The notes under the pieces: generated by a model
The model's database searches: none
Told to the model about the DNA's origin: nothing
The model's input: the letters and a program-made list of their open reading frames with translations, nothing else
In this document: positions 1-55,101 of the stretch, one piece after another
Layout: every line of letters starts with the position of its first letter
Position numbering within the stretch: the first letter of the stretch is position 1
From: a virus
Virus record (IMG/VR): IMGVR_UViG_3300024265_000006
Coordinates: 1 to 55,101 of that record
Direction: 5' to 3' (one strand)
Length of the DNA: 55,101 nucleotides
Made by a program: the position numbers and the translations under genes

Positions 1-127
1 ACTTTGTTCAATTTTTTGTGGCTTATTGTATCCTTCCATATCTGCCAGCTGCTTCATTGCAGCAAGTGGGGAGTGCTGCTTAATTTTAAATCCTTCCTTG
101 CCGGCGGTCACTTCGGCGATTGAGGCC
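1..127. repeat. 127-bp terminal direct repeat, left copy
   Basis: Bases 1-127 are identical to 54975-55101, read base by base. A repeat of exactly 127 bp matches the largest k-mer size often used in short-read assembly, so it most likely marks a circularly closing contig rather than a biological terminal repeat. The unique circle is then 54,974 bp. The repeat lies inside the terminase small subunit gene. Confidence 0.95.
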
Positions 128-528
128 ATGGCGTTAGGGTCTTGCTGCGCTGATTCTTTTATTGCCCAAATCGTTTGTTCCGTTGGGTTGCCTTCATCGT
201 CCTTAGACTCACTCACGCTCCATTCAATTAAATCTGACATATTTACCCGCGAAAGATTAGAAAGTCTCTCTAGCATCTCCTGACGAGTCATGACGGCTGA
301 ACTGACGGCTTCCTGACTCATTGAGTCTAGAAATTTCTTAACCTTAGCATTTCTTAGCATCCTACTTACTATCGATTCTGCGGACGCTCTGTTTTTTGCC
401 TTTCCTTTCCCTGCGTAATAAGCATCAATGTCACTCATGCCTGCAATGACATTTATCGCAACTCTTTTTTGCAGCGGCGCTAAATCATCGAGCATTTTCT
501 TTTGCTCATCAGTCATCTCTCTACCCAT
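1..528 (-). CDS. terS: Terminase small subunit, N-terminal part (continues at the right end)
   Basis: The minus-strand frame opens with ATG at 528 and runs off base 1 without a stop. Joined through the 127-bp overlap it ends at 54894, giving 609 nt and 202 aa. The protein begins MGREMTDEQKKM, has an N-terminal helical DNA-binding region with an ...AYYAGKGKAKNRASA... helix-turn-helix-like stretch, and has an acidic C-terminus. That layout is typical of Terminase_2-type small subunits, which recognise the packaging site and load the large subunit. It sits directly upstream of terL and overlaps it by 20 nt. An alternative ATG exists at 516. No strong Shine-Dalgarno sequence is visible for either start. 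Confidence 0.85.
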   Translation of the reverse strand, partial: MGREMTDEQKKMLDDLAPLQKRVAINVIAGMSDIDAYYAGKGKAKNRASAESIVSRMLRNAKVKKFLDSMSQEAVSSAVMTRQEMLERLSNLSRVNMSDLIEWSVSESKDDEGNPTEQTIWAIKESAQQDPNAMASIAEVTAGKEGFKIKQHSPLAAMKQLADMEGYNKPQKIEQS

Positions 529-579
529 AAGGCGCGCCTGATTTAACAAACGCTTTATCGGTTAGCTTTGTATTTGCCA

Positions 580-837
580 TTAGTTAGCCTTCGGAGATTT
601 GTTTTTGTTTATATAATCAATTGCTTTTTGTCCTATTAGTTTTGGACTATTCCAGAACTGTATATAAGATCGATCATCCAAGCCGTGACCACAACAAGCG
701 TTCATTATCCATTTGTTCGGTAGGGTACCAGTACAACCATCATGTCCATCTTTGGTTGGCGGTTTCTTACATTTTGCGCAAATACCATACTGACCACTAC
801 CAGCCATTTCTGGCGTATACATGTTATCTTTACGCAT
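580..837 (-). CDS. Small zinc-ribbon-like phage protein (HDGC/NACCGHG family)
   Basis: 85 aa. A CAKC pair near residue 20, a DGHDGC segment and a NACCGHG segment provide at least five cysteines and two histidines, which suggests metal binding. The arrangement recurs in many small phage proteins of unknown function. A second, frame-broken copy of the same family lies at 4087-4364, so the phage carries a paralogous pair. The gene stands between terS and the TOPRIM gene and reads in the same direction. Function unknown. Confidence 0.75.
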   Translation of the reverse strand: MRKDNMYTPEMAGSGQYGICAKCKKPPTKDGHDGCTGTLPNKWIMNACCGHGLDDRSYIQFWNSPKLIGQKAIDYINKNKSPKAN

Positions 838-871
838 AATAAACCCTCATTGATTATTAATGGTTAGTGTA

Positions 872-1462
872 TCACTTTATTGGGGATAATAAAAAACCCG
901 CCATGTCATGCTCGGGCTTCGCTTTATAAGTGTTGCGTAGTGCGACCAACAGTTGATCAAACCAACTGTCCGGCATGTCACCTGGGTCAAGCCCCTCAGG
1001 TAGAAAGATTGCTTCATCGGCAACCGTAGCAAGTTTCTTTCCTGCATTGTCGCCCTCACATAACGCCACCGTCCAGTAACCGAGACTTTTTAGCCAAGAT
1101 GCGAGGTGCTTAGGGTTATTTGTTAAAGTAGCAAGGGCATTCGCACCCTTTTGATGCAAGGGTGCGGCGTCAAAGATGCCTTCGACTAAAAACACTATAC
1201 GATTTAGAGGGTCCAATGTATCCAGGCCAAAGACTCCAAGTTTTGCTTTGCCGTCAACTTTACTTAATAGTGTGAAATATTTTGCTTCCGAAGGCCGTCC
1301 GTTAATCTTTTTTAACGCAAGAGGTCGGTATTGTTGAAAGCCCACGAGCTGACCTGAAAGATTCCATAAACCAAAGGTACAAATGTCCTCATGTTCATTC
1401 AACCAAACCCCCGAGTACAATCCTGGAGTTAACCTTCTTTGCTTTAAGTGCTCAACGATCAC
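872..1462 (-). CDS. TOPRIM-domain protein, primase-like
   Basis: 196 aa from a GTG at 1462 that overlaps the stop of the preceding small gene (GTGA). TOPRIM hallmarks are visible: VEGIFDA at residues 93-99 carries the motif-1 glutamate, CEGDNAGKKLA at 135-145 stands in for the DxD motif, and PEGLDPGD at 155-162 resembles the end of primase TOPRIM domains. There is no N-terminal zinc-finger primase domain and no helicase domain, so this is a stand-alone catalytic core or a remnant of a larger primase. It may prime replication with the plus-strand initiator and helicase loader, although it is encoded in a different arm. The domain is clear and the role is inferred. Confidence 0.75.
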   Translation of the reverse strand: MIVEHLKQRRLTPGLYSGVWLNEHEDICTFGLWNLSGQLVGFQQYRPLALKKINGRPSEAKYFTLLSKVDGKAKLGVFGLDTLDPLNRIVFLVEGIFDAAPLHQKGANALATLTNNPKHLASWLKSLGYWTVALCEGDNAGKKLATVADEAIFLPEGLDPGDMPDSWFDQLLVALRNTYKAKPEHDMAGFLLSPIK

Positions 1463-1623
1463 AATTTATCCTCCAACTCATTAACCTGACTAACTAGCGT
1501 TTCGTGCTTTGGGTGGCTTGGTTTTTCTCGCGCCCGATAAGTCCTCAAAGCGATATCTTGAAGTTTGCAGAACTCATTAAGGTTGTAGCCCTTGTTTTTA
1601 ATCTTTCGAGTTAGTGTATTCAT
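1459..1623 (-). CDS. Small HTH-like protein, 54 aa
   Basis: ATG at 1623 lies inside the 3' end of the cca gene in another frame (26-nt overlap), and the stop TGA at 1459-1461 overlaps the GTG of the TOPRIM gene. The sequence (MNTLTRKIKNKGYNLNEFCK then LQDIALRTYRAREK) looks like a short helix-turn-helix. Both overlaps suggest translational coupling of cca, this gene and the TOPRIM gene. It could be a small DNA-binding partner; function unknown. Confidence 0.6.
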   Translation of the reverse strand: MNTLTRKIKNKGYNLNEFCKLQDIALRTYRAREKPSHPKHETLVSQVNELEDKL

Positions 1624-2851
1624 TATATACTCCTCTTATTGCGTCAATTCTTGAAACTCTAATGGCCTCACCTATAGCCAACCCTGACTTACCTTGATTT
1701 AACATTTTTGTTGATATTTCTTTTGTATCAACTCGCTTAACTGCCATTATGCAATCCCACATATAATCCTTTTGTGGGTAAGGCTTGTTAGGGTGGTCGC
1801 CACCACGACCTTTAGCATCAGCCTCACAAGCCTCTAAAAAGTGATAAAACCTTGCCTTCTTATCTATCGCATTAGTTGCCGTAAATAAGTTCATTATTGA
1901 TTTTGGGCGCATGGGTTTGTTTGCTCCTCGACCTAAACAACCATGAACCTTTGTATGGTATTCACATGTAATCAATGCAAGATCGCGATAGCTATTAGGA
2001 ACCTTCCATTTCTCACAAAAGGATCTAATGACATCAAGGCCTTTTATTTCATGTTGCAATGCATTGCCCGTTTCGCTATATGACAAAGGCTTACCAAAGT
2101 CATGGCACAAGCCAGCAAAAGCAACATGCGAACCAAAATTATTCGCGGCATAATTAACAACCATGGCAGTATGTATACCAACATTACCTTCTGGATGATG
2201 CTCTTTGTTTTGAGGGGTGGACCATAAAGCGTCAACCTCAGGGAACAAACCAAGCTCTGATAAGTTTGTAAAAAACAATCCAGCTCTATGACCGCTTAGA
2301 GCTTTCTCCATTTCCTTCCAGACCCTTTCTGGCGTTAAACTATCTAGATCACCTTGACTAGCCATGCTTTCAATTTTAATCATGGTGTTATCATCGATAG
2401 ACCAGTAGCCATTTAATGTAGATTGAAATCTAAACGCCCTAAGAATCCGAACTGGATCATCATTAAACGCATCTGATACATGCCTGATGATTTTATCGTT
2501 AATATCTGAGATACCTTGAAGTGGATCTATGTATTCACCAGTTTCGATATTTTTAGCTATGGCGTTAATAGTCAAGTCTCTACGGGATAAATCGTCCATA
2601 AGAGTTACGTCTTTGCCAAAATAACAATCGAAATCTTGGTATTTATCACCCGTGCTTTCTTCTGTTCTGGCTAGCGCATATTCATCGCCAGACTCAGGGT
2701 GTAGAAATACAGGGAAGTTGGATCCGACCTGTTTAAATCCTTTTGACAACATCTCTTCAGGAGTACTACCAACAACAACGTAGTCGAAATCTTTAGATAC
2801 TAGACCCAATAGCGTATCTCTAACCGCCCCACCAACCAAGTAAATCTTCAT
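1598..2851 (-). CDS. cca: CCA-adding tRNA nucleotidyltransferase with HD domain
   Basis: 417 aa, the size of the multifunctional bacterial enzyme. Class II nucleotidyltransferase features are intact: GGAVRD at residues 7-12, the catalytic DxD at D21/D23 (DFDYVV), RRDLTINA at 90-97 and the nucleotide-selecting region beyond it. A C-terminal HD phosphohydrolase domain follows, with H227 and HD at 250-251 (GLCHDFGKP). The bacterial enzyme adds or repairs the 3' CCA of tRNA using CTP and ATP, and the HD domain has phosphatase and 2',3'-cyclic phosphodiesterase activity. The phage shows no tRNA gene of its own, so the substrate would be host tRNAs, perhaps damaged by host nucleases during infection. 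The identification is firm; the role in infection is inferred. Confidence 0.93.
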   Translation of the reverse strand: MKIYLVGGAVRDTLLGLVSKDFDYVVVGSTPEEMLSKGFKQVGSNFPVFLHPESGDEYALARTEESTGDKYQDFDCYFGKDVTLMDDLSRRDLTINAIAKNIETGEYIDPLQGISDINDKIIRHVSDAFNDDPVRILRAFRFQSTLNGYWSIDDNTMIKIESMASQGDLDSLTPERVWKEMEKALSGHRAGLFFTNLSELGLFPEVDALWSTPQNKEHHPEGNVGIHTAMVVNYAANNFGSHVAFAGLCHDFGKPLSYSETGNALQHEIKGLDVIRSFCEKWKVPNSYRDLALITCEYHTKVHGCLGRGANKPMRPKSIMNLFTATNAIDKKARFYHFLEACEADAKGRGGDHPNKPYPQKDYMWDCIMAVKRVDTKEISTKMLNQGKSGLAIGEAIRVSRIDAIRGVYNEYTNSKD

Positions 2852-2859
2852 AAATCCCC

Positions 2860-2979
2860 CTAATCAATAATGATAAAGAAAGTAATCAATGAGCCGGCAA
2901 AAGCCCATCCTGAATTATACTCAGAACCAATCAAAGCTAAAGCAATGCAAAGCGCTGTGTATATCATTTTATTGTTCAT
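2860..2979 (-). CDS. 39-aa single-pass membrane protein
   Basis: Starts MNNKMIYTALCIALALIGSE and ends in an aliphatic LITFFIIID tail, with two short hydrophobic stretches. The ATG at 2979 overlaps the TGA of the upstream gene (ATGA), which is typical of coupled genes. It is one of many tiny membrane ORFs in this arm. Function unknown. Confidence 0.5.
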   Translation of the reverse strand: MNNKMIYTALCIALALIGSEYNSGWAFAGSLITFFIIID

Positions 2980-3239
2980 GATTCCAATACCGTAACCTCA
3001 ATAGCTCCGTCCTTGTTACTGACTATAATCAATTCGTAAAGAGGTGTACATTCCCCCTCAGAAAGCTCCCGAAACATAGGGGATAGACCCTCACACTCAA
3101 ACCTGCGCCCCGACCAAAGGTGTTCTACTCGAACCGGTACAAAAGATATTTCACTAAGAATAGTAGCCACTTCATCTGGGTTACTTCCTAATAGGTCACC
3201 AGATATGTAAATTTTGCCAATATTACGTTGTGTCATCAT
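2976..3239 (-). CDS. Hypothetical protein, 87 aa
   Basis: Soluble protein starting at a double ATG (3239/3236), with a central VEHLWSGRRFEC segment and alternating beta-like C-terminus. No family recognised. Tightly packed in the minus-strand accessory operon, with its stop overlapping the start of the 39-aa membrane gene. Confidence 0.6.
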   Translation of the reverse strand: MMTQRNIGKIYISGDLLGSNPDEVATILSEISFVPVRVEHLWSGRRFECEGLSPMFRELSEGECTPLYELIIVSNKDGAIEVTVLES

Positions 3240-3241
3240 GA

Positions 3242-3568
3242 TTATTTAATCCTCTTGTTGTTAACCAATCTAAAATCCATTAGCCACTGGCGTAACCCGT
3301 TAAAGTTAGTGGGCGGTTCGATAACTTCTATTGTTTGGCCGTGTTGGTTTTCCCAAACTTGACCAGATCTAATGCCGATACCTTTTAATTTCTTCCTTAT
3401 CGATCTTTGTTGTTTCTTTGTGCTTGAAGTGATGTGCCAATTATTGCATTTGTCGCAGATATAAAACTTTACCTTACCGCTTATTCCTTTATGTCTGCTG
3501 GTGCCGCTTCCTCTGCAAAAATTAGCTACATCACCTTTACTAGCAAATGACATCTTTTGGCAAGACAT
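3242..3568 (-). CDS. Small Cys/His phage protein
   Basis: The ATG at 3568 is preceded by GGGTAG at a suitable distance, so it is preferred over the in-frame TTG at 3574. The protein has a Cys near the N-terminus followed by YICDKCNNWHITS, the pattern of a common family of phage proteins with one zinc-knuckle-like CxxC..WH site and a basic C-terminal helix (KKQQRSIRKKLKG). A nucleic-acid-binding role is plausible but unproven. Confidence 0.65.
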   Translation of the reverse strand: MSCQKMSFASKGDVANFCRGSGTSRHKGISGKVKFYICDKCNNWHITSSTKKQQRSIRKKLKGIGIRSGQVWENQHGQTIEVIEPPTNFNGLRQWLMDFRLVNNKRIK

Positions 3569-3574
3569 ATTCAA

Positions 3575-3907
3575 CTACCCTTTAGATTTAATGATGCATT
3601 CAAGGATTGCGCGGGGTAATTGGTCCACATCGTCATAATCTACGACATGTTTAATATCCAAGTCGTCGGCGTAACGTTTGCTTTCCAAAAAAACACACCT
3701 CATACTTTGATAATCAACCTCAATCTCATACTTAAGCATCAACGGACCAAGTAAAAGCCAGTTGGTTAGTGGGTTGTATTCGATGAAGTTATCGTCAATC
3801 AACCCTCGTCCTGTTGGGATGGTCGTGTCGCCAAACCGCATGACAGACTCGCCCACTTCGACACCCTCAAGCTCGGCTATCTTTTTACATAAAGTTAAGT
3901 CATCCAT
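3575..3907 (-). CDS. Phage protein of the LCKKIA...PRAILECI family
   Basis: The ATG at 3907 overlaps the stop of the 58-aa membrane gene (TGATG). It begins MDDLTLCKKIAELEG, has a NPLTNWLLLGPLMLKY core and ends LPRAILECIIKSKG. The plus-strand gene at 28099-28455 has the same frame (LCKKIARMEG at the start, LPRAILECIAG at the end), so the two are paralogues. Members are common in enterobacterial and Shewanella/Vibrio phages. Function unknown. Confidence 0.7.
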   Translation of the reverse strand: MDDLTLCKKIAELEGVEVGESVMRFGDTTIPTGRGLIDDNFIEYNPLTNWLLLGPLMLKYEIEVDYQSMRCVFLESKRYADDLDIKHVVDYDDVDQLPRAILECIIKSKG

Positions 3908-4083
3908 CACTTACCCCTCCAAGACTTCGGATAGCCCGGGAAAGTTAACATCACTATGAACACAACAATTTGTATAACTACGGCAATAGCCATCCCGCTG
4001 CTTCTAACAAACTCGTTCCCCCCTACCCAGTAAATAAATAGAACTATTAAGCTAATTAAAAAGCTTACGATTATAATTTTCAT
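3907..4083 (-). CDS. 58-aa two-pass membrane protein
   Basis: ATG at 4083, TGA overlapping the next ATG. Two hydrophobic segments (IIIVSFLISLIVLFIYWV and MAIAVVIQIVVFIVMLTF) are separated by a short charged loop, with a basic tail. Too short for the usual ORF cut-offs, but both neighbours abut it exactly. Function unknown. Confidence 0.6.
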   Translation of the reverse strand: MKIIIVSFLISLIVLFIYWVGGNEFVRSSGMAIAVVIQIVVFIVMLTFPGYPKSWRGK

Positions 4084-4086
4084 CAC

Positions 4087-4364
4087 TTACCCACCCTTTA
4101 GTTTCTTAATTAATTTTTTGGCCAATCGACCGTTAACTATTCGCGTACTCGGTAATTGAATATAAGCAGCTGAAGTTAAGCCATGGCCACAACAAGCATT
4201 CATAACGCCAGGCAACCATCGTGTTTTTCTTTTGTTGGTTCCAAGCCACAACGACCGCATGACCGCCAAACTTCATCAGATACCAACTGCTTATTGTCCG
4301 AGTAAACAAAACTGCCATTAATGTTGATTTCGATTTGGTGGCCTTTGCGTTGTGGCTTGGTCAT
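4087..4364 (-). pseudogene. Zinc-ribbon-like HDGC/NACCGHG protein, split by a -1 frame change
   Basis: Paralogue of the intact gene at 580-837. Frame 1 runs from ATG 4364 (MTKPQRKGHQIEI...) through SCGRCGLEPTKEKHDGC to a TGA at 4200-4202, 54 aa. The expected continuation, NACCGHGL...YIQL..., is in the -1 frame and ends at 4087; it could restart at ATG 4203, which overlaps the TGA. A single missing C just after HDGC would explain the break (HDGCPGVMNACCGHG when restored). It may be a real mutation, an assembly error, or two coupled cistrons. Confidence 0.7.
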
Positions 4365-4367
4365 TAC

Positions 4368-4529
4368 TTAGTCCTTTAAATATTCAACCGTGCCATTCAT
4401 CCGCGCAATCTTAACAACCTTTGGCTTGCGATTGTTACGATCTGCTATCTGCCACATTGAGTTGCCGGTGATAGCCTTGCTTTTGATTGCGCTTTTGTTT
4501 ATGAGTAAATCTAATTTAACTTCAAACAT
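4368..4529 (-). CDS. 53-aa hypothetical protein
   Basis: MFEVKLDLLINKSAIKSKAI followed by a basic middle and a VEYLKD end. ATG 4529 follows the stop of the 372-aa gene by two bases, and the next gene begins 3 nt after its TAA. It shows no membrane segment or known motif. Confidence 0.55.
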   Translation of the reverse strand: MFEVKLDLLINKSAIKSKAITGNSMWQIADRNNRKPKVVKIARMNGTVEYLKD

Positions 4530-4530
4530 A

Positions 4531-5649
4531 TTACTTACCTACCCATTTAACGCCGTGAATCTTACCGGCCTTGATTTCTTCAATTAAAAGCTTGGCATCG
4601 TCGTTTTCTTCAAAATACTCATTAATATATTGACTAGCGTTGTCTTCGTCTGTCTGGATTGGTTCAATTTTACCCTCATCACAAACGCTTAAATGATCGG
4701 ATCTAACATTTTCCATATCAACGTATCGGCCAATAATGCACGATGAGCTAATGCCAACGTACTCACATCGCTTACCAACATCATCTAAGTAGTGCATACC
4801 GATAGTTAACCGACTGCCAGAGTCTTTCATTGCCTGGGTGAATACTGGGGTTTCTACGACCGACGGTCCGTCATCTTCCGATTCATTTACTAGCGCCTTA
4901 GAAATAACCGAGTCGTTTGGTGTTTTGACTGAATCAAAATCAATATCACCACTAAGATTATTTAACTCAATAAATGCCGCGGCCATATCAGCAGCAGGAG
5001 TGGCCCAGTTGCTAGCGCTGAATGTTATAGGCTCTTTCATTGACGTTAACCAGCCAGCGAATGCGTAAAGCGCCGTAGCTGCGTTAATTTCTTTTTCAAT
5101 ATAATCAGGCTTCTTGCCGATTGGCGGCTTCCATAGCTCGGATCCGTGATATGAGTAACCTAAATTACCCAAAGTTTTTACCGCGGCTTTTTCGATGTTG
5201 GCTTTTTCATAATGCTCACCGTCGTTACCGTTCATTGTGATGTTATCCATCCGTTTAGCCTCCTGCTCTAGTTGCTCTGCTTGGTATTGTTTTAGCATTG
5301 ATTCTTTGTTAGGTTTCCATGTTTCGCCAACACCAATAGCTCCGCCTTCACCTTCCCAAAAGACAGATGAAGCGGGGATGTTTTCGCACAAATGATCGAA
5401 ATCAACATTAATCATCACATCATCACCCACTGGCTGCGTTCCGGTGTTTGGGCGGTCTGCGAATGATACGACGAAATAATCATTATCATGAATTGTAACG
5501 CCAGTGTATTTAAGGTTAAATGCCGCAGCTTGATCTTCTTCGTCAATCTCGAAGCTCTCATCTATTGATTCGGAATATAGAATATCGCCCAATACAAAAG
5601 GCGTAATCTTTCGGCTAAAATCGATTGGAATCATTGTTTTAGTGTCCAT
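4531..5649 (-). CDS. Composite phage accessory protein, 372 aa
   Basis: The largest unrecognised protein of the left arm. It is acidic, with a C-terminal part that looks like a small-domain repeat (YLDDVGKRCEYVGISSS). The segment FAGWLTSMKEPITFSASNWA resembles a module found in other phage proteins (WLT.R...FGA.H.A...A), which suggests a mosaic of modules. The central part contains a coiled-coil-like stretch (QYQAEQLEQEAKRM). Cytosolic; function unknown. Confidence 0.7.
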   Translation of the reverse strand: MDTKTMIPIDFSRKITPFVLGDILYSESIDESFEIDEEDQAAAFNLKYTGVTIHDNDYFVVSFADRPNTGTQPVGDDVMINVDFDHLCENIPASSVFWEGEGGAIGVGETWKPNKESMLKQYQAEQLEQEAKRMDNITMNGNDGEHYEKANIEKAAVKTLGNLGYSYHGSELWKPPIGKKPDYIEKEINAATALYAFAGWLTSMKEPITFSASNWATPAADMAAAFIELNNLSGDIDFDSVKTPNDSVISKALVNESEDDGPSVVETPVFTQAMKDSGSRLTIGMHYLDDVGKRCEYVGISSSCIIGRYVDMENVRSDHLSVCDEGKIEPIQTDEDNASQYINEYFEENDDAKLLIEEIKAGKIHGVKWVGK

Positions 5650-5734
5650 TTCGTTGCCTTGTGGCTGCGCGTATTTAGTGGTGCCATTTACCGTGTGAAA
5701 TTCGCGTCTTTCGTATTATCGTAAGTAAAATTGT

Positions 5735-5932
5735 TCATTTTGCGCCCACCTTAGCGTTAGCTGGAATTCCTGTAATGCCATCAATTTTTAGTATTGCATC
5801 AATGGTACCTAATATGTGCTTAATTAAAACAGGGTCATAACATAACTTACCATCCGCGCCACTTTCGCCCTGACTGTTCAGTGCGTTTCTGCACCCGATT
5901 AAATAACTTACTCTTTCGCTTTTCTTGCTCAT
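5735..5932 (-). CDS. 65-aa hypothetical protein
   Basis: MSKKSERVSYLIGCRNALNS, then a short Gly-rich loop and the helix LIKHILGTIDAILKI. No family recognised. Between this gene and 5649 lies only a 16-codon ORF (ATG at 5738), which I do not count as a gene. Confidence 0.55.
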   Translation of the reverse strand: MSKKSERVSYLIGCRNALNSQGESGADGKLCYDPVLIKHILGTIDAILKIDGITGIPANAKVGAK

Positions 5933-5974
5933 TCATTACTCCTTTATTTTCTTAATTAATTTATTTCAAATATT

Positions 5975-6217
5975 CTAACCAGCAATCTGTGCTCTTATTT
6001 TTTTTCTAGCCATTTGAATGGCGTGATCGATCAAATCAATCATGGCATCATCGCCTTCTGGTGTTAATTCTGTTGAAAATGCATATGGACCTCGGCCGCG
6101 TGACCATTTCCATTCAAGAACCAAATTACCGCGTGAGCTTGTCTTAAGTTGTGTAAAGCACTCAACGGGACAGGCTGACTCCATCTTTTGAAGTATATCT
6201 ATTATGTTTTTAATCAT
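5975..6217 (-). CDS. 80-aa hypothetical protein
   Basis: MIKNIIDILQKMESACPVEC, then a beta-rich middle (LVLEWKWSRGRGPY) and an amphipathic C-terminal helix (IDLIDHAIQMARKKIRAQIA). It is the first gene downstream of the promoter at 6284-6312. No family recognised. Confidence 0.6.
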   Translation of the reverse strand: MIKNIIDILQKMESACPVECFTQLKTSSRGNLVLEWKWSRGRGPYAFSTELTPEGDDAMIDLIDHAIQMARKKIRAQIAG

Positions 6218-6283
6218 GGTCGCTCCTGCTTGTATTGATAGTTATGGCCTTAGTGTTTAAGGCTTATTGTTATTTACTTAATC

Positions 6284-6312
6284 ACATTAAACCTTATTCT
6301 CCACTGCGTCAA
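6284..6312 (-). promoter_or_regulatory. Sigma-70-type promoter of the shared family
   Basis: Read on the minus strand, TTGACG (6312-6307), a 17-nt spacer containing GTGGAGAATAAGG, and TAATGT (6289-6284). The spacer core is nearly the same in promoters at 9602-9630 and 11229-11257. Expected to drive the operon beginning at 6217. Confidence 0.7.
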
Positions 6313-6354
6313 TAGCCTTTATGTGAAAGAATTCATTAATTAATAACGGTTTAT

Positions 6355-6606
6355 TTATTTGCCACTTAGCTTGACGTAACAATCATTAGAATGACCGCCA
6401 GCGACCGCTCCATCCCTTTGGGGGCAAGATAGGTAGACCACATCGCCATTCACTGTTTTTAGCTCAAGCCCTACCCAGTTTGAGCCTGGCTTATCATCTT
6501 CATGTTGCGGCTCTTTATTGGCTATTGATATAATCACGTATAATAAAAAAACAATAGGTGATGCGACCATTGCCCATAGCGCCAAATTTAAAGGTTTCAT
6601 TTTCAT
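6355..6606 (-). CDS. 83-aa membrane-anchored protein
   Basis: One N-terminal membrane segment (LALWAMVASPIVFLLYVIIS), then a soluble tail with two cysteines (LSCPQRDG and NDCYVKLSG). The anchor followed by a beta-rich domain suggests an inner-membrane protein with a periplasmic tail. Function unknown. Confidence 0.6.
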   Translation of the reverse strand: MKMKPLNLALWAMVASPIVFLLYVIISIANKEPQHEDDKPGSNWVGLELKTVNGDVVYLSCPQRDGAVAGGHSNDCYVKLSGK

Positions 6607-6617
6607 TGGTTACCCCT

Positions 6618-6761
6618 TTATTTATTTTCAGCTTTAATTATATTTGTGGCAATACAGTTATTAATGAAGGTTCTATTCTTGTAGCCTGCTGGCAATAATG
6701 TTATTGCGAAATTTATTAACCAGATGGCCACCTTAATGCTTATTTGCTTGTGCATTGTCAT
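6618..6761 (-). CDS. 47-aa hydrophobic protein
   Basis: ATG at 6761 preceded by GGAACAAC. MTMHKQISIKVAIWLINFAI continues hydrophobic for a few more residues, making one likely membrane helix. It ends 12 nt before the 83-aa membrane gene, on the same strand. Confidence 0.45.
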   Translation of the reverse strand: MTMHKQISIKVAIWLINFAITLLPAGYKNRTFINNCIATNIIKAENK

Positions 6762-6797
6762 TGTTGTTCCTTATTTATTTTTAAACATTAGTATCAA

Positions 6798-7163
6798 TTA
6801 TATTTTCAATTCCGCTTCATATTTTTCCGTTGAGCTCTGAATTTTTCTAATTATGTATTCGTTGTATTTTTCGACAAATAAGTTAACTGCCGCTCTGGAC
6901 GCTCTATTTTTGCCTTCCATGCCGCCCGTATAATCACTTATTGAAGAGTAAGGGTGGTTAGCGGTCCAGACGGTTCGGGTAACGCCAGTGGAGTTATTTG
7001 TTAAGCTTATGGTGTGCTCTTTACAATCAGAAAAAGAGAATTCACCGCTTAATGTTGTACCGAGCCACCAATCCCAGATATCACAATACGTCCCTTGGTA
7101 AAATCCCATTAATCTTAATACCAAAATTTCATGCATCCAGCTTACGCTTTTTAGTTTTTTCAT
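6798..7163 (-). CDS. 121-aa hypothetical protein
   Basis: Unrecognised. A Trp-rich N-terminal part (DIWDWWLGTTL) is followed by a Ser/Thr-rich middle and a helical C-terminal region (ASRAAVNLFVEKYNEYIIRK). No clear signal peptide or membrane segment. Confidence 0.6.
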   Translation of the reverse strand: MKKLKSVSWMHEILVLRLMGFYQGTYCDIWDWWLGTTLSGEFSFSDCKEHTISLTNNSTGVTRTVWTANHPYSSISDYTGGMEGKNRASRAAVNLFVEKYNEYIIRKIQSSTEKYEAELKI

Positions 7164-7213
7164 TATTTATTCTCCAATTATTAAATTTAAATAGTGGTCA
7201 TTAGATACGTTAG

Positions 7214-7732
7214 TTATGGGCGCCAATCTGTTTCCCACTGGTTAATTTTCCCAACATTACAGTCCTCACATAATATTTGTAGGTTATTAAGATCTAATGC
7301 CGATTCGGGATGAGTTGATTTCGGTAAAATGTGATCAACATGCATTGTCAGACCATCCGACGGAGATCCGCCGCAACAACAGCATTTATTTCCGTACTTC
7401 TCAAACGCCTGGTATCTTAATATTTTCCAAGATCTGCTATTAAAGAACTCCTTTCTTGTTCTGTTAACCACTACGCAAGGCTTTTTAGTTTTTAGAAATG
7501 CCAACCTTCTTGCTAGCGACTTTATTTGCTGATTAGGGTGTATGTCACCCCTTACTACAACATCAAGCTTTGCTGACACACAAATAACTAATTCAAGCGT
7601 TGAGTATTTGCTTTTTGGCAAGCCAACGAATGAAGCACATTTTGCTATGGCGTCATCGATAGCGTTTAGGTTAGTAACCCTTCTTGCTTGCCGCTTTGCC
7701 TTCTTCTCTGATTTACTCAACTTAACTTTCAT
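7214..7732 (-). CDS. HNH endonuclease with zinc fold
   Basis: 172 aa. The C-terminal 70 residues carry a full HNH core: KCCCCGG, then HVDHILPKS (catalytic His and Asp), then LNNLQILCEDCNVGK. The two CxxC pairs bind a structural zinc. The N-terminal 90 residues are basic and helical and may bind DNA. It is either a free-standing homing-type nuclease or a packaging or recombination nuclease. It is far from terL, so packaging is less likely. It stands alone downstream of a long non-coding stretch. Confidence 0.85.
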   Translation of the reverse strand: MKVKLSKSEKKAKRQARRVTNLNAIDDAIAKCASFVGLPKSKYSTLELVICVSAKLDVVVRGDIHPNQQIKSLARRLAFLKTKKPCVVVNRTRKEFFNSRSWKILRYQAFEKYGNKCCCCGGSPSDGLTMHVDHILPKSTHPESALDLNNLQILCEDCNVGKINQWETDWRP

Positions 7733-8075
7733 ATTTAACCTCTTGAATAGATTCTTAGCGATATTAACCCTATACCAATAAAGGCATTAGGTAATATCAC
7801 AAAACTCTTGAATGAGTTCCCACGCGGCTAATATCTACCATAATTGTATTAGCTTGCCAGCCTTCCGCTTAATGAAGCGTCCTGTTAACTTGCTCTGGCT
7901 TTATTACTCAAGCGCTAGTTTGTAACTAAAGTTCTACTAGCTTTAAACCATAAAAGAACTGAGAGCATTACTGCCGACATATAAAGAATGGTCGAGTGGT
8001 AGAGGGGTGATTTAATTTGATGTGGTTTTGAATTGAACTTTGATTTGATGCACTGTTTACTTTCGTAAGGGCAAT
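7733..8075. other. Non-coding stretch with several short inverted repeats
   Basis: No convincing ORF on either strand. Small perfect inverted repeats occur at 7803-7807/7814-7818 (AACTC/GAGTT), 7866-7870/7875-7879 (CGCTT/AAGCG) and 7914-7919/7936-7941 (GCTAGT/ACTAGC). A segment near 7990-8010 resembles a tRNA D-arm, but no cloverleaf can be formed. It may be leader RNA for the HNH gene or unknown non-coding sequence. Confidence 0.4.
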
Positions 8076-8162
8076 AAAAAAGGCCAATTGCTAAGTCCGA
8101 TACACGGGGTAGAGATATACATGTAGGAGTTTTCCCGCATGTATAAGACTTAACAATTAACC
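8076..8162 (-). ncRNA. Long structured hairpin RNA or terminator with U-tract
   Basis: On the minus strand 8162-8147 pairs with 8097-8082 over 16 consecutive base pairs, three of them G-U wobbles that would be A-C mismatches on the plus strand. This fixes the coding strand. An inner 7-bp helix (8144-8138 with 8123-8117) has a competing partner at 8106-8100, and the loop CGGG could form a pseudoknot with CCCG. Six U residues (8081-8076) follow the outer stem. It is at least an intrinsic terminator for the operon ending at 8248. The elaborate interior suggests a small RNA. Confidence 0.6.
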
Positions 8163-8247
8163 CTATGTATATTCTCTAATTAAACTAGGCCTCCTACAGC
8201 CACAAAACAATTATATCAAACTAGCGTTTATCCTTCAACTTTTGAAT

Positions 8248-8439
8248 TTACTTATCACCCCGAGATAGAATGTAGATATTAGCAATGTTCATCATAATAA
8301 AATACGCAGCTCTACTAGGGCTTGACCAATTAGAAATCCAGAAATAATTAATATCCCATGCTATAAATGCCGCAACTACACACATTAAAAAGTGGCACAT
8401 AATTAATTTAACAACCCACAATAATGTCACATTCTTCAT
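8248..8439 (-). CDS. 63-aa membrane protein
   Basis: One or two hydrophobic helices (LIMCHFLMCVVAAFIAWDI, AAYFIMMNIANIYIL). Start overlaps the end of the upstream gene (ATGA). Last gene before the structured RNA. Function unknown. Confidence 0.6.
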   Translation of the reverse strand: MKNVTLLWVVKLIMCHFLMCVVAAFIAWDINYFWISNWSSPSRAAYFIMMNIANIYILSRGDK

Positions 8440-8744
8440 GTCTTTTCTCCGCGAGCTTCGGCTAGTAGCGCGTCAATAGATGATGACAAGGCGTCAAGCT
8501 CGATTAACGGATGGGTATGCTTATCTAGCGCTAACAATGTTTCGCTTACTGATTTTAGCATTCTGTACATCTTAGGCGCTGCGGCGATCAGGTGAGCGTT
8601 AGCTTCTGTTCTAGCGTCGATATCCATACACCCACCGGCAGCATCGTACTTACCTGGTTTGCCATGTAATATTACGGTGTTTTTTACATAGTCGACATTT
8701 TTATTGACAACCGACCACTTGCCCTGTGTGAATTTCTCTTTCAT
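8436..8744 (-). CDS. Ea22-like / NAHLIAAAP-family phage protein
   Basis: 102 aa. It contains EANAHLIAAAPKMYRMLKSV, the signature of a very widespread family of small phage proteins usually found in early accessory regions. An N-terminal GKW motif and a Gly-rich segment precede it. The family has no established biochemical function. Start ATG at 8744. Confidence 0.75.
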   Translation of the reverse strand: MKEKFTQGKWSVVNKNVDYVKNTVILHGKPGKYDAAGGCMDIDARTEANAHLIAAAPKMYRMLKSVSETLLALDKHTHPLIELDALSSSIDALLAEARGEKT

Positions 8745-8761
8745 CGTTATTTCCTTATTTG

Positions 8762-8796
8762 CACCGGCCGATTAATCAAAGCCGGTGGGTTTTTAT
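8762..8796 (+). terminator. GC-rich hairpin between genes, T-run on the plus strand
   Basis: CACCGGC (8762-8768) pairs with GCCGGTG (8781-8787), followed on the plus strand by GGTTTTTATTT. The U-run is on the plus strand, opposite to the surrounding genes, so it would stop antisense transcription. On the minus strand it is only a stem between two cistrons. Confidence 0.5.
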
Positions 8797-9090
8797 TTAA
8801 ATCAATCGAGATTCTAATTGTGAAATCAAATCATGAATATTCGATAGCTTGTCGCCAGCCATCCCAGGCAATCTATCTATGACCTGAATCAAGTTGTTAG
8901 GATTCATACTGACCTCTTTTGGCTTATCACCACTAGTCAACGCCTCTCCATAAACACCAAGTCTTTCGTTTAAGCTGTCCAATCGATTAAGAACATCATT
9001 AATCTGATGGTAAACAGACATTAGTGATACATACTTTTCTTCGGTGCATGACACTGCTTGTCCGCATGCGCTTTCTGTTGATTTATTCAT
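8797..9090 (-). CDS. 97-aa helical hypothetical protein
   Basis: Predicted largely coiled coil: QINDVLNRLDSLNERLGVYG in the first half and LSNIHDLISQLESRLI at the end. No family recognised. Situated between the deformylase and the Ea22-like gene in one operon. Confidence 0.6.
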   Translation of the reverse strand: MNKSTESACGQAVSCTEEKYVSLMSVYHQINDVLNRLDSLNERLGVYGEALTSGDKPKEVSMNPNNLIQVIDRLPGMAGDKLSNIHDLISQLESRLI

Positions 9091-9123
9091 GTTACTTTCC
9101 TCTTGTTATGTTTTATTGATTAA

Positions 9124-9540
9124 TTAAATATTAATACCGTTTAAATGATCTATCTCATGCTGAACGCAAAAAGCAGACAGAGCGCGAACTTTCTTTTTAA
9201 TCGGATTCCAGTTTTCATCAAATCCTTCAACTACAACAATGTTGTCTCGCTTCATTGTTGATTGCTTGCCTGGGAACGATAAGCAACCTTCTTCGCTATT
9301 CTTCACCTTGCCTGATAGCTTTGTTATTTCTGGGTTGATAATGGCCGTAGAAAAGCCGTTAGTGTGGACAACTATCACCCGCTTTAATACACCGACCTGA
9401 TTAGCAGCAAGGCCAATGCCGTTATTGTCTGCCATGATTCGCCACATTTCAGACACAAGCTCTTTTACATCGCTACCAAGTTCCACGTCGGCAGCCTTTT
9501 GGTGAAGCGTTGCGAAATCATTCTTTTTTAATTCGAGCAT
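9124..9540 (-). CDS. def: Peptide deformylase
   Basis: 138 aa with all three deformylase motifs: GIGLAANQVG (41-50), EEGCLS (83-88, metal-binding C86) and QHEIDHLNG (127-135, H128 and H132 ligands, E129 catalytic). The enzyme removes the N-formyl group from nascent peptides at the ribosome. It ends only a few residues after the third motif, so the C-terminal helix of bacterial enzymes is absent, as known for marine phage deformylases. It is the first gene after a strong promoter (9602-9630). Together with the phage cca gene it suggests interference with host translation. Confidence 0.93.
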   Translation of the reverse strand: MLELKKNDFATLHQKAADVELGSDVKELVSEMWRIMADNNGIGLAANQVGVLKRVIVVHTNGFSTAIINPEITKLSGKVKNSEEGCLSFPGKQSTMKRDNIVVVEGFDENWNPIKKKVRALSAFCVQHEIDHLNGINI

Positions 9541-9601
9541 GTCATCTCTCTTTATTTAATTACGACCCAATTAAAGGCCTTCTTTTTTTATTTACTCTTA
9601 G

Positions 9602-9630
9602 ACATTAATCGTTATTCTCTACGGTGTCAA
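9602..9630 (-). promoter_or_regulatory. Strong sigma-70-type promoter of the shared family
   Basis: Minus strand: perfect TTGACA (9630-9625), 17-nt spacer with CGTAGAGAATAACG, and TAATGT (9607-9602). It lies immediately downstream of a terminator and 62 nt upstream of the deformylase start. Best-defined member of the promoter family. Confidence 0.8.
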
Positions 9631-9642
9631 TAGGCTTATTGA

Positions 9643-9669
9643 CATAATAAAGCCCACTGTGCATGGGCT
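9643..9669 (-). terminator. Intrinsic terminator
   Basis: Minus strand AGCCCA, a 7-nt loop and TGGGCT, followed by TTATTATG. It would end transcription of the unit containing 9850-11201 and the structured region 9690-9845. Confidence 0.6.
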
Positions 9670-9689
9670 AATTATTACAAGTTGAATAG

Positions 9690-9845
9690 TTGGAGCTGGT
9701 GGCCAGTAGTCTCTCGACATCCACCTAAAGGGATCAGATAACGCGCTGGTACGCGAGATAGTCTTGGCAGCGAATCCCGAGACGGCCCTCCTAAGGGTTA
9801 GGTTAATATTTGCACTATAGCCTCGCTTTGCAAGTGCGCCCAGTT
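9690..9845 (-). ncRNA. Candidate structured non-coding RNA
   Basis: No ORF covers this stretch. Five nested helices can be formed in order: 9692-9695/9788-9791, 9701-9704/9784-9787, 9709-9713/9779-9783, 9730-9734/9774-9778 and 9744-9748/9768-9772. One side is almost contiguous and the other is bulged. A further GCACT/AGTGC hairpin lies at about 9812-9836. I place it on the minus strand because a terminator follows on that strand and the upstream genes read into it; no wobble pairs prove the strand. It matches no RNA family I recognise. Confidence 0.45.
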
Positions 9846-9849
9846 ACAT

Positions 9850-10056
9850 TTAGTCTTCAAGAAACCCATTAATCACTAGATGCCCAAAAACAACAACAAA
9901 CACTGACATGAAAAGACCTAGTAGATACTCGCCAAAGAAATGCGCTTCAGTAATTTCAGTCATTTCAAAAATATTTAAGCTAGTAAATACAATGCTTCCT
10001 GACCCAACAATAATGCAAACACATCCAAACCACGTCATTTTCATTATAAGCCTCAT
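9850..10056 (-). CDS. 68-aa two-pass membrane protein
   Basis: Hydrophobic helices WFGCVCIIVGSGSIVFTSL and LLGLFMSVFVVVFGHLVI. The ATG at 10056 overlaps the upstream stop; a second in-frame ATG lies at 10044. Function unknown. Confidence 0.55.
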   Translation of the reverse strand: MRLIMKMTWFGCVCIIVGSGSIVFTSLNIFEMTEITEAHFFGEYLLGLFMSVFVVVFGHLVINGFLED

Positions 10057-10286
10057 TTATTAAAAAATATAAAAATAGAATATGCTGACATCAACAACAA
10101 TGAAATTACGCATGCTTTACTAATTATTAACGAAATCCGCAAAGCGCCTTCATATTGTGATACAAATCCCGTACATGGATAATTTCCGTGACTTGGCCAT
10201 TCCGAAATACGACAGTTATGACAATGACATTTTGGCTTAGTGGCGTATTCTGTCTTTGGCTGAAGCGTTGGGTCAGTGTCACTCAT
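10053..10286 (-). CDS. 77-aa protein with Cys/His motif and C-terminal membrane anchor
   Basis: KCHCHNCRISEWPSHGNYPC gives a cluster of Cys and His suited to metal binding. The hydrophobic end ACVISLLLMSAYSIFIFF is a tail anchor. ATG 10286 is preceded by AGAGGAA. The combination of a zinc-like motif and a tail anchor is unusual for a small phage protein. Confidence 0.6.
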   Translation of the reverse strand: MSDTDPTLQPKTEYATKPKCHCHNCRISEWPSHGNYPCTGFVSQYEGALRISLIISKACVISLLLMSAYSIFIFFNK

Positions 10287-10319
10287 CGTAAAGTTCCTCT
10301 TTTGTTATGCCCATTTCAT

Positions 10320-10457
10320 TTAAAAACTTTGTTCTTCGAAAGCTTGGGTTGCCTCGCGTAACCTCTCGGCGCTCAGTGTTTGTTTGCGCTTCTGTGCTGC
10401 TGGCGCTGCGTTATTTTCATCAATTACATGCTGATCTATCGGGCTTTTAAAAGCCAT
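10320..10457 (-). CDS. 45-aa hypothetical protein
   Basis: MAFKSPIDQHVIDENNAAPA then a basic and helical end (LSAERLREATQAFEEQSF). ATG 10457 lies inside the end of the upstream gene. No family recognised. Confidence 0.45.
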   Translation of the reverse strand: MAFKSPIDQHVIDENNAAPAAQKRKQTLSAERLREATQAFEEQSF

Positions 10458-10773
10458 CGTGCCAATCTCCGTTAGTTATTAAGCCGTTATTTGATATCAG
10501 AACCGGTTTTTGGTGGAGGTTTGTTTTCATCCATGACCAACCATCGGGCGGTAGAGGTAACGAACCATTACCCGGCCAATCACTTAACGATTTATCACAC
10601 CACTTTAGTGCTTCGTCGCGTGACATTGCTTTTCCTGTCGACTTGGCGAGGATCCAATTGCTAAGTGTGAATATTAAAGTACCAATCAAAGCAAATAATA
10701 CTGCCTGGTTTAAATCTGCTACCTGCTGGAACAAAATCATCAATAATACAAATTCAATTAATAATTTAAGCAT
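10447..10773 (-). CDS. 108-aa membrane protein with soluble tail
   Basis: Two N-terminal hydrophobic helices (LLIEFVLLMILFQQVADL and AVLFALIGTLIFTLSNWIL), then a soluble segment rich in Trp, Pro and Gly (WCDKSLSDWPGNGSLPLPPD). The start overlaps the end of the 41-aa gene. Function unknown. Confidence 0.6.
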   Translation of the reverse strand: MLKLLIEFVLLMILFQQVADLNQAVLFALIGTLIFTLSNWILAKSTGKAMSRDEALKWCDKSLSDWPGNGSLPLPPDGWSWMKTNLHQKPVLISNNGLITNGDWHDGF

Positions 10774-10891
10774 AGGTTAATCTCCATAAAATAATACAAA
10801 TAATAACTTTGATTAAAAAGCCAGTTACAGCAAGAACAACAATATCTTCTTTGGGTGGGTAATCTTCTAATTTTTTCGGATGTAAGAACAT
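10766..10891 (-). CDS. 41-aa single-pass membrane protein
   Basis: MFLHPKKLEDYPPKEDIVVL, continuing as one helix to LWRLTYA. The TAA lies inside the next gene's first codons (ATGCTTAA), which supports translation coupling. Confidence 0.5.
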   Translation of the reverse strand: MFLHPKKLEDYPPKEDIVVLAVTGFLIKVIICIILWRLTYA

Positions 10892-10904
10892 GTTGATCTC
10901 TCCT

Positions 10905-11201
10905 TTACGATTTTTTAGGTTCGTAATCTCGTATTTTTTCAGCTGTTTCCTTGCTCAATCCACGCCCTACATACTCCATAGGATCTGATATTTTTAAATC
11001 AGACAAAAACTCAGGTAAATTATTTGGCAAATTTTCACAATTCCAAAACCACCATTGGTCAGAAATACTTTGAGGTGTGGCATGTTGATATGTTATACCA
11101 AGCTCTTCCATTACAGCTTGTGGATGATACATTACAGCTTGTGGATTACCTGACACCTTAGAGTCACGGGCGGCATAAAAGCAATATTTTAAGTGTTTCA
11201 T
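10905..11201 (-). CDS. 98-aa hypothetical protein with a 7-residue tandem repeat
   Basis: Unrecognised soluble protein. Bases 11109-11125 and 11130-11146 are identical 17-mers with a 21-nt period and encode the consecutive units NPQAVMY and HPQAVME. The next part is Trp-rich (DQWWFWNCENLPNNLPEFL). First gene after the promoter at 11229-11257. Confidence 0.6.
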   Translation of the reverse strand: MKHLKYCFYAARDSKVSGNPQAVMYHPQAVMEELGITYQHATPQSISDQWWFWNCENLPNNLPEFLSDLKISDPMEYVGRGLSKETAEKIRDYEPKKS

Positions 11202-11228
11202 AATAATCTCCGTTGTTGCTTTATAATC

Positions 11229-11257
11229 AACTTACGCCTTATTCCCTACAGTGTCAA
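11229..11257 (-). promoter_or_regulatory. Sigma-70-type promoter of the shared family
   Basis: Minus strand TTGACA (11257-11252), 17-nt spacer with TGTAGGGAATAAGG, and TAAGTT (11234-11229). The -35 box lies inside the last codons of the preceding gene. It should drive 11201 to 9850. Confidence 0.65.
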
Positions 11258-11491
11258 CAATATTATTACGCATAAAATAAGTAATCCAATAATTATAATG
11301 CGAGCTATTTTCATGCGATCGCTTGGCAGGCATTCAAGTCTTTTAAGGTAACGAAGTGGCCGAATAAATGTCGAACCGTCATGATCTATTTGTAGAGTGA
11401 CCTCTTGAAACACGTTCGACACTTTGATTATTGTCATGTGCCCGTAATCACGGCTAAAATACCTTCTACCGACTAACCCGCGCATCTGCAT
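11246..11491 (-). CDS. 81-aa protein with C-terminal membrane anchor
   Basis: A basic, soluble N-terminal part (RGLVGRRYFSRDYGHMTIIK) ends in a strong C-terminal helix (IARIIIIGLLILCVIILLTL), so it is probably tail-anchored in the inner membrane. Function unknown. Confidence 0.55.
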   Translation of the reverse strand: MQMRGLVGRRYFSRDYGHMTIIKVSNVFQEVTLQIDHDGSTFIRPLRYLKRLECLPSDRMKIARIIIIGLLILCVIILLTL

Positions 11492-11494
11492 GCC

Positions 11495-11698
11495 TTAATG
11501 CTTTGCGTTGCTAATAGGCAATTGAGCGCCTTCTGTGTCCTGCATTTCAACCTTTAGCTCACCCTTCCAAAATGCCTCGTCCATTGCGTAGTTTACCATA
11601 GCGTCATAATCCATACTTTCAATGTCAGCATCATCAAACATTATATCCAACTCGACATAACTTTTGCCTATTGTTAATTTAACTCGCTTTATTGGCAT
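11495..11698 (-). CDS. 67-aa acidic hypothetical protein
   Basis: MPIKRVKLTIGKSYVELDIM, then an acidic central region (FDDADIESMDYDAMVNYAMD). No family recognised. Its C-terminus abuts the tail-anchored gene by 3 nt. Confidence 0.55.
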   Translation of the reverse strand: MPIKRVKLTIGKSYVELDIMFDDADIESMDYDAMVNYAMDEAFWKGELKVEMQDTEGAQLPISNAKH

Positions 11699-11728
11699 GA
11701 TGAAGACCTTCCATTTTAAGATTAATAG

Positions 11729-11920
11729 TTAAGTTTCATTAAGACTTTTAATCATAAGAGCTTCTTTCTTTTTGATGATTTCTTTATATTCATCACTACT
11801 TTTAACCTTCTTTAAGACTTCAATTTTTATCTCGTCTTGAATGCATTGTTCTAGCGAATCATCACCTCAACGTTCGATGAAGCCATCAAGATTAAATTCA
11901 ACACTTACTTTTAAGTCCAT
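11729..11920 (-). pseudogene. 63-codon gene interrupted by an in-frame TGA
   Basis: From ATG 11920 the frame reads MDLKVSVEFNLDGFIER, then TGA (11869-11867), then GDDSLEQCIQDEIKIEVLKK and on to a TAA at 11729-11731 in the same frame. The part after the TGA has normal coding character (lysine/glutamate-rich helix) and fits neatly between its neighbours. A TGG tryptophan codon mutated to TGA would explain it. Readthrough or recoding is the other possibility. No SECIS-like element was noticed. Confidence 0.6.
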
Positions 11921-11939
11921 AATTTTTCCGTCCTATTAA

Positions 11940-12368
11940 TTAAGAATTCATTTTTAAATAGTTATTATTAAATTTATTTAAAAAATCTTTCTCATTTAGT
12001 TCATGATTGCCCAACCATTTTGAGCCACCATTATGGTGGTATGTTGAACCATGTATTTCAGGGTTTTTGGAGGTTGTTTTTTTATTGTAACCTTGATTAC
12101 TGGTAGCACCATAAAAATGACCGCACGACTTAACTTTGATAGGATTAGTTAAAACAAAATCAAATAAACCATCATTGTTTTCAACAAAAACAAGATATCC
12201 TGACCTTGTTGGTATTGCCCATTGGTTTGATCCCGTAAACAATAGGTGGCTATTTCGCTTTGGTATAACGCGCGCAATTCGAACAGGAACTATTTTCCCT
12301 TTTTTGATGAATTCACCTTTAGCTTTAATTTCATCAATACTTTTAAATGGTTTATATATTGCGTTCAT
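11940..12368 (-). CDS. 142-aa hypothetical protein
   Basis: Beta-rich basic protein (KKGKIVPVRIARVIPKRNSH) with a His/Asn-rich C-terminal half (GSTYHHNGGSKWLGNHELN). No family recognised. It starts from ATG 12368. Confidence 0.6.
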   Translation of the reverse strand: MNAIYKPFKSIDEIKAKGEFIKKGKIVPVRIARVIPKRNSHLLFTGSNQWAIPTRSGYLVFVENNDGLFDFVLTNPIKVKSCGHFYGATSNQGYNKKTTSKNPEIHGSTYHHNGGSKWLGNHELNEKDFLNKFNNNYLKMNS

Positions 12369-12390
12369 TTTATTCTCCGTTTAACATCAC

Positions 12391-12615
12391 TTAAGTGATT
12401 CCAATTAAATTATATGCGCCCTTAGGCGTATTAATTATAGTAGCGCCCGTAAAAATGCATGAGTGGCATCCTCCTAAAACTACTCCTGTCGCGTTCTGCG
12501 ATATACGTTTGGTTGGCCAATCTTTAAATATCTCAGCCTCAAGTTTTTCAACTGCGAGTTTTAGTGCGTTCTGACCTTTAATCGCTTCAGCATTATCCTT
12601 TGGTTGTACGGTCAT
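12391..12615 (-). CDS. 74-aa hypothetical protein
   Basis: A helical N-terminal half (ALKLAVEKLEAEIFKDW) is followed by a small beta-rich end with a CHSC motif. No family recognised. Its start overlaps the 105-aa gene by 4 nt. Confidence 0.55.
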   Translation of the reverse strand: MTVQPKDNAEAIKGQNALKLAVEKLEAEIFKDWPTKRISQNATGVVLGGCHSCIFTGATIINTPKGAYNLIGIT

Positions 12616-12929
12616 CGTTTTGAGCTCCTTTTAAATTTGCCGCGGCGTTGCTTGCGGTGGTTTGGTGTGTAATCTTGGTGGTTCGGCGCGAGGTGTATCC
12701 GTGGGTCATATGTCTCCTCCGGCATTATTAATTCCAGACTTAGATCTGGGATAAGTGTAGTTGTTATTTCCCACGGTGCAGATTGTCGAAATTCCTCGGC
12801 TGCTTTCCTAGCTGCTTGACCAAGACCAAGTATAGCAAGTATCATCGAGGCAGCTATATTGTGATCTACAATTAAAACCCTAATTGGCTCGCCAGCTCCG
12901 CAGCACGGGCAGTTTTTATGTGTACTCAT
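12612..12929 (-). CDS. 105-aa protein with N-terminal zinc knuckle
   Basis: N-terminal CPCCG motif, a hydrophobic helix (IAASMILAILGLGQAARKAA) and a very basic tail (NHRKQRRGKFKRSSKR) that could bind nucleic acid. Function unknown. Confidence 0.6.
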   Translation of the reverse strand: MSTHKNCPCCGAGEPIRVLIVDHNIAASMILAILGLGQAARKAAEEFRQSAPWEITTTLIPDLSLELIMPEETYDPRIHLAPNHQDYTPNHRKQRRGKFKRSSKR

Positions 12930-12969
12930 ATTCCACTCCTGATGGCTTTCATTAACTCATAGAGAAGCT

Positions 12970-13356
12970 CTAAATGCTCTTTAATGCATTAGATGCCGTC
13001 ATGTCCTCTTGCATTGATTTTACTTTTTCAACCCATGCTTCGAGCTCGGTTATCCGATCGCTCTGCAGCTTTATGTAATTAACTGAGATCTTGTCTACTT
13101 CTTCAAGCTCTGCAATGCGATGTTGATCGTCTTCGTAGGAATTAAACTTGTAGGCACAATAGTCCAATAACGGGCGCAACGGATCGGTCTCGTCCTCATC
13201 AGTCGGACCCTGACCTATTGCGCACATATCGAAATTTATATCACATTTACCACAATGTATTATGTGACAAGAATGCGGTTCGTCTGATTCGTTTCCGCAC
13301 CACGTCGCGGGGTCTCCACAAAACGGGCAGTTGCCAAGCTTAATGTCAATACTCAT
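12970..13356 (-). CDS. Lar-like zinc-ribbon protein with helical C-terminus
   Basis: The first 50 residues match the pattern of the Lar restriction-alleviation family: NCPFCGDPATWCGN, then HIIHCGKCDINFD, giving two paired cysteine sites. The remaining 80 residues form a coiled-coil-like region (RIAELEEVDKISVNYIKLQS). In Rac and enterobacterial phages Lar modulates type I restriction. Here only the zinc ribbon is supported, so anti-restriction is an inference. Confidence 0.55.
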   Translation of the reverse strand: MSIDIKLGNCPFCGDPATWCGNESDEPHSCHIIHCGKCDINFDMCAIGQGPTDEDETDPLRPLLDYCAYKFNSYEDDQHRIAELEEVDKISVNYIKLQSDRITELEAWVEKVKSMQEDMTASNALKSI

Positions 13357-13637
13357 TATTTATCCTTATTTTTCACATGGCCAACGGCTAGAAAAACAAC
13401 ATCTTTTATTTTTGTTACATCGTCCTTTAAAGCGGTTGACATTACGTCACCAAGATCGTTATCAATATGAGATAGGCCACGGTGAACAGCAGTCGATGCG
13501 GTTAACGTTCTGGTGGCAATAAGAGTTTTACCTATGAAAAGGTCGGTTATAATTTTGCAGTCTAACGGGTATTGGTTGATCGTTACTTTAGATCGCTTTA
13601 ATAAATTATCAAAATGCTCTTTAGTTATGGTTTGCAT
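13356..13637 (-). CDS. 93-aa hypothetical phage protein
   Basis: ATG 13637 is preceded by AAGGTGTG and is preferred over the GTG at 13643. MQTITKEHFDNLLKRSKVTI begins the protein; an alpha/beta fold with GHVKNKDK at the end is likely. No family named. Its start lies 2 nt beyond the stop of the TetR-like gene. Confidence 0.55.
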   Translation of the reverse strand: MQTITKEHFDNLLKRSKVTINQYPLDCKIITDLFIGKTLIATRTLTASTAVHRGLSHIDNDLGDVMSTALKDDVTKIKDVVFLAVGHVKNKDK

Positions 13638-13639
13638 AA

Positions 13640-14029
13640 TCACACCTTATTGAATGAGGCCAGGGCTCGCGCTTGCAATTCGTCACTGGCTTTTAATGCG
13701 TAGGGGTTTCTAGTGACAATACCCTGTGCGATGATGTTTAAATACATGGAGCTCGTTTTCGATTTTGAAGGAGTTACAATACCCCGGGCGATGACATTTA
13801 AGCGTTCGTGCTTAACAGCTTGGCGCATTACAGTGCTGCGCAATTGTGAGAGCTTACCCATGTATTTATTAACCAGCGACTCAGATACGCCAGCTCGCTT
13901 TGCAATTCCTCGACGGGTTATGCTGTCAACTCCATACTCAGCGGCTTCTTCTAATGCGGCTGCCAAAATATCGACTTTGCGAGCGTCAGGCTCCTTTCGA
14001 GTACGCATTGATTTTTCGTTGTTTGACAT
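13640..14029 (-). CDS. TetR-like HTH regulator with duplicated C-terminal segment
   Basis: 129 aa. Residues 18-70 have the TetR N-terminal pattern (ILAAALEEAAEYGVDSITRR, GIAKRAGVSESLVNKYMG, the latter being the recognition HTH). The usual ligand-binding domain is missing. Instead there is a short tail with two related units, LNVIARGIVT (77-86) and LNIIAQGIVT (97-106), 20 residues apart. It is the first gene after the promoter at 14066-14093. It probably controls phage transcription, perhaps at the shared promoter family. Confidence 0.7.
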   Translation of the reverse strand: MSNNEKSMRTRKEPDARKVDILAAALEEAAEYGVDSITRRGIAKRAGVSESLVNKYMGKLSQLRSTVMRQAVKHERLNVIARGIVTPSKSKTSSMYLNIIAQGIVTRNPYALKASDELQARALASFNKV

Positions 14030-14065
14030 GGTTTTCCTTAAAAATTAATTAATGACACAACAACC

Positions 14066-14093
14066 ATAGTAATACTATTCGCTATCGTGTCAA
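14066..14093 (-). promoter_or_regulatory. Promoter of the TetR-like gene
   Basis: Minus strand TTGACA (14093-14088), spacer starting CGATAGCGAATA, and TACTAT (14071-14066) at 16 nt. The first part of the spacer resembles the shared family, while the -10 differs. It overlaps the intergenic end of the 44-aa gene. Confidence 0.6.
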
Positions 14094-14100
14094 TAGTTAA

Positions 14101-14235
14101 TTACTCATCATCCTCTTCAAATTTATTAATTAAATATATTGAAATCGCAACGCATGTAACAGCGAATATAAATAATACAGACATCGCGACTGTGGTTAAA
14201 GTAAGCGCACGCATCGCTATATCAAAGGTCAACAT
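14101..14235 (-). CDS. 44-aa membrane protein
   Basis: MLTFDIAMRALTLTTVAMSV followed by LFIFAVTCVAISIYLI and an acidic tail. The ATG 14235 lies within the end of the upstream gene, in a different frame. Function unknown. Confidence 0.5.
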   Translation of the reverse strand: MLTFDIAMRALTLTTVAMSVLFIFAVTCVAISIYLINKFEEDDE

Positions 14236-14422
14236 AATCTTTGGCCGGTTCAGGTTTTTTTTGGTCGTACTCTATGTATTCAGTTTCAGTAATTATAGCA
14301 TGAGCCATCACTAAGCCGTTTAGCATTGCTAGGCTCTGCTTGCAAATTAGGTGGTTCCCAGTTTTTTCTGCGTCAGCTATAAACTCAGCCAGCTTAATAA
14401 TATTTAATTCGTGTTTTGTCAT
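14222..14422 (-). CDS. 66-aa hypothetical protein
   Basis: Helical protein (NIIKLAEFIADAEKTGNHLI) with a charged C-terminus. No family recognised. It follows an AGCCCG hairpin. Confidence 0.55.
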   Translation of the reverse strand: MTKHELNIIKLAEFIADAEKTGNHLICKQSLAMLNGLVMAHAIITETEYIEYDQKKPEPAKDYVDL

Positions 14423-14453
14423 GTTAGTTCCTTTGTTGTTTTACTACTGGTAA

Positions 14454-14471
14454 AGCCCGAATTAACGGGCT
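14454..14471 (-). terminator. Hairpin between 14495 and 14422 genes
   Basis: Minus strand AGCCCG, six-base loop, CGGGCT, then TTTACC. Short U-run, so it is a weak terminator or an attenuating stem. Confidence 0.5.
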
Positions 14472-14494
14472 GGTTTTGGTAGTCCAGAGCATTA

Positions 14495-14680
14495 TCAATG
14501 TTGAAGTTTTATAGATTGAATCTCGAATAAAACCTTATCATGACAATCATAACAAACATTTTCTTCGCTTGATTCTCCAGTTAAATTTCCTGAATTGTCG
14601 TCATCGTACTTGTCTGACTCGATTCGGAACTTATCACCTTCAACAATTTGCTTTTTACATATCGTGCATTTGAATTTCAT
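14495..14680 (-). CDS. 61-aa CxxC zinc protein
   Basis: Two pairs, KCTICKKQ near the N-terminus and VCYDCHDK near residue 44, with an acidic linker. A four-cysteine zinc ribbon is likely. Function unknown. Confidence 0.6.
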   Translation of the reverse strand: MKFKCTICKKQIVEGDKFRIESDKYDDDNSGNLTGESSEENVCYDCHDKVLFEIQSIKLQH

Positions 14681-14700
14681 GTTTATTCCCTTAATTTATA

Positions 14701-14964
14701 TCACTTATCTGATTCATTATTAATGTGAGCCCAATCCAGCGCTTTGATTGCCTCAATCTTTCCAGCGATAACGTTTAACTTTGCCATATCTCTGTTTAGA
14801 TTAGACTGAGCGACCCCGTTAATCTTTGCGCTTTGGCTAATTGTGAAGCCCTTGGTTAAGTGATCGATAATTGCTTGGTGCATGTCCTCACTATCCATTT
14901 TGGTGAAGCTGATTATTAGCTCTACGCGCTTTTGGGGTTCACTTCCCTGGATTAGGTATTTCAT
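14701..14964 (-). CDS. PapB-like helix-turn-helix regulator
   Basis: ATG 14964 has GAGAAG at good distance and is preferred over the ATG at 14979. The core IIDHLTKGFTISQSAKINGV followed by AQSNLNRDMAKLNVIAGKIE parallels the PapB/FocB adhesin-operon regulators (helix, YSR..V..KY..N.G..S..L.RL). Those proteins bind AT-rich DNA cooperatively. In a phage the target is unknown; host fimbrial genes or phage promoters are both conceivable. Confidence 0.6.
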   Translation of the reverse strand: MKYLIQGSEPQKRVELIISFTKMDSEDMHQAIIDHLTKGFTISQSAKINGVAQSNLNRDMAKLNVIAGKIEAIKALDWAHINNESDK

Positions 14965-14965
14965 A

Positions 14966-15289
14966 TTACTTCTCGGCATCGCTAGGCGAGCTAATACTTA
15001 GCAGAGATTCAAAGCTAGCAATAATCCCTTTGTCTTTGCGAATAGAATTCTCCAACCTTTCTATTTGTGACTTAATAGTTACATCAAACAAGTCAGCATC
15101 AATGGCCACGGCTCCGTTTGATGTCCCGCCATTAATATAACAAACCGCCGGTTGAAGGTGTGATGCTGTAGCGGTTACCGCTAGAGCTTTCAATTTATCA
15201 ATAGTTTTTTCAGCATCTTCGATTTTCTTGATTTTATCTTTTATTAATTTCATATCGTTCTCGCTTCTACTTGTTAGTGGCTTACCCAT
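14966..15289 (-). CDS. 107-aa helical hypothetical protein
   Basis: Helix-rich at both ends (IKDKIKKIEDAEKTIDKLKA and IKSQIERLENSIRKDKG) with a Gly/Ser-rich middle. It may start at ATG 15289 or ATG 15253. It lies next to the DUF1351 gene and could belong to the recombination block. Confidence 0.55.
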   Translation of the reverse strand: MGKPLTSRSENDMKLIKDKIKKIEDAEKTIDKLKALAVTATASHLQPAVCYINGGTSNGAVAIDADLFDVTIKSQIERLENSIRKDKGIIASFESLLSISSPSDAEK

Positions 15290-15330
15290 AAGATAAGCCT
15301 TGTTTGTGGGTTTGGGTATTAGACCTTTGG

Positions 15331-16314
15331 CTAGTATCGAATGGTTACTGCCGGGATTAAGCCCTTGGCAATTGCTTTAACTATCGCTTTCGCCCCTACC
15401 TCATGAAATCCCAACGCCATAATAGCGTCTTTTGCTGCGTTGTTTTTAGCCATCTTATTATCTAAATCAGCCTCGCGAGCTGCCTGATTTCGCTTTTGTT
15501 GGTCGGCTAGAGCTTGCTGGCGTTTAGCTTCGGCTGCCTGGACATTTTTGGTGGCAATTAATTTGTCGTTGTAATCGTAAGCATCGCTGATGTATTCAAT
15601 CCATTCGTCAAGAGCTTGACGTTTGCGGGCTTCTTCTGCGGCTATCGCTGCCTGTCTATCAAAATCAATTTTGGCGTTGATTCCGTAAGCCTCAGCGATA
15701 TAAGTTAACCATTCGGCATCCTTGGTGGCTTGCTTTGCTGCGGCTTCACGCTGTTCGGCTGCGGCAGTATCAAGCTGTGCCTGTTTAATTTCAGCCGCAG
15801 CTTCTAGCTCGGCTTTGGCTGTTGCCTTGGCTGCCGCCTCAATTTTTGCCGTTTCAATTTCAGCCAATCGATCAGTTTCGGTCTGGGCTGCTTTTAGATC
15901 TCGATTTTCTTTTTCAAGATAACCCGCCTCTAAATCAGCATCGAACTTAACAAGATATGCCTTAACATCTTTTATTTGCTTCTGCTCGGCTTGGTAGTCA
16001 GTTAACGGTTGGCGCAATTCAGTTTGCAGATCGTTTAAAAAGTCCTTAACCTTTTTGCGGTTCGCGTCAATTTTCTTAGGGATAAGTTTGTATTCAGCCG
16101 CCAGTGCTTTTCCTTCATCTTCAAGAAATGTCTTACAATCGGTAACCTTGGTGATATTTTTTGTTATTTCACTGCGGGTTTTTGTTGTCGAAATATCAGG
16201 AACGTGAGCCCTAGCTTCTTTGGCTATTTCATCAAGGATTTGATCAACCGAATCGCCCTTGGTGAAAAACGGAATAATTTTTAATCCTTTAATTACCAAT
16301 AGTTCAGTTTTCAT
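15331..16314 (-). CDS. DUF1351-family protein
   Basis: 327 aa from ATG 16314, which has AAAGGTG upstream. The N-terminal 140 residues match the DUF1351 pattern (EGKALAAEYKLIPKKIDANR). A long Ala/Glu/Lys-rich coiled coil follows (AETDRLAEIETAKIEAAAKA). DUF1351 proteins are regularly found beside phage recombination genes (ERF/RecT, SSB). Their biochemical role is not settled. Position next to SSB and ERF agrees. Confidence 0.75.
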   Translation of the reverse strand: MKTELLVIKGLKIIPFFTKGDSVDQILDEIAKEARAHVPDISTTKTRSEITKNITKVTDCKTFLEDEGKALAAEYKLIPKKIDANRKKVKDFLNDLQTELRQPLTDYQAEQKQIKDVKAYLVKFDADLEAGYLEKENRDLKAAQTETDRLAEIETAKIEAAAKATAKAELEAAAEIKQAQLDTAAAEQREAAAKQATKDAEWLTYIAEAYGINAKIDFDRQAAIAAEEARKRQALDEWIEYISDAYDYNDKLIATKNVQAAEAKRQQALADQQKRNQAAREADLDNKMAKNNAAKDAIMALGFHEVGAKAIVKAIAKGLIPAVTIRY

Positions 16315-16315
16315 A

Positions 16316-16582
16316 TTATTCACCTTTCCCGATCAATTTTGAGATTGTGTTTAGCTTATCCAATGATGGTTCGCGAGTTTTATCATCCTCATTAATGAAT
16401 GACTCAATTAAAGATCTGATTTTTTCTTGGCGTTTACCGGTGAATTTAACGGAGTAATACCCATCAGATGCACTGATTAGATAACCATCCTTTTTTGAAG
16501 CCTGGTTAACCATGTTGATTTTTTTCTGTATATCTTCGCTTTGTTGTTCTACTGATTTAATCAGAAATTTTAAGTTTTCCAT
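16316..16582 (-). CDS. 88-aa hypothetical protein of the recombination block
   Basis: The ATG at 16582 has AGGTGG at the right distance, so it is chosen over the GTG at 16591. MENLKFLIKSVEQQSEDIQK is coiled-coil-like; a small beta hairpin (GYYSVKFTGKRQEK) follows. It overlaps the start of the DUF1351 gene and is probably co-translated with it. Confidence 0.6.
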   Translation of the reverse strand: MENLKFLIKSVEQQSEDIQKKINMVNQASKKDGYLISASDGYYSVKFTGKRQEKIRSLIESFINEDDKTREPSLDKLNTISKLIGKGE

Positions 16583-16656
16583 TTCATCCACCTGTTAGTT
16601 TGTTAGCCTCCATATTAGAGGTTGTTTATTGTTTTGTATCTACTACCTTAGTCTAT

Positions 16657-16675
16657 GCCGCGCTGTTAACGCGGC
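16657..16675 (-). terminator. GCCGCG/CGCGGC hairpin after ssb
   Basis: Perfect six-base stem with a seven-base loop between ssb and the 88-aa gene. No U-run follows on the minus strand. It may act as an mRNA-stabilising or processing stem rather than a terminator. Confidence 0.4.
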
Positions 16676-16692
16676 TGTTGTTTATGTATTCG

Positions 16693-17193
16693 TCAAAATG
16701 GAATGTCGTCGTCCCATCCGTCATCTAAGTCAGGCGCTTGAGCTGGCTGCTGTTGCGGCGCTTGACGTTGCACTGGTTGCTGTTGGTAGCCACCTTGTGG
16801 AGCTGACTGTTGCTGTCTTGCTGGTTGCTGACCTTGGCCACTTGGCGGATCTAACATTTGCATAACACTTGAGAATCCATCTAAAACAATCTCAGTTGTA
16901 TAGCGATCGGCCCCGCTTTGATCTTTCCATTTGCGAGTCTGAAGTTTTCCCTCAATATAAATTTTCGAGCCTTTGCGCAAATACTCACCAGCGATTTCCG
17001 CGAGCTTGCCAAAGATAGCCACCCGATGCCATTCGGTTTTTTCTTTCTTCTCGCCTGTCTGCTTATCCTTCCACGCTTCAGAAGTTGCCAGAGAGATATT
17101 TGCAACAGCACCCCCGTTTCGCATATATCTTATTTCAGGATCTTGACCTAAAACCCCAAGGATTGTTACTTTATTTACTCCACGTTGTGCCAT
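16693..17193 (-). CDS. ssb: Single-stranded DNA-binding protein
   Basis: 166 aa. Residues 1-110 form a typical bacterial SSB OB fold ([20 protein letters not shown], then [19 protein letters not shown]). A Gln/Pro-rich linker (residues 115-155) leads to the acidic tip WDDDIPF, which recruits partner proteins. It coats ssDNA during replication and recombination and lies next to ERF, as in many phages. Confidence 0.95.
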
Positions 17194-17197
17194 GATG

Positions 17198-17779
17198 TTA
17201 CCCTTTAATTAGTTTATTTAATGATTCGATTTGCTGACCATTTAAGTTAGGCCATGCTTTAGCTATTGATCCTTGCCAGTTTTCTTGGACAAAACCGACA
17301 TCATTGTTTTTAATTGCCTCGTTGATTAAATCAATTTCGGGAGCCATTTGTTTAGCTGCTTTAGCCTGTATTTTGACGTTGCAGGCGTCTTCATCTTCTT
17401 GAGTCATGCCAATGATAGCTGTGTAAGCATAACGTCGCATATAGGTGATTGATGCGCCCATTGCTTGAGCTGGATTCTTGCCCGCACCGCCTTGAAGTAC
17501 CGCCTTTTCCATAACAAACGCGTCACGCATCCATTCTCCGCTTGAGTGAGTCAGCATAGTGGTTAAAGTTGTGCCTTTATCTGATTGCCCCAATAACTGA
17601 GTGACCGCCAAATTATGCTTTAAAAGCGGCTCACGTGCAGTTTCGATACATTGAGCAAGGTCGGCATATTTGTAACCGTGACCAGCCTTGCTTTTTGCTG
17701 CCATGGTTAGCTCGCCTTGAAACAATACGAAAGCAGCGAATAGCTCACTTGTTTTTTCTGACATTTCCATATTAATCAT
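17198..17779 (-). CDS. erf: ERF-family single-strand annealing protein
   Basis: 193 aa. The ERF pattern is clear: [20 protein letters not shown] in the first third and [18 protein letters not shown] with DEDAC in the second. P22 Erf and relatives form rings on ssDNA and anneal complementary strands, which supports circularisation and recombination. The start is ATG 17779, overlapping the 33-aa gene; MSEKTSELF just inside is an alternative. Confidence 0.9.
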
Positions 17780-17873
17780 TCCAGAAGGCGCGATCCGCCT
17801 CAGTTAGTTGCTCTAAAGTCAAGCCGATTCTTTCGGCGCATTCTTCCATAAACTTTAACTCCGAATCATTCAT
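17772..17873 (-). CDS. 33-aa hypothetical protein
   Basis: MNDSELKFMEECAERIGLTL, then [14 protein letters not shown]. Start overlaps the upstream gene's stop (ATGAATGA), and its stop overlaps the erf start. The coupling on both sides supports a real tiny gene. Confidence 0.4.
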   Translation of the reverse strand: MNDSELKFMEECAERIGLTLEQLTEADRAFWND

Positions 17874-18138
17874 GTCTAGCCCCTTTTGGATAAACCATGT
17901 CGGAAGTCAATGCCTTAACTTTGATAGCCTCGTTGTTTTGCTTTCGTAGCTTATACATTAACTCGCGGAACCTTTGATCTGAATCAACTCGCGCCTGCAC
18001 TCTTGCTTGATGCCGTAACGCTGAGTTTTCTACGCTAATCTTATCGCCTAGCGCTTCATGCTGCGCCATTTGCTCGATGGCTCCGGCCAATGCTTCGGCA
18101 TTAGTTGCATAACATCGGCGAGACATCAGGCCGCTCAC
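17866..18138 (-). CDS. 90-aa helical hypothetical protein
   Basis: GTG at 18138 follows GGGGGC and overlaps the upstream stop. An ATG at 18126 is possible. Long helix with a basic middle (RVQARVDSDQRFRELMYKLR). Co-transcribed with erf and ssb. Function unknown. Confidence 0.55.
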   Translation of the reverse strand: MSGLMSRRCYATNAEALAGAIEQMAQHEALGDKISVENSALRHQARVQARVDSDQRFRELMYKLRKQNNEAIKVKALTSDMVYPKGARHE

Positions 18139-18296
18139 TTTTTGCCCCCAAATAACCGCCTGTGCTTTGCGGCCACTGCGTCAGCTAAAATCTTAGTGCG
18201 AGCCTTTCCAACTGGAATATTATCAACAGCTTTAATTTCCTGTTGTTGCTTAATTGTTAGGTCGGACATTTGAACGTCCATATTTTTAGTTTTCAT
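18135..18296 (-). CDS. 53-aa hypothetical protein, first gene of the recombination operon
   Basis: MKTKNMDVQMSDLTIKQQQE followed by a basic region ending RRLFGGKK. The first cistron downstream of the minus-strand promoter at 18327-18354. Too short for most ORF callers. Function unknown. Confidence 0.5.
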   Translation of the reverse strand: MKTKNMDVQMSDLTIKQQQEIKAVDNIPVGKARTKILADAVAAKHRRLFGGKK

Positions 18297-18326
18297 TTGC
18301 TACCTCGCTTCGTTTTGATGCGTTCA

Positions 18327-18354
18327 TAATTACACGCTATCAAATTACTGTCAA
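18327..18354 (-). promoter_or_regulatory. Minus-strand promoter of the recombination operon
   Basis: TTGACA (18354-18349) and TAATTA (18332-18327), 16-nt spacer, read on the minus strand, about 30 nt upstream of ATG 18296. It faces away from the plus-strand promoter of the 18457 gene. Confidence 0.65.
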
Positions 18355-18397
18355 CAACTTTATACCTTTAAAAATACCTTTGATTTATCCTTGAAAA

Positions 18398-18432
18398 TAT
18401 ACTTGACTTACTAAAGCCTCACATAGTAACGT
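18398..18432 (+). promoter_or_regulatory. Plus-strand promoter of the 18.4-20.7 kb unit
   Basis: TATACT (18398-18403) is a good -10 without a clear -35. Alternatively TTGACT (18403-18408) with TAACGT (18427-18432) at an 18-nt spacing. The intergenic region is the divergent start of both arms. A clear AGGGAGA Shine-Dalgarno precedes ATG 18457. Confidence 0.45.
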
Positions 18433-18456
18433 ATCTAAAACAAAGGGAGAGCCACC

Positions 18457-18675
18457 ATGACAGCACAGCAATTCACATACAGACCGGTAACAATCGATAT
18501 AGCAGGCCAAGAAATAGAGTTAGAAGTCTCTGGCGAGATAGATTCAAGCGGCAAAGTCTTTTTAGATGAGCTCTACCATAAAGCCGACAAAATCTATTCA
18601 GATCACGTTGAAGACATGCTAAAAATTCAGGTGGTTCGTGATTCGATTGAGAATCAGATAAAGGGGCGTAAATAA
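18457..18675 (+). CDS. 72-aa hypothetical protein, first plus-strand gene
   Basis: Beta-rich N-terminus (YRPVTIDIAGQEIELEVSGE) and a helical C-terminus (VEDMLKIQVVRDSIENQIKG). Strong ribosome-binding site AGGGAGA. Its stop overlaps the next start by one base. Confidence 0.6.
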   Translation: MTAQQFTYRPVTIDIAGQEIELEVSGEIDSSGKVFLDELYHKADKIYSDHVEDMLKIQVVRDSIENQIKGRK

Positions 18676-18908
18676 TGAGGCGGTTAACACAGCAAGAGAT
18701 TGATAAAGCGCCTGACTGGGCAACGCATTACTTCATTGGAGCAAGAAGTGAAAAGGTTATATTTATCAACAAGAGCAGTAAGCACTATAAATACCAAGGA
18801 GCCGTTGTAACTAGAAGTATTAGCGACGGTGACAACGATCTATTTATAAGAAAGTCAAAACCAATACTAAGCAAGCCGATCAAACTAACAGTGAGCGACT
18901 TATCATGA
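18675..18908 (+). CDS. 77-aa LTQxEIDxAPxWATHY-family protein
   Basis: Begins MRRLTQQEIDKAPDWATHYF. The same N-terminal module opens the 122-aa protein at 25370-25738. It is common in small phage proteins of enterobacteria and marine gammaproteobacteria. Function unknown. Confidence 0.65.
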   Translation: MRRLTQQEIDKAPDWATHYFIGARSEKVIFINKSSKHYKYQGAVVTRSISDGDNDLFIRKSKPILSKPIKLTVSDLS

Positions 18909-18985
18909 ACTGGGATAAATTTTGTAATAGCCCGTGGGCTATCGTCTTAGCCGTCATTATAGGAGTAGCCATCAATGCCATATAA
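18905..18985 (+). CDS. 26-aa membrane peptide
   Basis: MNWDKFCNSPWAIVLAVIIG then VAINAI: one hydrophobic helix. ATGA overlap with the upstream gene, and the next start lies inside it. Real translation is plausible but unproven. Confidence 0.4.
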   Translation: MNWDKFCNSPWAIVLAVIIGVAINAI

Positions 18986-19082
18986 AAAACACGCAAAACG
19001 TTGGTTTTGGTTCTTGTTTGTAGTATTCGCAATTATCGAAGCCTATTCATTCGTTAATATAATTGAGGTGATGCAATGGTAA
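18975..19082 (+). CDS. 35-aa membrane peptide
   Basis: MPYKKHAKRWFWFLFVVFAI, then an acidic end. Basic N-terminus followed by one helix. Both ends overlap neighbouring cistrons. Confidence 0.4.
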   Translation: MPYKKHAKRWFWFLFVVFAIIEAYSFVNIIEVMQW

Positions 19083-19384
19083 ATTTTAAATTCAAAGAAG
19101 GTGATTACGTTGAAATAATAAAATCACAATCAGGAAGTGAAGGGCACAGATTTATTATTAGTAAGTTTGGGGTTAAAAATCTAGTTAACGAAGATGGTAC
19201 GCTTTACGCAAAAGAACGCAAAAGCTATAAGACAGACTTGAAAACTACAAGTATCGGCAACTTTAAATGGTCGGAAGAGTCAAATTTAAAGCTAGTAAAC
19301 CCAGATACTGACGCTATATCAAAGTCAAGCTTCAGTGAAATTATAAACGAAATATCTAATTTCTCACTAATAACGGAGCAATAA
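19076..19384 (+). CDS. 102-aa hypothetical protein
   Basis: MVNFKFKEGDYVEIIKSQSG opens a small SH3/KOW-like beta fold, typical of phage proteins that begin with (F)K.GD.V. A lysine-rich middle and helical end follow. No named family. Confidence 0.6.
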   Translation: MVNFKFKEGDYVEIIKSQSGSEGHRFIISKFGVKNLVNEDGTLYAKERKSYKTDLKTTSIGNFKWSEESNLKLVNPDTDAISKSSFSEIINEISNFSLITEQ

Positions 19385-19386
19385 TC

Positions 19387-19584
19387 ATGGCAGATTTCAT
19401 ATTTAATCAAACACCAGACGAGCAGCAAGCCGGTCAGTTAAAAATCGAAGCCAACAGCATCAACAAGATTAGAAAGGCTAACGAGATGATTCAAACTAAA
19501 AAGGGTAACGCATTAAGAAAGCGAGCGGCCAATGCGGAAAACGCAGCCTGGTTATTAAACGAACTTAAAGAATCGTGGGAGTAA
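19387..19584 (+). CDS. 65-aa helical hypothetical protein
   Basis: FNQTPDEQQAGQLKIEANSI continues as one amphipathic helix ending ENAAWLLNELKESWE. Coiled-coil-like. No family recognised. Confidence 0.55.
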   Translation: MADFIFNQTPDEQQAGQLKIEANSINKIRKANEMIQTKKGNALRKRAANAENAAWLLNELKESWE

Positions 19585-19587
19585 ATC

Positions 19588-19800
19588 ATGCCAGGTTTCG
19601 TAATTAACAAATCAAAGAATAGGCCATCAGTTAAGGTTGGCGACAAATACCCTAACAAGCACTCTAGCGACCAGGTAACCGTCACTATGTATTGCAACTA
19701 TAACAACGTAACAGTTAAATTCAGCGATGGTCGCGAGGGATTTGGTTCGGTGCTGGCGCTCAGGGCTGGGACAATTAGACCTATTGGAGAGGTAAAGTGA
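19588..19800 (+). CDS. 70-aa hypothetical protein
   Basis: Beta-rich (VGDKYPNKHSSDQVTVTMYC, NNVTVKFSDGREGFG), similar in style to short phage GxxY...VT..N...V.V.F..G proteins. Its stop overlaps a GTG that begins the next gene. Confidence 0.6.
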   Translation: MPGFVINKSKNRPSVKVGDKYPNKHSSDQVTVTMYCNYNNVTVKFSDGREGFGSVLALRAGTIRPIGEVK

Positions 19801-19967
19801 GCGTATTAAAAGTTATCAAGAAAGTATCAGACGAAAAGCTCACATACAGCCTAATGAAATCTGACACAAAGTTTTATGTTCACATTAACAATCACGTCAA
19901 CAACGAGAACGCTGTGATAGTTCCATTATCAAAGCTGGGCGAATTACTAACACATATTGAGGAGTGA
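19797..19967 (+). CDS. 56-aa hypothetical protein
   Basis: GTG at 19797 overlaps the preceding stop (GTGA). The frame reads SVLKVIKKVSDEKLTYSLMK and then VIVPLSKLGELLTHIEE. No known motif. The GAGGAG near its end is the Shine-Dalgarno of the next gene. Confidence 0.45.
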   Translation: MSVLKVIKKVSDEKLTYSLMKSDTKFYVHINNHVNNENAVIVPLSKLGELLTHIEE

Positions 19968-19971
19968 TAAA

Positions 19972-20442
19972 ATGAGTAAACGATACGGAAGACAGCAGAA
20001 ACGGAAGCACAAAGCGTTAATTGAGGAGCTTCAAAAGCAAGTTGCTAACGTTTCCAGGGATATTAGCGTGGCAAAAAATATTATTGATGTTGCATACAAA
20101 ATTTGCCCAAATTCGATATGTTTCGAGCCTGCAAAAATCAATCAAAATACATGGGAATTTCGCGGCCATAGCGCAATGATTGTAAATCTCAACCCTTGGG
20201 ATCATGGCGGCGAGTCGGCGGGTATACAAATAGATGCCAGAGCAATAAACTTATATCAACTTGAGGCCGAATTAAGGGGTAGCGGTTTCGCTGACGCTAT
20301 TCACTTTGAAGCTTCTTTATGGTCAGAACGTGAAGGAGGATATAGATCAGCCTATCGAATAAGCAAAGAAGGTATTAAGTATGTAAGCAAGGATCGAACA
20401 ACAAGGGAGCTGGCCGAACATTTAGTTGGTCAAGTAATCTAG
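19972..20442 (+). CDS. 156-aa hypothetical protein
   Basis: ATG 19972 has GAGGAG at ideal spacing and is preferred over the start at 19957. A basic coiled-coil N-terminus (RQQKRKHKALIEELQKQVAN) leads to a globular alpha/beta domain. No named family. Confidence 0.65.
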   Translation: MSKRYGRQQKRKHKALIEELQKQVANVSRDISVAKNIIDVAYKICPNSICFEPAKINQNTWEFRGHSAMIVNLNPWDHGGESAGIQIDARAINLYQLEAELRGSGFADAIHFEASLWSEREGGYRSAYRISKEGIKYVSKDRTTRELAEHLVGQVI

Positions 20443-20492
20443 CACAATCAAGCGCTTTAACAACCACTAAACTATGACCGATAAAGGGGATA

Positions 20493-20723
20493 ATGATGAA
20501 ATGTAAACCGTCAAGCGAGTGGCACGAAGATTTAGGCGCATCAATTTTCATTAGCTTTAGCAAAGATGAAAGCGGTAATATTCTTGGTGAGCCACCAGAG
20601 CTTTATTACGGAAGCGGATATTTAGAGGAAGATTTCGACTTTGAAAAATGGACCCATTATATAGATGGCGACTTCAATTTTATATTTTCAGATGCCGACC
20701 CCTTAAATTTCCCACCACGGTAA
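20493..20723 (+). CDS. 76-aa acidic hypothetical protein
   Basis: Acidic protein (LEEDFDFEKWTHYIDGDFNF). AAAGGGGATA precedes two adjacent ATGs at 20493 and 20496. Last gene of the first plus-strand unit, directly before a terminator. Confidence 0.55.
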   Translation: MMKCKPSSEWHEDLGASIFISFSKDESGNILGEPPELYYGSGYLEEDFDFEKWTHYIDGDFNFIFSDADPLNFPPR

Positions 20724-20733
20724 CCACCCACCA

Positions 20734-20756
20734 AGCCCTCACTCCGAGGGCTTTTT
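20734..20756 (+). terminator. Intrinsic terminator closing the first plus-strand unit
   Basis: AGCCCTC (20734-20740), loop ACTCC, GAGGGCT (20746-20752), then TTTT. Placed between two convergent genes. Confidence 0.85.
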
Positions 20757-20765
20757 GCCAAAAAG

Positions 20766-21068
20766 TTACGCTTTGTCGTGTAGGTTCTGTTTTAGAAGGT
20801 AGCCCTCAAGCTGCCAAATCTTATTAACAGCGTTTGATCTCGCAATCTTTCGCCCCAGTTCAGCGTTAAAGTTTTCAGGACTAGCACACGCAGACTCACC
20901 AATAACAGTGTAGCCATTTTCAAGTGTCAGCAAGCACGCGGTAAACGTTGTGCCAGCAAAAACATGATACTGCTCGGACGCGATAACTTGCTCTAGTCGC
21001 TCTGGTGTTACCCGTGGAGCCGTTAAGCCTTTTTCGATAATTTCTTTTTCAATCTTTAGATCAGTCAT
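20766..21068 (-). CDS. N4 gp49 / Sf6 gp66 family protein
   Basis: 100 aa from ATG 21068. The family core is obvious: EQYHVFAGTTFTACLLTLEN, then GYTVIGESACASPENFNAEL with GRKIARSNAVNKIW. The family is widespread in phages and has no settled biochemical role. The longer ORF starts at 21107, but that ATG is at or before the predicted transcription start of the minus promoter, and GAAAAAGAGATTG precedes ATG 21068. It is the only minus-strand gene between 18.4 and 30.0 kb. Confidence 0.85.
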   Translation of the reverse strand: MTDLKIEKEIIEKGLTAPRVTPERLEQVIASEQYHVFAGTTFTACLLTLENGYTVIGESACASPENFNAELGRKIARSNAVNKIWQLEGYLLKQNLHDKA

Positions 21069-21109
21069 TTTATCAATCTCTTTTTCAGTCTTGCCAAATT
21101 GGCCCATTA

Positions 21110-21190
21110 ATTATAACACGTTTTCTTTTGCCAAAAACAAATCAATCAAAGTGTTGACGTGGACACGAATATAATTAATAATGTGTACAC
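21110..21190. promoter_or_regulatory. Divergent promoter/operator region
   Basis: Minus strand: TATAAT (21115-21110) for the gp49-family gene. Plus strand: TTGACG (21154-21159), 17-nt spacer and AATAAT (21177-21182) for the 21212 gene. The perfect palindrome GTGTACAC (21183-21190) sits just after the plus -10, and a near copy GTGGACAC (21159-21166) sits just after the -35, centres 24 bp apart. This is the layout of a repressor-controlled promoter. Confidence 0.6.
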
Positions 21191-21211
21191 AATCTAAATA
21201 AAGGAAGTGTC

Positions 21212-21493
21212 ATGCAAACTCAATCAGGATTAAAGGCAATAATACTAGTAACCGAGTTTAATCAATCAGTAGTTGTTGAAGAAACCAGCGGTAATATTAA
21301 CTTCATTGAAGATATAAAAAATTACAACGGTTACGTCGAAGATATTTTTTATGAAATGGAAACGCCGACCGAAAAAGGCTTTTATGAATTCAATGGCCAA
21401 GCTGATGTTAGCACTGATATTAACGGTCATATCGACGAGGTAAATTACTCAGGTGAATTCGTAAAAGTTGACGAGTTCAAATTCAAACAATAA
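21212..21493 (+). CDS. 93-aa acidic hypothetical protein
   Basis: Very acidic and beta-rich (AIILVTEFNQSVVVEETSGN, FYEFNGQADVSTDINGH). First gene of the second plus-strand unit, with AAGGAAG Shine-Dalgarno. A DNA mimic is conceivable from the charge but not shown. Confidence 0.55.
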   Translation: MQTQSGLKAIILVTEFNQSVVVEETSGNINFIEDIKNYNGYVEDIFYEMETPTEKGFYEFNGQADVSTDINGHIDEVNYSGEFVKVDEFKFKQ

Positions 21494-21507
21494 AACAAGG
21501 AATCGCA

Positions 21508-21711
21508 ATGGAAAAGTTGAATGTAAGATTTAATGATGGCACAAAGGCAGAGATAAAATCTATCTCGCAGAAGACAGGGCTAAGCGAGTCAGTTATAGCA
21601 AGAGCGGCCTTAAACAGAGGACTAGGCAGACTTAACTCAATCATTGAACTAGAAAGCACGAAAGAATGCGTTGACGTTATTTCGACTTACGAACCGTTTT
21701 ACAACTCATAA
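21508..21711 (+). CDS. Ribbon-helix-helix DNA-binding protein
   Basis: 67 aa with the RHH pattern: LNVRFNDGTKAEIKSISQKT as strand plus first helix, then GLSESVIARAALNRGLGRLN as turn plus second helix. Such Arc/CopG-type proteins act as dimers on palindromic operators. It is a candidate binder of the nearby GTGTACAC/GTGGACAC sites. AAGGAATC lies ahead of ATG 21508. Confidence 0.65.
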   Translation: MEKLNVRFNDGTKAEIKSISQKTGLSESVIARAALNRGLGRLNSIIELESTKECVDVISTYEPFYNS

Positions 21712-21714
21712 AAA

Positions 21715-21739
21715 ATCCCGCAGCAACGGGATAATTATT
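21715..21739 (+). terminator. Weak intrinsic terminator
   Basis: ATCCCG (21715-21720), loop CAGCAA, CGGGAT (21727-21732), then AATTATTT. Stem good, U-run poor, so probably partial termination. Confidence 0.55.
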
Positions 21740-21761
21740 TAACTAAGAAGGTGATTGTATC

Positions 21762-22397
21762 ATGGAAAAATTATTTTACTTAACAAGTCGGCATGGCAAC
21801 TGCGGCGACAATGTAATGTTTCACAATAAAAACGGCGCAGGCTACGGCACCGATCTTGATGGTCTTCGCTTATACACCATTGAGAAAGCACAGGAAGAAC
21901 TAAATCATGACATAAGATCGTTACCCCTCCTAAAGTCTGCCGTCGACGCTGTATCTATCACAGCTGTTGATTGCCAATACATTGATAACAAGCTAACTGT
22001 TCATGATCAAAATGATGAGTATGTGGTTCAAATCAAACAATTGTGGAACGGAAATGACATTGCTTTTGCAGTGATGGGCGGTCATACGTTTGATTATGGT
22101 AAGGCGTCCGTGCTTTCTCTTGATGATGCCCAATCAATTAGTGGCGCAGATACTAACATTTGGGCTAAATCATATTTGGATAAAATTTGCCGTCGAACAT
22201 TTCAAGAGCAAAATATCAACACAAGAAAGATGATTACATGCCCGGGCATTAAATATAAGAAACCCAGAAAGCCAAGACCAACATCAGGCAAGGAACGCTG
22301 GAACTGTCCGTCATGCGGTCGAATATCTTGGCAATATAACCCGTATGATTTTGAAGGTTGTAACGATTACAGCTGTAAAGAGTGGAGATTTAATTAA
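21762..22397 (+). CDS. 211-aa phage protein with C-terminal zinc ribbon
   Basis: Begins MEKLFYLTSRHGNCGDNVMF, a start I associate with hypothetical proteins of gammaproteobacterial phages. The C-terminal 40 residues hold a basic stretch (KYKKPRKPRPTSGKERWNC) and WNCPSCGRIS...GCNDYSC, a four-cysteine zinc ribbon. Function unknown; a DNA- or RNA-binding role is plausible. AGAAGGTG Shine-Dalgarno. Confidence 0.65.
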   Translation: MEKLFYLTSRHGNCGDNVMFHNKNGAGYGTDLDGLRLYTIEKAQEELNHDIRSLPLLKSAVDAVSITAVDCQYIDNKLTVHDQNDEYVVQIKQLWNGNDIAFAVMGGHTFDYGKASVLSLDDAQSISGADTNIWAKSYLDKICRRTFQEQNINTRKMITCPGIKYKKPRKPRPTSGKERWNCPSCGRISWQYNPYDFEGCNDYSCKEWRFN

Positions 22398-22471
22398 TGT
22401 CAGCTAAGTGGGCTTTTTGCCTTAGGATAAATAATACGTTTAATTTAAGGGAAAGTTTGATAAAGCCCAAG

Positions 22472-22492
22472 CCCGATTAATTCGGGTTTTTT
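22472..22492 (+). terminator. Intrinsic terminator
   Basis: CCCGA (22472-22476), loop TTAAT, TCGGG (22482-22486), then six T. It separates the 211-aa gene from the promoter of the antitoxin-like gene. Confidence 0.8.
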
Positions 22493-22516
22493 ATTGCCTG
22501 TGTCAAATTAAATGTG

Positions 22517-22544
22517 TTGACCATTGTAAATATGTACGTATACT
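22517..22544 (+). promoter_or_regulatory. Strong promoter of the Phd-like/replication unit
   Basis: TTGACC (22517-22522), 16-nt spacer and TATACT (22539-22544). The short palindrome TACGTA (22535-22540) overlaps the -10 box. Directly after a terminator, so the unit is independently controlled. Confidence 0.75.
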
Positions 22545-22575
22545 TGTAGTGGTACCAATCAGATATGGAGTTAAT

Positions 22576-22737
22576 ATGTTTTTACAAGAATTTAATAGCA
22601 CATCAATGCAACGCAAACCTGCCGTTGTTTTTGATGCGGCACTTAAGCAACCTATTATTATTAGTCGTCAATCACATGAAAGCGTGGTTATGTTAAGCAA
22701 AAAAGAATACGCAAAATTAGTAAAAGCAGCGCAATAA
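22576..22737 (+). CDS. Phd/YefM-like antitoxin, orphan
   Basis: 53 aa from ATG 22576 with TATGGAG upstream. MQRKPAVVFDAALKQPIIIS, then RQSHESVVMLSKKEYAKLVK matches the antitoxin fold (short helix, strand ...P(V/I)II.R......V.(V/L)S...Y). It is short for the family, with little C-terminal toxin-binding tail, and no toxin gene follows. It may neutralise a host toxin or act only as a repressor of its own promoter and the replication genes behind it. Confidence 0.65.
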   Translation: MFLQEFNSTSMQRKPAVVFDAALKQPIIISRQSHESVVMLSKKEYAKLVKAAQ

Positions 22738-22739
22738 AA

Positions 22740-22758
22740 AACCGGCCAGACACCGGTT
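22740..22758 (+). terminator. Hairpin between antitoxin-like and initiator genes
   Basis: AACCGG (22740-22745) pairs with CCGGTT (22753-22758). No T-run follows. It probably acts as an attenuator or mRNA-processing stem. Confidence 0.45.
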
Positions 22759-22786
22759 AGTTAATTAAGCAACGAGGTAATTATAC

Positions 22787-23521
22787 ATGAGCAAGAATAA
22801 AAAATCATTCTTGATACATATTGATAGCTTGGACATCCTTGATGATCTTACCAATGAACAAGCTGGTGAGCTATTTAATGCCATTAGGTCGCATCAAGTT
22901 GGTGAAGAAATAGAGCTTCATGGCGTTGTAAGAATTGCATTTTCACCATTTAAAAACCAATTTAAGCGTGATGATGAAAAGTATCAAATTACGTGTAAAC
23001 GTAGAGCTGAAGCGGGTTCGCTAGGAGGCAAGCAAAAGGTAGCAAATGCTAGCAAAAGCAAGCAAACCATAGCAAACGTAGCAGATAATAAAACAAAGAA
23101 TAAGAATAAAACAAATAATGATAGTGATAGTGATCTTAAAGATCCTATGTCGTGCAAGCCCGACGTTGTGGAAATTATTAATCACATGAATTCGGTGATC
23201 GGGACTAAATACAAAACGTCAACCAAGTCACATATTCAAAATATTAGCGCTAGGTTGTCGGAAGGTCACAGTGTTGACGATTTGAAAAAAGTGATCGACT
23301 TTAAATATTCACAATGGGGGAATAGTCAAGAAATGGCAGGATTCCTTAGGCCTTCAACTTTATTTCAAACTAGTAAGTTTCAAGGATATTTAACGGCATC
23401 GAAAACTGTTAGCACAGGTCAACATCGAGACATTAACAAAATCGGCACTGACTTTTCACAGCCAGCAGGTTTTAAGAAAATGATATTTAACGATCAAGGG
23501 GAGCATATCGGATATGAGTGA
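22787..23521 (+). CDS. Phage replication initiator / organiser
   Basis: 244 aa. The N-terminal 75 residues match DUF6291-like replication proteins (LTNEQAGELFNAIRSHQVGE). The C-terminal part matches the phage replisome-organiser C-terminal domain (VVEIINHMNSVIGTKYKTST, ISARLSEGHSVDDLKKVIDF, then FLRPSTLFQTSKFQGYL). A polar Asn/Lys/Ser linker joins them and its DNA contains the iterons (23031-23085). It should bind the origin and, with the DnaC-like protein downstream, load the host DnaB helicase. Confidence 0.8.
   Translation: MSKNKKSFLIHIDSLDILDDLTNEQAGELFNAIRSHQVGEEIELHGVVRIAFSPFKNQFKRDDEKYQITCKRRAEAGSLGGKQKVANASKSKQTIANVADNKTKNKNKTNNDSDSDLKDPMSCKPDVVEIINHMNSVIGTKYKTSTKSHIQNISARLSEGHSVDDLKKVIDFKYSQWGNSQEMAGFLRPSTLFQTSKFQGYLTASKTVSTGQHRDINKIGTDFSQPAGFKKMIFNDQGEHIGYE
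23031..23085 (+). repeat. 10-bp-phased AGCAAA iterons, probable replication origin
   Basis: AGCAAA begins at 23031, 23041, 23051, 23061 and 23071, with AGCAGA at 23080. The 10-bp period is one helical turn and is not a multiple of three, so it is not a simple protein repeat. The next 50 bases are almost only A and T. Iterons beside an AT-rich stretch inside the initiator gene is the known origin layout of lambda-type phages. Confidence 0.7.
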
Positions 23522-23771
23522 AATAGGAGATGTATTCGCGGCCTTGGCTGAGCGGAAGAAATTAAAAAAGAAATCCAATATCGAGCATTCGACATACCTA
23601 CTTATCGACAAAGGATTTGATATCGACATTAGAAATAATGGCGCTCATTTGATTGTTAGCCACAACTCTAAGATTGCTGACTTTTGGCCTTCAACTGGAA
23701 AGTTTAATATTCGGGGTGAATCTGGCTATGGTCGAGGCGTTAAAAATCTAATAAAAAAGATGGGAGGTTAA
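23514..23771 (+). CDS. 85-aa hypothetical protein between initiator and helicase loader
   Basis: MSEIGDVFAALAERKKLKKK, then a beta-rich part (AHLIVSHNSKIADFWPSTGK) and a C-terminal NLIKKMGG. ATG overlaps the initiator's stop region. This type of small protein is common next to phage replication genes. Function unknown. Confidence 0.65.
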   Translation: MSEIGDVFAALAERKKLKKKSNIEHSTYLLIDKGFDIDIRNNGAHLIVSHNSKIADFWPSTGKFNIRGESGYGRGVKNLIKKMGG

Positions 23772-23772
23772 G

Positions 23773-24504
23773 GTGTCAGATAAATCAACTTACAGGCGGT
23801 TGCTTGCCCAATCAACCAAAGAAAAGCCTAAGTATAGCTATCAGGATTTGCTAGCGCTACGACAGCAAGGCGAACGCGACACAACGCAGGCCTTCGTACA
23901 GCAACATGAAGAGCACGCCAGCAAATCGATTATAGGGCGCTCTGGTATATTGCCAATTCATCAAAGTTGCTCATTAAAAAGCTATGTCGTTAACTGCGAA
24001 GGGCAGCAATATGCCCGAGGCTATGCCGAATGGTTTATTAATAACTTTCACTTAAATAACGGCAGTAGCTTTATTTTTGGCGGCACTACCGGAACAGGCA
24101 AAAATCATTTGTCAGCAGCAATATGCAACGCGCTAATGGAACAAAGCAAGCGATGCCTGATAATCACAGTGTCAGAGCTGATGATGCGCTTAAACAGCTG
24201 CTACGGCGATAACGCCAAAATGACCGAGGAGCAATTTTTCGACGGCATGGTTAGATTAGACTTACTTGTCATTGATGAGGTTGGCTTGGGCAGAACATCA
24301 AACAACGCATCAAACAACGAGAAGCTGGCGATCAACCAAATTGTCGACAAGCGTTTATGCCATCTAAAGCCGACCGGAATATTAACCAATCTCGGCCAAG
24401 AAGAAATTAACACTCAATTAGGCGTCCGCATTATGGACAGAATGAGAAACGACGGCGGTCAGTGGGTTCAATTTAAATGGCCTAGCCACAGAAATCAGGG
24501 GTAA
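23773..24504 (+). CDS. DnaC-like helicase loader ATPase
   Basis: 243 aa from GTG 23773, with GGAGG upstream. AAA+ motifs: Walker A GGTTGTGKNH (103-112), Walker B LDLLVIDEVG (161-170), sensor region and the arginine-containing VRIMDRMRNDGG near the C-terminus. The N-terminal 60 residues resemble the DnaB-binding part of DnaC. It loads the replicative helicase onto the melted origin. Confidence 0.88.
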   Translation: MSDKSTYRRLLAQSTKEKPKYSYQDLLALRQQGERDTTQAFVQQHEEHASKSIIGRSGILPIHQSCSLKSYVVNCEGQQYARGYAEWFINNFHLNNGSSFIFGGTTGTGKNHLSAAICNALMEQSKRCLIITVSELMMRLNSCYGDNAKMTEEQFFDGMVRLDLLVIDEVGLGRTSNNASNNEKLAINQIVDKRLCHLKPTGILTNLGQEEINTQLGVRIMDRMRNDGGQWVQFKWPSHRNQG

Positions 24505-24510
24505 ATAATT

Positions 24511-25398
24511 ATGGAAGCAATAAAAATGAAATCACCAGCGCTAAGATATCACGGCGCGAAGTTTAGACTGTCACCTTGGGTTATAAGTCATTTTCCAGAA
24601 CATAAATATTATATTGAGCCATATGGCGGTGCTGCAGGTGTGCTTTTAAATAAGCCTCGATGTAAAGCAGAGGTATATAACGATTTGGATGGTGATATTG
24701 TTAATTTTTTCCAAGTGGTTAGAGATTCACATACCAGGCAGGAATTAATCGAAAAATTACAAATGACTCCGTACAGCCGTGATGAATTTGATAAGGCTTA
24801 TGAATATAGTGATGACGTTATTGAGCGAGCTAGACGAACAGCTATCAGAGCAACAATGGGATTTGGTTCTGGTGGCACTTCGATGAGTAAAACTGGATTT
24901 AGATCAGATCTAAAACGTGATTACGGAACAGCGATGGATTTATGGGTTAAGTATCCTGATTCTCTAGCTGCTGTTGGCCAACGCTTTCTAGGCGTTCAAA
25001 TTGAAAATAGACCTGCAGTTGATTTGATGCTTAAACATGATAACGAAGATACTCTTCATTATGTTGATCCTCCATATATGTTACACACAAGAAATTTAGG
25101 CAATCGAAATAGAACATATAGAAATGAACTTTCTGATAATGATCATTTCGAGTTACTGCAGGTGTTGAAAAAACTTTCTGGCCACATAGTTTTAAGCGGC
25201 TACGATACTGAACTATATAACGACATTTTAAGCGGATGGAAAAAAGAAATGAAACCATCTCGTATCAGCGCAGGGCGAGGCACTAAAACAAAAATCGAAT
25301 GCCTTTGGTTGAAAATTAATCAAACAACGGCCATTGATTTAACTGGCCAAGTCATCGAGGGTGATAATTATGAGAGAACTAACACAGAAAGAAATTGA
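24511..25398 (+). CDS. dam: D12-class DNA adenine-N6 methyltransferase (Dam-like)
   Basis: 295 aa. SAM-binding EPYGGAAG at 36-43 and catalytic DPPY at 186-189, with KSPALRYHGAKFRLSPWV at the start. These are the signatures of the Dam/D12 class, which often methylates GATC, though the target cannot be read from the sequence. ATG 24511 has AGGGGTAA upstream; ATG 24526 is possible. It may protect phage DNA from host restriction or time initiation at the origin just upstream. Confidence 0.92.
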   Translation: MEAIKMKSPALRYHGAKFRLSPWVISHFPEHKYYIEPYGGAAGVLLNKPRCKAEVYNDLDGDIVNFFQVVRDSHTRQELIEKLQMTPYSRDEFDKAYEYSDDVIERARRTAIRATMGFGSGGTSMSKTGFRSDLKRDYGTAMDLWVKYPDSLAAVGQRFLGVQIENRPAVDLMLKHDNEDTLHYVDPPYMLHTRNLGNRNRTYRNELSDNDHFELLQVLKKLSGHIVLSGYDTELYNDILSGWKKEMKPSRISAGRGTKTKIECLWLKINQTTAIDLTGQVIEGDNYERTNTERN

Positions 25399-25738
25399 TA
25401 ACGCGCCTAGTTGGGCAACGCATTATGATGCGGTTGGTGAAAGCATTATGTTTGAGTCGAAAGGTAGTACACAAATGATGATAAAGGGTGAGCTTGGTAA
25501 TTTTATACCTTTTGGGCCCGTTTCGGAACATTCAATACCAATCCCGCACAAAGAGTTTGATATTAGTGAGTATGAGTTTAGCGATTGCGATATTCAATCT
25601 GTGATGGTTGATGGTTGCGAGGGTCACGAATATATACACATTTCTTTCAAGGAAGAAACCATCGAGCTAACGCAAAGCCGATTCGACGTAATAGCAATGG
25701 CTAAAGCCCTCAAGTTAACAGCGGATGAATTGAAATGA
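25370..25738 (+). CDS. 122-aa LTQxEIDxAPxWATHY-family protein
   Basis: Start ATG 25370 with GAGGGTG, overlapping the end of the methylase. MRELTQKEIDNAPSWATHYD is the same N-terminal module as the 77-aa gene at 18675. The C-terminal part is different and acidic. Function unknown. Confidence 0.65.
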   Translation: MRELTQKEIDNAPSWATHYDAVGESIMFESKGSTQMMIKGELGNFIPFGPVSEHSIPIPHKEFDISEYEFSDCDIQSVMVDGCEGHEYIHISFKEETIELTQSRFDVIAMAKALKLTADELK

Positions 25739-26055
25739 CAAAACTAATTAGACCAACAATGTATTTTTGCCGCCGTGGTGTTAATGATATCTTTTGGATA
25801 ATTAAGAAGATGCGGGCCATTCCCGAAGATAGGCGGCAGGAAGTAACTAATCATTATGAGAAGTTGCTCAAGTTCAATGAGGGGTATCCGGGGCGCGATG
25901 AAGCAAACGAATATCTTCGCTCAGTTGCCGAGGAGTACCGACCAGAGCGAAAAGTTGTTGAGCCAAAACCAAAGCCAAAGCGTAGTTTCGTTAGCAAGAA
26001 GCCAGAGCAAAAATATAATAGTTCGTGTGGACTTTGGCGCACAAAATTAGACTGA
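25735..26055 (+). CDS. 106-aa hypothetical phage protein
   Basis: The part IFWIIKKMRAIPEDRRQEVT with NHYEKLL and a basic, Lys/Pro-rich tail (KVVEPKPKPKRSFVSKKPEQ) resembles a family of small phage proteins with the RRQEV.DHYE motif. Function unknown. Confidence 0.65.
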   Translation: MTKLIRPTMYFCRRGVNDIFWIIKKMRAIPEDRRQEVTNHYEKLLKFNEGYPGRDEANEYLRSVAEEYRPERKVVEPKPKPKRSFVSKKPEQKYNSSCGLWRTKLD

Positions 26056-26130
26056 TGTCAATTGGGCGATGGTCGAATACCAATAAATCACTTAGGTGAT
26101 ATATTTTAATAAAACAAAGTGGAGAGCAAA

Positions 26131-26508
26131 ATGAAAAGAAAAGTATACACAGACGGTAACGGTTCAAGGCTTATTGCGGTTCAGGGCCTTGGTGAATATC
26201 TGCCAGCTAGTTATTTTAAAGAGCAACAACAAGAAATCGCAGAGCTAAAAGCGCAAATATCATTAATTAAGCGGCACGCTGATGGTTTGATGGATTCAAA
26301 TTCAGGGATTGATTATAGCGGTAAAATGGATTTCTTGTTAGATGCTATCGATAAAGCCCCGCAGCAATGCCTAGCATCAATTAATGCTGATGCTGTTAAT
26401 GAGTTTGCCAATGAATACTGCTTGCCATGTACAACTGATTATCAAGTTCAATTAAGCAAAGACGCTATGCATTACTGTGACAAACTCAAGGAGCAAAACA
26501 ATGGATAG
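26131..26508 (+). CDS. 125-aa hypothetical protein
   Basis: ATG 26131 has GGAGAGC upstream and is preferred over the start at 26119. An N-terminal strand region and a coiled-coil (QQQEIAELKAQISLIKRHAD) are followed by an alpha-helical C-terminus (SKDAMHYCDKLKEQNNG). No family recognised. Confidence 0.6.
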   Translation: MKRKVYTDGNGSRLIAVQGLGEYLPASYFKEQQQEIAELKAQISLIKRHADGLMDSNSGIDYSGKMDFLLDAIDKAPQQCLASINADAVNEFANEYCLPCTTDYQVQLSKDAMHYCDKLKEQNNG

Positions 26509-26707
26509 TTCAATTGCACACATGATCGGGCATTGCAAAACGCGCGGGCAGCTTCAAGCGTTGTGGGAACACTTCGAGCTTGAGATTGATTTTAAAGCTG
26601 GCATTAATGGCATGAAGCGAACCGGGCCACGGACTACGGTTTATTTTATTCATGAGCCTGGGCAACCTGAGAGCCTAAGCATTGCTAATGAGTTGTTACG
26701 CGATTAG
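26501..26707 (+). CDS. 68-aa hypothetical protein
   Basis: ATG 26501 with AAGGAG upstream. It starts MDSSIAHMIGHCKTRGQLQA. Helical, then a GMKRTGPRTTVYFIHEPG hairpin. No family recognised. Confidence 0.55.
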   Translation: MDSSIAHMIGHCKTRGQLQALWEHFELEIDFKAGINGMKRTGPRTTVYFIHEPGQPESLSIANELLRD

Positions 26708-26729
26708 TTAAATCACAGGAGTGATAAAG

Positions 26730-27044
26730 ATGAACTCACAAGGCGAACACCCAACCCATGCCAAATGGCGCAAATTCACCAATGAAGATTTAGCGAAATT
26801 GCTTAATAATCCAGATGACGCAAAACTTAATGGTGATATGTTTTTCTTCACCGGCGAGGAATGCGACAACGGTCATATAGCGGTTCGATATTCAAGTTGT
26901 GACAACTGCGTAATGTGTGCTGATATTAGCCGGGCAAAGAAGGTGGCTAAGGATAAATTAAAGTATTGGGATGATCTATTTTCGCCAAAAACCGAATCTA
27001 ATTCTATAGCGCCTTTCGGAATTAAAAAGCTAGCCAACTATTAA
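26730..27044 (+). CDS. 104-aa hypothetical protein
   Basis: ATG 26730 with CAGGAG upstream (GTG 26721 is the longer alternative). Cysteines in TGEECDNGHIAV and SSCDNCVMCAD suggest a metal site. Function unknown. Confidence 0.55.
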   Translation: MNSQGEHPTHAKWRKFTNEDLAKLLNNPDDAKLNGDMFFFTGEECDNGHIAVRYSSCDNCVMCADISRAKKVAKDKLKYWDDLFSPKTESNSIAPFGIKKLANY

Positions 27045-27061
27045 AATAAGGACAAGTGGAA

Positions 27062-27627
27062 ATGGAAAATATAAAATATAAAATAATTTATTGTGATCCA
27101 CCTTGGTCATTCAATAGCAAGAAAACAGGCGGCAATATGACCTCTGGTGCCCTTGCTAAATACCCAACAATGACCTTGGCCGAATTAAAAACATGGACGT
27201 TGCTAGTTTATGCGCTGATGATTGTATTTTGATTATGTGGTGGGTCGGCAGTCAGCCGCAAGAAGCTCTTGATTTATGTAAGGCTTGGGGCTTTACCGTT
27301 AAGAATCTGAACGGCTTTGTTTGGAATAAGTTAACCGTTAAAGGTCTGCCGTTTTTCGGCATGGGGTTTTATACCAGGGCCGGTAGCGAGTCCGCACTGA
27401 TTGCTATCAAAGGTAAAGCTGGTAGTTTGGTTGATGATCACGGAGTTAGAGCCGTAAGGTCTGCCATTGTTGGTAAGCACTCGAAGAAGCCTGGTGAATT
27501 CCGCGATGACATTGTTAAAATGTGTGGCGATGTTCCGCGGCTAGAAATGTTTGCCCGGGACGCTACCGAAGGGTGGGATTTATTCGGCAATGAAGTGGAT
27601 AGCTCTATAAATATATCTAACAAATAA
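27062..27627 (+). CDS. MT-A70-family N6-adenine methyltransferase, split by a -1 frame change
   Basis: The first frame (ATG 27062, stop at 27232) carries the catalytic DPPW at residues 12-15 and the YPTMTLAELK motif. The rest of the domain (ADDCILIMWWVG, then the KLTVKGLPFFGMGFYTRAGS region) is in the -1 frame to 27627. The frames meet at a run of five A (27186-27191 region); six A would restore one protein of about 188 aa, the usual phage size. A real mutation, a sequencing error or programmed slippage at A AAA AC are the options. MT-A70 phage enzymes methylate adenine in DNA. Confidence 0.75.
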
Positions 27628-27665
27628 AAAGCCCACTCGCGAGGATGGGCAAAGAGAACTAACAA

Positions 27666-28109
27666 GTGAGGCTTGATGATATCATGAAAGAAGATTTCTG
27701 CCTAAGTATCGACACGTTGTCATCGTTCTTTAAGTTGTGCACTGAGCTTGTGCTAAAGGGCGGCAGATTTCGGGTGAAAATTGTTAAGTGGCGAGAAAAG
27801 CGAAGCGTTGACCAAAATAGCTTATATTGGAAATGGCTTACTGAGATAGCTAACACTGTCGAAGTTGGTAGCGATTATTACGACGCGGAAACATGGCATT
27901 GTTATTTTAAGCGCTACTTTTGTCCGGTTAAAGTGGTGCCGCTTCCGGTTGGTCAAACATCAGAGAGATCAACCAAGCGGCTGGACGTTGGCGAGATGCA
28001 TTTTTATTTAAACCGAATTGAGCAATGGGCGATCGACAAAATGATTGTATTGCCAATGCCCGACGACAACGAATACCAAAAATTAAAGGATAAATCAAAT
28101 GGACAGTAA
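27666..28109 (+). CDS. ninB: NinB-like recombination protein
   Basis: About 142-147 aa. The pattern KIVKWREKRSVDQNSLYWKW, then FKRYFCPVKVVPLP with STKRLDVGEMHFYLNRIEQW, is the NinB/YbcN (Orf of lambda) family. Lambda Orf binds ssDNA and SSB and helps load recombinases. Start is either GTG 27666 or ATG 27684; no clear Shine-Dalgarno decides. Confidence 0.85.
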   Translation: MRLDDIMKEDFCLSIDTLSSFFKLCTELVLKGGRFRVKIVKWREKRSVDQNSLYWKWLTEIANTVEVGSDYYDAETWHCYFKRYFCPVKVVPLPVGQTSERSTKRLDVGEMHFYLNRIEQWAIDKMIVLPMPDDNEYQKLKDKSNGQ

Positions 28110-28455
28110 ATTAACAGATTTAGAATTGTGTAAAAAGATTGCCAGAATGGAAGGGTTGACGGTGGTAATGGTTGGCAACGTCGAATGTATTGAAAACCTT
28201 TATTCAGTAATTAGTAGCGGTTACGGAAATGGAAGAAGCGAAAGCCCTTTCTGGCCGATGATTGATAAAGCTTTGCTGTTTGACTTGGCTTTTAAATACG
28301 AGGTTAATACCTGCTTTGCGCACCGAGAGTGTTACATAATTGACGAGAACGCAGGTGAATTTGATAGCGGCACTCTTTGTGTGAGTAAGTTTAGCGACGA
28401 GGAGGGTTTGCCACGTGCAATCCTTGAATGTATCGCGGGGACTAGAAATGCCTAA
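28099..28455 (+). CDS. Paralogue of the 3575-3907 protein
   Basis: 118 aa beginning MDSKLTDLELCKKIARMEGL and ending PRAILECIAGTRNA, with a central WPMIDKALLFDLAFKYEV. It overlaps the NinB stop and the start of the DUF1364 gene. Function unknown; family seen in many phages. Confidence 0.7.
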   Translation: MDSKLTDLELCKKIARMEGLTVVMVGNVECIENLYSVISSGYGNGRSESPFWPMIDKALLFDLAFKYEVNTCFAHRECYIIDENAGEFDSGTLCVSKFSDEEGLPRAILECIAGTRNA

Positions 28456-28729
28456 GTTAACGATAAGAACATCAGCTAAGAACGAATCATGTTCCTTGCG
28501 CGTAAGCCCTCAATGCTCGCACGATGAAGAAGGCAAAGTGGTGCTAGCGCATTTAAACTCAAACTATCGCGGCACGGGCTTTAAATCGCCTGATATCTTC
28601 GGCGTGTATGCTTGCCATAGCTGTCACGTATTACTTGATGCCAGTAAAGTTGATTACGAAGATCAGCAGCGATCCATGTTCGAGACTCTCATGAAGCTAA
28701 TAAGCAAAGGGCTAGTAGTAATAAAATAA
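28448..28729 (+). CDS. DUF1364 putative nuclease
   Basis: 93 aa from ATG 28448. The DUF1364 pattern is present: CSLRVSPQCSHDEEGKVVLA, then HLNSNYRGTGFKSPDIFG with YACHSCHVLLD. Four or more Cys/His suggest an HNH-like zinc fold. The family is regularly found with NinB and DUF1064 in the phage nin region. Confidence 0.8.
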   Translation: MPKLTIRTSAKNESCSLRVSPQCSHDEEGKVVLAHLNSNYRGTGFKSPDIFGVYACHSCHVLLDASKVDYEDQQRSMFETLMKLISKGLVVIK

Positions 28730-28741
28730 CGACACCGCTAC

Positions 28742-28784
28742 CTCTGATCTCAGAGTTGTGATATAGTCATATACACATTAGAGA
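28742..28784 (+). promoter_or_regulatory. Promoter with adjacent 14-bp palindrome
   Basis: CTCTGATCTCAGAG (28742-28755), a 6-bp inverted repeat around TC, abuts a -35-like TTGTGA (28756-28761), followed by a 17-nt spacer and TAGAGA (28779-28784). It lies 15 nt before ATG 28799. Confidence 0.5.
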
Positions 28785-28798
28785 TCGAGGGTTTTATT

Positions 28799-29434
28799 AT
28801 GGTTAAACTTGGTGGGATTTACAAGTCACAGAAATACAGCGACATGATGGTTATTGAAATCATTAACGCTAAAAAAGTTCTTGTTAGATTTTTTGATACC
28901 GAATGTGAAGTTTTTACTCAGTCCGACAAGGTTAAGCGGGGCACGGTTAAAGATGTTATGCATCCAGTTTATTTTGGCGTTGGGTTCGTAGGCGCAAAAG
29001 GCAGCGATATAATCAGAAATAACAAGGCTAAAAACGTGTGGTATCACATGCTCTATAGGTGCTACTCGCCTAGGGCAAAGTTAACGCACCCCACGTACTC
29101 CGAGTGTTATGTATGCGATGAATGGCATAATTACTCTACATTCCTTAATTGGTACTCTGATAATTATGTAGATGGATTCCAGCTTGATAAGGACATAAAG
29201 ATTGAAGGTAACAAGATTTACAGCCCCGAAACCTGCATGTTCGTTTCACCAAAGGATAACGCAGCGAAAGCGCAAGCTAAAGACTACGTAGTGACAACTC
29301 CTAATGGTGATGAAATCCACGTCCATAATCTTGCGGACTTTTGTAGGGCTAACGACCTTGGCCAGCCAAACCTTGTTGCTACTATAAGCGGTAGGCGAGA
29401 TAACCATAAGGGCTACACCGCAAGGTATAAATAA
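28799..29434 (+). CDS. Homing-endonuclease-like DNA-binding protein
   Basis: 211 aa. The segment WYHMLYRCYSP...HPTYSECYVCDEWHNY and the DKDIKIEGNKIYSPETCMFV region are found in phage homing-type (HNH-like) proteins. The C-terminal 45 residues (NLADFCRANDLGQPNLVATI then SGRRDNHKGYTARY) resemble a NUMOD-type helical DNA-binding module. The catalytic status is unclear. It has its own promoter, so it looks like a mobile insertion. Confidence 0.65.
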   Translation: MVKLGGIYKSQKYSDMMVIEIINAKKVLVRFFDTECEVFTQSDKVKRGTVKDVMHPVYFGVGFVGAKGSDIIRNNKAKNVWYHMLYRCYSPRAKLTHPTYSECYVCDEWHNYSTFLNWYSDNYVDGFQLDKDIKIEGNKIYSPETCMFVSPKDNAAKAQAKDYVVTTPNGDEIHVHNLADFCRANDLGQPNLVATISGRRDNHKGYTARYK

Positions 29435-29471
29435 ACTTTAATGAAACTTGTTGATAAGGGGTTAGTGACTT

Positions 29472-29780
29472 ATGAGAAATAAATACAGAGCAATAAAAAC
29501 AACGGTCGACGGTATAAAGTTTGATTCAAAAAAAGAGGCGGCAAGATATCAAGAGCTTAAAATATTGGAAAAATCTGGACGCATTTTTGATTTAAAGCTT
29601 CAGCCAAAGTTTGATCTAATCGTTAATGGTAAGAAAGTCGGGTTTTACAGGGCGGATTTCGAGTACACCGAAAACGGCAAAAACGTTGTCGAGGATGTGA
29701 AAGGGATGAAGACGCCAATGTATAATTTTAAGAAAAAAATGATTAAAGCTATTTATGGGTTTGATATATTCGAAACTTGA
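29472..29780 (+). CDS. DUF1064 nuclease-like protein
   Basis: 102 aa with the full DUF1064 pattern: KYRAIKTTVDGIKFDSKKEA with ARYQELKILEK, then YRADFEYTENGKNVVEDVKG. DUF1064 is related to VRR-NUC/PD-(D/E)xK nucleases: D, E and K of the (D)...(EDVKG) motif are present. Probably a Holliday-junction or endonuclease activity in phage recombination. Confidence 0.85.
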   Translation: MRNKYRAIKTTVDGIKFDSKKEAARYQELKILEKSGRIFDLKLQPKFDLIVNGKKVGFYRADFEYTENGKNVVEDVKGMKTPMYNFKKKMIKAIYGFDIFET

Positions 29781-29789
29781 GGGGTTATA

Positions 29790-29993
29790 ATGCCAAACTT
29801 ACATCGTTCGTTTAATGCAATCTCAATTGCTAGACATGAAAAAATAAATCCTGGTGATGTCGTCTATCTTAAACCGATAGGTTTTAAATGGGGAACACCA
29901 ACGCTATACGCCGTGCTAGATCGGTTGACAGGAAATAAAACGTCGTGTCAAATCGATGGGAATCAGTTCAAAAATAGATTTAGGAGGGCATGA
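29790..29993 (+). CDS. 67-aa hypothetical protein, last early gene
   Basis: Basic, beta-rich (INPGDVVYLKPIGFKWGTPT) with a basic end (FKNRFRRA). GGGG Shine-Dalgarno. It is convergent with the late region, 39 nt away, and no clear terminator hairpin is visible between them. Confidence 0.55.
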   Translation: MPNLHRSFNAISIARHEKINPGDVVYLKPIGFKWGTPTLYAVLDRLTGNKTSCQIDGNQFKNRFRRA

Positions 29994-30032
29994 ATAGTTA
30001 CTAACTAATATTTCAATTAGCGACAGGCCATT

Positions 30033-30287
30033 TTAATTAGGCTTGTTGCTTTTCTCTTTTTCTAATTCTTTCATGATTTCACGAGTTAATTCAGCGCGAT
30101 TTTTAGCAGATTCTTGTTTTCTCCAACGGTCTGCGCGAATGTGAAAGATAAGGCCGATAATAATACTGATCAATGTTAGTGATAAACCTATGATGATCGA
30201 GTACTCATTAATCGCTGTTACTATCCCTCCCGCTCCCGATGTTATCAGCGCTCCGTTGCCTATGTTGTTTGAGGTGTCGATGCTCAT
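30033..30287 (-). CDS. 84-aa holin-like membrane protein
   Basis: One central hydrophobic helix (IIIGLSLTLISIIIGLIFHI) and a highly charged C-terminal helix (KNRAELTREIMKELEKEKSN). This is the layout of small phage holins or holin partners. It is the last gene of the late region and follows the endolysin unit. Start overlaps the upstream stop (ATGA). Confidence 0.6.
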   Translation of the reverse strand: MSIDTSNNIGNGALITSGAGGIVTAINEYSIIIGLSLTLISIIIGLIFHIRADRWRKQESAKNRAELTREIMKELEKEKSNKPN

Positions 30288-30402
30288 GCTCTTTTATTCC
30301 TCGGTAGATATTTACTGCCAACCCAACCGCCTGAATGGTAATTATAATAACAACTCCGTATTGTCGGAAGAATTCCAATAAGCTGGCATATAACCAATCC
30401 AT
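30208..30402 (-). CDS. Candidate overlapping membrane gene in the lysis cassette
   Basis: Out of frame with both genes it overlaps. MDWLYASLLEFFRQYGVVII continues as a single helix, then a basic tail. GAGAG precedes the ATG. Overlapping genes are common in phage lysis cassettes, but this one could be chance. Confidence 0.3.
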   Translation of the reverse strand: MDWLYASLLEFFRQYGVVIIITIQAVGLAVNIYRGIKEHEHRHLKQHRQRSADNIGSGRDSNSD

Positions 30403-30727
30403 AGATTACGCTCTCGAAGTTAGAGTATATAAGAATATTCTCACCATGAGCAAAATCATACTCAAGTGCAGCATAAGCTGTTAAAACAAATAGTAATATA
30501 ATAGCTTGGTAAAATCCAATTGATGAGCTGCGTGATGACAAATACCAAGCTGCGGCCATCGCAAAAGTTGCTCGAGTAAAATAAAACAGATCGCCAGAAG
30601 CGTCTCCAAATGCAGTATTAATGCAAGTGGCAATGAAAAACACCGACATGCAAAGGTTTTCAGCCCTTGCGCGTTCGGGTATAGCAGCAAGCAAGAAAAT
30701 GATCGCGCAAGCTAGCTGGAATAACAT
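30284..30727 (-). CDS. 147-aa polytopic membrane protein of the lysis cassette
   Basis: Four to five hydrophobic segments (LFQLACAIIFLLAAIPE, LCMSVFFIATCINTAF, IILLFVLTAYAALEY, VIYGLVICQLIGILPTI) and a basic tail. It may help the holin or affect the membrane in another way. Its start overlaps the stop of the 26-aa gene. Confidence 0.65.
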   Translation of the reverse strand: MLFQLACAIIFLLAAIPERARAENLCMSVFFIATCINTAFGDASGDLFYFTRATFAMAAAWYLSSRSSSIGFYQAIILLFVLTAYAALEYDFAHGENILIYSNFESVIYGLVICQLIGILPTIRSCYYNYHSGGWVGSKYLPRNKRA

Positions 30728-30807
30728 TACTTTTTAGGTCCAGTTGTTCTAAGGGGTCGCTTAGTCGGATCTGATTTATCCGCTGGCTTTTGAATTGAGT
30801 TTAACAT
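30727..30807 (-). CDS. 26-aa basic peptide
   Basis: MLNSIQKPADKSDPTKRPLR then TTGPKK. GGATTC lies ahead of ATG 30807, and the TAATG overlap links it to the next gene. A longer upstream ORF in the same frame has no reasonable start. Confidence 0.4.
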   Translation of the reverse strand: MLNSIQKPADKSDPTKRPLRTTGPKK

Positions 30808-30847
30808 TATTGAATCCTTGAGTTTTGGTGGGTAGTAAAATTGTATT

Positions 30848-31417
30848 TTAACGCTTAAGTAGCGCGGATACAATACCCGACAACCCTGACCGTGCCGGGT
30901 TGCCTTGTGAGGCATTCAGCTTGTCGGCCTGTTCGCCCTTAAGTATGCCAAAATATGCATTAAGTAAGCCCACAAACGGAAGCGTGACCGCTACGATAAA
31001 GGCCCACCCATCCGTCACACTCTTAAGAGGATCGTCGCTAGTAATGACGGCATAGGCCCAAATGCTTATCGCCACAATCTCGGCATACGCTACGACATAG
31101 AACGCGCCGAGCGCGATCTTAGGCCTGGTTGTATGTGTGGACGTGGCCTCTGCTGCTAACATTGCACGGTTAGACTCGCCAGCCTGCCGTAATTGTTCGA
31201 TTGTTACGTCGAATTGCTTATCCATTAGCGCGGCACGTTGATCGCTCGGTACGTGGATAAGTGCGTCTTGAACTTCTGAGCCCGTGGCATGCGCAGGCAG
31301 CTGCTTATCGTCTGGTAGTACTGCGTTGATCGCACCTACGATTAGTGATCCTGTACCAGGCAGTGCAGCCTGTAATGCCACCGATCCCACGTTTTTGATA
31401 ATATTCCAAAAGTCCAT
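30848..31417 (-). CDS. Three-TM holin-like protein
   Basis: 189 aa. ATG 31417 overlaps the endolysin stop (TAATG) with GGGGATGC upstream, so it is preferred over ATG 31432. A soluble N-terminal half is followed by hydrophobic helices (IALGAFYVVAYAEIVAISIW, WAFIVAVTLPFVGLLNAYFG), the layout of the holin of 3TMs (GTA_holin_3TM) family. It sits next to the endolysin and should let it reach the cell wall. Confidence 0.75.
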   Translation of the reverse strand: MDFWNIIKNVGSVALQAALPGTGSLIVGAINAVLPDDKQLPAHATGSEVQDALIHVPSDQRAALMDKQFDVTIEQLRQAGESNRAMLAAEATSTHTTRPKIALGAFYVVAYAEIVAISIWAYAVITSDDPLKSVTDGWAFIVAVTLPFVGLLNAYFGILKGEQADKLNASQGNPARSGLSGIVSALLKR

Positions 31418-31764
31418 TATTTGCATCCCCAATGTTCAAAACTAAAATGGTTACCGTCATTAAATCGACCACCCCAACGCGCATCAGGATCCATGCGCTC
31501 CCACTCCTCACCGAGATCTCGATAAGCTTCGTGGTTGCCGTCAGAGATGTAAACATCTTCGATGAATACATTAAGGTCCGTCGCTAATCGTAATTTGTGG
31601 ACGGATTTTGATGCCGCATATCCTTTTTTTACACCGTGTGCCCCAAATACTCGCGGGTCTCTATATGCATCGCCAAAGGTTAGGCCATAACCTTTGACTG
31701 TAGCGTAATTAATAAGTTGTGCTATACACCGTGTAAATCGTTGTTGCTTAGAACTTAGACTCAT
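31417..31764 (-). CDS. M15-family endolysin (L-alanyl-D-glutamate peptidase)
   Basis: 115 aa from ATG 31764, with GGAGG upstream. Zinc-ligand motifs of the VanY/M15 fold: SVHKLRLATDLNVFI gives His and Asp, and NHFSFEHWG gives the second His. It cleaves the peptidoglycan stem peptide. Small size agrees with T5-like endolysins. Placed between the tail fibre and the holin-like gene. Confidence 0.88.
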   Translation of the reverse strand: MSLSSKQQRFTRCIAQLINYATVKGYGLTFGDAYRDPRVFGAHGVKKGYAASKSVHKLRLATDLNVFIEDVYISDGNHEAYRDLGEEWERMDPDARWGGRFNDGNHFSFEHWGCK

Positions 31765-31779
31765 CACCCACCCTCCACA

Positions 31780-33663
31780 TTATTGGTCCAACTCAATTAC
31801 CATTCGACTTGATGTTATTGCTAATACAGGGGAAGTTCCTACTATTTTAGATACCAGCCTTACAACGTCACTTACGGCTAATATTAGGTCTATAGCCGCA
31901 GATCCAACTAATACCGTGTCGGACACAGGCGTCATCCCTACAAACCCTTGGTTGACCCCGTTCTTTTGTAGCTCAACAAAGCTAGTTCCCGCCGCGAGAA
32001 ACCCAGACCCGCTCACTGTTATTAGTATCTTTATGGCGTACACACCGGCGGTGGGCGTTGTGAACAAGCCCGTTGTTAAATTGTATAGCGATCTCTTGTC
32101 CTTCTCGGCGCTATTAAAAACTAACACAGTACCTGATGGGATAGCTTGTGTAGATGTGCCCCGTGCGACTAACGAGTATTCAGATGCGCCATCGTTTATG
32201 TTCCACGCTCCGCCATCAGTCCAATTACTTAGGATTCGTAAAAACTCGGGGTTAGTTCCGAATAAAGCAGGAGTAGTTGTAGGTATATAGTTATTAGTGA
32301 TAGCATTCTGTCCGGTCGTACCGTCGCAACGGATAGCGCAATCTATGATGCCGCCGTCGATGCTAATGCCCTTAGAGTTCTCAAAAAATATAGGAGACGT
32401 TGCGCCGCCATTGCCGAAAAAATGACAACCACTGAAAGTGTGACCATTAAGAACGCTAATCGCTTTCATGTTCCACTCGTTATTATGGTTTATTTGGGTG
32501 CCGATGAAGGAACCGTGCGCGTGATTCGAACCCGCGACCAGCGTAATACCCCGCGTGTTATCGACAATGTTGCCCCCCATGAATAACGAATTGCCTGCGC
32601 CGATGATGGCGCCGTCGAGGTTGCCTGCCGCGTTAAAGTTAGAGAACACGTTAAACTCGGACGAAGCCCCCGGGTCGATCTCAACGCCGACGCGCCCCTG
32701 ATGGGCCGCGCAGTCCGTGAATTGCCCTTGGTCGCCCCTCGGGGCAGGTGCCGACGCGCCCACCTGTACGTGTATGCCATGACTGCGCATGTTCTCTGCG
32801 GTGTACCCTTCGACACGGTAGCGTGAGCACCCTTTAACCACGAGCCCAATCTCCGCCCCAACATCTGATCCAGTAACTAAGGTGCCTTTACATATGGTAC
32901 GGCCTAAGATAGCCCAGCCGGCTATGTCATCAGCCTCGAGTATTGTAGTAAATGCCACACCATCTTGTTTTATAGTCGGGTTATGCATCATCCAAATTTG
33001 ACCAGCCCTGATCGAAGTCTTACTTTTATTTAAGTAAGTGCCTCTTGGAACTTCGACGTTAAGCGACGCCAATGCTGCCGCCTGAAAACCTGCCGCTGAA
33101 TCAAAGGTGGTTGTTCCGTCAAGGATTGCTGGATGCTCGGACGTGGGTATAAAGTCCAGTACGCTTACTCTTTCCCGTAATTTGTTGGAGACAGTACGTA
33201 ATAGTGCGGTTCCCGTAGCCTGATAAACTTCAAGCATTCTGAAATTACCAGCTGCTGTATCAAATCTTAAGCTAACCGTAACGCCTGAAAGTAACTCACC
33301 CCCGGTTAATGCGGTACCGTCTGGGCTTCTTATGTCCACAACTCCCACGCCAGATACGTTAATGGTTGACGCCCCTGTGTTATCGTTGCCAGGAATGAAA
33401 GATACCTTGGTCCCGTCGGCATATACTGTAAATGCCTGCTTGAGTCCGATTTGGGCTAGTATGTAAGCATCAGCAATACCCGATTCCGCATAAAAAGCAC
33501 CATTGGCGACGTACCCAGCGATAGCCTTACCTAGCTGATTTAAGTCCGCATTAGTTAACACTATGCCCAGATCTTCAATGATGTTCTGGACTTCGCTCAT
33601 CGGCTGTATAAATTGTGCCGCTGTAAGAGTGTCGCCGGTTAAGAAGTCGTTTAGATCTTCCAC
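31780..33663 (-). CDS. Tail fibre or tail-spike protein with beta-helix
   Basis: 627 aa. The N-terminal 150 residues form a tail-attachment part (LNDFLTGDTLTAAQFIQPMS). The centre shows the repeating pattern of a right-handed beta helix (FSNFNAAGNLDGAIIGAGNS). The C-terminal 120 residues resemble a C1q/TNF-like trimeric cap (AGVYAIKILITVSGSGFLAA). Host recognition is expected. DNA between 32600 and 32830 is visibly much richer in G and C than its surroundings, which suggests recent exchange of the receptor-binding part. Confidence 0.75.
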   Translation of the reverse strand: MEDLNDFLTGDTLTAAQFIQPMSEVQNIIEDLGIVLTNADLNQLGKAIAGYVANGAFYAESGIADAYILAQIGLKQAFTVYADGTKVSFIPGNDNTGASTINVSGVGVVDIRSPDGTALTGGELLSGVTVSLRFDTAAGNFRMLEVYQATGTALLRTVSNKLRERVSVLDFIPTSEHPAILDGTTTFDSAAGFQAAALASLNVEVPRGTYLNKSKTSIRAGQIWMMHNPTIKQDGVAFTTILEADDIAGWAILGRTICKGTLVTGSDVGAEIGLVVKGCSRYRVEGYTAENMRSHGIHVQVGASAPAPRGDQGQFTDCAAHQGRVGVEIDPGASSEFNVFSNFNAAGNLDGAIIGAGNSLFMGGNIVDNTRGITLVAGSNHAHGSFIGTQINHNNEWNMKAISVLNGHTFSGCHFFGNGGATSPIFFENSKGISIDGGIIDCAIRCDGTTGQNAITNNYIPTTTPALFGTNPEFLRILSNWTDGGAWNINDGASEYSLVARGTSTQAIPSGTVLVFNSAEKDKRSLYNLTTGLFTTPTAGVYAIKILITVSGSGFLAAGTSFVELQKNGVNQGFVGMTPVSDTVLVGSAAIDLILAVSDVVRLVSKIVGTSPVLAITSSRMVIELDQ

Positions 33664-33664
33664 T

Positions 33665-34237
33665 TTATATCTCCTGGAATAAAACCTTGCAGTTCGCAGG
33701 CTTCAATTTATTAAATAAACATTCTAACAAAACGGTAACGTCATCACCAAACGTGATCGGAAAAGTATAAGGAAACCGCTCAGGTAGCGTTAAGTTGATC
33801 ACTATGGTAAATCGGGCAGCCTTATTAGAAGAAAAAACAATGCCACTCTCGCTGCCAGCCAGTACAGTAGCTGTAACACCAAATATTAGCGCAACGTTTT
33901 CAAAGTCAGGTATTGTTTGAACTCCCAAAGCCGCCAACTTGGTTAACACGTTTTTACGACGGTTAGCGATATTTCCGGTAACCTTAAAGCAATCATCCGG
34001 GATGCCAAGGGCAGACTCCCATTCGGCAATAAATTTGACTGTCTGATCTGGGATGATTTCTTCGCTGTATTCCTTTAGTAGCCCATTGGCTCGAAATAAC
34101 TCGCCAGCCATGCCACGAAGTAACTTCCTGAAATTACTATCACTCACACTTTTAGACGCAAACAATATGCCCCCCGGTAAATAGTCCGCTAGGCTGTTAG
34201 TGTACTGCTCTAAATCTCTGCGCTCAAATAATGCCAT
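33665..34237 (-). CDS. Mu gp48-like baseplate protein
   Basis: 190 aa of the DUF2313/YmfQ type: YTNSLADYLPGGILFASKS near the start and DFENVALIFGVTATVLAGSE in the middle. In Mu gp48 forms part of the baseplate wedge. Its order (gp48 after gp47, before the fibre) is that of Mu. Confidence 0.85.
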   Translation of the reverse strand: MALFERRDLEQYTNSLADYLPGGILFASKSVSDSNFRKLLRGMAGELFRANGLLKEYSEEIIPDQTVKFIAEWESALGIPDDCFKVTGNIANRRKNVLTKLAALGVQTIPDFENVALIFGVTATVLAGSESGIVFSSNKAARFTIVINLTLPERFPYTFPITFGDDVTVLLECLFNKLKPANCKVLFQEI

Positions 34238-35799
34238 TAGCTAAACACCACGTTACCTAGTACGCCGATCTGGTTTGATGCGATGACAATATCGGCAGTG
34301 GGTGTGCTCAGATCAAAAGTTATGACCACATCGCCTGTCTCGGTGTCCACGGTGTTGAATATCGCGGACCGGTACGCATCCTCATCTATATTAACGCCGA
34401 CGGAAGTGTTCTCCGCATAGAATGCTTTTAGATTATTTACGATGGCAGCCTGCATTGTTGAAGTGTTTGGCGTCAACGAGCTGAACGTAAAGTCGGTGAT
34501 CACAGCCACCGGAGCCAAAACAAACAGGTCGTTATCCTCGTCAGTATTAGCTGGCAGTATTTCTTCTATTTTAGTCTTGACTGTTGCAACTTCGGAGCCA
34601 GACGGGATCGGATTAATGTCGTTATCTCGCATGAAGAAAACGCGCACCTGACCTATTGCCACGGTAACGGTTGAACTTATTGTGCCGGTCGCGGGACTAA
34701 CAGGTGTGTTTGGTACGATATAGTGAAATATCGTTGTACTCTCTGACAGTATCGGCGCATCAATTACATTATAATCTGCTTGGTTAGCGCCAGTGATCGT
34801 CACGGTTTGACCGCTCTGGAAATCTGCTGCGGCTGTTAATGTTACTGTTGCGACGTTGCCCAATCGAGTGATTGATGTTATCGCAGCTGTTCCTATAGTG
34901 AACCCTGCGGACTGAACGAATACCCGAGTGACGCCAGCAACCTCCTTCGCTTTGTCGCTTATATCCGAGGCATTGAAGTGTGCGACCGGATTTTGTATTC
35001 GGTCCAACATTCTGAGGCGCAGCGATGCATCTGTTTCCTGATCAGTGCCACCGCCTATAGCACCGAAATCCACCGTTAGCGTGTCATCGACATTAACGAT
35101 AGGGCTCTGCAACGTTAGCTCTTCGCCCGCGTCAAGGTTTGTAGCCACTCCGAAAGCATCCGATTGAACTGGAACGCTCGCAGAAGTAAACGCGGCCAAT
35201 ATTGTTCCGGTTGCCGGGGTTGCTGGCGAACCAACAACCTGGTACTCGAAAGTATTGAGCCCTGTGACGGTTATGGCTGCAGCGGTCACGTTGTACTCAG
35301 TCTCATTAGCTCCCGAAATAGTTACTGGTACATTGTTGGCTAGGCCGTGATTACTCACAGTTGTGGCTGTTGCAGTTTGTCCAGATCGTACTATTCCCGA
35401 TAGGCTAATCGACTGGGCTGAAATAGTTGCGCTACTTATCGATGTATAGTTCCCGCCTGAAGTGGACATTACAGTACCGTTTGGAACAATTGCCGCCGCT
35501 GTTCCAGTTGCGACGACGCTGCCGACGGCCTGTGTTGCAGCTAACCGTTGTTTACCCCATATCGCTGCCCATCGTAATAGCTTACCACCTATTCCGGTGG
35601 TTGCGGTATCCGGCAAGTTCTCTTTGATAGCCGCTAGTAACTGCAGGTAAAAATCAAATATCCTGTTGGCAAAGGAAGTAATTAGCGCAGATAGCCAAGA
35701 GTTTTTTAAAAATGGGTTGCTTTCGGGGAGCTCTCGCTGAACGTCAGTCTTAGCCCTATTTTCAACCACCGCTGCGCTTTCTGGTATTTCTAAGCTCAT
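34237..35799 (-). CDS. Baseplate J-like protein (Mu gp47) with two inserted beta modules
   Basis: 520 aa. N- and C-terminal parts match the Baseplate_J wedge protein (GGTDQETDASLRLRMLDRIQ is diagnostic). Two insertions of about 75 residues (127-203 and 305-377) share the pattern V(T/N)(I)(S/T)GAN..(E/D)YNV....F.Y.V...P...PATGTI and look like Ig-like or lipocalin-sized beta domains. They probably decorate the baseplate surface. A copy of the module also occurs in the 43494-44582 protein. Confidence 0.9.
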   Translation of the reverse strand: MSLEIPESAAVVENRAKTDVQRELPESNPFLKNSWLSALITSFANRIFDFYLQLLAAIKENLPDTATTGIGGKLLRWAAIWGKQRLAATQAVGSVVATGTAAAIVPNGTVMSTSGGNYTSISSATISAQSISLSGIVRSGQTATATTVSNHGLANNVPVTISGANETEYNVTAAAITVTGLNTFEYQVVGSPATPATGTILAAFTSASVPVQSDAFGVATNLDAGEELTLQSPIVNVDDTLTVDFGAIGGGTDQETDASLRLRMLDRIQNPVAHFNASDISDKAKEVAGVTRVFVQSAGFTIGTAAITSITRLGNVATVTLTAAADFQSGQTVTITGANQADYNVIDAPILSESTTIFHYIVPNTPVSPATGTISSTVTVAIGQVRVFFMRDNDINPIPSGSEVATVKTKIEEILPANTDEDNDLFVLAPVAVITDFTFSSLTPNTSTMQAAIVNNLKAFYAENTSVGVNIDEDAYRSAIFNTVDTETGDVVITFDLSTPTADIVIASNQIGVLGNVVFS

Positions 35800-36255
35800 C
35801 TATCTTAGCCCCGTATTATTCCACAAATCAAAGAAACGCCGTTCGACTTCTGACCGACTGCGACGTATAACAATTTCAAGACTCACTTTACCATTTTTTA
35901 CAGTTGCGATCACCTCATCTACCGAAACAGCAAAGCCGTCATCGACAAGCCATTGCAGTGCCTTCCTTGCTTCGTCCTCGATTCTGTTAAGGTTTGATCT
36001 AGTCACCCTCGCTTGCTCGAACAACCAAAGCTTAGATCCATTTTCAAAATCTTTACCCTCGCTTCCTATCCATCCACGGCGCAATTGAGGCTCAACGACT
36101 TCTGAAGGATCAGCTCTGCGCTCACCAAGTAGGCTATATAACAAACTCGTATCAAAAAAATCATCAGTTAAAAGATCTCCGTCCGTGTCGATGGATATAT
36201 CATATAACTGAGTTGTTGGATCTATTGTTAACACGGCGTCTGTATCACCAGCCAT
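35800..36255 (-). CDS. Mu gp46-like baseplate protein
   Basis: 151 aa, with LLTDDFFDTSLLYSLLGERR and ESGWIG-like PQLRRGWIGSEGKDFENGSK. This matches the phage GP46 family (Mu), a wedge or hub partner of gp47. Gene order supports it. Confidence 0.88.
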   Translation of the reverse strand: MAGDTDAVLTIDPTTQLYDISIDTDGDLLTDDFFDTSLLYSLLGERRADPSEVVEPQLRRGWIGSEGKDFENGSKLWLFEQARVTRSNLNRIEDEARKALQWLVDDGFAVSVDEVIATVKNGKVSLEIVIRRSRSEVERRFFDLWNNTGLR

Positions 36256-36887
36256 TACTGTGGAACTCCTGTATTTTGCTGCGTGTCACCATTTGAATCA
36301 ACACCCTGCGCGTGAGTGTGTGTGCTACCAACATTAACGCCAGAGTTTGTCATTGCACCACCAAATGTAGCGGCGGCTGTAACCTCGAAAGCTCCATTAA
36401 CTTTTGTTAGCGGTGAAGTAAATTCTATTATTGTGCTTGCTATTAAATCTATACTGTCGGTTGCTGTTACGGTAGAGGTAGCGGAGGTTACATTAACATC
36501 ACCAGAGGCAGTAATATTTGCATCTTTACATTTGATGTTAACATTAGCAGTGCCATTGCCTCCCGTTTCAATATCAAGATCGCCGGTTTTTCTCCAAATA
36601 ATAAAGGCGCCGGTAGGTGGGTGATAAAAAGCAGCCTCACCATTAGCTAGCGTTGGCCGGTTCTTTGGAGTCCATGCTATTGCAGCTCTATTGTCTGGGT
36701 TGCCTTGGACAGCAAGCATTAATGCCAACGCATCAGCCGGTACGTTGCCGTGTAGCCCGTAAGGGAACACGATTAGACCATCGGCAACCTTGCCTAGGTA
36801 TTCCATCTGCTGAGTAGCGAATTGCTCAGTATCAGATCCTGCCTTTGTAATTCTAGCCCATCGAATTAGGTTTTTTATAATACTCAT
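36255..36887 (-). CDS. Mu gp45-like baseplate assembly / spike protein
   Basis: 210 aa. The GP45 core is visible (PYGLHGNVPADALALMLAVQ, RPTLANGEAAFYHPPTGAFI). The C-terminal part is Thr/Ser-rich and ends in GSTHTHAQGVDSNGDT, a THTH-type metal-binding tip. The trimer forms the membrane-piercing spike. Confidence 0.9.
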   Translation of the reverse strand: MSIIKNLIRWARITKAGSDTEQFATQQMEYLGKVADGLIVFPYGLHGNVPADALALMLAVQGNPDNRAAIAWTPKNRPTLANGEAAFYHPPTGAFIIWRKTGDLDIETGGNGTANVNIKCKDANITASGDVNVTSATSTVTATDSIDLIASTIIEFTSPLTKVNGAFEVTAAATFGGAMTNSGVNVGSTHTHAQGVDSNGDTQQNTGVPQ

Positions 36888-37987
36888 ATCGGTAATATCA
36901 ACCCTGCTGTTTTGCTTGTCTGTGGCTTTTCTAAGTCTAAACTGTAAGCTTTTTGATCAACAAAAGATAGGGAGGTTAATTCACCTCCATCATTGTCAAG
37001 AGTAAAAGTAACTGAGTTACAAAGCATTGGCTCAGATTTGCCCAGGTAGTCATCGACAATCTGGTAAAGTTTATTTATCTGCCATAAGTCAGACAAAGGA
37101 TCCGTTCGGTCAACCTGATATCCAGGGACCGTAACCGAATAAACTAGCCCGCGAGCTTTTCTTATATTGGCTTCCCACTTAGCGCGAGATTCGTTCTGAT
37201 CATCTGAATTTGGAGCCTCGGCTATTAATATTAACTGCCGGCCTATTCGGACATTGGGATCGGTTACCCCTCCGTCCTGTCCCGCTACCGAATCGAGGCC
37301 AATGTCACCGGCTGAGTTCAGAGCGAAGGGGTTTAGTTGCGAGGCGAATCGATAAACATTATATCGCCCCGTTGTGTCAAAGGAAAATGAACTAGCAAGC
37401 ACGTTGTTATCTGATGCGCCGATAATGTGTTGTATGCTGCCCAGTGCTGTTTCTGCGGATCCGCTGGTTATGACAATGTCACCATCACCGTTTGAGGTTA
37501 ATAACACTTGACGCTTGCGGCTATACTTTTCGATAAAATCAAATGCATTATCAGCAGGCTCCGGCGCTGCGACATCTTGAGCCTTGCTAAATGGCTCTGT
37601 TGTTACTTCTTCAATAACCTTAATGTCAGCACCAATATTTGAAATTATTTTCTCAATGATTTCTTTTAACGTAATTGGAGCCCTAAGATCGGATATTTTA
37701 TCAATGTTGCTATCTAGCAGGTCACCAGTTTTATCGCGTCCTTGTGTTCTGATTGTATGCTCTGAGGCGTTATAGTTAACCTCCACTACCTCAATAAACC
37801 CGGTTAAAACAGGGGTGTTATTAACAATCACCCGGCAGGATTCACCGCCTTGAAAGGGTAAAGCCACTCCATCAGCAGCAACAGCCTCAAAGCTGAATGT
37901 ATTTGATAGCGCATCAAGGCGAATTTCACAACTAGCCGCCGTGAAATTATCGTATTGAACGCCATTTACCTCGAGAAGAATGGTCAT
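36884..37987 (-). CDS. Mu gpP-like baseplate hub protein (gp44)
   Basis: 367 aa. The pattern of the Mu P/late-control hub family is visible (FSFEAVAADGVALPFQGGES near the start, RGLVYSVTVPGYQVDRTDPL near 300). It forms the hub at the tail tube end, holding the spike. Order N-P-45 as in Mu. Confidence 0.85.
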   Translation of the reverse strand: MTILLEVNGVQYDNFTAASCEIRLDALSNTFSFEAVAADGVALPFQGGESCRVIVNNTPVLTGFIEVVEVNYNASEHTIRTQGRDKTGDLLDSNIDKISDLRAPITLKEIIEKIISNIGADIKVIEEVTTEPFSKAQDVAAPEPADNAFDFIEKYSRKRQVLLTSNGDGDIVITSGSAETALGSIQHIIGASDNNVLASSFSFDTTGRYNVYRFASQLNPFALNSAGDIGLDSVAGQDGGVTDPNVRIGRQLILIAEAPNSDDQNESRAKWEANIRKARGLVYSVTVPGYQVDRTDPLSDLWQINKLYQIVDDYLGKSEPMLCNSVTFTLDNDGGELTSLSFVDQKAYSLDLEKPQTSKTAGLILPI

Positions 37988-39210
37988 GCTGTTACGATCT
38001 CCACGGTTCCATCGACAAATGAAACGTCGGTTATACCATTCAATTCAAGGATCTGTGTCGCGCTAGTCGATTCAGCGTAGTACTGATAACTCAATACTCT
38101 GGCCGGGGTGGTATAAACATTAACTTCGATGATTTGTTTGAGTGTGATTTTCTGATCATCAAAAAATTGCTGAACGATTACTCGCATGTCAGTGGCCGCA
38201 GCGATTACCTCATTAGACGACCCCGAAGTCATAACCAGCTGGAACTGAACTTCAAGATCGTCGGCTGCCTCTTCAACTTCGCGCACATTCTCAAATTGAA
38301 TTTGCGAAACGTTCACGTAAGCAAAACCAAGCGTTGATGCGTTAACAGCACCATTGAGCACTGCCCGATTTTGTATGCGTTGAATGCGGCCTGCGGTAGT
38401 TGGTAAAATATTGTCCTCGTCGCTGCCACCGAACCCGAATAAACCAGCGAAGGCTTTGGATGTATTCTCAGCCGTGCCAAATAGCCCATCTATATTAGAA
38501 AAGAGATTATTAATACTAGTCGCAAGCCCTGACGGGTCGGTAATCAGACTATTAACATCAGCTGATAGTTCACCAATAAAACTGTTAAACTCGTTAATCT
38601 CATCGGCTTCCGCACCAAGGAACGAAGTTGCTTTAACAGCCTCGTCAATTATCTCGTTTATTTTATCTGCAGCGTCTCCGAAATTATTAGTAAATTTAGT
38701 TAGTACTGCGAAATTATTAGTAATGTCCGCGTTAACTGCGGCGTTAACTGAGTTATTGGCTTGGGTTAACTGAGATAATGCCGCAATCGTCTGCCGGGGA
38801 ATACCAGCATCATTCGAAACTTCAAAAGTAACATTTAAACGAGATCGGCCAAAGTCGGTGAAATCTTCGTTTATACTAAATGTCGTAGCTTTCACATTCT
38901 CGATACGACCATACAACGGGTGAATTAATTCTCCGGTCCCTTTACTTTCAATGACAGCAAGAATTGAATCTCTGTACTCAAAATACCCCTGACGGGTATT
39001 GGTGATACCGCCAGAAGTAGTAGTTCTCGGCGCGATAACAATTTGCAGGTTATAAGTTCTAGGTTTTAGCCCTTGGTCTTCAACTGTTTGGGTATCTCGA
39101 TTTGGAAATTCGTGTTTAACTGTTTTACGACCACCAGTAACAGATCCCGAATCAATGCGAATCGGGACGCCTTTGAAAAACCCATCGATGATACGTGTTG
39201 AGTCTGCCAT
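37984..39210 (-). CDS. Mu gpN-like DNA circulation / tail protein (gp43)
   Basis: 408 aa. The DNA_circ_N family pattern is present in the first 150 residues (GGRKTVKHEFPNRDTQTVED, then SRLNVTFEVSNDAGIPRQ). In Mu, N is both a tail component and implicated in protecting or circularising DNA after entry. Here the virion role is the safer reading. Confidence 0.88.
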   Translation of the reverse strand: MADSTRIIDGFFKGVPIRIDSGSVTGGRKTVKHEFPNRDTQTVEDQGLKPRTYNLQIVIAPRTTTSGGITNTRQGYFEYRDSILAVIESKGTGELIHPLYGRIENVKATTFSINEDFTDFGRSRLNVTFEVSNDAGIPRQTIAALSQLTQANNSVNAAVNADITNNFAVLTKFTNNFGDAADKINEIIDEAVKATSFLGAEADEINEFNSFIGELSADVNSLITDPSGLATSINNLFSNIDGLFGTAENTSKAFAGLFGFGGSDEDNILPTTAGRIQRIQNRAVLNGAVNASTLGFAYVNVSQIQFENVREVEEAADDLEVQFQLVMTSGSSNEVIAAATDMRVIVQQFFDDQKITLKQIIEVNVYTTPARVLSYQYYAESTSATQILELNGITDVSFVDGTVEIVTA

Positions 39211-40697
39211 TATCTTGATAACACCATGTTAACGCCCATATTCAAACCGGGACCGCCTGAAGACTTAGATTTAATCGATTCTACTATGCCTTGAGGGGCG
39301 CGTATGTTTATATTTACATCGGCTTGTGATTTTATAGTACCCGTGCCAACACCTTGAGCCGTTCCGCCCTTTTCACGCTCGAACACACCCAGGAACTTAC
39401 CACCAATTGAGAAGGCATCCGCAAAAGAAGTTCTTTGAGATCCAAAAATGTCAAGCGTAGCCACTGACGCGGCCAGCTCACCTATTGCAGTCCCAACTCC
39501 TTTAAGTAGTGCTAGTGGTATCTTTATGGCATCACCTAGAATTCCAAGCACTTCAACAACGGCAGAAAGCGAGTCCCCTAAAGCGTCAATTTGTGAGGAA
39601 TCTATCGTATCGAAAAACTTACCAAGGTTAGTTACCTGCCTTGTTAGTACGGGTTCCAGCCTAAGGAATGTTCTAATAACAATATCGTTAAGAGATATCC
39701 CTAACCTTCTAATTTTGGTATTGAACGTGCTTAGTCGTTTTTCTGCTTGTTCAGATGCTATATTTGTGCCGGTTAATTCTTTTGTCCACTGCTTGATTAG
39801 CGGGATGTTGCTACGGAGTATTAAAATAGATCTTAAATTTTCCTCTCCGAACTCTTTAATAATTTGCGTGTTGGACAAACCAAGCTTTTCGATTATCTCA
39901 AGGCTTTTAATTATGCCTATTTTTGATGGGGCTAATTGGCCGCCAGCTATCTTTTCAAGTTTTGATAAAGTACCTCGTAATGCGGTGCCGGCTTCAGCTG
40001 CTTTTAATTCTGATTTAGCAAAAACTTGAATAATGGCATTTGTTTGCTCAAAGGTCAGGCCGAACTGAGAGGCAACAGTACCTGCGTTCTTTAATGCCTC
40101 GGCTGTTTCTGCCACTTGAGACGCGCCAACTTTAGCACCAGCAGCAATGACGTTAACAAACCTCTCTGCTTCTTCGGCTCCTTTACCGAATTGATTTAAT
40201 GCACCAACGGACGCCCTAACCGCATCAGGAACGGATATGCCAGCAGCATTTGCTAATAGAAGTGCTTGCTCAGTAACAATAGACAAGCCTTTTGGATCTT
40301 TAAGTAATTCAGATTTTGCCGATGCTATCGCGGTGAATGCGTTGGCCACATCAACCTGAGCTATGGCGGCGGACTTAGCGAGCCGCAAGGACTCGTCACT
40401 GAGAAACTTTAGATTTTCACCAGCCTCGCCGGTAATTGATGACAGGTCAGCTATTGCATCTTGGAAGGCGGCACCGCGGGTTAAGAACTCACGAATTCCG
40501 AACCCGGCAATGACGGCCCCAAGTGCATTTTTAGCCACATTCTTAAGGTTGCTAAAACTGCCAGATAATTTTTTATTGATAGTCCGCGCGGCTTTATCTG
40601 CGTTTTTATCAATGCCTTTCATCTGGCGAGCAATCGTTTTAGCCTGCTTTGAAAAGCTATCTTGCAACTTGATAATATAAGAAACTTTATTACCCAT
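39210..40697 (-). CDS. Tail tape measure protein
   Basis: 495 aa. The N-terminal region is basic with coiled coil (SKQAKTIARQMKGIDKNADK), and the TP901/phage-tail TMP core follows (AAIAQVDVANAFTAIASAKS, GISVPDAVRASVGALNQFGK). Length of tape measures sets tail length, so 495 residues imply a short contractile tail, somewhat shorter than that of Mu. Start ATG 40697 overlaps the end of the frameshifted chaperone frame. Confidence 0.9.
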   Translation of the reverse strand: MGNKVSYIIKLQDSFSKQAKTIARQMKGIDKNADKAARTINKKLSGSFSNLKNVAKNALGAVIAGFGIREFLTRGAAFQDAIADLSSITGEAGENLKFLSDESLRLAKSAAIAQVDVANAFTAIASAKSELLKDPKGLSIVTEQALLLANAAGISVPDAVRASVGALNQFGKGAEEAERFVNVIAAGAKVGASQVAETAEALKNAGTVASQFGLTFEQTNAIIQVFAKSELKAAEAGTALRGTLSKLEKIAGGQLAPSKIGIIKSLEIIEKLGLSNTQIIKEFGEENLRSILILRSNIPLIKQWTKELTGTNIASEQAEKRLSTFNTKIRRLGISLNDIVIRTFLRLEPVLTRQVTNLGKFFDTIDSSQIDALGDSLSAVVEVLGILGDAIKIPLALLKGVGTAIGELAASVATLDIFGSQRTSFADAFSIGGKFLGVFEREKGGTAQGVGTGTIKSQADVNINIRAPQGIVESIKSKSSGGPGLNMGVNMVLSR

Positions 40698-41342
40698 TGG
40701 ATTCCTCTGATGCTATGGAGTTAACCTGATTGATCGTTGCATACAGTTCAGACAGCGATACCGATTCCATCCATTGAATTGTATATGCGCCGTTGGTAAA
40801 TCTGCCAAGCTGAATGCAATTTCTAATCAGTTCGGCATCACTAACGGGCCTAACGCCGTTGGCACTTTTTGTAAGTGTGCGACTTAGGCTAGTGTAAAAT
40901 TTGCAATGTATTCACCAACCATGTTTTCAAAATCATCTGGGCTCATCTTTTCCATTAATGGAGTGGTAAGTTTTTGCTCACCATCTACAAGGGCCACGTT
41001 TTCTTTTAGTAAAGCTCTGGCTTGCGCCCATACAACATTAGCTTCAACGCAAGCGCTGCCATAGATTGTTGCAATAATCATACTTGATGTTATTTGTTCA
41101 TCTTCTTTTGAATCTTCTGATTCATCGTCGCCTGAATCTTTAACAGCCTCTCTAACTATTCTGATAATTGACTGCTTAAGATCGGCAGCTTGTGAATGTT
41201 GTTTCATTGTTGGGGCAGTTAATGTAATAAATGCAGCATCTCGATTGTCACCTTTAAACGCATATTCAAACGGACTTTTTAGCTCATAAGTTATTTCTGT
41301 GACTTCTTTCATTTTTTTGGCCTCGATAGAAAGTTGGGGCAT
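40690..41342 (-). CDS. Tail assembly chaperone GT-type fusion via -1 frameshift
   Basis: Join of 41342..40896 and 40896..40690, 217 aa. The slippery heptamer A AAT TTT (40902-40896) is in register 10 nt before the zero-frame stop at 40884-40886. The -1 frame is open after it and adds LSRTLTKSANGVRPVSDAEL..., ending just inside the tape measure start. This is the arrangement of lambda G/GT-type chaperones, which is conserved in contractile and non-contractile phages. The position between tube and tape measure supports it. Confidence 0.8.
40884..41342 (-). CDS. Tail assembly chaperone, unshifted product
   Basis: 152 aa. ELKSPFEYAFKGDNRDAAFI and EKMSPDDFENMVGEYIANF are typical of the Mu gp41-like chaperone. 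The bulk of ribosomes stop at 40884; a minority shift. It keeps the tape measure soluble before tube polymerisation. Confidence 0.85.
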   Translation of the reverse strand: MPQLSIEAKKMKEVTEITYELKSPFEYAFKGDNRDAAFITLTAPTMKQHSQAADLKQSIIRIVREAVKDSGDDESEDSKEDEQITSSMIIATIYGSACVEANVVWAQARALLKENVALVDGEQKLTTPLMEKMSPDDFENMVGEYIANFTLA

Positions 41343-41354
41343 AAGCCCCGTTAA

Positions 41355-41744
41355 TTATTGTGCGGGGTTGCTGCGGAATTCTATTTCAATATTACCATCT
41401 GTAGAAGCGTTAGACTCTGGATCGTCAAGTATCGAAGCCTGAGTAAAAATTTTGGTAAAAGTAGAGCCTGTAGGCCCAACTAACTCTACTACATTATTAT
41501 TTTTATTGACTTTCCAGTCGCGTTTGTTTTTTTCGTTATCTTCGGTTGTTGGCATGGAGAATTTAACCATACCAAACTTTGTAGCTAGATCTTCTGAAAA
41601 AATCTGTTCAGTTTGGCCACCTCCGACCACAGCGTTGCGAACGCTGTACTCTCCAAACCCATCCTTCCATGATAGGGAGTCTGATGTATATCCTACAATG
41701 ACATTATTAATTAGAATGGCGATGTTATTTATTTGGTTTGACAT
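41355..41744 (-). CDS. Tail tube protein (Mu gpM-like)
   Basis: 129 aa, with LSWKDGFGEYSVRNAVVGGG in the first half, matching the Mu M-type tube family. It forms the inner tube through which DNA passes. It lies between sheath and chaperone, as in Mu. Confidence 0.85.
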   Translation of the reverse strand: MSNQINNIAILINNVIVGYTSDSLSWKDGFGEYSVRNAVVGGGQTEQIFSEDLATKFGMVKFSMPTTEDNEKNKRDWKVNKNNNVVELVGPTGSTFTKIFTQASILDDPESNASTDGNIEIEFRSNPAQ

Positions 41745-41761
41745 TATATGCCCCCTATTAA

Positions 41762-43318
41762 TTATGAAGTTGTTGAGAAGCTAATTTTCATCGTGCTAGC
41801 AATCTCGCGGATCTGAGTCACAAGAGGCACAATCATTTGGATTGTTACCTTTCCTAACGCCTTATCGATTGTTATAACTACATTATCGTTAAAGAAGTTT
41901 AGTGCATCTTCACCAGATTCTAGCAATACAAAATCTGGACCGCTTAGCTCTTGATACAAGCGCTTAAGGAATGATCTGATAACTTGCTCGTTCGCCATGT
42001 CCCGACCTTTGATAACATCACCTTCCGTTAGGCGTGATTGAGCAAAGCGAGATCGCAGATTGTTAAAGAAAAACTCTCGCGCCTGACTTGAGGTATCAAC
42101 GAAATTCAAGAACCCAAATGTTATGTCTGGATTGCCGGCAACATCAGTTTTATAGGTAGTTACAAACTCACCTGAAATAACCGTGTTATTAGCGATGTCG
42201 TTACCGATAACCGTAATGCCATCATCTTTTAGATCTTTAATTTCCGAGTCGTCAAAGCCGCGACCTGTTTGCATTGGAACGAGTTCAGCAAATGGCGTAT
42301 TGAAATACGGCTTAGATGCCAGTGCCGGACCGCCAAAGCTATCAAGAGGCCCGTTTGCTGTAATAACCAAGTCGGCAACACTGAATCCGTCAGTATCTAG
42401 CCGTAAACCTCGGAATCCTGCCCACTGTGAAGCGGTAACCATCGAAATCTCAACAATAGATGGGCCTGAATAATTGGTTTCGGTTTCTAGTTGATCACCG
42501 ATAATCACCAGGCTTTGGCTGTTCAATGCGGCACCAAGTACTTTAAGGTTTGATACCGTATCAGCCAAGGCAGTAAAGCCAACACCATCTAAAACCTTGC
42601 CGTCAGCGTTAAGTCGAGGATCAAGTAAAGATCTTAGTTCGGCAGTATCGTTAGGGTATGGCCAAACAATTGCTTGGTATCGCTTATCGCCTATTACATC
42701 AAATACAGCAGTTAAGGTCGGATCGGTTGCGCCGGATGCCATGCCTGTAACTGTGGTTGATATTCCTGCCACTGTCCCGCGTACTTCAAGCGGGATGCTA
42801 TTACCATATGTGCCGGCGTTGATTGCTGTCATCGTCACAGTGCCGGTAACATTAGCCGCAGTAACCGGAACGTCGAGATTGGCATTAACTGCCGCTTCGA
42901 TTGCCGCACCGACCGCTGTGGCCGTGTCAGTATCCGCAACTGCAACGCTGAATTTAAAGTTTCGTTCTGACCCGGCAATGACCGTTAGAGTTCCCGCTTC
43001 GGTAGCAGTGCCAGTAACCGCAATGGTGCCGGTAGCATCGACGCCTGAGCCGTTGTCATCCAGCGCTATCGCATCAACTTGTATCTGCTGGTTACGGACT
43101 TTGTTAGCTCGAATCATCGTTGCTAGCATGCCGTCACGACCAAATAGTGCGTCTTCTGCGCCGCCATTGGCGATAGATTCAACCAGTGCACCAGCAGTGG
43201 CAGAGCCAGCGGCAGTCTTTTGACCAACGAATAGGATTTTTTGTGCGGTATTGCCTACAGTTGCCGAGGCGTTAACGATATTTACCGTGACCTTTGGCTG
43301 GCGAATAGTGGTAGTCAT
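41762..43318 (-). CDS. Contractile tail sheath protein (Mu gpL-like)
   Basis: 518 aa. Sheath family features: RQPKVTVNIVNASATVGNTA near the start and the conserved C-terminal region (NVVITIDKALGKVTIQMIVP). Contraction of this sheath drives the tube through the envelope. Its presence fixes the myovirus morphology. Confidence 0.9.
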   Translation of the reverse strand: MTTTIRQPKVTVNIVNASATVGNTAQKILFVGQKTAAGSATAGALVESIANGGAEDALFGRDGMLATMIRANKVRNQQIQVDAIALDDNGSGVDATGTIAVTGTATEAGTLTVIAGSERNFKFSVAVADTDTATAVGAAIEAAVNANLDVPVTAANVTGTVTMTAINAGTYGNSIPLEVRGTVAGISTTVTGMASGATDPTLTAVFDVIGDKRYQAIVWPYPNDTAELRSLLDPRLNADGKVLDGVGFTALADTVSNLKVLGAALNSQSLVIIGDQLETETNYSGPSIVEISMVTASQWAGFRGLRLDTDGFSVADLVITANGPLDSFGGPALASKPYFNTPFAELVPMQTGRGFDDSEIKDLKDDGITVIGNDIANNTVISGEFVTTYKTDVAGNPDITFGFLNFVDTSSQAREFFFNNLRSRFAQSRLTEGDVIKGRDMANEQVIRSFLKRLYQELSGPDFVLLESGEDALNFFNDNVVITIDKALGKVTIQMIVPLVTQIREIASTMKISFSTTS

Positions 43319-43497
43319 TTAGTTTTCTCCTGTTTTGACTTGGAGGCTTTAACCACCTCGACGCAATTATCAATCTTGGCATCCTTAAGACGGCGGCGCC
43401 AGAACTTCTCTAATGGTACTCCACAACTGTCTGTCTGTATAGTTACGGTATGTCCCGCTTCATATCCAGCCATGGGCTGATTTAATTTTAGTCTCAT
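43315..43497 (-). CDS. DUF2635 protein (Mu gp38-like)
   Basis: 60 aa, PMAGYEAGHTVTIQTDSCGV then FWRRRLKDAKIDN, the DUF2635 pattern. In Mu it lies between gp37 and the sheath, as it does here. Function unknown; start overlaps the upstream stop. Confidence 0.8.
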   Translation of the reverse strand: MRLKLNQPMAGYEAGHTVTIQTDSCGVPLEKFWRRRLKDAKIDNCVEVVKASKSKQEKTK

Positions 43498-44582
43498 AAT
43501 GGTTGATCGTCCAAATCAATGTCAGTGTTAATCAAACCAGTGCCCACATCGTGAGCCTGATTCATCGTAATGTCTCTAAAGGCTACGTCTTCGTCAGCGC
43601 CAATTGTATCATCAATGCCCATTAATAACTGCATTTCAAATGTGTATCGGTGGATGTAGAAAGCGGTGTTGTACCCGTGTAGCCCGTGCTCATTAAACAT
43701 TAGGGCGTTATATTTTCCGCTTGCTAGTAAGCTGTCGAACTTTGCAAACAAGATACTTTGGCATATGGGCCTAAATAACTCCTGGGCTCGGTCCATTGCC
43801 TTGCGGCCCGATATTTGGCCTGATGTTGGGATAAACACAAATAGGCTCACGGTCTGCGCTAAAAATTGCTTGAAGTGGTTTGTGCGCTGAATGTTATCCG
43901 TTCCGTCAATTTCTAAGGTCCGGCTTTTATTGGCAACAGCATCATTAATTACAACGTATAACCACGCATCATCGGTGGCTTGCTTGGTGTATGATTCTAG
44001 GGCTCGTTCGTCGGTCGCCGCGCCTGATATTCTTGGCTGAGTCTTTGCGGTTATCGTTCCTGATGCCGGGGTAAACAATGTGCTATCGGTGATCTCATAT
44101 TCAAATGTTGTTGTTGTTGGTACAGCCGTGACCTTTTGAAGCCCGTTATAACTTTGCAAAGGGCTTGAGCCGTTTAATAACAAAGACGAGCCGGTTGAGC
44201 TTATTGGGCCACTATCGGCTATCTTGAATGTTATCGTGCGACGGTTTTTAACTTTTAAAAGCGTGAACGTCCCGTTAAATTCTGACTCGGTTGCTCCGCT
44301 AATTTCAACGGTAGTAAACGCGCCCTCGGTCATGTCGTGATCGGCACCAGTGACTAATGTAGCAACAATGCCAACCCTATCAATGCTGGTAATAGATATC
44401 GGCGTTTGAGCACCAACAACGTTAACTGATTTACCAACGGTTAAACCGTGCGCCGTGGTAGTGGTTGCGGTAACAGTGGTCCCGCTGCGAGTCAATGAGC
44501 TGACAGAAAACGAAGTCGTAAAATCGTCTACCAGTGCAGGTAACTTAGCGGATAATTGTAAAATAAAATCCTTTGCTCGCAT
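43494..44582 (-). CDS. Mu gp37-like tail protein with nested beta modules
   Basis: 362 aa. The C-terminal 170 residues match the tail-terminator-type gp37 family (GQISGRKAMDRAQELFRPIC, MLIFNEHGL-like ALMFNEHGLHGYNTAFYIHR). Residues 25-180 are an insertion that splits into a module interrupted by a second copy (65-135): the first half ends NVVGAQTP and resumes with LQSYNGLQKVTAVP ending PASGTITA. Likely caps the tail tube below the head. Confidence 0.75.
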   Translation of the reverse strand: MRAKDFILQLSAKLPALVDDFTTSFSVSSLTRSGTTVTATTTTAHGLTVGKSVNVVGAQTPISITSIDRVGIVATLVTGADHDMTEGAFTTVEISGATESEFNGTFTLLKVKNRRTITFKIADSGPISSTGSSLLLNGSSPLQSYNGLQKVTAVPTTTTFEYEITDSTLFTPASGTITAKTQPRISGAATDERALESYTKQATDDAWLYVVINDAVANKSRTLEIDGTDNIQRTNHFKQFLAQTVSLFVFIPTSGQISGRKAMDRAQELFRPICQSILFAKFDSLLASGKYNALMFNEHGLHGYNTAFYIHRYTFEMQLLMGIDDTIGADEDVAFRDITMNQAHDVGTGLINTDIDLDDQPL

Positions 44583-45052
44583 TATTTAAAAGCCTTATCG
44601 ATACCGTTTCCAAAATGTTGTGTCATGTTGCCCTGCTCTGCATTTAAAGCGTTAAGTAAGCTCGGCCTCGCTTTCATCTTGGTTGTGCCAAACTCAACAA
44701 ACTTGGCGTATTCTGGCGCCTCCTTGCCACTGCTAACACCATAACCGAATTCAATTTCGCTTGAGCCCTTTAATTGAAAACTCAATGACCGGCGCAATGT
44801 TCCGCTGCGATTAGCGTGTGTTTCACCTGGTGCGGATGATTGGTGACGCCTGCGCCGACCTGCTTTGTCTCGCCTAATATAAACAATACCAGTTTTTGCA
44901 CCTTTCAATATGTCACGACTAGCAACAGCAATAAGGCTATGCCCAACTTTAAACATGCCTTGGCGTAGGCCGCGCCTTGTTAGCTTTGGAATGTCTTTAA
45001 TAACACCAAATACCCGGTCATTTTGCCTGTCTTGTTTAAATTTAACCGTCAT
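44582..45052 (-). CDS. HK97 gp10-like head-tail connector
   Basis: 156 aa, basic, with the gp10 family pattern (YAKFVEFGTTKMKARPSLLN). In siphoviruses and myoviruses it is the neck/tail-completion protein. Adjacent to the head-tail joining protein. Confidence 0.85.
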   Translation of the reverse strand: MTVKFKQDRQNDRVFGVIKDIPKLTRRGLRQGMFKVGHSLIAVASRDILKGAKTGIVYIRRDKAGRRRRHQSSAPGETHANRSGTLRRSLSFQLKGSSEIEFGYGVSSGKEAPEYAKFVEFGTTKMKARPSLLNALNAEQGNMTQHFGNGIDKAFK

Positions 45053-45060
45053 AACTCACC

Positions 45061-45450
45061 TTAAGCTTTGCTGGCTTCCTTGTTACCACGATCAGTGCAG
45101 TGGAGTAATTGATACTGCGATCGCTCATCCAGATTTTCAACTCGTAATATATCTAGGCGTCGCCCATCGGTAAATTTAACCCATGTCTCGGCGGTTACCG
45201 CCGCGTCAAAGTTAATATAAATCCAGTGGGTAATGTCAATCTCGGTCGATACGCCATCAAAGAACGTCTTGCCACTTACCGTTTGTATCATAGCGGGCAC
45301 AGGCGGGTTCGGTGCTGTAAACTCTTCATCGAAATCAACCGTGTCAAAATCTGGCGCCTGAATGGCGCGGTTCTCAAGTGTGATTACGTTATCAAGATCG
45401 CCCAGGCAGACTTTGCGGTTTTTTCTTCGTATAAATTGACATCTAGGCAT
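45061..45450 (-). CDS. Phage head-tail joining protein (gp9/head closure)
   Basis: 129 aa. The phage_H_T_join pattern is visible: LDNVITLENRAIQAPDFDTV, then YQLLHCTDRGNKEA. It closes the head after packaging and binds the tail. Gene order matches HK97-type phages. Confidence 0.75.
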   Translation of the reverse strand: MPRCQFIRRKNRKVCLGDLDNVITLENRAIQAPDFDTVDFDEEFTAPNPPVPAMIQTVSGKTFFDGVSTEIDITHWIYINFDAAVTAETWVKFTDGRRLDILRVENLDERSQYQLLHCTDRGNKEASKA

Positions 45451-45456
45451 AATTAA

Positions 45457-46269
45457 TTATTCTTGTAATTCGTGGCCCTGAGCCGTTAAGTGAAATCGAT
45501 CGTTTCCGACGGTTAGGTCATCTTGTATCAGAAGCTGCAACTCTTCCCCTAGCGATCCATCCAGCCTAATGACAACACCATGCTTTGATTGTCCACCCCA
45601 GGTTAATCGGGAAACAAAACCTGTTTTAGTGTTGCCGCCTTTAGGCTCCAAGAACCCATGGTCAAAGCCTTGTTCTATGAAGTCTGAGTTGGATTTGAAG
45701 TTGAATTCGTTTTTAAATGTCCCGTCTGAGTTTTTTACCCGCAGAACACATCCGTTAAGTAACTCCGCGGCACTTCCAAAAGTTGTAAAATCCATCGCGC
45801 CATTGTTGACTCCTCTTATCTCCAATATGACGCGCACCATGTCACCGACTTGATTCGGAAGTGGTAATACTGAAAATACTTGCGGAGTAACAGAGCCGTC
45901 AACTAAAAGATTTTTTGATGACGCTTGAACAATACTGCCCACAATGGTGTACACCCTGTTTACTGGCTGGTCAAGTGTAATCGTGGTGGCGGTAGTTCCC
46001 GTTGCCTCGGCCTGCATAAACTTCATAGAAGTGGTATCGGCCAATTCAATCACCTCCCCTGTCGTAACCCCGTGCCCTGCTAAAACGTTAATTACACGAC
46101 TATCAATCACTGTGTCGGCCGTCAATGTAAGCAGGGCTCTACCCAACAAGAATGGAACGGTCAAAACTGGTGATGTTTGATCCTGAATGAATGCCTTTAA
46201 TGCTGTATTGCCACGATCTGAAGTTTCAAAAGAATCTGACATCCGGGTATCATAATTTATTCCTAGCAT
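45457..46269 (-). CDS. Virion-associated hypothetical protein, 270 aa
   Basis: Beta-rich protein with RVINVLAGHGVTTGEVIELA, TTITLDQPVNRVYTIVGS and WGGQSKHGVVIRLDGSLGEE. I associate this type with conserved phage structural proteins of unknown role, placed between head connector genes. A head or neck decoration is likely. Confidence 0.6.
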   Translation of the reverse strand: MLGINYDTRMSDSFETSDRGNTALKAFIQDQTSPVLTVPFLLGRALLTLTADTVIDSRVINVLAGHGVTTGEVIELADTTSMKFMQAEATGTTATTITLDQPVNRVYTIVGSIVQASSKNLLVDGSVTPQVFSVLPLPNQVGDMVRVILEIRGVNNGAMDFTTFGSAAELLNGCVLRVKNSDGTFKNEFNFKSNSDFIEQGFDHGFLEPKGGNTKTGFVSRLTWGGQSKHGVVIRLDGSLGEELQLLIQDDLTVGNDRFHLTAQGHELQE

Positions 46270-46273
46270 GCTG

Positions 46274-46528
46274 CTACCCTTCTGTTATTACTAACACTGC
46301 CGACAATCGAAGTGATCTGGCGAATATTTTTTGAGACCCTTCTATTCCATAAGTAATGTTTTTTTGGGGATGGATTACGTGACCTGATTTAACGGAGGCG
46401 TCAGGCTTTGTGGCAGCCTCGCGAACTCGGACATCATCTTCAGAGTCATTAGTTATTAACCCAGAAACTCCCTGCTGAACTTCAGTCCAGTCAATGTTGT
46501 CAACTGGAACATCTATCGTATCTGGCAT
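46274..46528 (-). CDS. Small structural-region protein, 84 aa
   Basis: Acidic first half (VDNIDWTEVQQGVSGLIT) and a beta-rich end. It lies in the head-connector cluster, so a virion role is inferred. No family recognised. Confidence 0.55.
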   Translation of the reverse strand: MPDTIDVPVDNIDWTEVQQGVSGLITNDSEDDVRVREAATKPDASVKSGHVIHPQKNITYGIEGSQKIFARSLRLSAVLVITEG

Positions 46529-46555
46529 TGCCTACCCCTAAATAAACGTCCTATT

Positions 46556-46846
46556 TTATTGAAGAATTTCCACAAACACATCATTGGCGCCAGTAGATCC
46601 GGTAAAGTCAGCACGTATACGAGTACCAATAGGTAAATAATCGAGCTTCAAGCTTCCGTTTGCCGTAAATGCTCCGCCTGGAAATAAAGCGAATCTACTT
46701 TGCGGATCCGCATCAGTGGCTAACTCAATATTAACTGTTCCAGTACCATAATTATCACCGCGAATAACAACTAATGCGGGGCCACCTCTAGATTTAAATT
46801 CATCTGATGTGGCGTCAACATCCACTTCGTTTAATAAAATGGTCAT
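46556..46846 (-). CDS. Small structural-region protein, 96 aa
   Basis: Beta-rich (ALVVIRGDNYGTGTVNIELA then FPGGAFTANGSLKLDYLPIG). Similar in size and texture to capsid decoration or fibre-tip proteins. Starts overlapping the gp6-like gene by 4 nt. Confidence 0.6.
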   Translation of the reverse strand: MTILLNEVDVDATSDEFKSRGGPALVVIRGDNYGTGTVNIELATDADPQSRFALFPGGAFTANGSLKLDYLPIGTRIRADFTGSTGANDVFVEILQ

Positions 46847-47499
46847 AGGTTTTCAATCCTGTTCTGTAGATAAATAACTTTAGCGGCGGCTGGTACGGTT
46901 TCCGAAACATTTAACTCGTCGCAGTCGCCTTTGTTTTGCAACATTTGCGTGGCGTGGAGCATGATGGCCTCTTGAATACAATCTGGGACAAAAGTGTCAT
47001 CAACGCCAAAACCTGCAACAAATTCAATCTCAATCGCCTGCAACCGGTTATCGGCATCTGTCGGCCAGACTTGGTTGTCTCGCGTTAGTATTTTCGAGTA
47101 GTCATTTTCAAAAGTATTGTAAAAAACCGATGATGCCACTGTTGTTAGCACATCACCTTTCAAATACTTAACGCTGTTAACTGCCTGCAATTTAGATCGC
47201 CGCAGCTCAAAGCCGACATTACCTGAATTTGTTAAAGAACTCAGATTGAAAACTTCAGTGCCGGGGAAGTTATCCCGAAACGTTTTATAAGTTCGGTTAA
47301 TAAAATCACGTCTAGTCAATTGCTCGCCGTACTTGGTGGCCGCTTCCAAATAAAGTGTTAGCAGTAAGTCTGATACCGACGCATTCGTTTTGGCGTGAGC
47401 TTTAAACGTCGCCAAGGGGACTGCAGGGCCAGCCGGCGCCGCAATCACTTCATAAGTAAACGCTCTGCCGTGAAAAATCGGCCGGCTTCTGGCAAACAT
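46843..47499 (-). CDS. Head-tail connector (gp6 / phiE125 gp8-like)
   Basis: 218 aa. AHAKTNASVSDLLLTLYLEA, then ATKYGEQLTRRDFINRTYKT fits the connector pattern of the gp6/phiE125 gp8 family. The C-terminal IQEAIMLHATQMLQNKG helix is typical. It joins the portal to the closure proteins. Confidence 0.85.
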   Translation of the reverse strand: MFARSRPIFHGRAFTYEVIAAPAGPAVPLATFKAHAKTNASVSDLLLTLYLEAATKYGEQLTRRDFINRTYKTFRDNFPGTEVFNLSSLTNSGNVGFELRRSKLQAVNSVKYLKGDVLTTVASSVFYNTFENDYSKILTRDNQVWPTDADNRLQAIEIEFVAGFGVDDTFVPDCIQEAIMLHATQMLQNKGDCDELNVSETVPAAAKVIYLQNRIENL

Positions 47500-47945
47500 T
47501 ATGACGGCAAAATTTCAAAGGTTACGACACCGTTTGATGTCGTAGTGCTTAAACCGTCTTTCACCACTTCAATTGCTTCAGCTGCTGTAATAACATTTAG
47601 AGCGCTCGGCGTTGATTGATCAACATCACCAATGGCAGAGCCAGACTGTGTGATTGTAATGCCCGCGCCTGTTACGGCAGTGCCACCAATCTCAAATGTA
47701 AGGCCAGCATCAGCAGCGGTAATAGCGGCATCAATGACGTTGCTAATTTTAACGATAGTGCCAGCAACGCCAGGCACAACGAATACGCTACCAGCGGTTG
47801 ATACGTCGCCAATTGCAACGGCAACAAGTTTGGTCTTCAAGTTAGCACCAGTAGGTGTCTTTACTGTACCGCCAAGTACCAATGGGTTATCAGTACTTCC
47901 ACCGGTTGGCTGTTCGAAACGGTTGTCTACATTTTCACCAGACAT
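47499..47945 (-). CDS. Capsid decoration or fibre-like protein, 148 aa
   Basis: Low-complexity, beta-rich protein with repeated Val/Thr/Ala pattern (AVAIGDVSTAGSVFVVPGVA). No family named. Placed near the major capsid gene, so a virion role is inferred. Confidence 0.55.
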   Translation of the reverse strand: MSGENVDNRFEQPTGGSTDNPLVLGGTVKTPTGANLKTKLVAVAIGDVSTAGSVFVVPGVAGTIVKISNVIDAAITAADAGLTFEIGGTAVTGAGITITQSGSAIGDVDQSTPSALNVITAAEAIEVVKDGLSTTTSNGVVTFEILPS

Positions 47946-47948
47946 GAT

Positions 47949-48194
47949 TTATTTCCCCTTTGGAGCTTTTCGGCTCTTTCTTGGATTTTCTTTGGTTTCA
48001 GGTTCAATTGTAATTTTTGGTTCAATTTCTTTTTGTGACTTCATGTCGTCATCGACGCCGTCACCATTATTGATAATTGAATCCGCCAAATAATCATCTA
48101 AGTGATATGTTTCATCTTTATTAAATTTCAAAACGGGCAAAGATGGTTTGGATTGGGCGTACTTACAATCTTGTGTAATTTTTACGTTTTTCAT
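47949..48194 (-). CDS. 81-aa hypothetical protein near capsid genes
   Basis: Basic and acidic tracts (DDDMKSQKEIEPKITIEPET then RKSRKAPKG). No named family; the basic C-terminus might contact DNA or capsid. Follows the terminator at 48210-48231. Confidence 0.55.
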   Translation of the reverse strand: MKNVKITQDCKYAQSKPSLPVLKFNKDETYHLDDYLADSIINNGDGVDDDMKSQKEIEPKITIEPETKENPRKSRKAPKGK

Positions 48195-48209
48195 TGTCTA
48201 ATCCTTAAT

Positions 48210-48231
48210 AAAGAAAGCCGCCGAAGCGGCT
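48210..48231 (-). terminator. Intrinsic terminator with UUCG loop
   Basis: Minus strand AGCCGC, loop TTCG, GCGGCT, then TTCTTTATT. It lies just after the capsid and decoration genes and could lower expression of downstream connector genes relative to capsid. Confidence 0.7.
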
Positions 48232-48238
48232 CTCTCAA

Positions 48239-48658
48239 TTAAACAACTGGCATTACTTCGCCTTTCTGACTAACCACCGAAACAATATCGGCTCCGGTTG
48301 TAACGCCTGCCGCTACAACGTTAAGCCGCACAAACTGGAGGTTACTAATAACACCGATAGTGTTAAGGATTGCCCCACTTGCGCTAGCTGCTGTAGCTGT
48401 TAGCCCCGCGAGCGTACCGATCAGTTTATCGCTTCCATCCACAATTGCCACGGGCACTGTGAACGCCGAATCAACAGATTCCTCAAGCGTAAAGGTGTAG
48501 GAGCCATCGGTAAAGTTGTTCACTAAAACATTGAACATTAAACCGAGCTCGAAATCTGCGGTGTCAATAGCAAAACCATTAGTGGTTCCGTTACCTGTGA
48601 CCGCAACTGTTAAAGCGATGTTTTGTTGGATATCGCTTCTAATATCTTTAACTGCCAT
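48239..48658 (-). CDS. Capsid decoration protein candidate, 139 aa
   Basis: Beta-rich (GLMFNVLVNNFTDGSYTFTL) and directly after the major capsid gene in transcription order, a typical place for head decoration proteins. No named family. Expected to be abundant because the terminator follows it. Confidence 0.6.
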   Translation of the reverse strand: MAVKDIRSDIQQNIALTVAVTGNGTTNGFAIDTADFELGLMFNVLVNNFTDGSYTFTLEESVDSAFTVPVAIVDGSDKLIGTLAGLTATAASASGAILNTIGVISNLQFVRLNVVAAGVTTGADIVSVVSQKGEVMPVV

Positions 48659-48692
48659 GATTTATTCCTCTCTTAATCAGTTAAATTTAAGT

Positions 48693-49997
48693 TTATACGG
48701 CCAACTTCTGAATTTTGAGCGACTCGAAATTCGTTACGTCCCCGCCCGTGCGTTTGGTTGTGTAGAACTTAATGAAAGGCTTCTGGGTGAATTCGTCACG
48801 AATTACTCGGAACCCGATGCGGTCAAGGATTGTGTAGCCCACTGAGAAATCACCGTAGACCATTGACAGGGCATCTGATGCAACAATTGGCATGTCGTCC
48901 ATAAAGATTACTCGCTTACCAAGCAGTGTTAAGTCGTCACCAACTTTCATGCTTCTAGGATCTAGCAAGTAGGCGCCATTACCATCCTTCAGGGTAATAA
49001 TGTTTTCCCAAGCTGCGCGTTTAATACCAAACACCGCATTGGCCTGGTATGCTTCTATCAAACTATTCTGCAACTTCTTAACGCCGTCAGCCGTGAAGTC
49101 TCCAGCAGCACCTGAATTGACTTGCTCAATTTTGTTTCGCTCATAAGTACCAGCTACGGCCCAGGCTGGTAAGCTTAAGAAGCCACGAGGTTTTTGTGAG
49201 CCATCACCTGTCACAAATGCAGTGTTCTCATCCCGAGACATTTTATTTGTAACTTTACGGGACAACCAAGACTCAATATCAAAGCCGGCATCATCTAACA
49301 TCTTTTGTGTCGCGAGTGGTTGAGAGAATAGTTCATGCGCAGGGATAGTCAACAGACCGATATCTGGCGTACCTGTATTCCCTCGGCTTGAGGTTTCCCC
49401 AACCCACCCGCCAAATGATGCTTCATCATCATCAATAACAAACTCCATTGAATCGGAGGCTGTTGTTTCGATGTTGGCGATGTTACGGATTGGCGATGTT
49501 TCAAAGATCCGTTTAATCATCGTTGCCGAACGCTCTGGGCGGATAAAATAACCACCTTGAGGGTTAACACCGGCAATAAGGGTTTTAATCTCATTCTCTC
49601 GACGATGCTCAGGAACGCCATGGAATGATTTAGAACACATTGCAGTTACTACTGCTGCTGCCACGTCGTCATCCATTTTTTGTCCAGACCGTAAATAACG
49701 AGCCGTTTGTTCAGCAGCTTTCGATTCCATTTCTGAAGGTCCGTCACCTTGCGAGCCGCCAAGGCGTGAGACTGCCTTTTCGATGTATTCGGCGGTCTTT
49801 TCAACGGCGCCTAACTGCATCTGAAGCTTTTGGATTTCATCAGCTTGCTCTGCAGCTTTTTTTGAGGCTTTTTCTTCAACTTGAGCTATTAAAGTGTCAT
49901 GCTTTTTGCTCTCTTTTGTGGATGCGTCTTGCGCTTCAGCCACGGATTTTTGATATTCTGCGATTTTGTCGCCGAGTTCTTTTAGTTCAGTACTCAT
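48693..49997 (-). CDS. HK97-fold major capsid protein
   Basis: 434 aa. Residues 1-100 are a coiled-coil delta/scaffold domain (KLQMQLGAVEKTAEYIEKAV), expected to be cleaved by the protease. The HK97 core follows (RRENEIKTLIAGVNPQGGYF, FASFGGWVGE-like EASFGGWVGETSSRG, QPLATQKMLDDAGFDIESWL). It forms the icosahedral shell. Start ATG 49997 overlaps the protease gene by 4 nt. Confidence 0.93.
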   Translation of the reverse strand: MSTELKELGDKIAEYQKSVAEAQDASTKESKKHDTLIAQVEEKASKKAAEQADEIQKLQMQLGAVEKTAEYIEKAVSRLGGSQGDGPSEMESKAAEQTARYLRSGQKMDDDVAAAVVTAMCSKSFHGVPEHRRENEIKTLIAGVNPQGGYFIRPERSATMIKRIFETSPIRNIANIETTASDSMEFVIDDDEASFGGWVGETSSRGNTGTPDIGLLTIPAHELFSQPLATQKMLDDAGFDIESWLSRKVTNKMSRDENTAFVTGDGSQKPRGFLSLPAWAVAGTYERNKIEQVNSGAAGDFTADGVKKLQNSLIEAYQANAVFGIKRAAWENIITLKDGNGAYLLDPRSMKVGDDLTLLGKRVIFMDDMPIVASDALSMVYGDFSVGYTILDRIGFRVIRDEFTQKPFIKFYTTKRTGGDVTNFESLKIQKLAV

Positions 49998-50731
49998 AAG
50001 AAGTTTACCCTTTGTGAAATTTTGCTGATTTCATTAGCTGCTATTGTATTGTCAAAATTAGAACTTATAGTTGCTAACGCCTTTTTCAGCTCAACATCAT
50101 CATCGACAGGCTCCCCCTGTAAAGATTCATTGAACTTATTTGATGCGGCAATCTCAGCCGCACATTTTGAGAGTCCTGCATCCCGCAGGAGTTTCTCGAA
50201 TTCACGTCGAGATGTAACATTTTTCACATCTTCGACATTAATTGTTTTAATAGCTGTGATAACAGCTTTTGGATTAGCAGGAAATGTCACTAGACTAACC
50301 TCTTTAAGGTCGACTTTTATAATCTTACGAATTCTAGGATCTTCCAAATCAAGCTCTTTTTCTAAGACAATAAAGCCAATAGACATTGTCTTAATTGATC
50401 CGATTCTTAATTGAGGTATTACACGACCTGAAACAAAAACATCTTCTTTCGGAAGCCTGACCTTTATAAATAATCCTTCAATGGTTTCTCTAATCTCAAT
50501 CGGCATCCCGATTGGTTCGTTAGAGTTATGCTGCCACAGGATTACAGGGAGTTGCTTTTCAATAGAATCTTTAAAAGCGCCTGGCATGACGATATCATCG
50601 ACCAAATCTAAATTGCCGAAGGTAGAGGCTAGGCCCTCAAATATAAAGAACTTATCATCTTGATCATCATCTTGAAGAGCCTTTATTTCGAAAGCGACAT
50701 CGATTCTGTCTAAATTCGATTTAGTTTTCAC
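49994..50731 (-). CDS. HK97-family prohead protease (S78)
   Basis: 245 aa. Catalytic His68 (WQHNSNEPIG) and Ser117 (TMSIGF) are present, with EVSLVTFPANPKA at the end of the core. It cleaves the capsid delta domain during head maturation. It has a promoter-like sequence at 50763-50790 ahead of it. Confidence 0.92.
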   Translation of the reverse strand: MKTKSNLDRIDVAFEIKALQDDDQDDKFFIFEGLASTFGNLDLVDDIVMPGAFKDSIEKQLPVILWQHNSNEPIGMPIEIRETIEGLFIKVRLPKEDVFVSGRVIPQLRIGSIKTMSIGFIVLEKELDLEDPRIRKIIKVDLKEVSLVTFPANPKAVITAIKTINVEDVKNVTSRREFEKLLRDAGLSKCAAEIAASNKFNESLQGEPVDDDVELKKALATISSNFDNTIAANEISKISQRVNFL

Positions 50732-50762
50732 ACTTACCTTCCTAATTTCATTTGTTATAAGG

Positions 50763-50790
50763 ATTCTACCATTGTGGCGGATTTACGCAA
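50763..50790 (-). promoter_or_regulatory. Possible late promoter before protease and capsid
   Basis: Minus strand TTGCGT (50790-50785), 16-nt spacer and TAGAAT (50768-50763). Lies in the only longer gap of the head region and could boost protease/capsid expression. Confidence 0.45.
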
Positions 50791-50793
50791 GTA

Positions 50794-51756
50794 TTAGGAC
50801 GTAAACCCAAATTCAGGTACTGCCACTTCGGTTTCAATTGATATCCGAGTCTCTGCATCAAAAATTGACCTTCTTGCGTTCAATACATCGTTTTTATCCC
50901 TAACACTGGCGCATCGACAATTTAGGACATTCGACAAAGAGGCTCCCTGACTGGTGTCCCCTGGTATTCTCAATAATTGACCGCCAACGTTAAAAGATTC
51001 GTTTATATTAACTTTCTGGCCATCAGCCTCAACGTGGCTGAAAGGAGAAACCCTGACTACTTCATCGCCAGCTGTAACCCATTCCTTTTCAACAGGCGGC
51101 GGAGTTAATCCCACAGGGAGCTCAGGCACAATAACTTGAGGTTGAGGTATTGCTAGCGCAGGCCTAGGGAGGGAGGCCTTGTTCCTAGTTAATATTGATG
51201 TCTCGGTCGATTTGGATGATTCAGATGCAACTTGAACTTCAGTTGTTGCAATCGTCCTAGTGCGACCTTTTAGTTTGCGTCGCAATAAAGCGCCGGCCGT
51301 TGCGGCCACCGCTATGGTGCTCACAATCTCCCCGGGCTCAGCTAATTCTTGCAACTGCCTGTTGGCCGATACGATTGATTGGGAGATATCACGTTGGTTT
51401 GTGCGCGTGATTATTTGAGACTGATCAATCACTCTAGCCGCAAAAAAAACAATTAGCGCATCTGTTATCAATGAGTTTTCTTTTTCGGTTGATTCTAAAT
51501 CTTCTGGCAATATGTCTCTAATTTGACTGCTGAACTCTTTTGCTGCGCGATTGTATTGATTATCTAACAACTCGGATAGTTCAGACTCGAACTCCCTCGC
51601 ATTGAGCACGACGCCATCACGCCCAAAGTCCAACACTGTTTTTTTGATTATTTGATTATTTAAACGAGTCAGCTTGCGAATGAAATCTTTTTCAAGTTTG
51701 ATCTTTGAGCGCAGATCCTCTCGAGCTTGATTTCTTGCTGCCTCGCTAGCTGCCAT
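50794..51756 (-). CDS. Mu F-like minor head protein
   Basis: 320 aa. The C-terminal 90 residues carry the Mu F/SPP1 gp7 pattern (KEWVTAGDEVVRVSPFSHVE, then ADGQKVNINESFNVGG, ending LNCRC). The N-terminal two thirds are coiled coil. In Mu and SPP1 such proteins are inside the procapsid and help assembly or DNA ejection. Adjacent to the portal, as usual. Confidence 0.85.
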   Translation of the reverse strand: MAASEAARNQAREDLRSKIKLEKDFIRKLTRLNNQIIKKTVLDFGRDGVVLNAREFESELSELLDNQYNRAAKEFSSQIRDILPEDLESTEKENSLITDALIVFFAARVIDQSQIITRTNQRDISQSIVSANRQLQELAEPGEIVSTIAVAATAGALLRRKLKGRTRTIATTEVQVASESSKSTETSILTRNKASLPRPALAIPQPQVIVPELPVGLTPPPVEKEWVTAGDEVVRVSPFSHVEADGQKVNINESFNVGGQLLRIPGDTSQGASLSNVLNCRCASVRDKNDVLNARRSIFDAETRISIETEVAVPEFGFTS

Positions 51757-53099
51757 TATTCTTCATCACCTAATAAAGAATCAGTAGGCTCATCCTCTTC
51801 TCCGAGGTCAACACCCGCAGGCACTAAGGTGGCACTGATGAATACAACGTCGCCGCCCTCATCAAGAGGTTGATCGCCAATAACTGTTCTAATCTCGTTG
51901 ATAGTATTAACGTTCAGTTCACGCTGGCGCTTTGCGTTTTCAAGTACGCGCGGCCGTAGGACTGGTATATCACTTTCGGAGAATTTGAATACTAAGTTTT
52001 CAGTGTCTTTGTACCGGGGCAGTAGAAACCTGGTCAATTCATCATATAGGTATGTGGTTAGAGGCATAACCGCATTGTCGTAGAGTAACAATCCGCTGGT
52101 TTCCAAGTTATTTAATGTCATTGACTTATCTAATAACATTGCTAACGGAATGCCATAAACTACCGATATCCTACTTAGCATTGCCTCTTGTAGCTCTTTA
52201 AATTGCATGTCGGTATTTTTGGATTGAATATCTTTTATATCCATGCCGTCAAGGATAGGTGTGCCGCCGGCGTTCGTATCTCCTCGATATTTATCCGCCT
52301 GCTCTTGGAGCCTGTCCCATTGAACCTCGGTTAACTCTTCACCTCGATTGTTTACCCAGGCAACCGACATTCTTGATCCGCGCTTTAAAATACTCCAGTT
52401 GTTGTTGTTGCCAGATAGATACTGCTGAATCTCAAGAAAGATTGGTTTAGCCTTGCTCATCCCCCAAAAATTACCAGAGTTACGTTTAGGGTTGAATAAA
52501 CGCATGTGCCACAATTCACGGTCACGGGCTGTATTGTAATATCGAATCGACGTTTGATTGCCTTCCCTGGCCTCCTCAGCAAAAAACATATCTGAGATAC
52601 CGCTCGATGTAGCTGTCATCTGGATCCAGTCGGGCACGTTTAAAATACTAAATTTTGTGCTAGTGCCAAAGGTAATGTTTTGAGGGGGGATATTAATTAA
52701 TTCCAACGGCGGACGATCAACTCTACCCGTTGCCAGTATGAAATTATTTCCGGTAATATCAAAAAAGCTCACGTAAGAGTATGAGAATTCAAGCCCGGAA
52801 ATATCTGCGTTTGGATTTTTTAATAGATCTAAAACTGGGTGGCTATCAATAAACTCATCGGTAGAAGTATTAAAAAGTCGAATAGGGATCTGTGAGTAAT
52901 GCCTAGCTCGCATGTCAACAGCGTTATAGAAAGGCATTGAGTCCGAGTACATTTGAATAGCTGCAAATGCTGATAAGTCGCCGTTATTGCCATTCATTAG
53001 GAAATCAGCAAACGCTAATTGAGAGGTAATAATATTATTACTCTTCTTTTCTAGCGTAACGTCGTGTTGTTTTGATAAGTAACCATCTGGATATATCAT
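51756..53099 (-). CDS. Portal protein
   Basis: 447 aa of the HK97-type portal family: MPFYNAVDMRARHYSQIPIR near the start, YGIPLAMLLDKSMTLNNLET and EIRTVIGDQPLDEGGD near the end. The dodecamer forms the DNA gate and motor base. Its overlap with the Mu F-like gene indicates co-translation. Confidence 0.93.
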   Translation of the reverse strand: MIYPDGYLSKQHDVTLEKKSNNIITSQLAFADFLMNGNNGDLSAFAAIQMYSDSMPFYNAVDMRARHYSQIPIRLFNTSTDEFIDSHPVLDLLKNPNADISGLEFSYSYVSFFDITGNNFILATGRVDRPPLELINIPPQNITFGTSTKFSILNVPDWIQMTATSSGISDMFFAEEAREGNQTSIRYYNTARDRELWHMRLFNPKRNSGNFWGMSKAKPIFLEIQQYLSGNNNNWSILKRGSRMSVAWVNNRGEELTEVQWDRLQEQADKYRGDTNAGGTPILDGMDIKDIQSKNTDMQFKELQEAMLSRISVVYGIPLAMLLDKSMTLNNLETSGLLLYDNAVMPLTTYLYDELTRFLLPRYKDTENLVFKFSESDIPVLRPRVLENAKRQRELNVNTINEIRTVIGDQPLDEGGDVVFISATLVPAGVDLGEEDEPTDSLLGDEE

Positions 53100-53425
53100 T
53101 AATTATTTACCGTTAAGACCGCAGTGATGACTTGGATTATAATAATAACATAGATTAATTTATTCAGCACTTTGCAAATTATTACATTGATTTTTTCTGG
53201 CTTTTGCATTACTTCTGCTAGTTGGGATAGGTAAGCCACAACAATTACAACGAGCAACCCACTGGCCGCGACAAGATAAACGGGCGATACATTGTAGTTA
53301 TCAATCGACATCCCATAAAAAACTCCAACAATCCCAAATATTGCGGCAACGATACATGAAGTTATTTCTAATATTCCTGAAAGCAAGGCGTTCCCCTTTA
53401 TCATGATTTTTATATTGATGAGCAT
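53099..53425 (-). CDS. Small membrane protein between terL and portal
   Basis: 108 aa with three hydrophobic helices (ITSCIVAAIFGIVGVFYGM, LVAASGLLVVIVVAYLSQL, LIYVIIIIQVITAVLTV). Start uncertain: ATG 53425 or ATG 53404. A membrane protein between terminase and portal is unusual; it could be an exclusion or moron gene. Confidence 0.6.
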   Translation of the reverse strand: MLINIKIMIKGNALLSGILEITSCIVAAIFGIVGVFYGMSIDNYNVSPVYLVAASGLLVVIVVAYLSQLAEVMQKPEKINVIICKVLNKLIYVIIIIQVITAVLTVNN

Positions 53426-53434
53426 AACACGAAA

Positions 53435-54913
53435 TTATATGATCATAACCCTTACCTTTCTAGCTTTCTGCAGTTGCGCTAGCTCAGATAGCGCCCACAC
53501 TACCGCATCCACACGGTTTGGAGACTTACCTTTTGCTTTACCGGTAAGCGGATCAAGATCCTGCATTTCATCCTCCATTAAGGATAGGCCTTCGTTATGC
53601 GCAACATAACCGAGCTCATACAATGCAGCAACTGGCTCAGACCTTGCAACCTTGCCTTTACTCGCGTGGACCCTGGTTATCTTACCTTTAAATCCGGCGT
53701 TTCTTAATGTTGACTCACACATGTCGCCGCCTTGATTTGTCTCTATCACTATTTCATTTGCATCGTATTTTTCATACGCAGCAATTGCAGCCTGAGCCCA
53801 TTCGAGAGTGCTACCATTGCGTGTAAAATCAGCATCAACAGAATACTGGTTTTCTTGGTGCTTATGAGCCACCACAACGCCATGTTCATCACTCGTAGCA
53901 TTGTTACTTACGGCCGGATCAACTGATACGACTGTTCTGGTTATCTCGCCGAATTTCTTCGCTCGCGCTCTCCGGATCATGTCATCAGTCCAAACTTGAT
54001 TATCTTCATTGCGCTCAAGTGGGTCTTGCATGTATTGGGCTCGGTGCTTGCGCCTGTGTGATTCAAGTGCCGCTCTGTGTTCTTCCCTGTGCTTAAATTC
54101 CCATAGCCAACCATCATCAAGGCCGTGTTTATATTCTATTCCATGAGTGTATTGCGATGGATATGCTTTTGAATTATCTATTTCAACGGGCAAATTTAGA
54201 TGATGCCACATCTCACCACTACCCCCACGCAACAAATATCCTGATAAGTCATTCCAGTGAATTCGTTGCATAATAACTAAAATTGGCACTTCTTCAATCA
54301 TCACGCGAGAAGATATTGTTTCGTTGTAGTTATTATTTACAGACTCTCGCTTAAGGTCAGAATATGCATCTTCAGGCTTTACTGGATCGTCAATAATCAG
54401 TGCGCCTGTGAAGTTATCAGCTGTATGCTCAGCAGTGCCAGCACGGAACCCTGTAACCTGACCCATTGTTGAGGTTGCTCTTACTCCGCCGCCGAATTCG
54501 TTCCACCAGGTTCCTTTGCTGTCGGCATCGTCTTGCGGTCGCATTGGCCACATCTCTTGGTATTCAATTGATTTGACCGTTATACGTGTCTTTGCCGAGT
54601 TATCTAGGGCGAGACCATCAGAGTAGGATAGATGAAGGAATTTTGCTCGTTTATTCCTGGCGAGACCGTTAGCCATAAAACTAATTGAAGCAATTTCTGT
54701 TTTTGTATAACCAGGAGGTATATTAATAATGCCTCTCTTGATTTTACCGTTAAACACGTCCTCCATAAATCTAAACATAACTTCGTGATGGGGTGCCACT
54801 ATCATTTTATTGCCAAGGCGTTGTTTAAAGAAATATCGAGTGGCATACTCGAGGCTTAATTCACACTCAATTTTTCTTACTTGCGTGATAGCTTCAGCAA
54901 TCATCTTTTTCAA
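53435..54913 (-). CDS. terL: Terminase large subunit
   Basis: 492 aa. ATPase part: Walker A-like NIPPGYTKTE (64-73; the usual PPGxGKS has Y-T-K here) and Walker B LIIDDP (171-176). Nuclease part: SVDPA, IVIETNQGGD and NRVDAVVWAL supply the acidic catalytic residues. It translocates and cuts DNA during packaging. The packaging type (cos or pac) cannot be decided from sequence alone. It overlaps terS by 20 nt. Confidence 0.93.
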   Translation of the reverse strand: MKKMIAEAITQVRKIECELSLEYATRYFFKQRLGNKMIVAPHHEVMFRFMEDVFNGKIKRGIINIPPGYTKTEIASISFMANGLARNKRAKFLHLSYSDGLALDNSAKTRITVKSIEYQEMWPMRPQDDADSKGTWWNEFGGGVRATSTMGQVTGFRAGTAEHTADNFTGALIIDDPVKPEDAYSDLKRESVNNNYNETISSRVMIEEVPILVIMQRIHWNDLSGYLLRGGSGEMWHHLNLPVEIDNSKAYPSQYTHGIEYKHGLDDGWLWEFKHREEHRAALESHRRKHRAQYMQDPLERNEDNQVWTDDMIRRARAKKFGEITRTVVSVDPAVSNNATSDEHGVVVAHKHQENQYSVDADFTRNGSTLEWAQAAIAAYEKYDANEIVIETNQGGDMCESTLRNAGFKGKITRVHASKGKVARSEPVAALYELGYVAHNEGLSLMEDEMQDLDPLTGKAKGKSPNRVDAVVWALSELAQLQKARKVRVMII

Positions 54914-55101
54914 GCATTTGTTTTCTTACTTCCATGAACTCTTCTTTGCTCAATTGAATTGAAGCCACTACGCCACTTTGTTCAATTTTTTGTGGCTTAT
55001 TGTATCCTTCCATATCTGCCAGCTGCTTCATTGCAGCAAGTGGGGAGTGCTGCTTAATTTTAAATCCTTCCTTGCCGGCGGTCACTTCGGCGATTGAGGC
55101 C
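54894..55101 (-). CDS. terS: Terminase small subunit, C-terminal part (see 1-528)
   Basis: Continuation of the frame that enters at base 1; stop at 54894-54896. The last 60 residues carry SIQLSKEEFMEVRKQMLEKD, probably the contact with the large subunit. The part from 54975 on duplicates bases 1-127. Confidence 0.85.
   Translation of the reverse strand, partial: ASIAEVTAGKEGFKIKQHSPLAAMKQLADMEGYNKPQKIEQSGVVASIQLSKEEFMEVRKQMLEKDDC
54975..55101. repeat. 127-bp terminal direct repeat, right copy
   Basis: Identical to 1-127. See the left copy. Confidence 0.95.

Follow-up and report, generated by a model that had tools for sequence, protein, structure and literature searches.

In phage lambda and in the Stx phages P27 and 933W, iterons and an A+T-rich tract lie in the middle of the initiator gene (lambda O, ori-lambda), and a helicase-loader gene is found downstream (PMC7466680). 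In iteron plasmids such as RK2, F and R6K, a replicon-encoded initiator binds direct repeats whose helical spacing matters, with an A+T-rich DUE beside them (PMC10797057). The PLE satellites of Vibrio cholerae use a RepA_N initiator with a DNA-binding N-domain, a variable C-domain and cognate repeats (PMC7145576), and in bacterial oriC the DnaA-trio, a repeated 5'-TA(A/G)-3', stands next to a DnaA box (PMC10797057). An origin inside an initiator gene is already known and is not the surprise here.

We analysed a 55,101-base IMG/VR virus record (IMGVR_UViG_3300024265_000006; the window) whose replication initiator gene carries a phased array of AGCAAA sites. We conclude with high confidence that this array is the phage replication origin, embedded in its own initiator gene as in lambda O, with the DUF6291 domain as its reader; that the initiator binds it, that the DNA opens and that replication starts there are inferences.

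The initiator gene and its phased iterons

The initiator gene product matches DUF6291 (PF19808; 2e-20, 73.2 bits) and Phg_2220_C (PF09524; 2.5e-26, 92 bits), both above their Pfam cut-offs of 27.2 and 27, and a PHROGs scan assigns it to PHROG_428, replication initiation protein (4.5e-32). The features of the locus are as follows.

22787-23521, + strand: replication initiator gene, 244 aa; DUF6291, disordered linker and Phg_2220_C (Pfam, PHROGs)
22805-23038, + strand: DUF6291 domain, aa 7-84, proposed site-recognition domain (Pfam; AlphaFold2)
23003-23014, + strand: R73 codon (23003-23005) and A76 codon (23012-23014), outside the iterons; residues that switch with motif class (comparison of relatives)
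23031-23036, + strand: iteron 1, AGCAAA (sequence)
23041-23046, + strand: iteron 2, AGCAAA (sequence)
23051-23056, + strand: iteron 3, AGCAAA (sequence)
23061-23066, + strand: iteron 4, AGCAAA (sequence)
23071-23076, + strand: iteron 5, AGCAAA (sequence)
23080-23085, + strand: terminal AGCAGA, 9 bp after iteron 5 (sequence)
23045-23152, + strand: predicted disordered linker codons, aa 87-122, pLDDT under 50 (AlphaFold2)
23086-23140, + strand: candidate DNA-unwinding tract with 82% A+T and GATAGT hexamers at its end, encoding DNKTKNKNKTNNDSDSD (sequence)
23174-23392, + strand: Phg_2220_C domain, aa 130-202, swappable C-terminal module (Pfam; comparison of relatives)
23773-24504, + strand: DnaC-like helicase loader, second gene downstream of the initiator (PHROG_50, 2.7e-58)

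In the AlphaFold2 model of the initiator, the N-domain consists of three helices, the linker is disordered and the C-terminal domain is helical; the array begins at the extreme end of the N-domain and extends through the first part of the linker. No PDB fold match was obtained for the modelled N-domain or the full-length protein, so that a DNA-binding fold is not recognised, and no PDB sequence matched the initiator. A ribbon-helix-helix N terminus (SFLIHID, then two helices) was considered and rejected, as the monomer model contains no strand and the only hint was a non-significant 31-residue match to a chain of the DinJ-YafQ complex.

Upstream of the initiator gene, a short ORF (22585-22734) resembles Phd/YefM antitoxins, although its 25.4 bits fall short of the Pfam cut-off (29.8). 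Between the initiator gene, whose end it overlaps, and the loader lies a small ORF without known function (23514-23771); Vibrio phage D478 has a gene of similar size at the matching position. Genes for a Dam-like methyltransferase and NinB come after the loader (Pfam, PHROGs).

An earlier reading of this DNA from its letters alone (the sequence-only reading) had placed the five AGCAAA copies and the final AGCAGA at exactly the positions listed (which are all on the + strand), and had taken the 10-bp step to put every site on the same side of the helix. The phase is real; the shared face is only approximate, because the helix turns once in about 10.5 bp and four steps of 10 bp leave the sites roughly 2 bp out of register. 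Three in-phase AGCAAA copies occur as three matches in the window and as none in 100 dinucleotide shuffles, and tandem-array scoring across the window ranks the AGCAAA array highest. From unit to unit the four spacer bases vary and the six site bases are kept. The ending AGCAG(A/T) with a 9-bp last step recurs in relatives and in non-coding arrays.

The stretch behind the array had been described as A/T-only, which is incorrect: the longest A/T-only run in 23086-23140 is 9 bp. This tract is locally weak, yet 105 50-mer positions in the record melt more easily than its best. GC skew, suggested earlier as a marker of the origin, lends no support; near 19 kb and 30 kb in the window its sign flips along with the coding strand, which makes it uninformative for this purpose.

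Tract, neighbouring genes and non-coding arrays in relatives

To place the locus among its kin, 158 non-redundant relatives were gathered by N-domain homology only, except for a few found with whole-protein patterns; a broad N-domain alignment (A1) was too diverse to serve as a search query. A period-6 run is present in 145/158 relatives and begins, in the median, 72 nt past the domain; duplex stability in the relatives reaches its minimum 60-100 nt past DUF6291. Coding versions of the tract mostly alternate with TGA or carry other hexamers. In Aeromonas phage 4_L372X (L688), an undetermined base in the GATAGT tract stops the annotated gene at 125 aa and has probably truncated the deposited gene model.

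The downstream neighbour, defined as the first ORF of at least 110 aa, was compared in 136 relatives: in 53-59 of them it has a match to DnaB-like helicase families, and in at least 12 others a match to helicase-loader families. C-terminal modules vary widely among relatives with similar N-domains, and Phg_2220_C is missing in most of those checked. In L152 (also L552 and L459), a coding segment judged by eye to be GIY-YIG-type endonuclease-like (L152:5896-6225) follows the DUF6291 domain and precedes the rest of the gene, the AGCAAA array of L152 coming about 330 bp after this insert. Another DUF6291 initiator with a 10-bp AGCAAA array (L730, L195) has an open frame only if TGA is read as a residue (code 25 was tried).

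Five records (G002-G006) contain a DUF6291 gene without an AGCAAA array and a non-coding array elsewhere. In G003 and G004 the array lies about 0.24 kb 5' of the gene on the other strand and comprises AGCAAA x4 at 10 bp, AGCAGT 9 bp on and then TAGTAATAG repeats. It lies about 1 kb 5' of the gene in G005 and G006, without a TAGTAATAG-like tract, and about 8 kb away from the gene in G002. Reading frames across all of these arrays are broken by stops, and in G002-G004 the sites, the 9-bp end and the TAGTAATAG-like tract are all intact. Relics of coding copies could perhaps be among them, but the sites are intact. Three non-coding tract copies read TAATAGTAATAG, a repeated 5'-TA(A/G)-3' with clear TAATAG runs. 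By eye, the DUF6291 genes of the five records have R at residue 73, as expected for AGCAAA.

Three further records (L049, L196 and L202; 21.9, 55.9 and 21.5 kb) hold an AGCAAA x4 array and no DUF6291 match anywhere in the record; they could be fragments, carriers of other initiator families, or elements relying on a helper's initiator. AGCAAA arrays are also found in linkers of phage proteins unmatched by, or not obviously, DUF6291 (L064, L061, L043, L167), suggesting that other initiator families may share the layout.

The array might instead be an operator, through which the initiator or another repressor autoregulates the early operon without any start of replication. A helically phased array within a gene could block transcription, and non-coding arrays are also found upstream of DUF6291 genes. 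Against such a role, an A+T-rich tract adjoins the array in all but 13 of the 158 relatives, helicases or loaders are encoded downstream, one array lies kilobases from its gene (G002), and the same anatomy in lambda is an origin (PMC7466680). We consider an operator without origin activity improbable.

Periodicity, motif class and residue 73

We compared the periodicity of the DNA with a null in which the protein is fixed and its codons are redrawn from the locus's own usage (20,000 redraws). In the window, identity at lag 10 is 0.585 where the null expects 0.370 (p = 0.0001) and lag 20 also exceeds this null (p = 0.00015), with nothing unusual at lags 6-9 and 11-13. The 10-residue echo in the protein that the sequence-only reading had described is present, and lag 30, to which it corresponds, is what the protein alone yields. 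Across the 158 relatives the same motif-free null gives a mean z of 1.9 at lag 10 and 1.7 at lag 20, and about 0 or below at lags 7, 8, 12 and 13; the 10/20/30/40-bp periodicity is confined to the linker and absent from the N-domain and the C-terminal part. The 10-bp phase goes beyond what the protein sequence imposes.

Codon choice in AGCAAA-class genes depends on register. Within the array, 90/96 Lys codons that precede Gln are AAG, versus 12/33 and 8/22 in other parts of the gene; for Ser preceding Lys, AGC makes up 47/60 versus 7/50 and 1/27; and for Ala preceding Asn or Lys, GCA makes up 120/134, versus 31/73 in the C-terminal part. The tract that follows favours AGT for Ser (92/104), AAT for Asn (224/230) and GAT for Asp (139/146), such that serine codons within the same genes are AGC in the iterons and AGT in the tract. 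The class was defined by at least two AGCAAA copies, which inflates the array contrasts and leaves the tract contrasts and the motif-free null unaffected.

DNA-only scans of 2.9 million viral contigs placed AGCAAA x4 at 10 bp inside a DUF6291 reading frame at 76/101 loci. Among the matches listed, DUF6291 genes account for 56/119 loci at 11 bp and 1/120 at the codon-friendly 12 bp; the scans are compared by share in DUF6291 genes, since raw counts are not comparable. At 11 bp the three frames are read in the opposite order and a different peptide results (SKxEAKxKQ), indicating that the helical pitch is retained while the protein changes. Relatives without AGCAAA have, at the same place, AACCCA with inverted TGGGTT, TACCAAA/TGGTA, ATAACA/TGTTAT, TCAACA/TGTTGA and others, again spaced by about 10 bp, often with an inverted central pair, and followed by a 6-bp-periodic tract. 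Their linker peptides are unrelated, yet the pitch is alike. In the same contigs, a scan for the AACCCA layout (ACCCAN5ACCCAN4ACCCAGTGGG) returned 35 loci, 35/35 in DUF6291 genes, and the Pfam DUF6291 match was also recovered in ten relatives spanning motif classes and pitches. Loss of the DNA phase in relatives that keep the protein would have refuted the sequence-only reading; what we find is that the phase of about 10 bp is kept as motif, linker protein and C-terminal module change.

Named isolates represent several of these classes: Vibrio phage D478 has AGCAAA sites, vB_VpP_BT-1011 TACCAAA sites, 199E37-1 and PS_L5 AACCCA sites, and Cellulophaga phage phi19:3 TCAACA sites. Their DUF6291 genes are all annotated as hypothetical protein; in several, a gene for replication protein P (one isolate), a DnaB-like helicase or a DnaC-like loader adjoins.

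These results bear on the possibility that the repeat belongs to the protein, with a charged, low-complexity linker (KQxxANxSK) producing a merely apparent phase in the DNA. The linker is indeed rich in lysine and asparagine, and the echo at lag 30 needs nothing beyond the protein. Such a repeat does not account for the excess at lags 10 and 20 over the protein-preserving null, for codons that flip with register (as for Lys before Gln), for one pitch under unrelated peptides, or for the near absence from the family of the 12-bp version, which would stay in frame. The non-coding arrays, with their interrupted frames, largely refute it, and we hold it to be very unlikely.

Relatives akin in their N-domains tend to share a motif class (52 label changes; shuffled mean 89, and 0/200 shuffles as low), but despite this signal the class changes repeatedly across relatives. 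The motif labels had been set before residues 73 and 76 were looked at. Residue 73 is R or K in 69/69 relatives with AGCAAA, TCAACA or ATAACA (RCA-type) sites and N or Q in 41/41 with AACCCA, TACCAAA or ACCGAA (ACC-type) sites, a separation that holds in 110/110. Residue 76 is A or S in the RCA-type group, bar two exceptions, and never in the ACC-type group. Held-out ACC-type loci from the DNA-only scan have N73 and N76 in 35/35, although some are near-copies or come from contigs in the first set. R occupies position 73 in 60 of the 64 AGCAAA x4 loci that could be aligned there; the 11-bp group has K in 24 and Q in 5, with 10 unaligned and the alignment uncertain.

How often the class has switched depends on the branches counted, with 1-2 switches on starred branches and 16-21 on the best tree; most of the switches fall on weakly supported branches. 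Restricted to starred branches, a test of residue 73 by independent pairs has only 1-2 pairs and no power. Residue 73 is near the linker, and both could travel together by recombination. On these comparisons, residue 73 is a candidate one-residue specificity switch, and its covariation with motif type lends indirect support to the inferred binding of the iterons by the initiator.

A recent slippage expansion of a functionless 10-bp unit, for which near-identical units in some relatives (L049, L099) could speak, is hardly credible given window spacers that differ around conserved sites, a phase conserved across very divergent relatives and motifs that change as a set with residue 73. The earlier inference of selection on DNA is borne out by the synonymous-codon null, the codon contrasts, the non-coding copies and the covariation of motif with residue 73, and we regard such selection as established at the level of sequence comparison.

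The proposed origin and known systems

As far as base sequence can establish it, the anatomy of the locus is that of phased iterons, a terminal half-site 9 bp on and an A+T-rich tract predicted to melt easily, all within the part of the gene that codes for the predicted disordered linker. The proposal that the phage origin lies in the initiator gene is supported as a reading, the downstream genes being helicases or loaders; initiator binding and the start of replication are still inferred, and for no family member did we find data on binding, footprints or replication. If the array is an origin, the DUF6291 domain would occupy one site in each helical turn, approximately along a single face of the DNA, and residues 73 and 76, which lie towards the end of the third helix, would help to set specificity. 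A row of bound initiators may then strain and open the neighbouring A+T-rich tract. The variable C-terminal module would recruit the partner encoded downstream, a DnaC-like loader here and a DnaB-like helicase in many relatives, and this partner would place the helicase on the opened strand.

More broadly, we think it probable, though well short of certain, that DUF6291 is a large family whose role in recognising phage origins has gone unnoticed, with the origin located in the linker codons just behind the domain. A code at residues 73 and 76 (R/A where the sites are of AGCAAA, ATAACA or TCAACA type, N where they are of ACC type) would make origin and protein mutually predictable across phages of several bacterial phyla, and site classes would be replaced again and again as domain and linker change together.

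DUF6291 is not mentioned in the literature searched, which on the family or its layout yielded only the lambda/Stx case, iteron plasmids and satellites; subscription papers were outside its scope, and an earlier report is not excluded. The unexpected part is that an in-gene origin seems to run through a large family of unknown function: its sites fall into several classes, the helical pitch outlasts changes of motif, some arrays are non-coding, and a single residue is a candidate for the switch. A function is thereby proposed for a domain of unknown function. The layout is common to hundreds of related phage genes in which site and protein change together, which suggests where replication starts, and it locates the likely origin to the base in hundreds of phages and prophages. 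Named isolates of Vibrio, Pseudoalteromonas, Shewanella and Cellulophaga phages are among them, their genes labelled hypothetical protein. The layout also makes a joint change in the specificity of origin and initiator directly testable, and offers a clear-cut example of DNA signals running through all three frames of a replication gene.

Among the systems introduced above, the DnaA-trio is comparable with the tract only, and only in its repeat, which is read in the three non-coding copies; the coding tracts mostly differ. As in the PLE RepA_N system, the initiator family combines an N-domain, a variable C-domain and repeats; PLE differs in its RepA_N fold and in having semi-palindromic iterons in a non-coding region, and neither Pfam nor the PDB fold comparison matched the window initiator to RepA_N. 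The window array shares with iteron plasmids its direct repeats, helical spacing and an A+T-rich tract beside them. The plasmid Rep proteins have winged helices, in contrast to the predicted three-helix DUF6291 domain with its array inside the gene, and no winged-helix Rep family was found for the window initiator by Pfam, PDB fold or PDB sequence.

The likeness is closest in layout to lambda O and the Stx phages. No lambda O family is among the Pfam or PHROGs matches of the window, but the window initiator gene also holds iterons and an A+T-rich tract inside, a DnaC-like loader is encoded downstream (23773-24504) and the early region includes a NinB gene. Lambda iterons are longer than 6-bp cores, whereas the DUF6291 sites are 6-bp cores repeated every 10-11 bp, in classes that change with residue 73, and are read by initiators whose C-terminal modules and partners, loader or helicase, vary.
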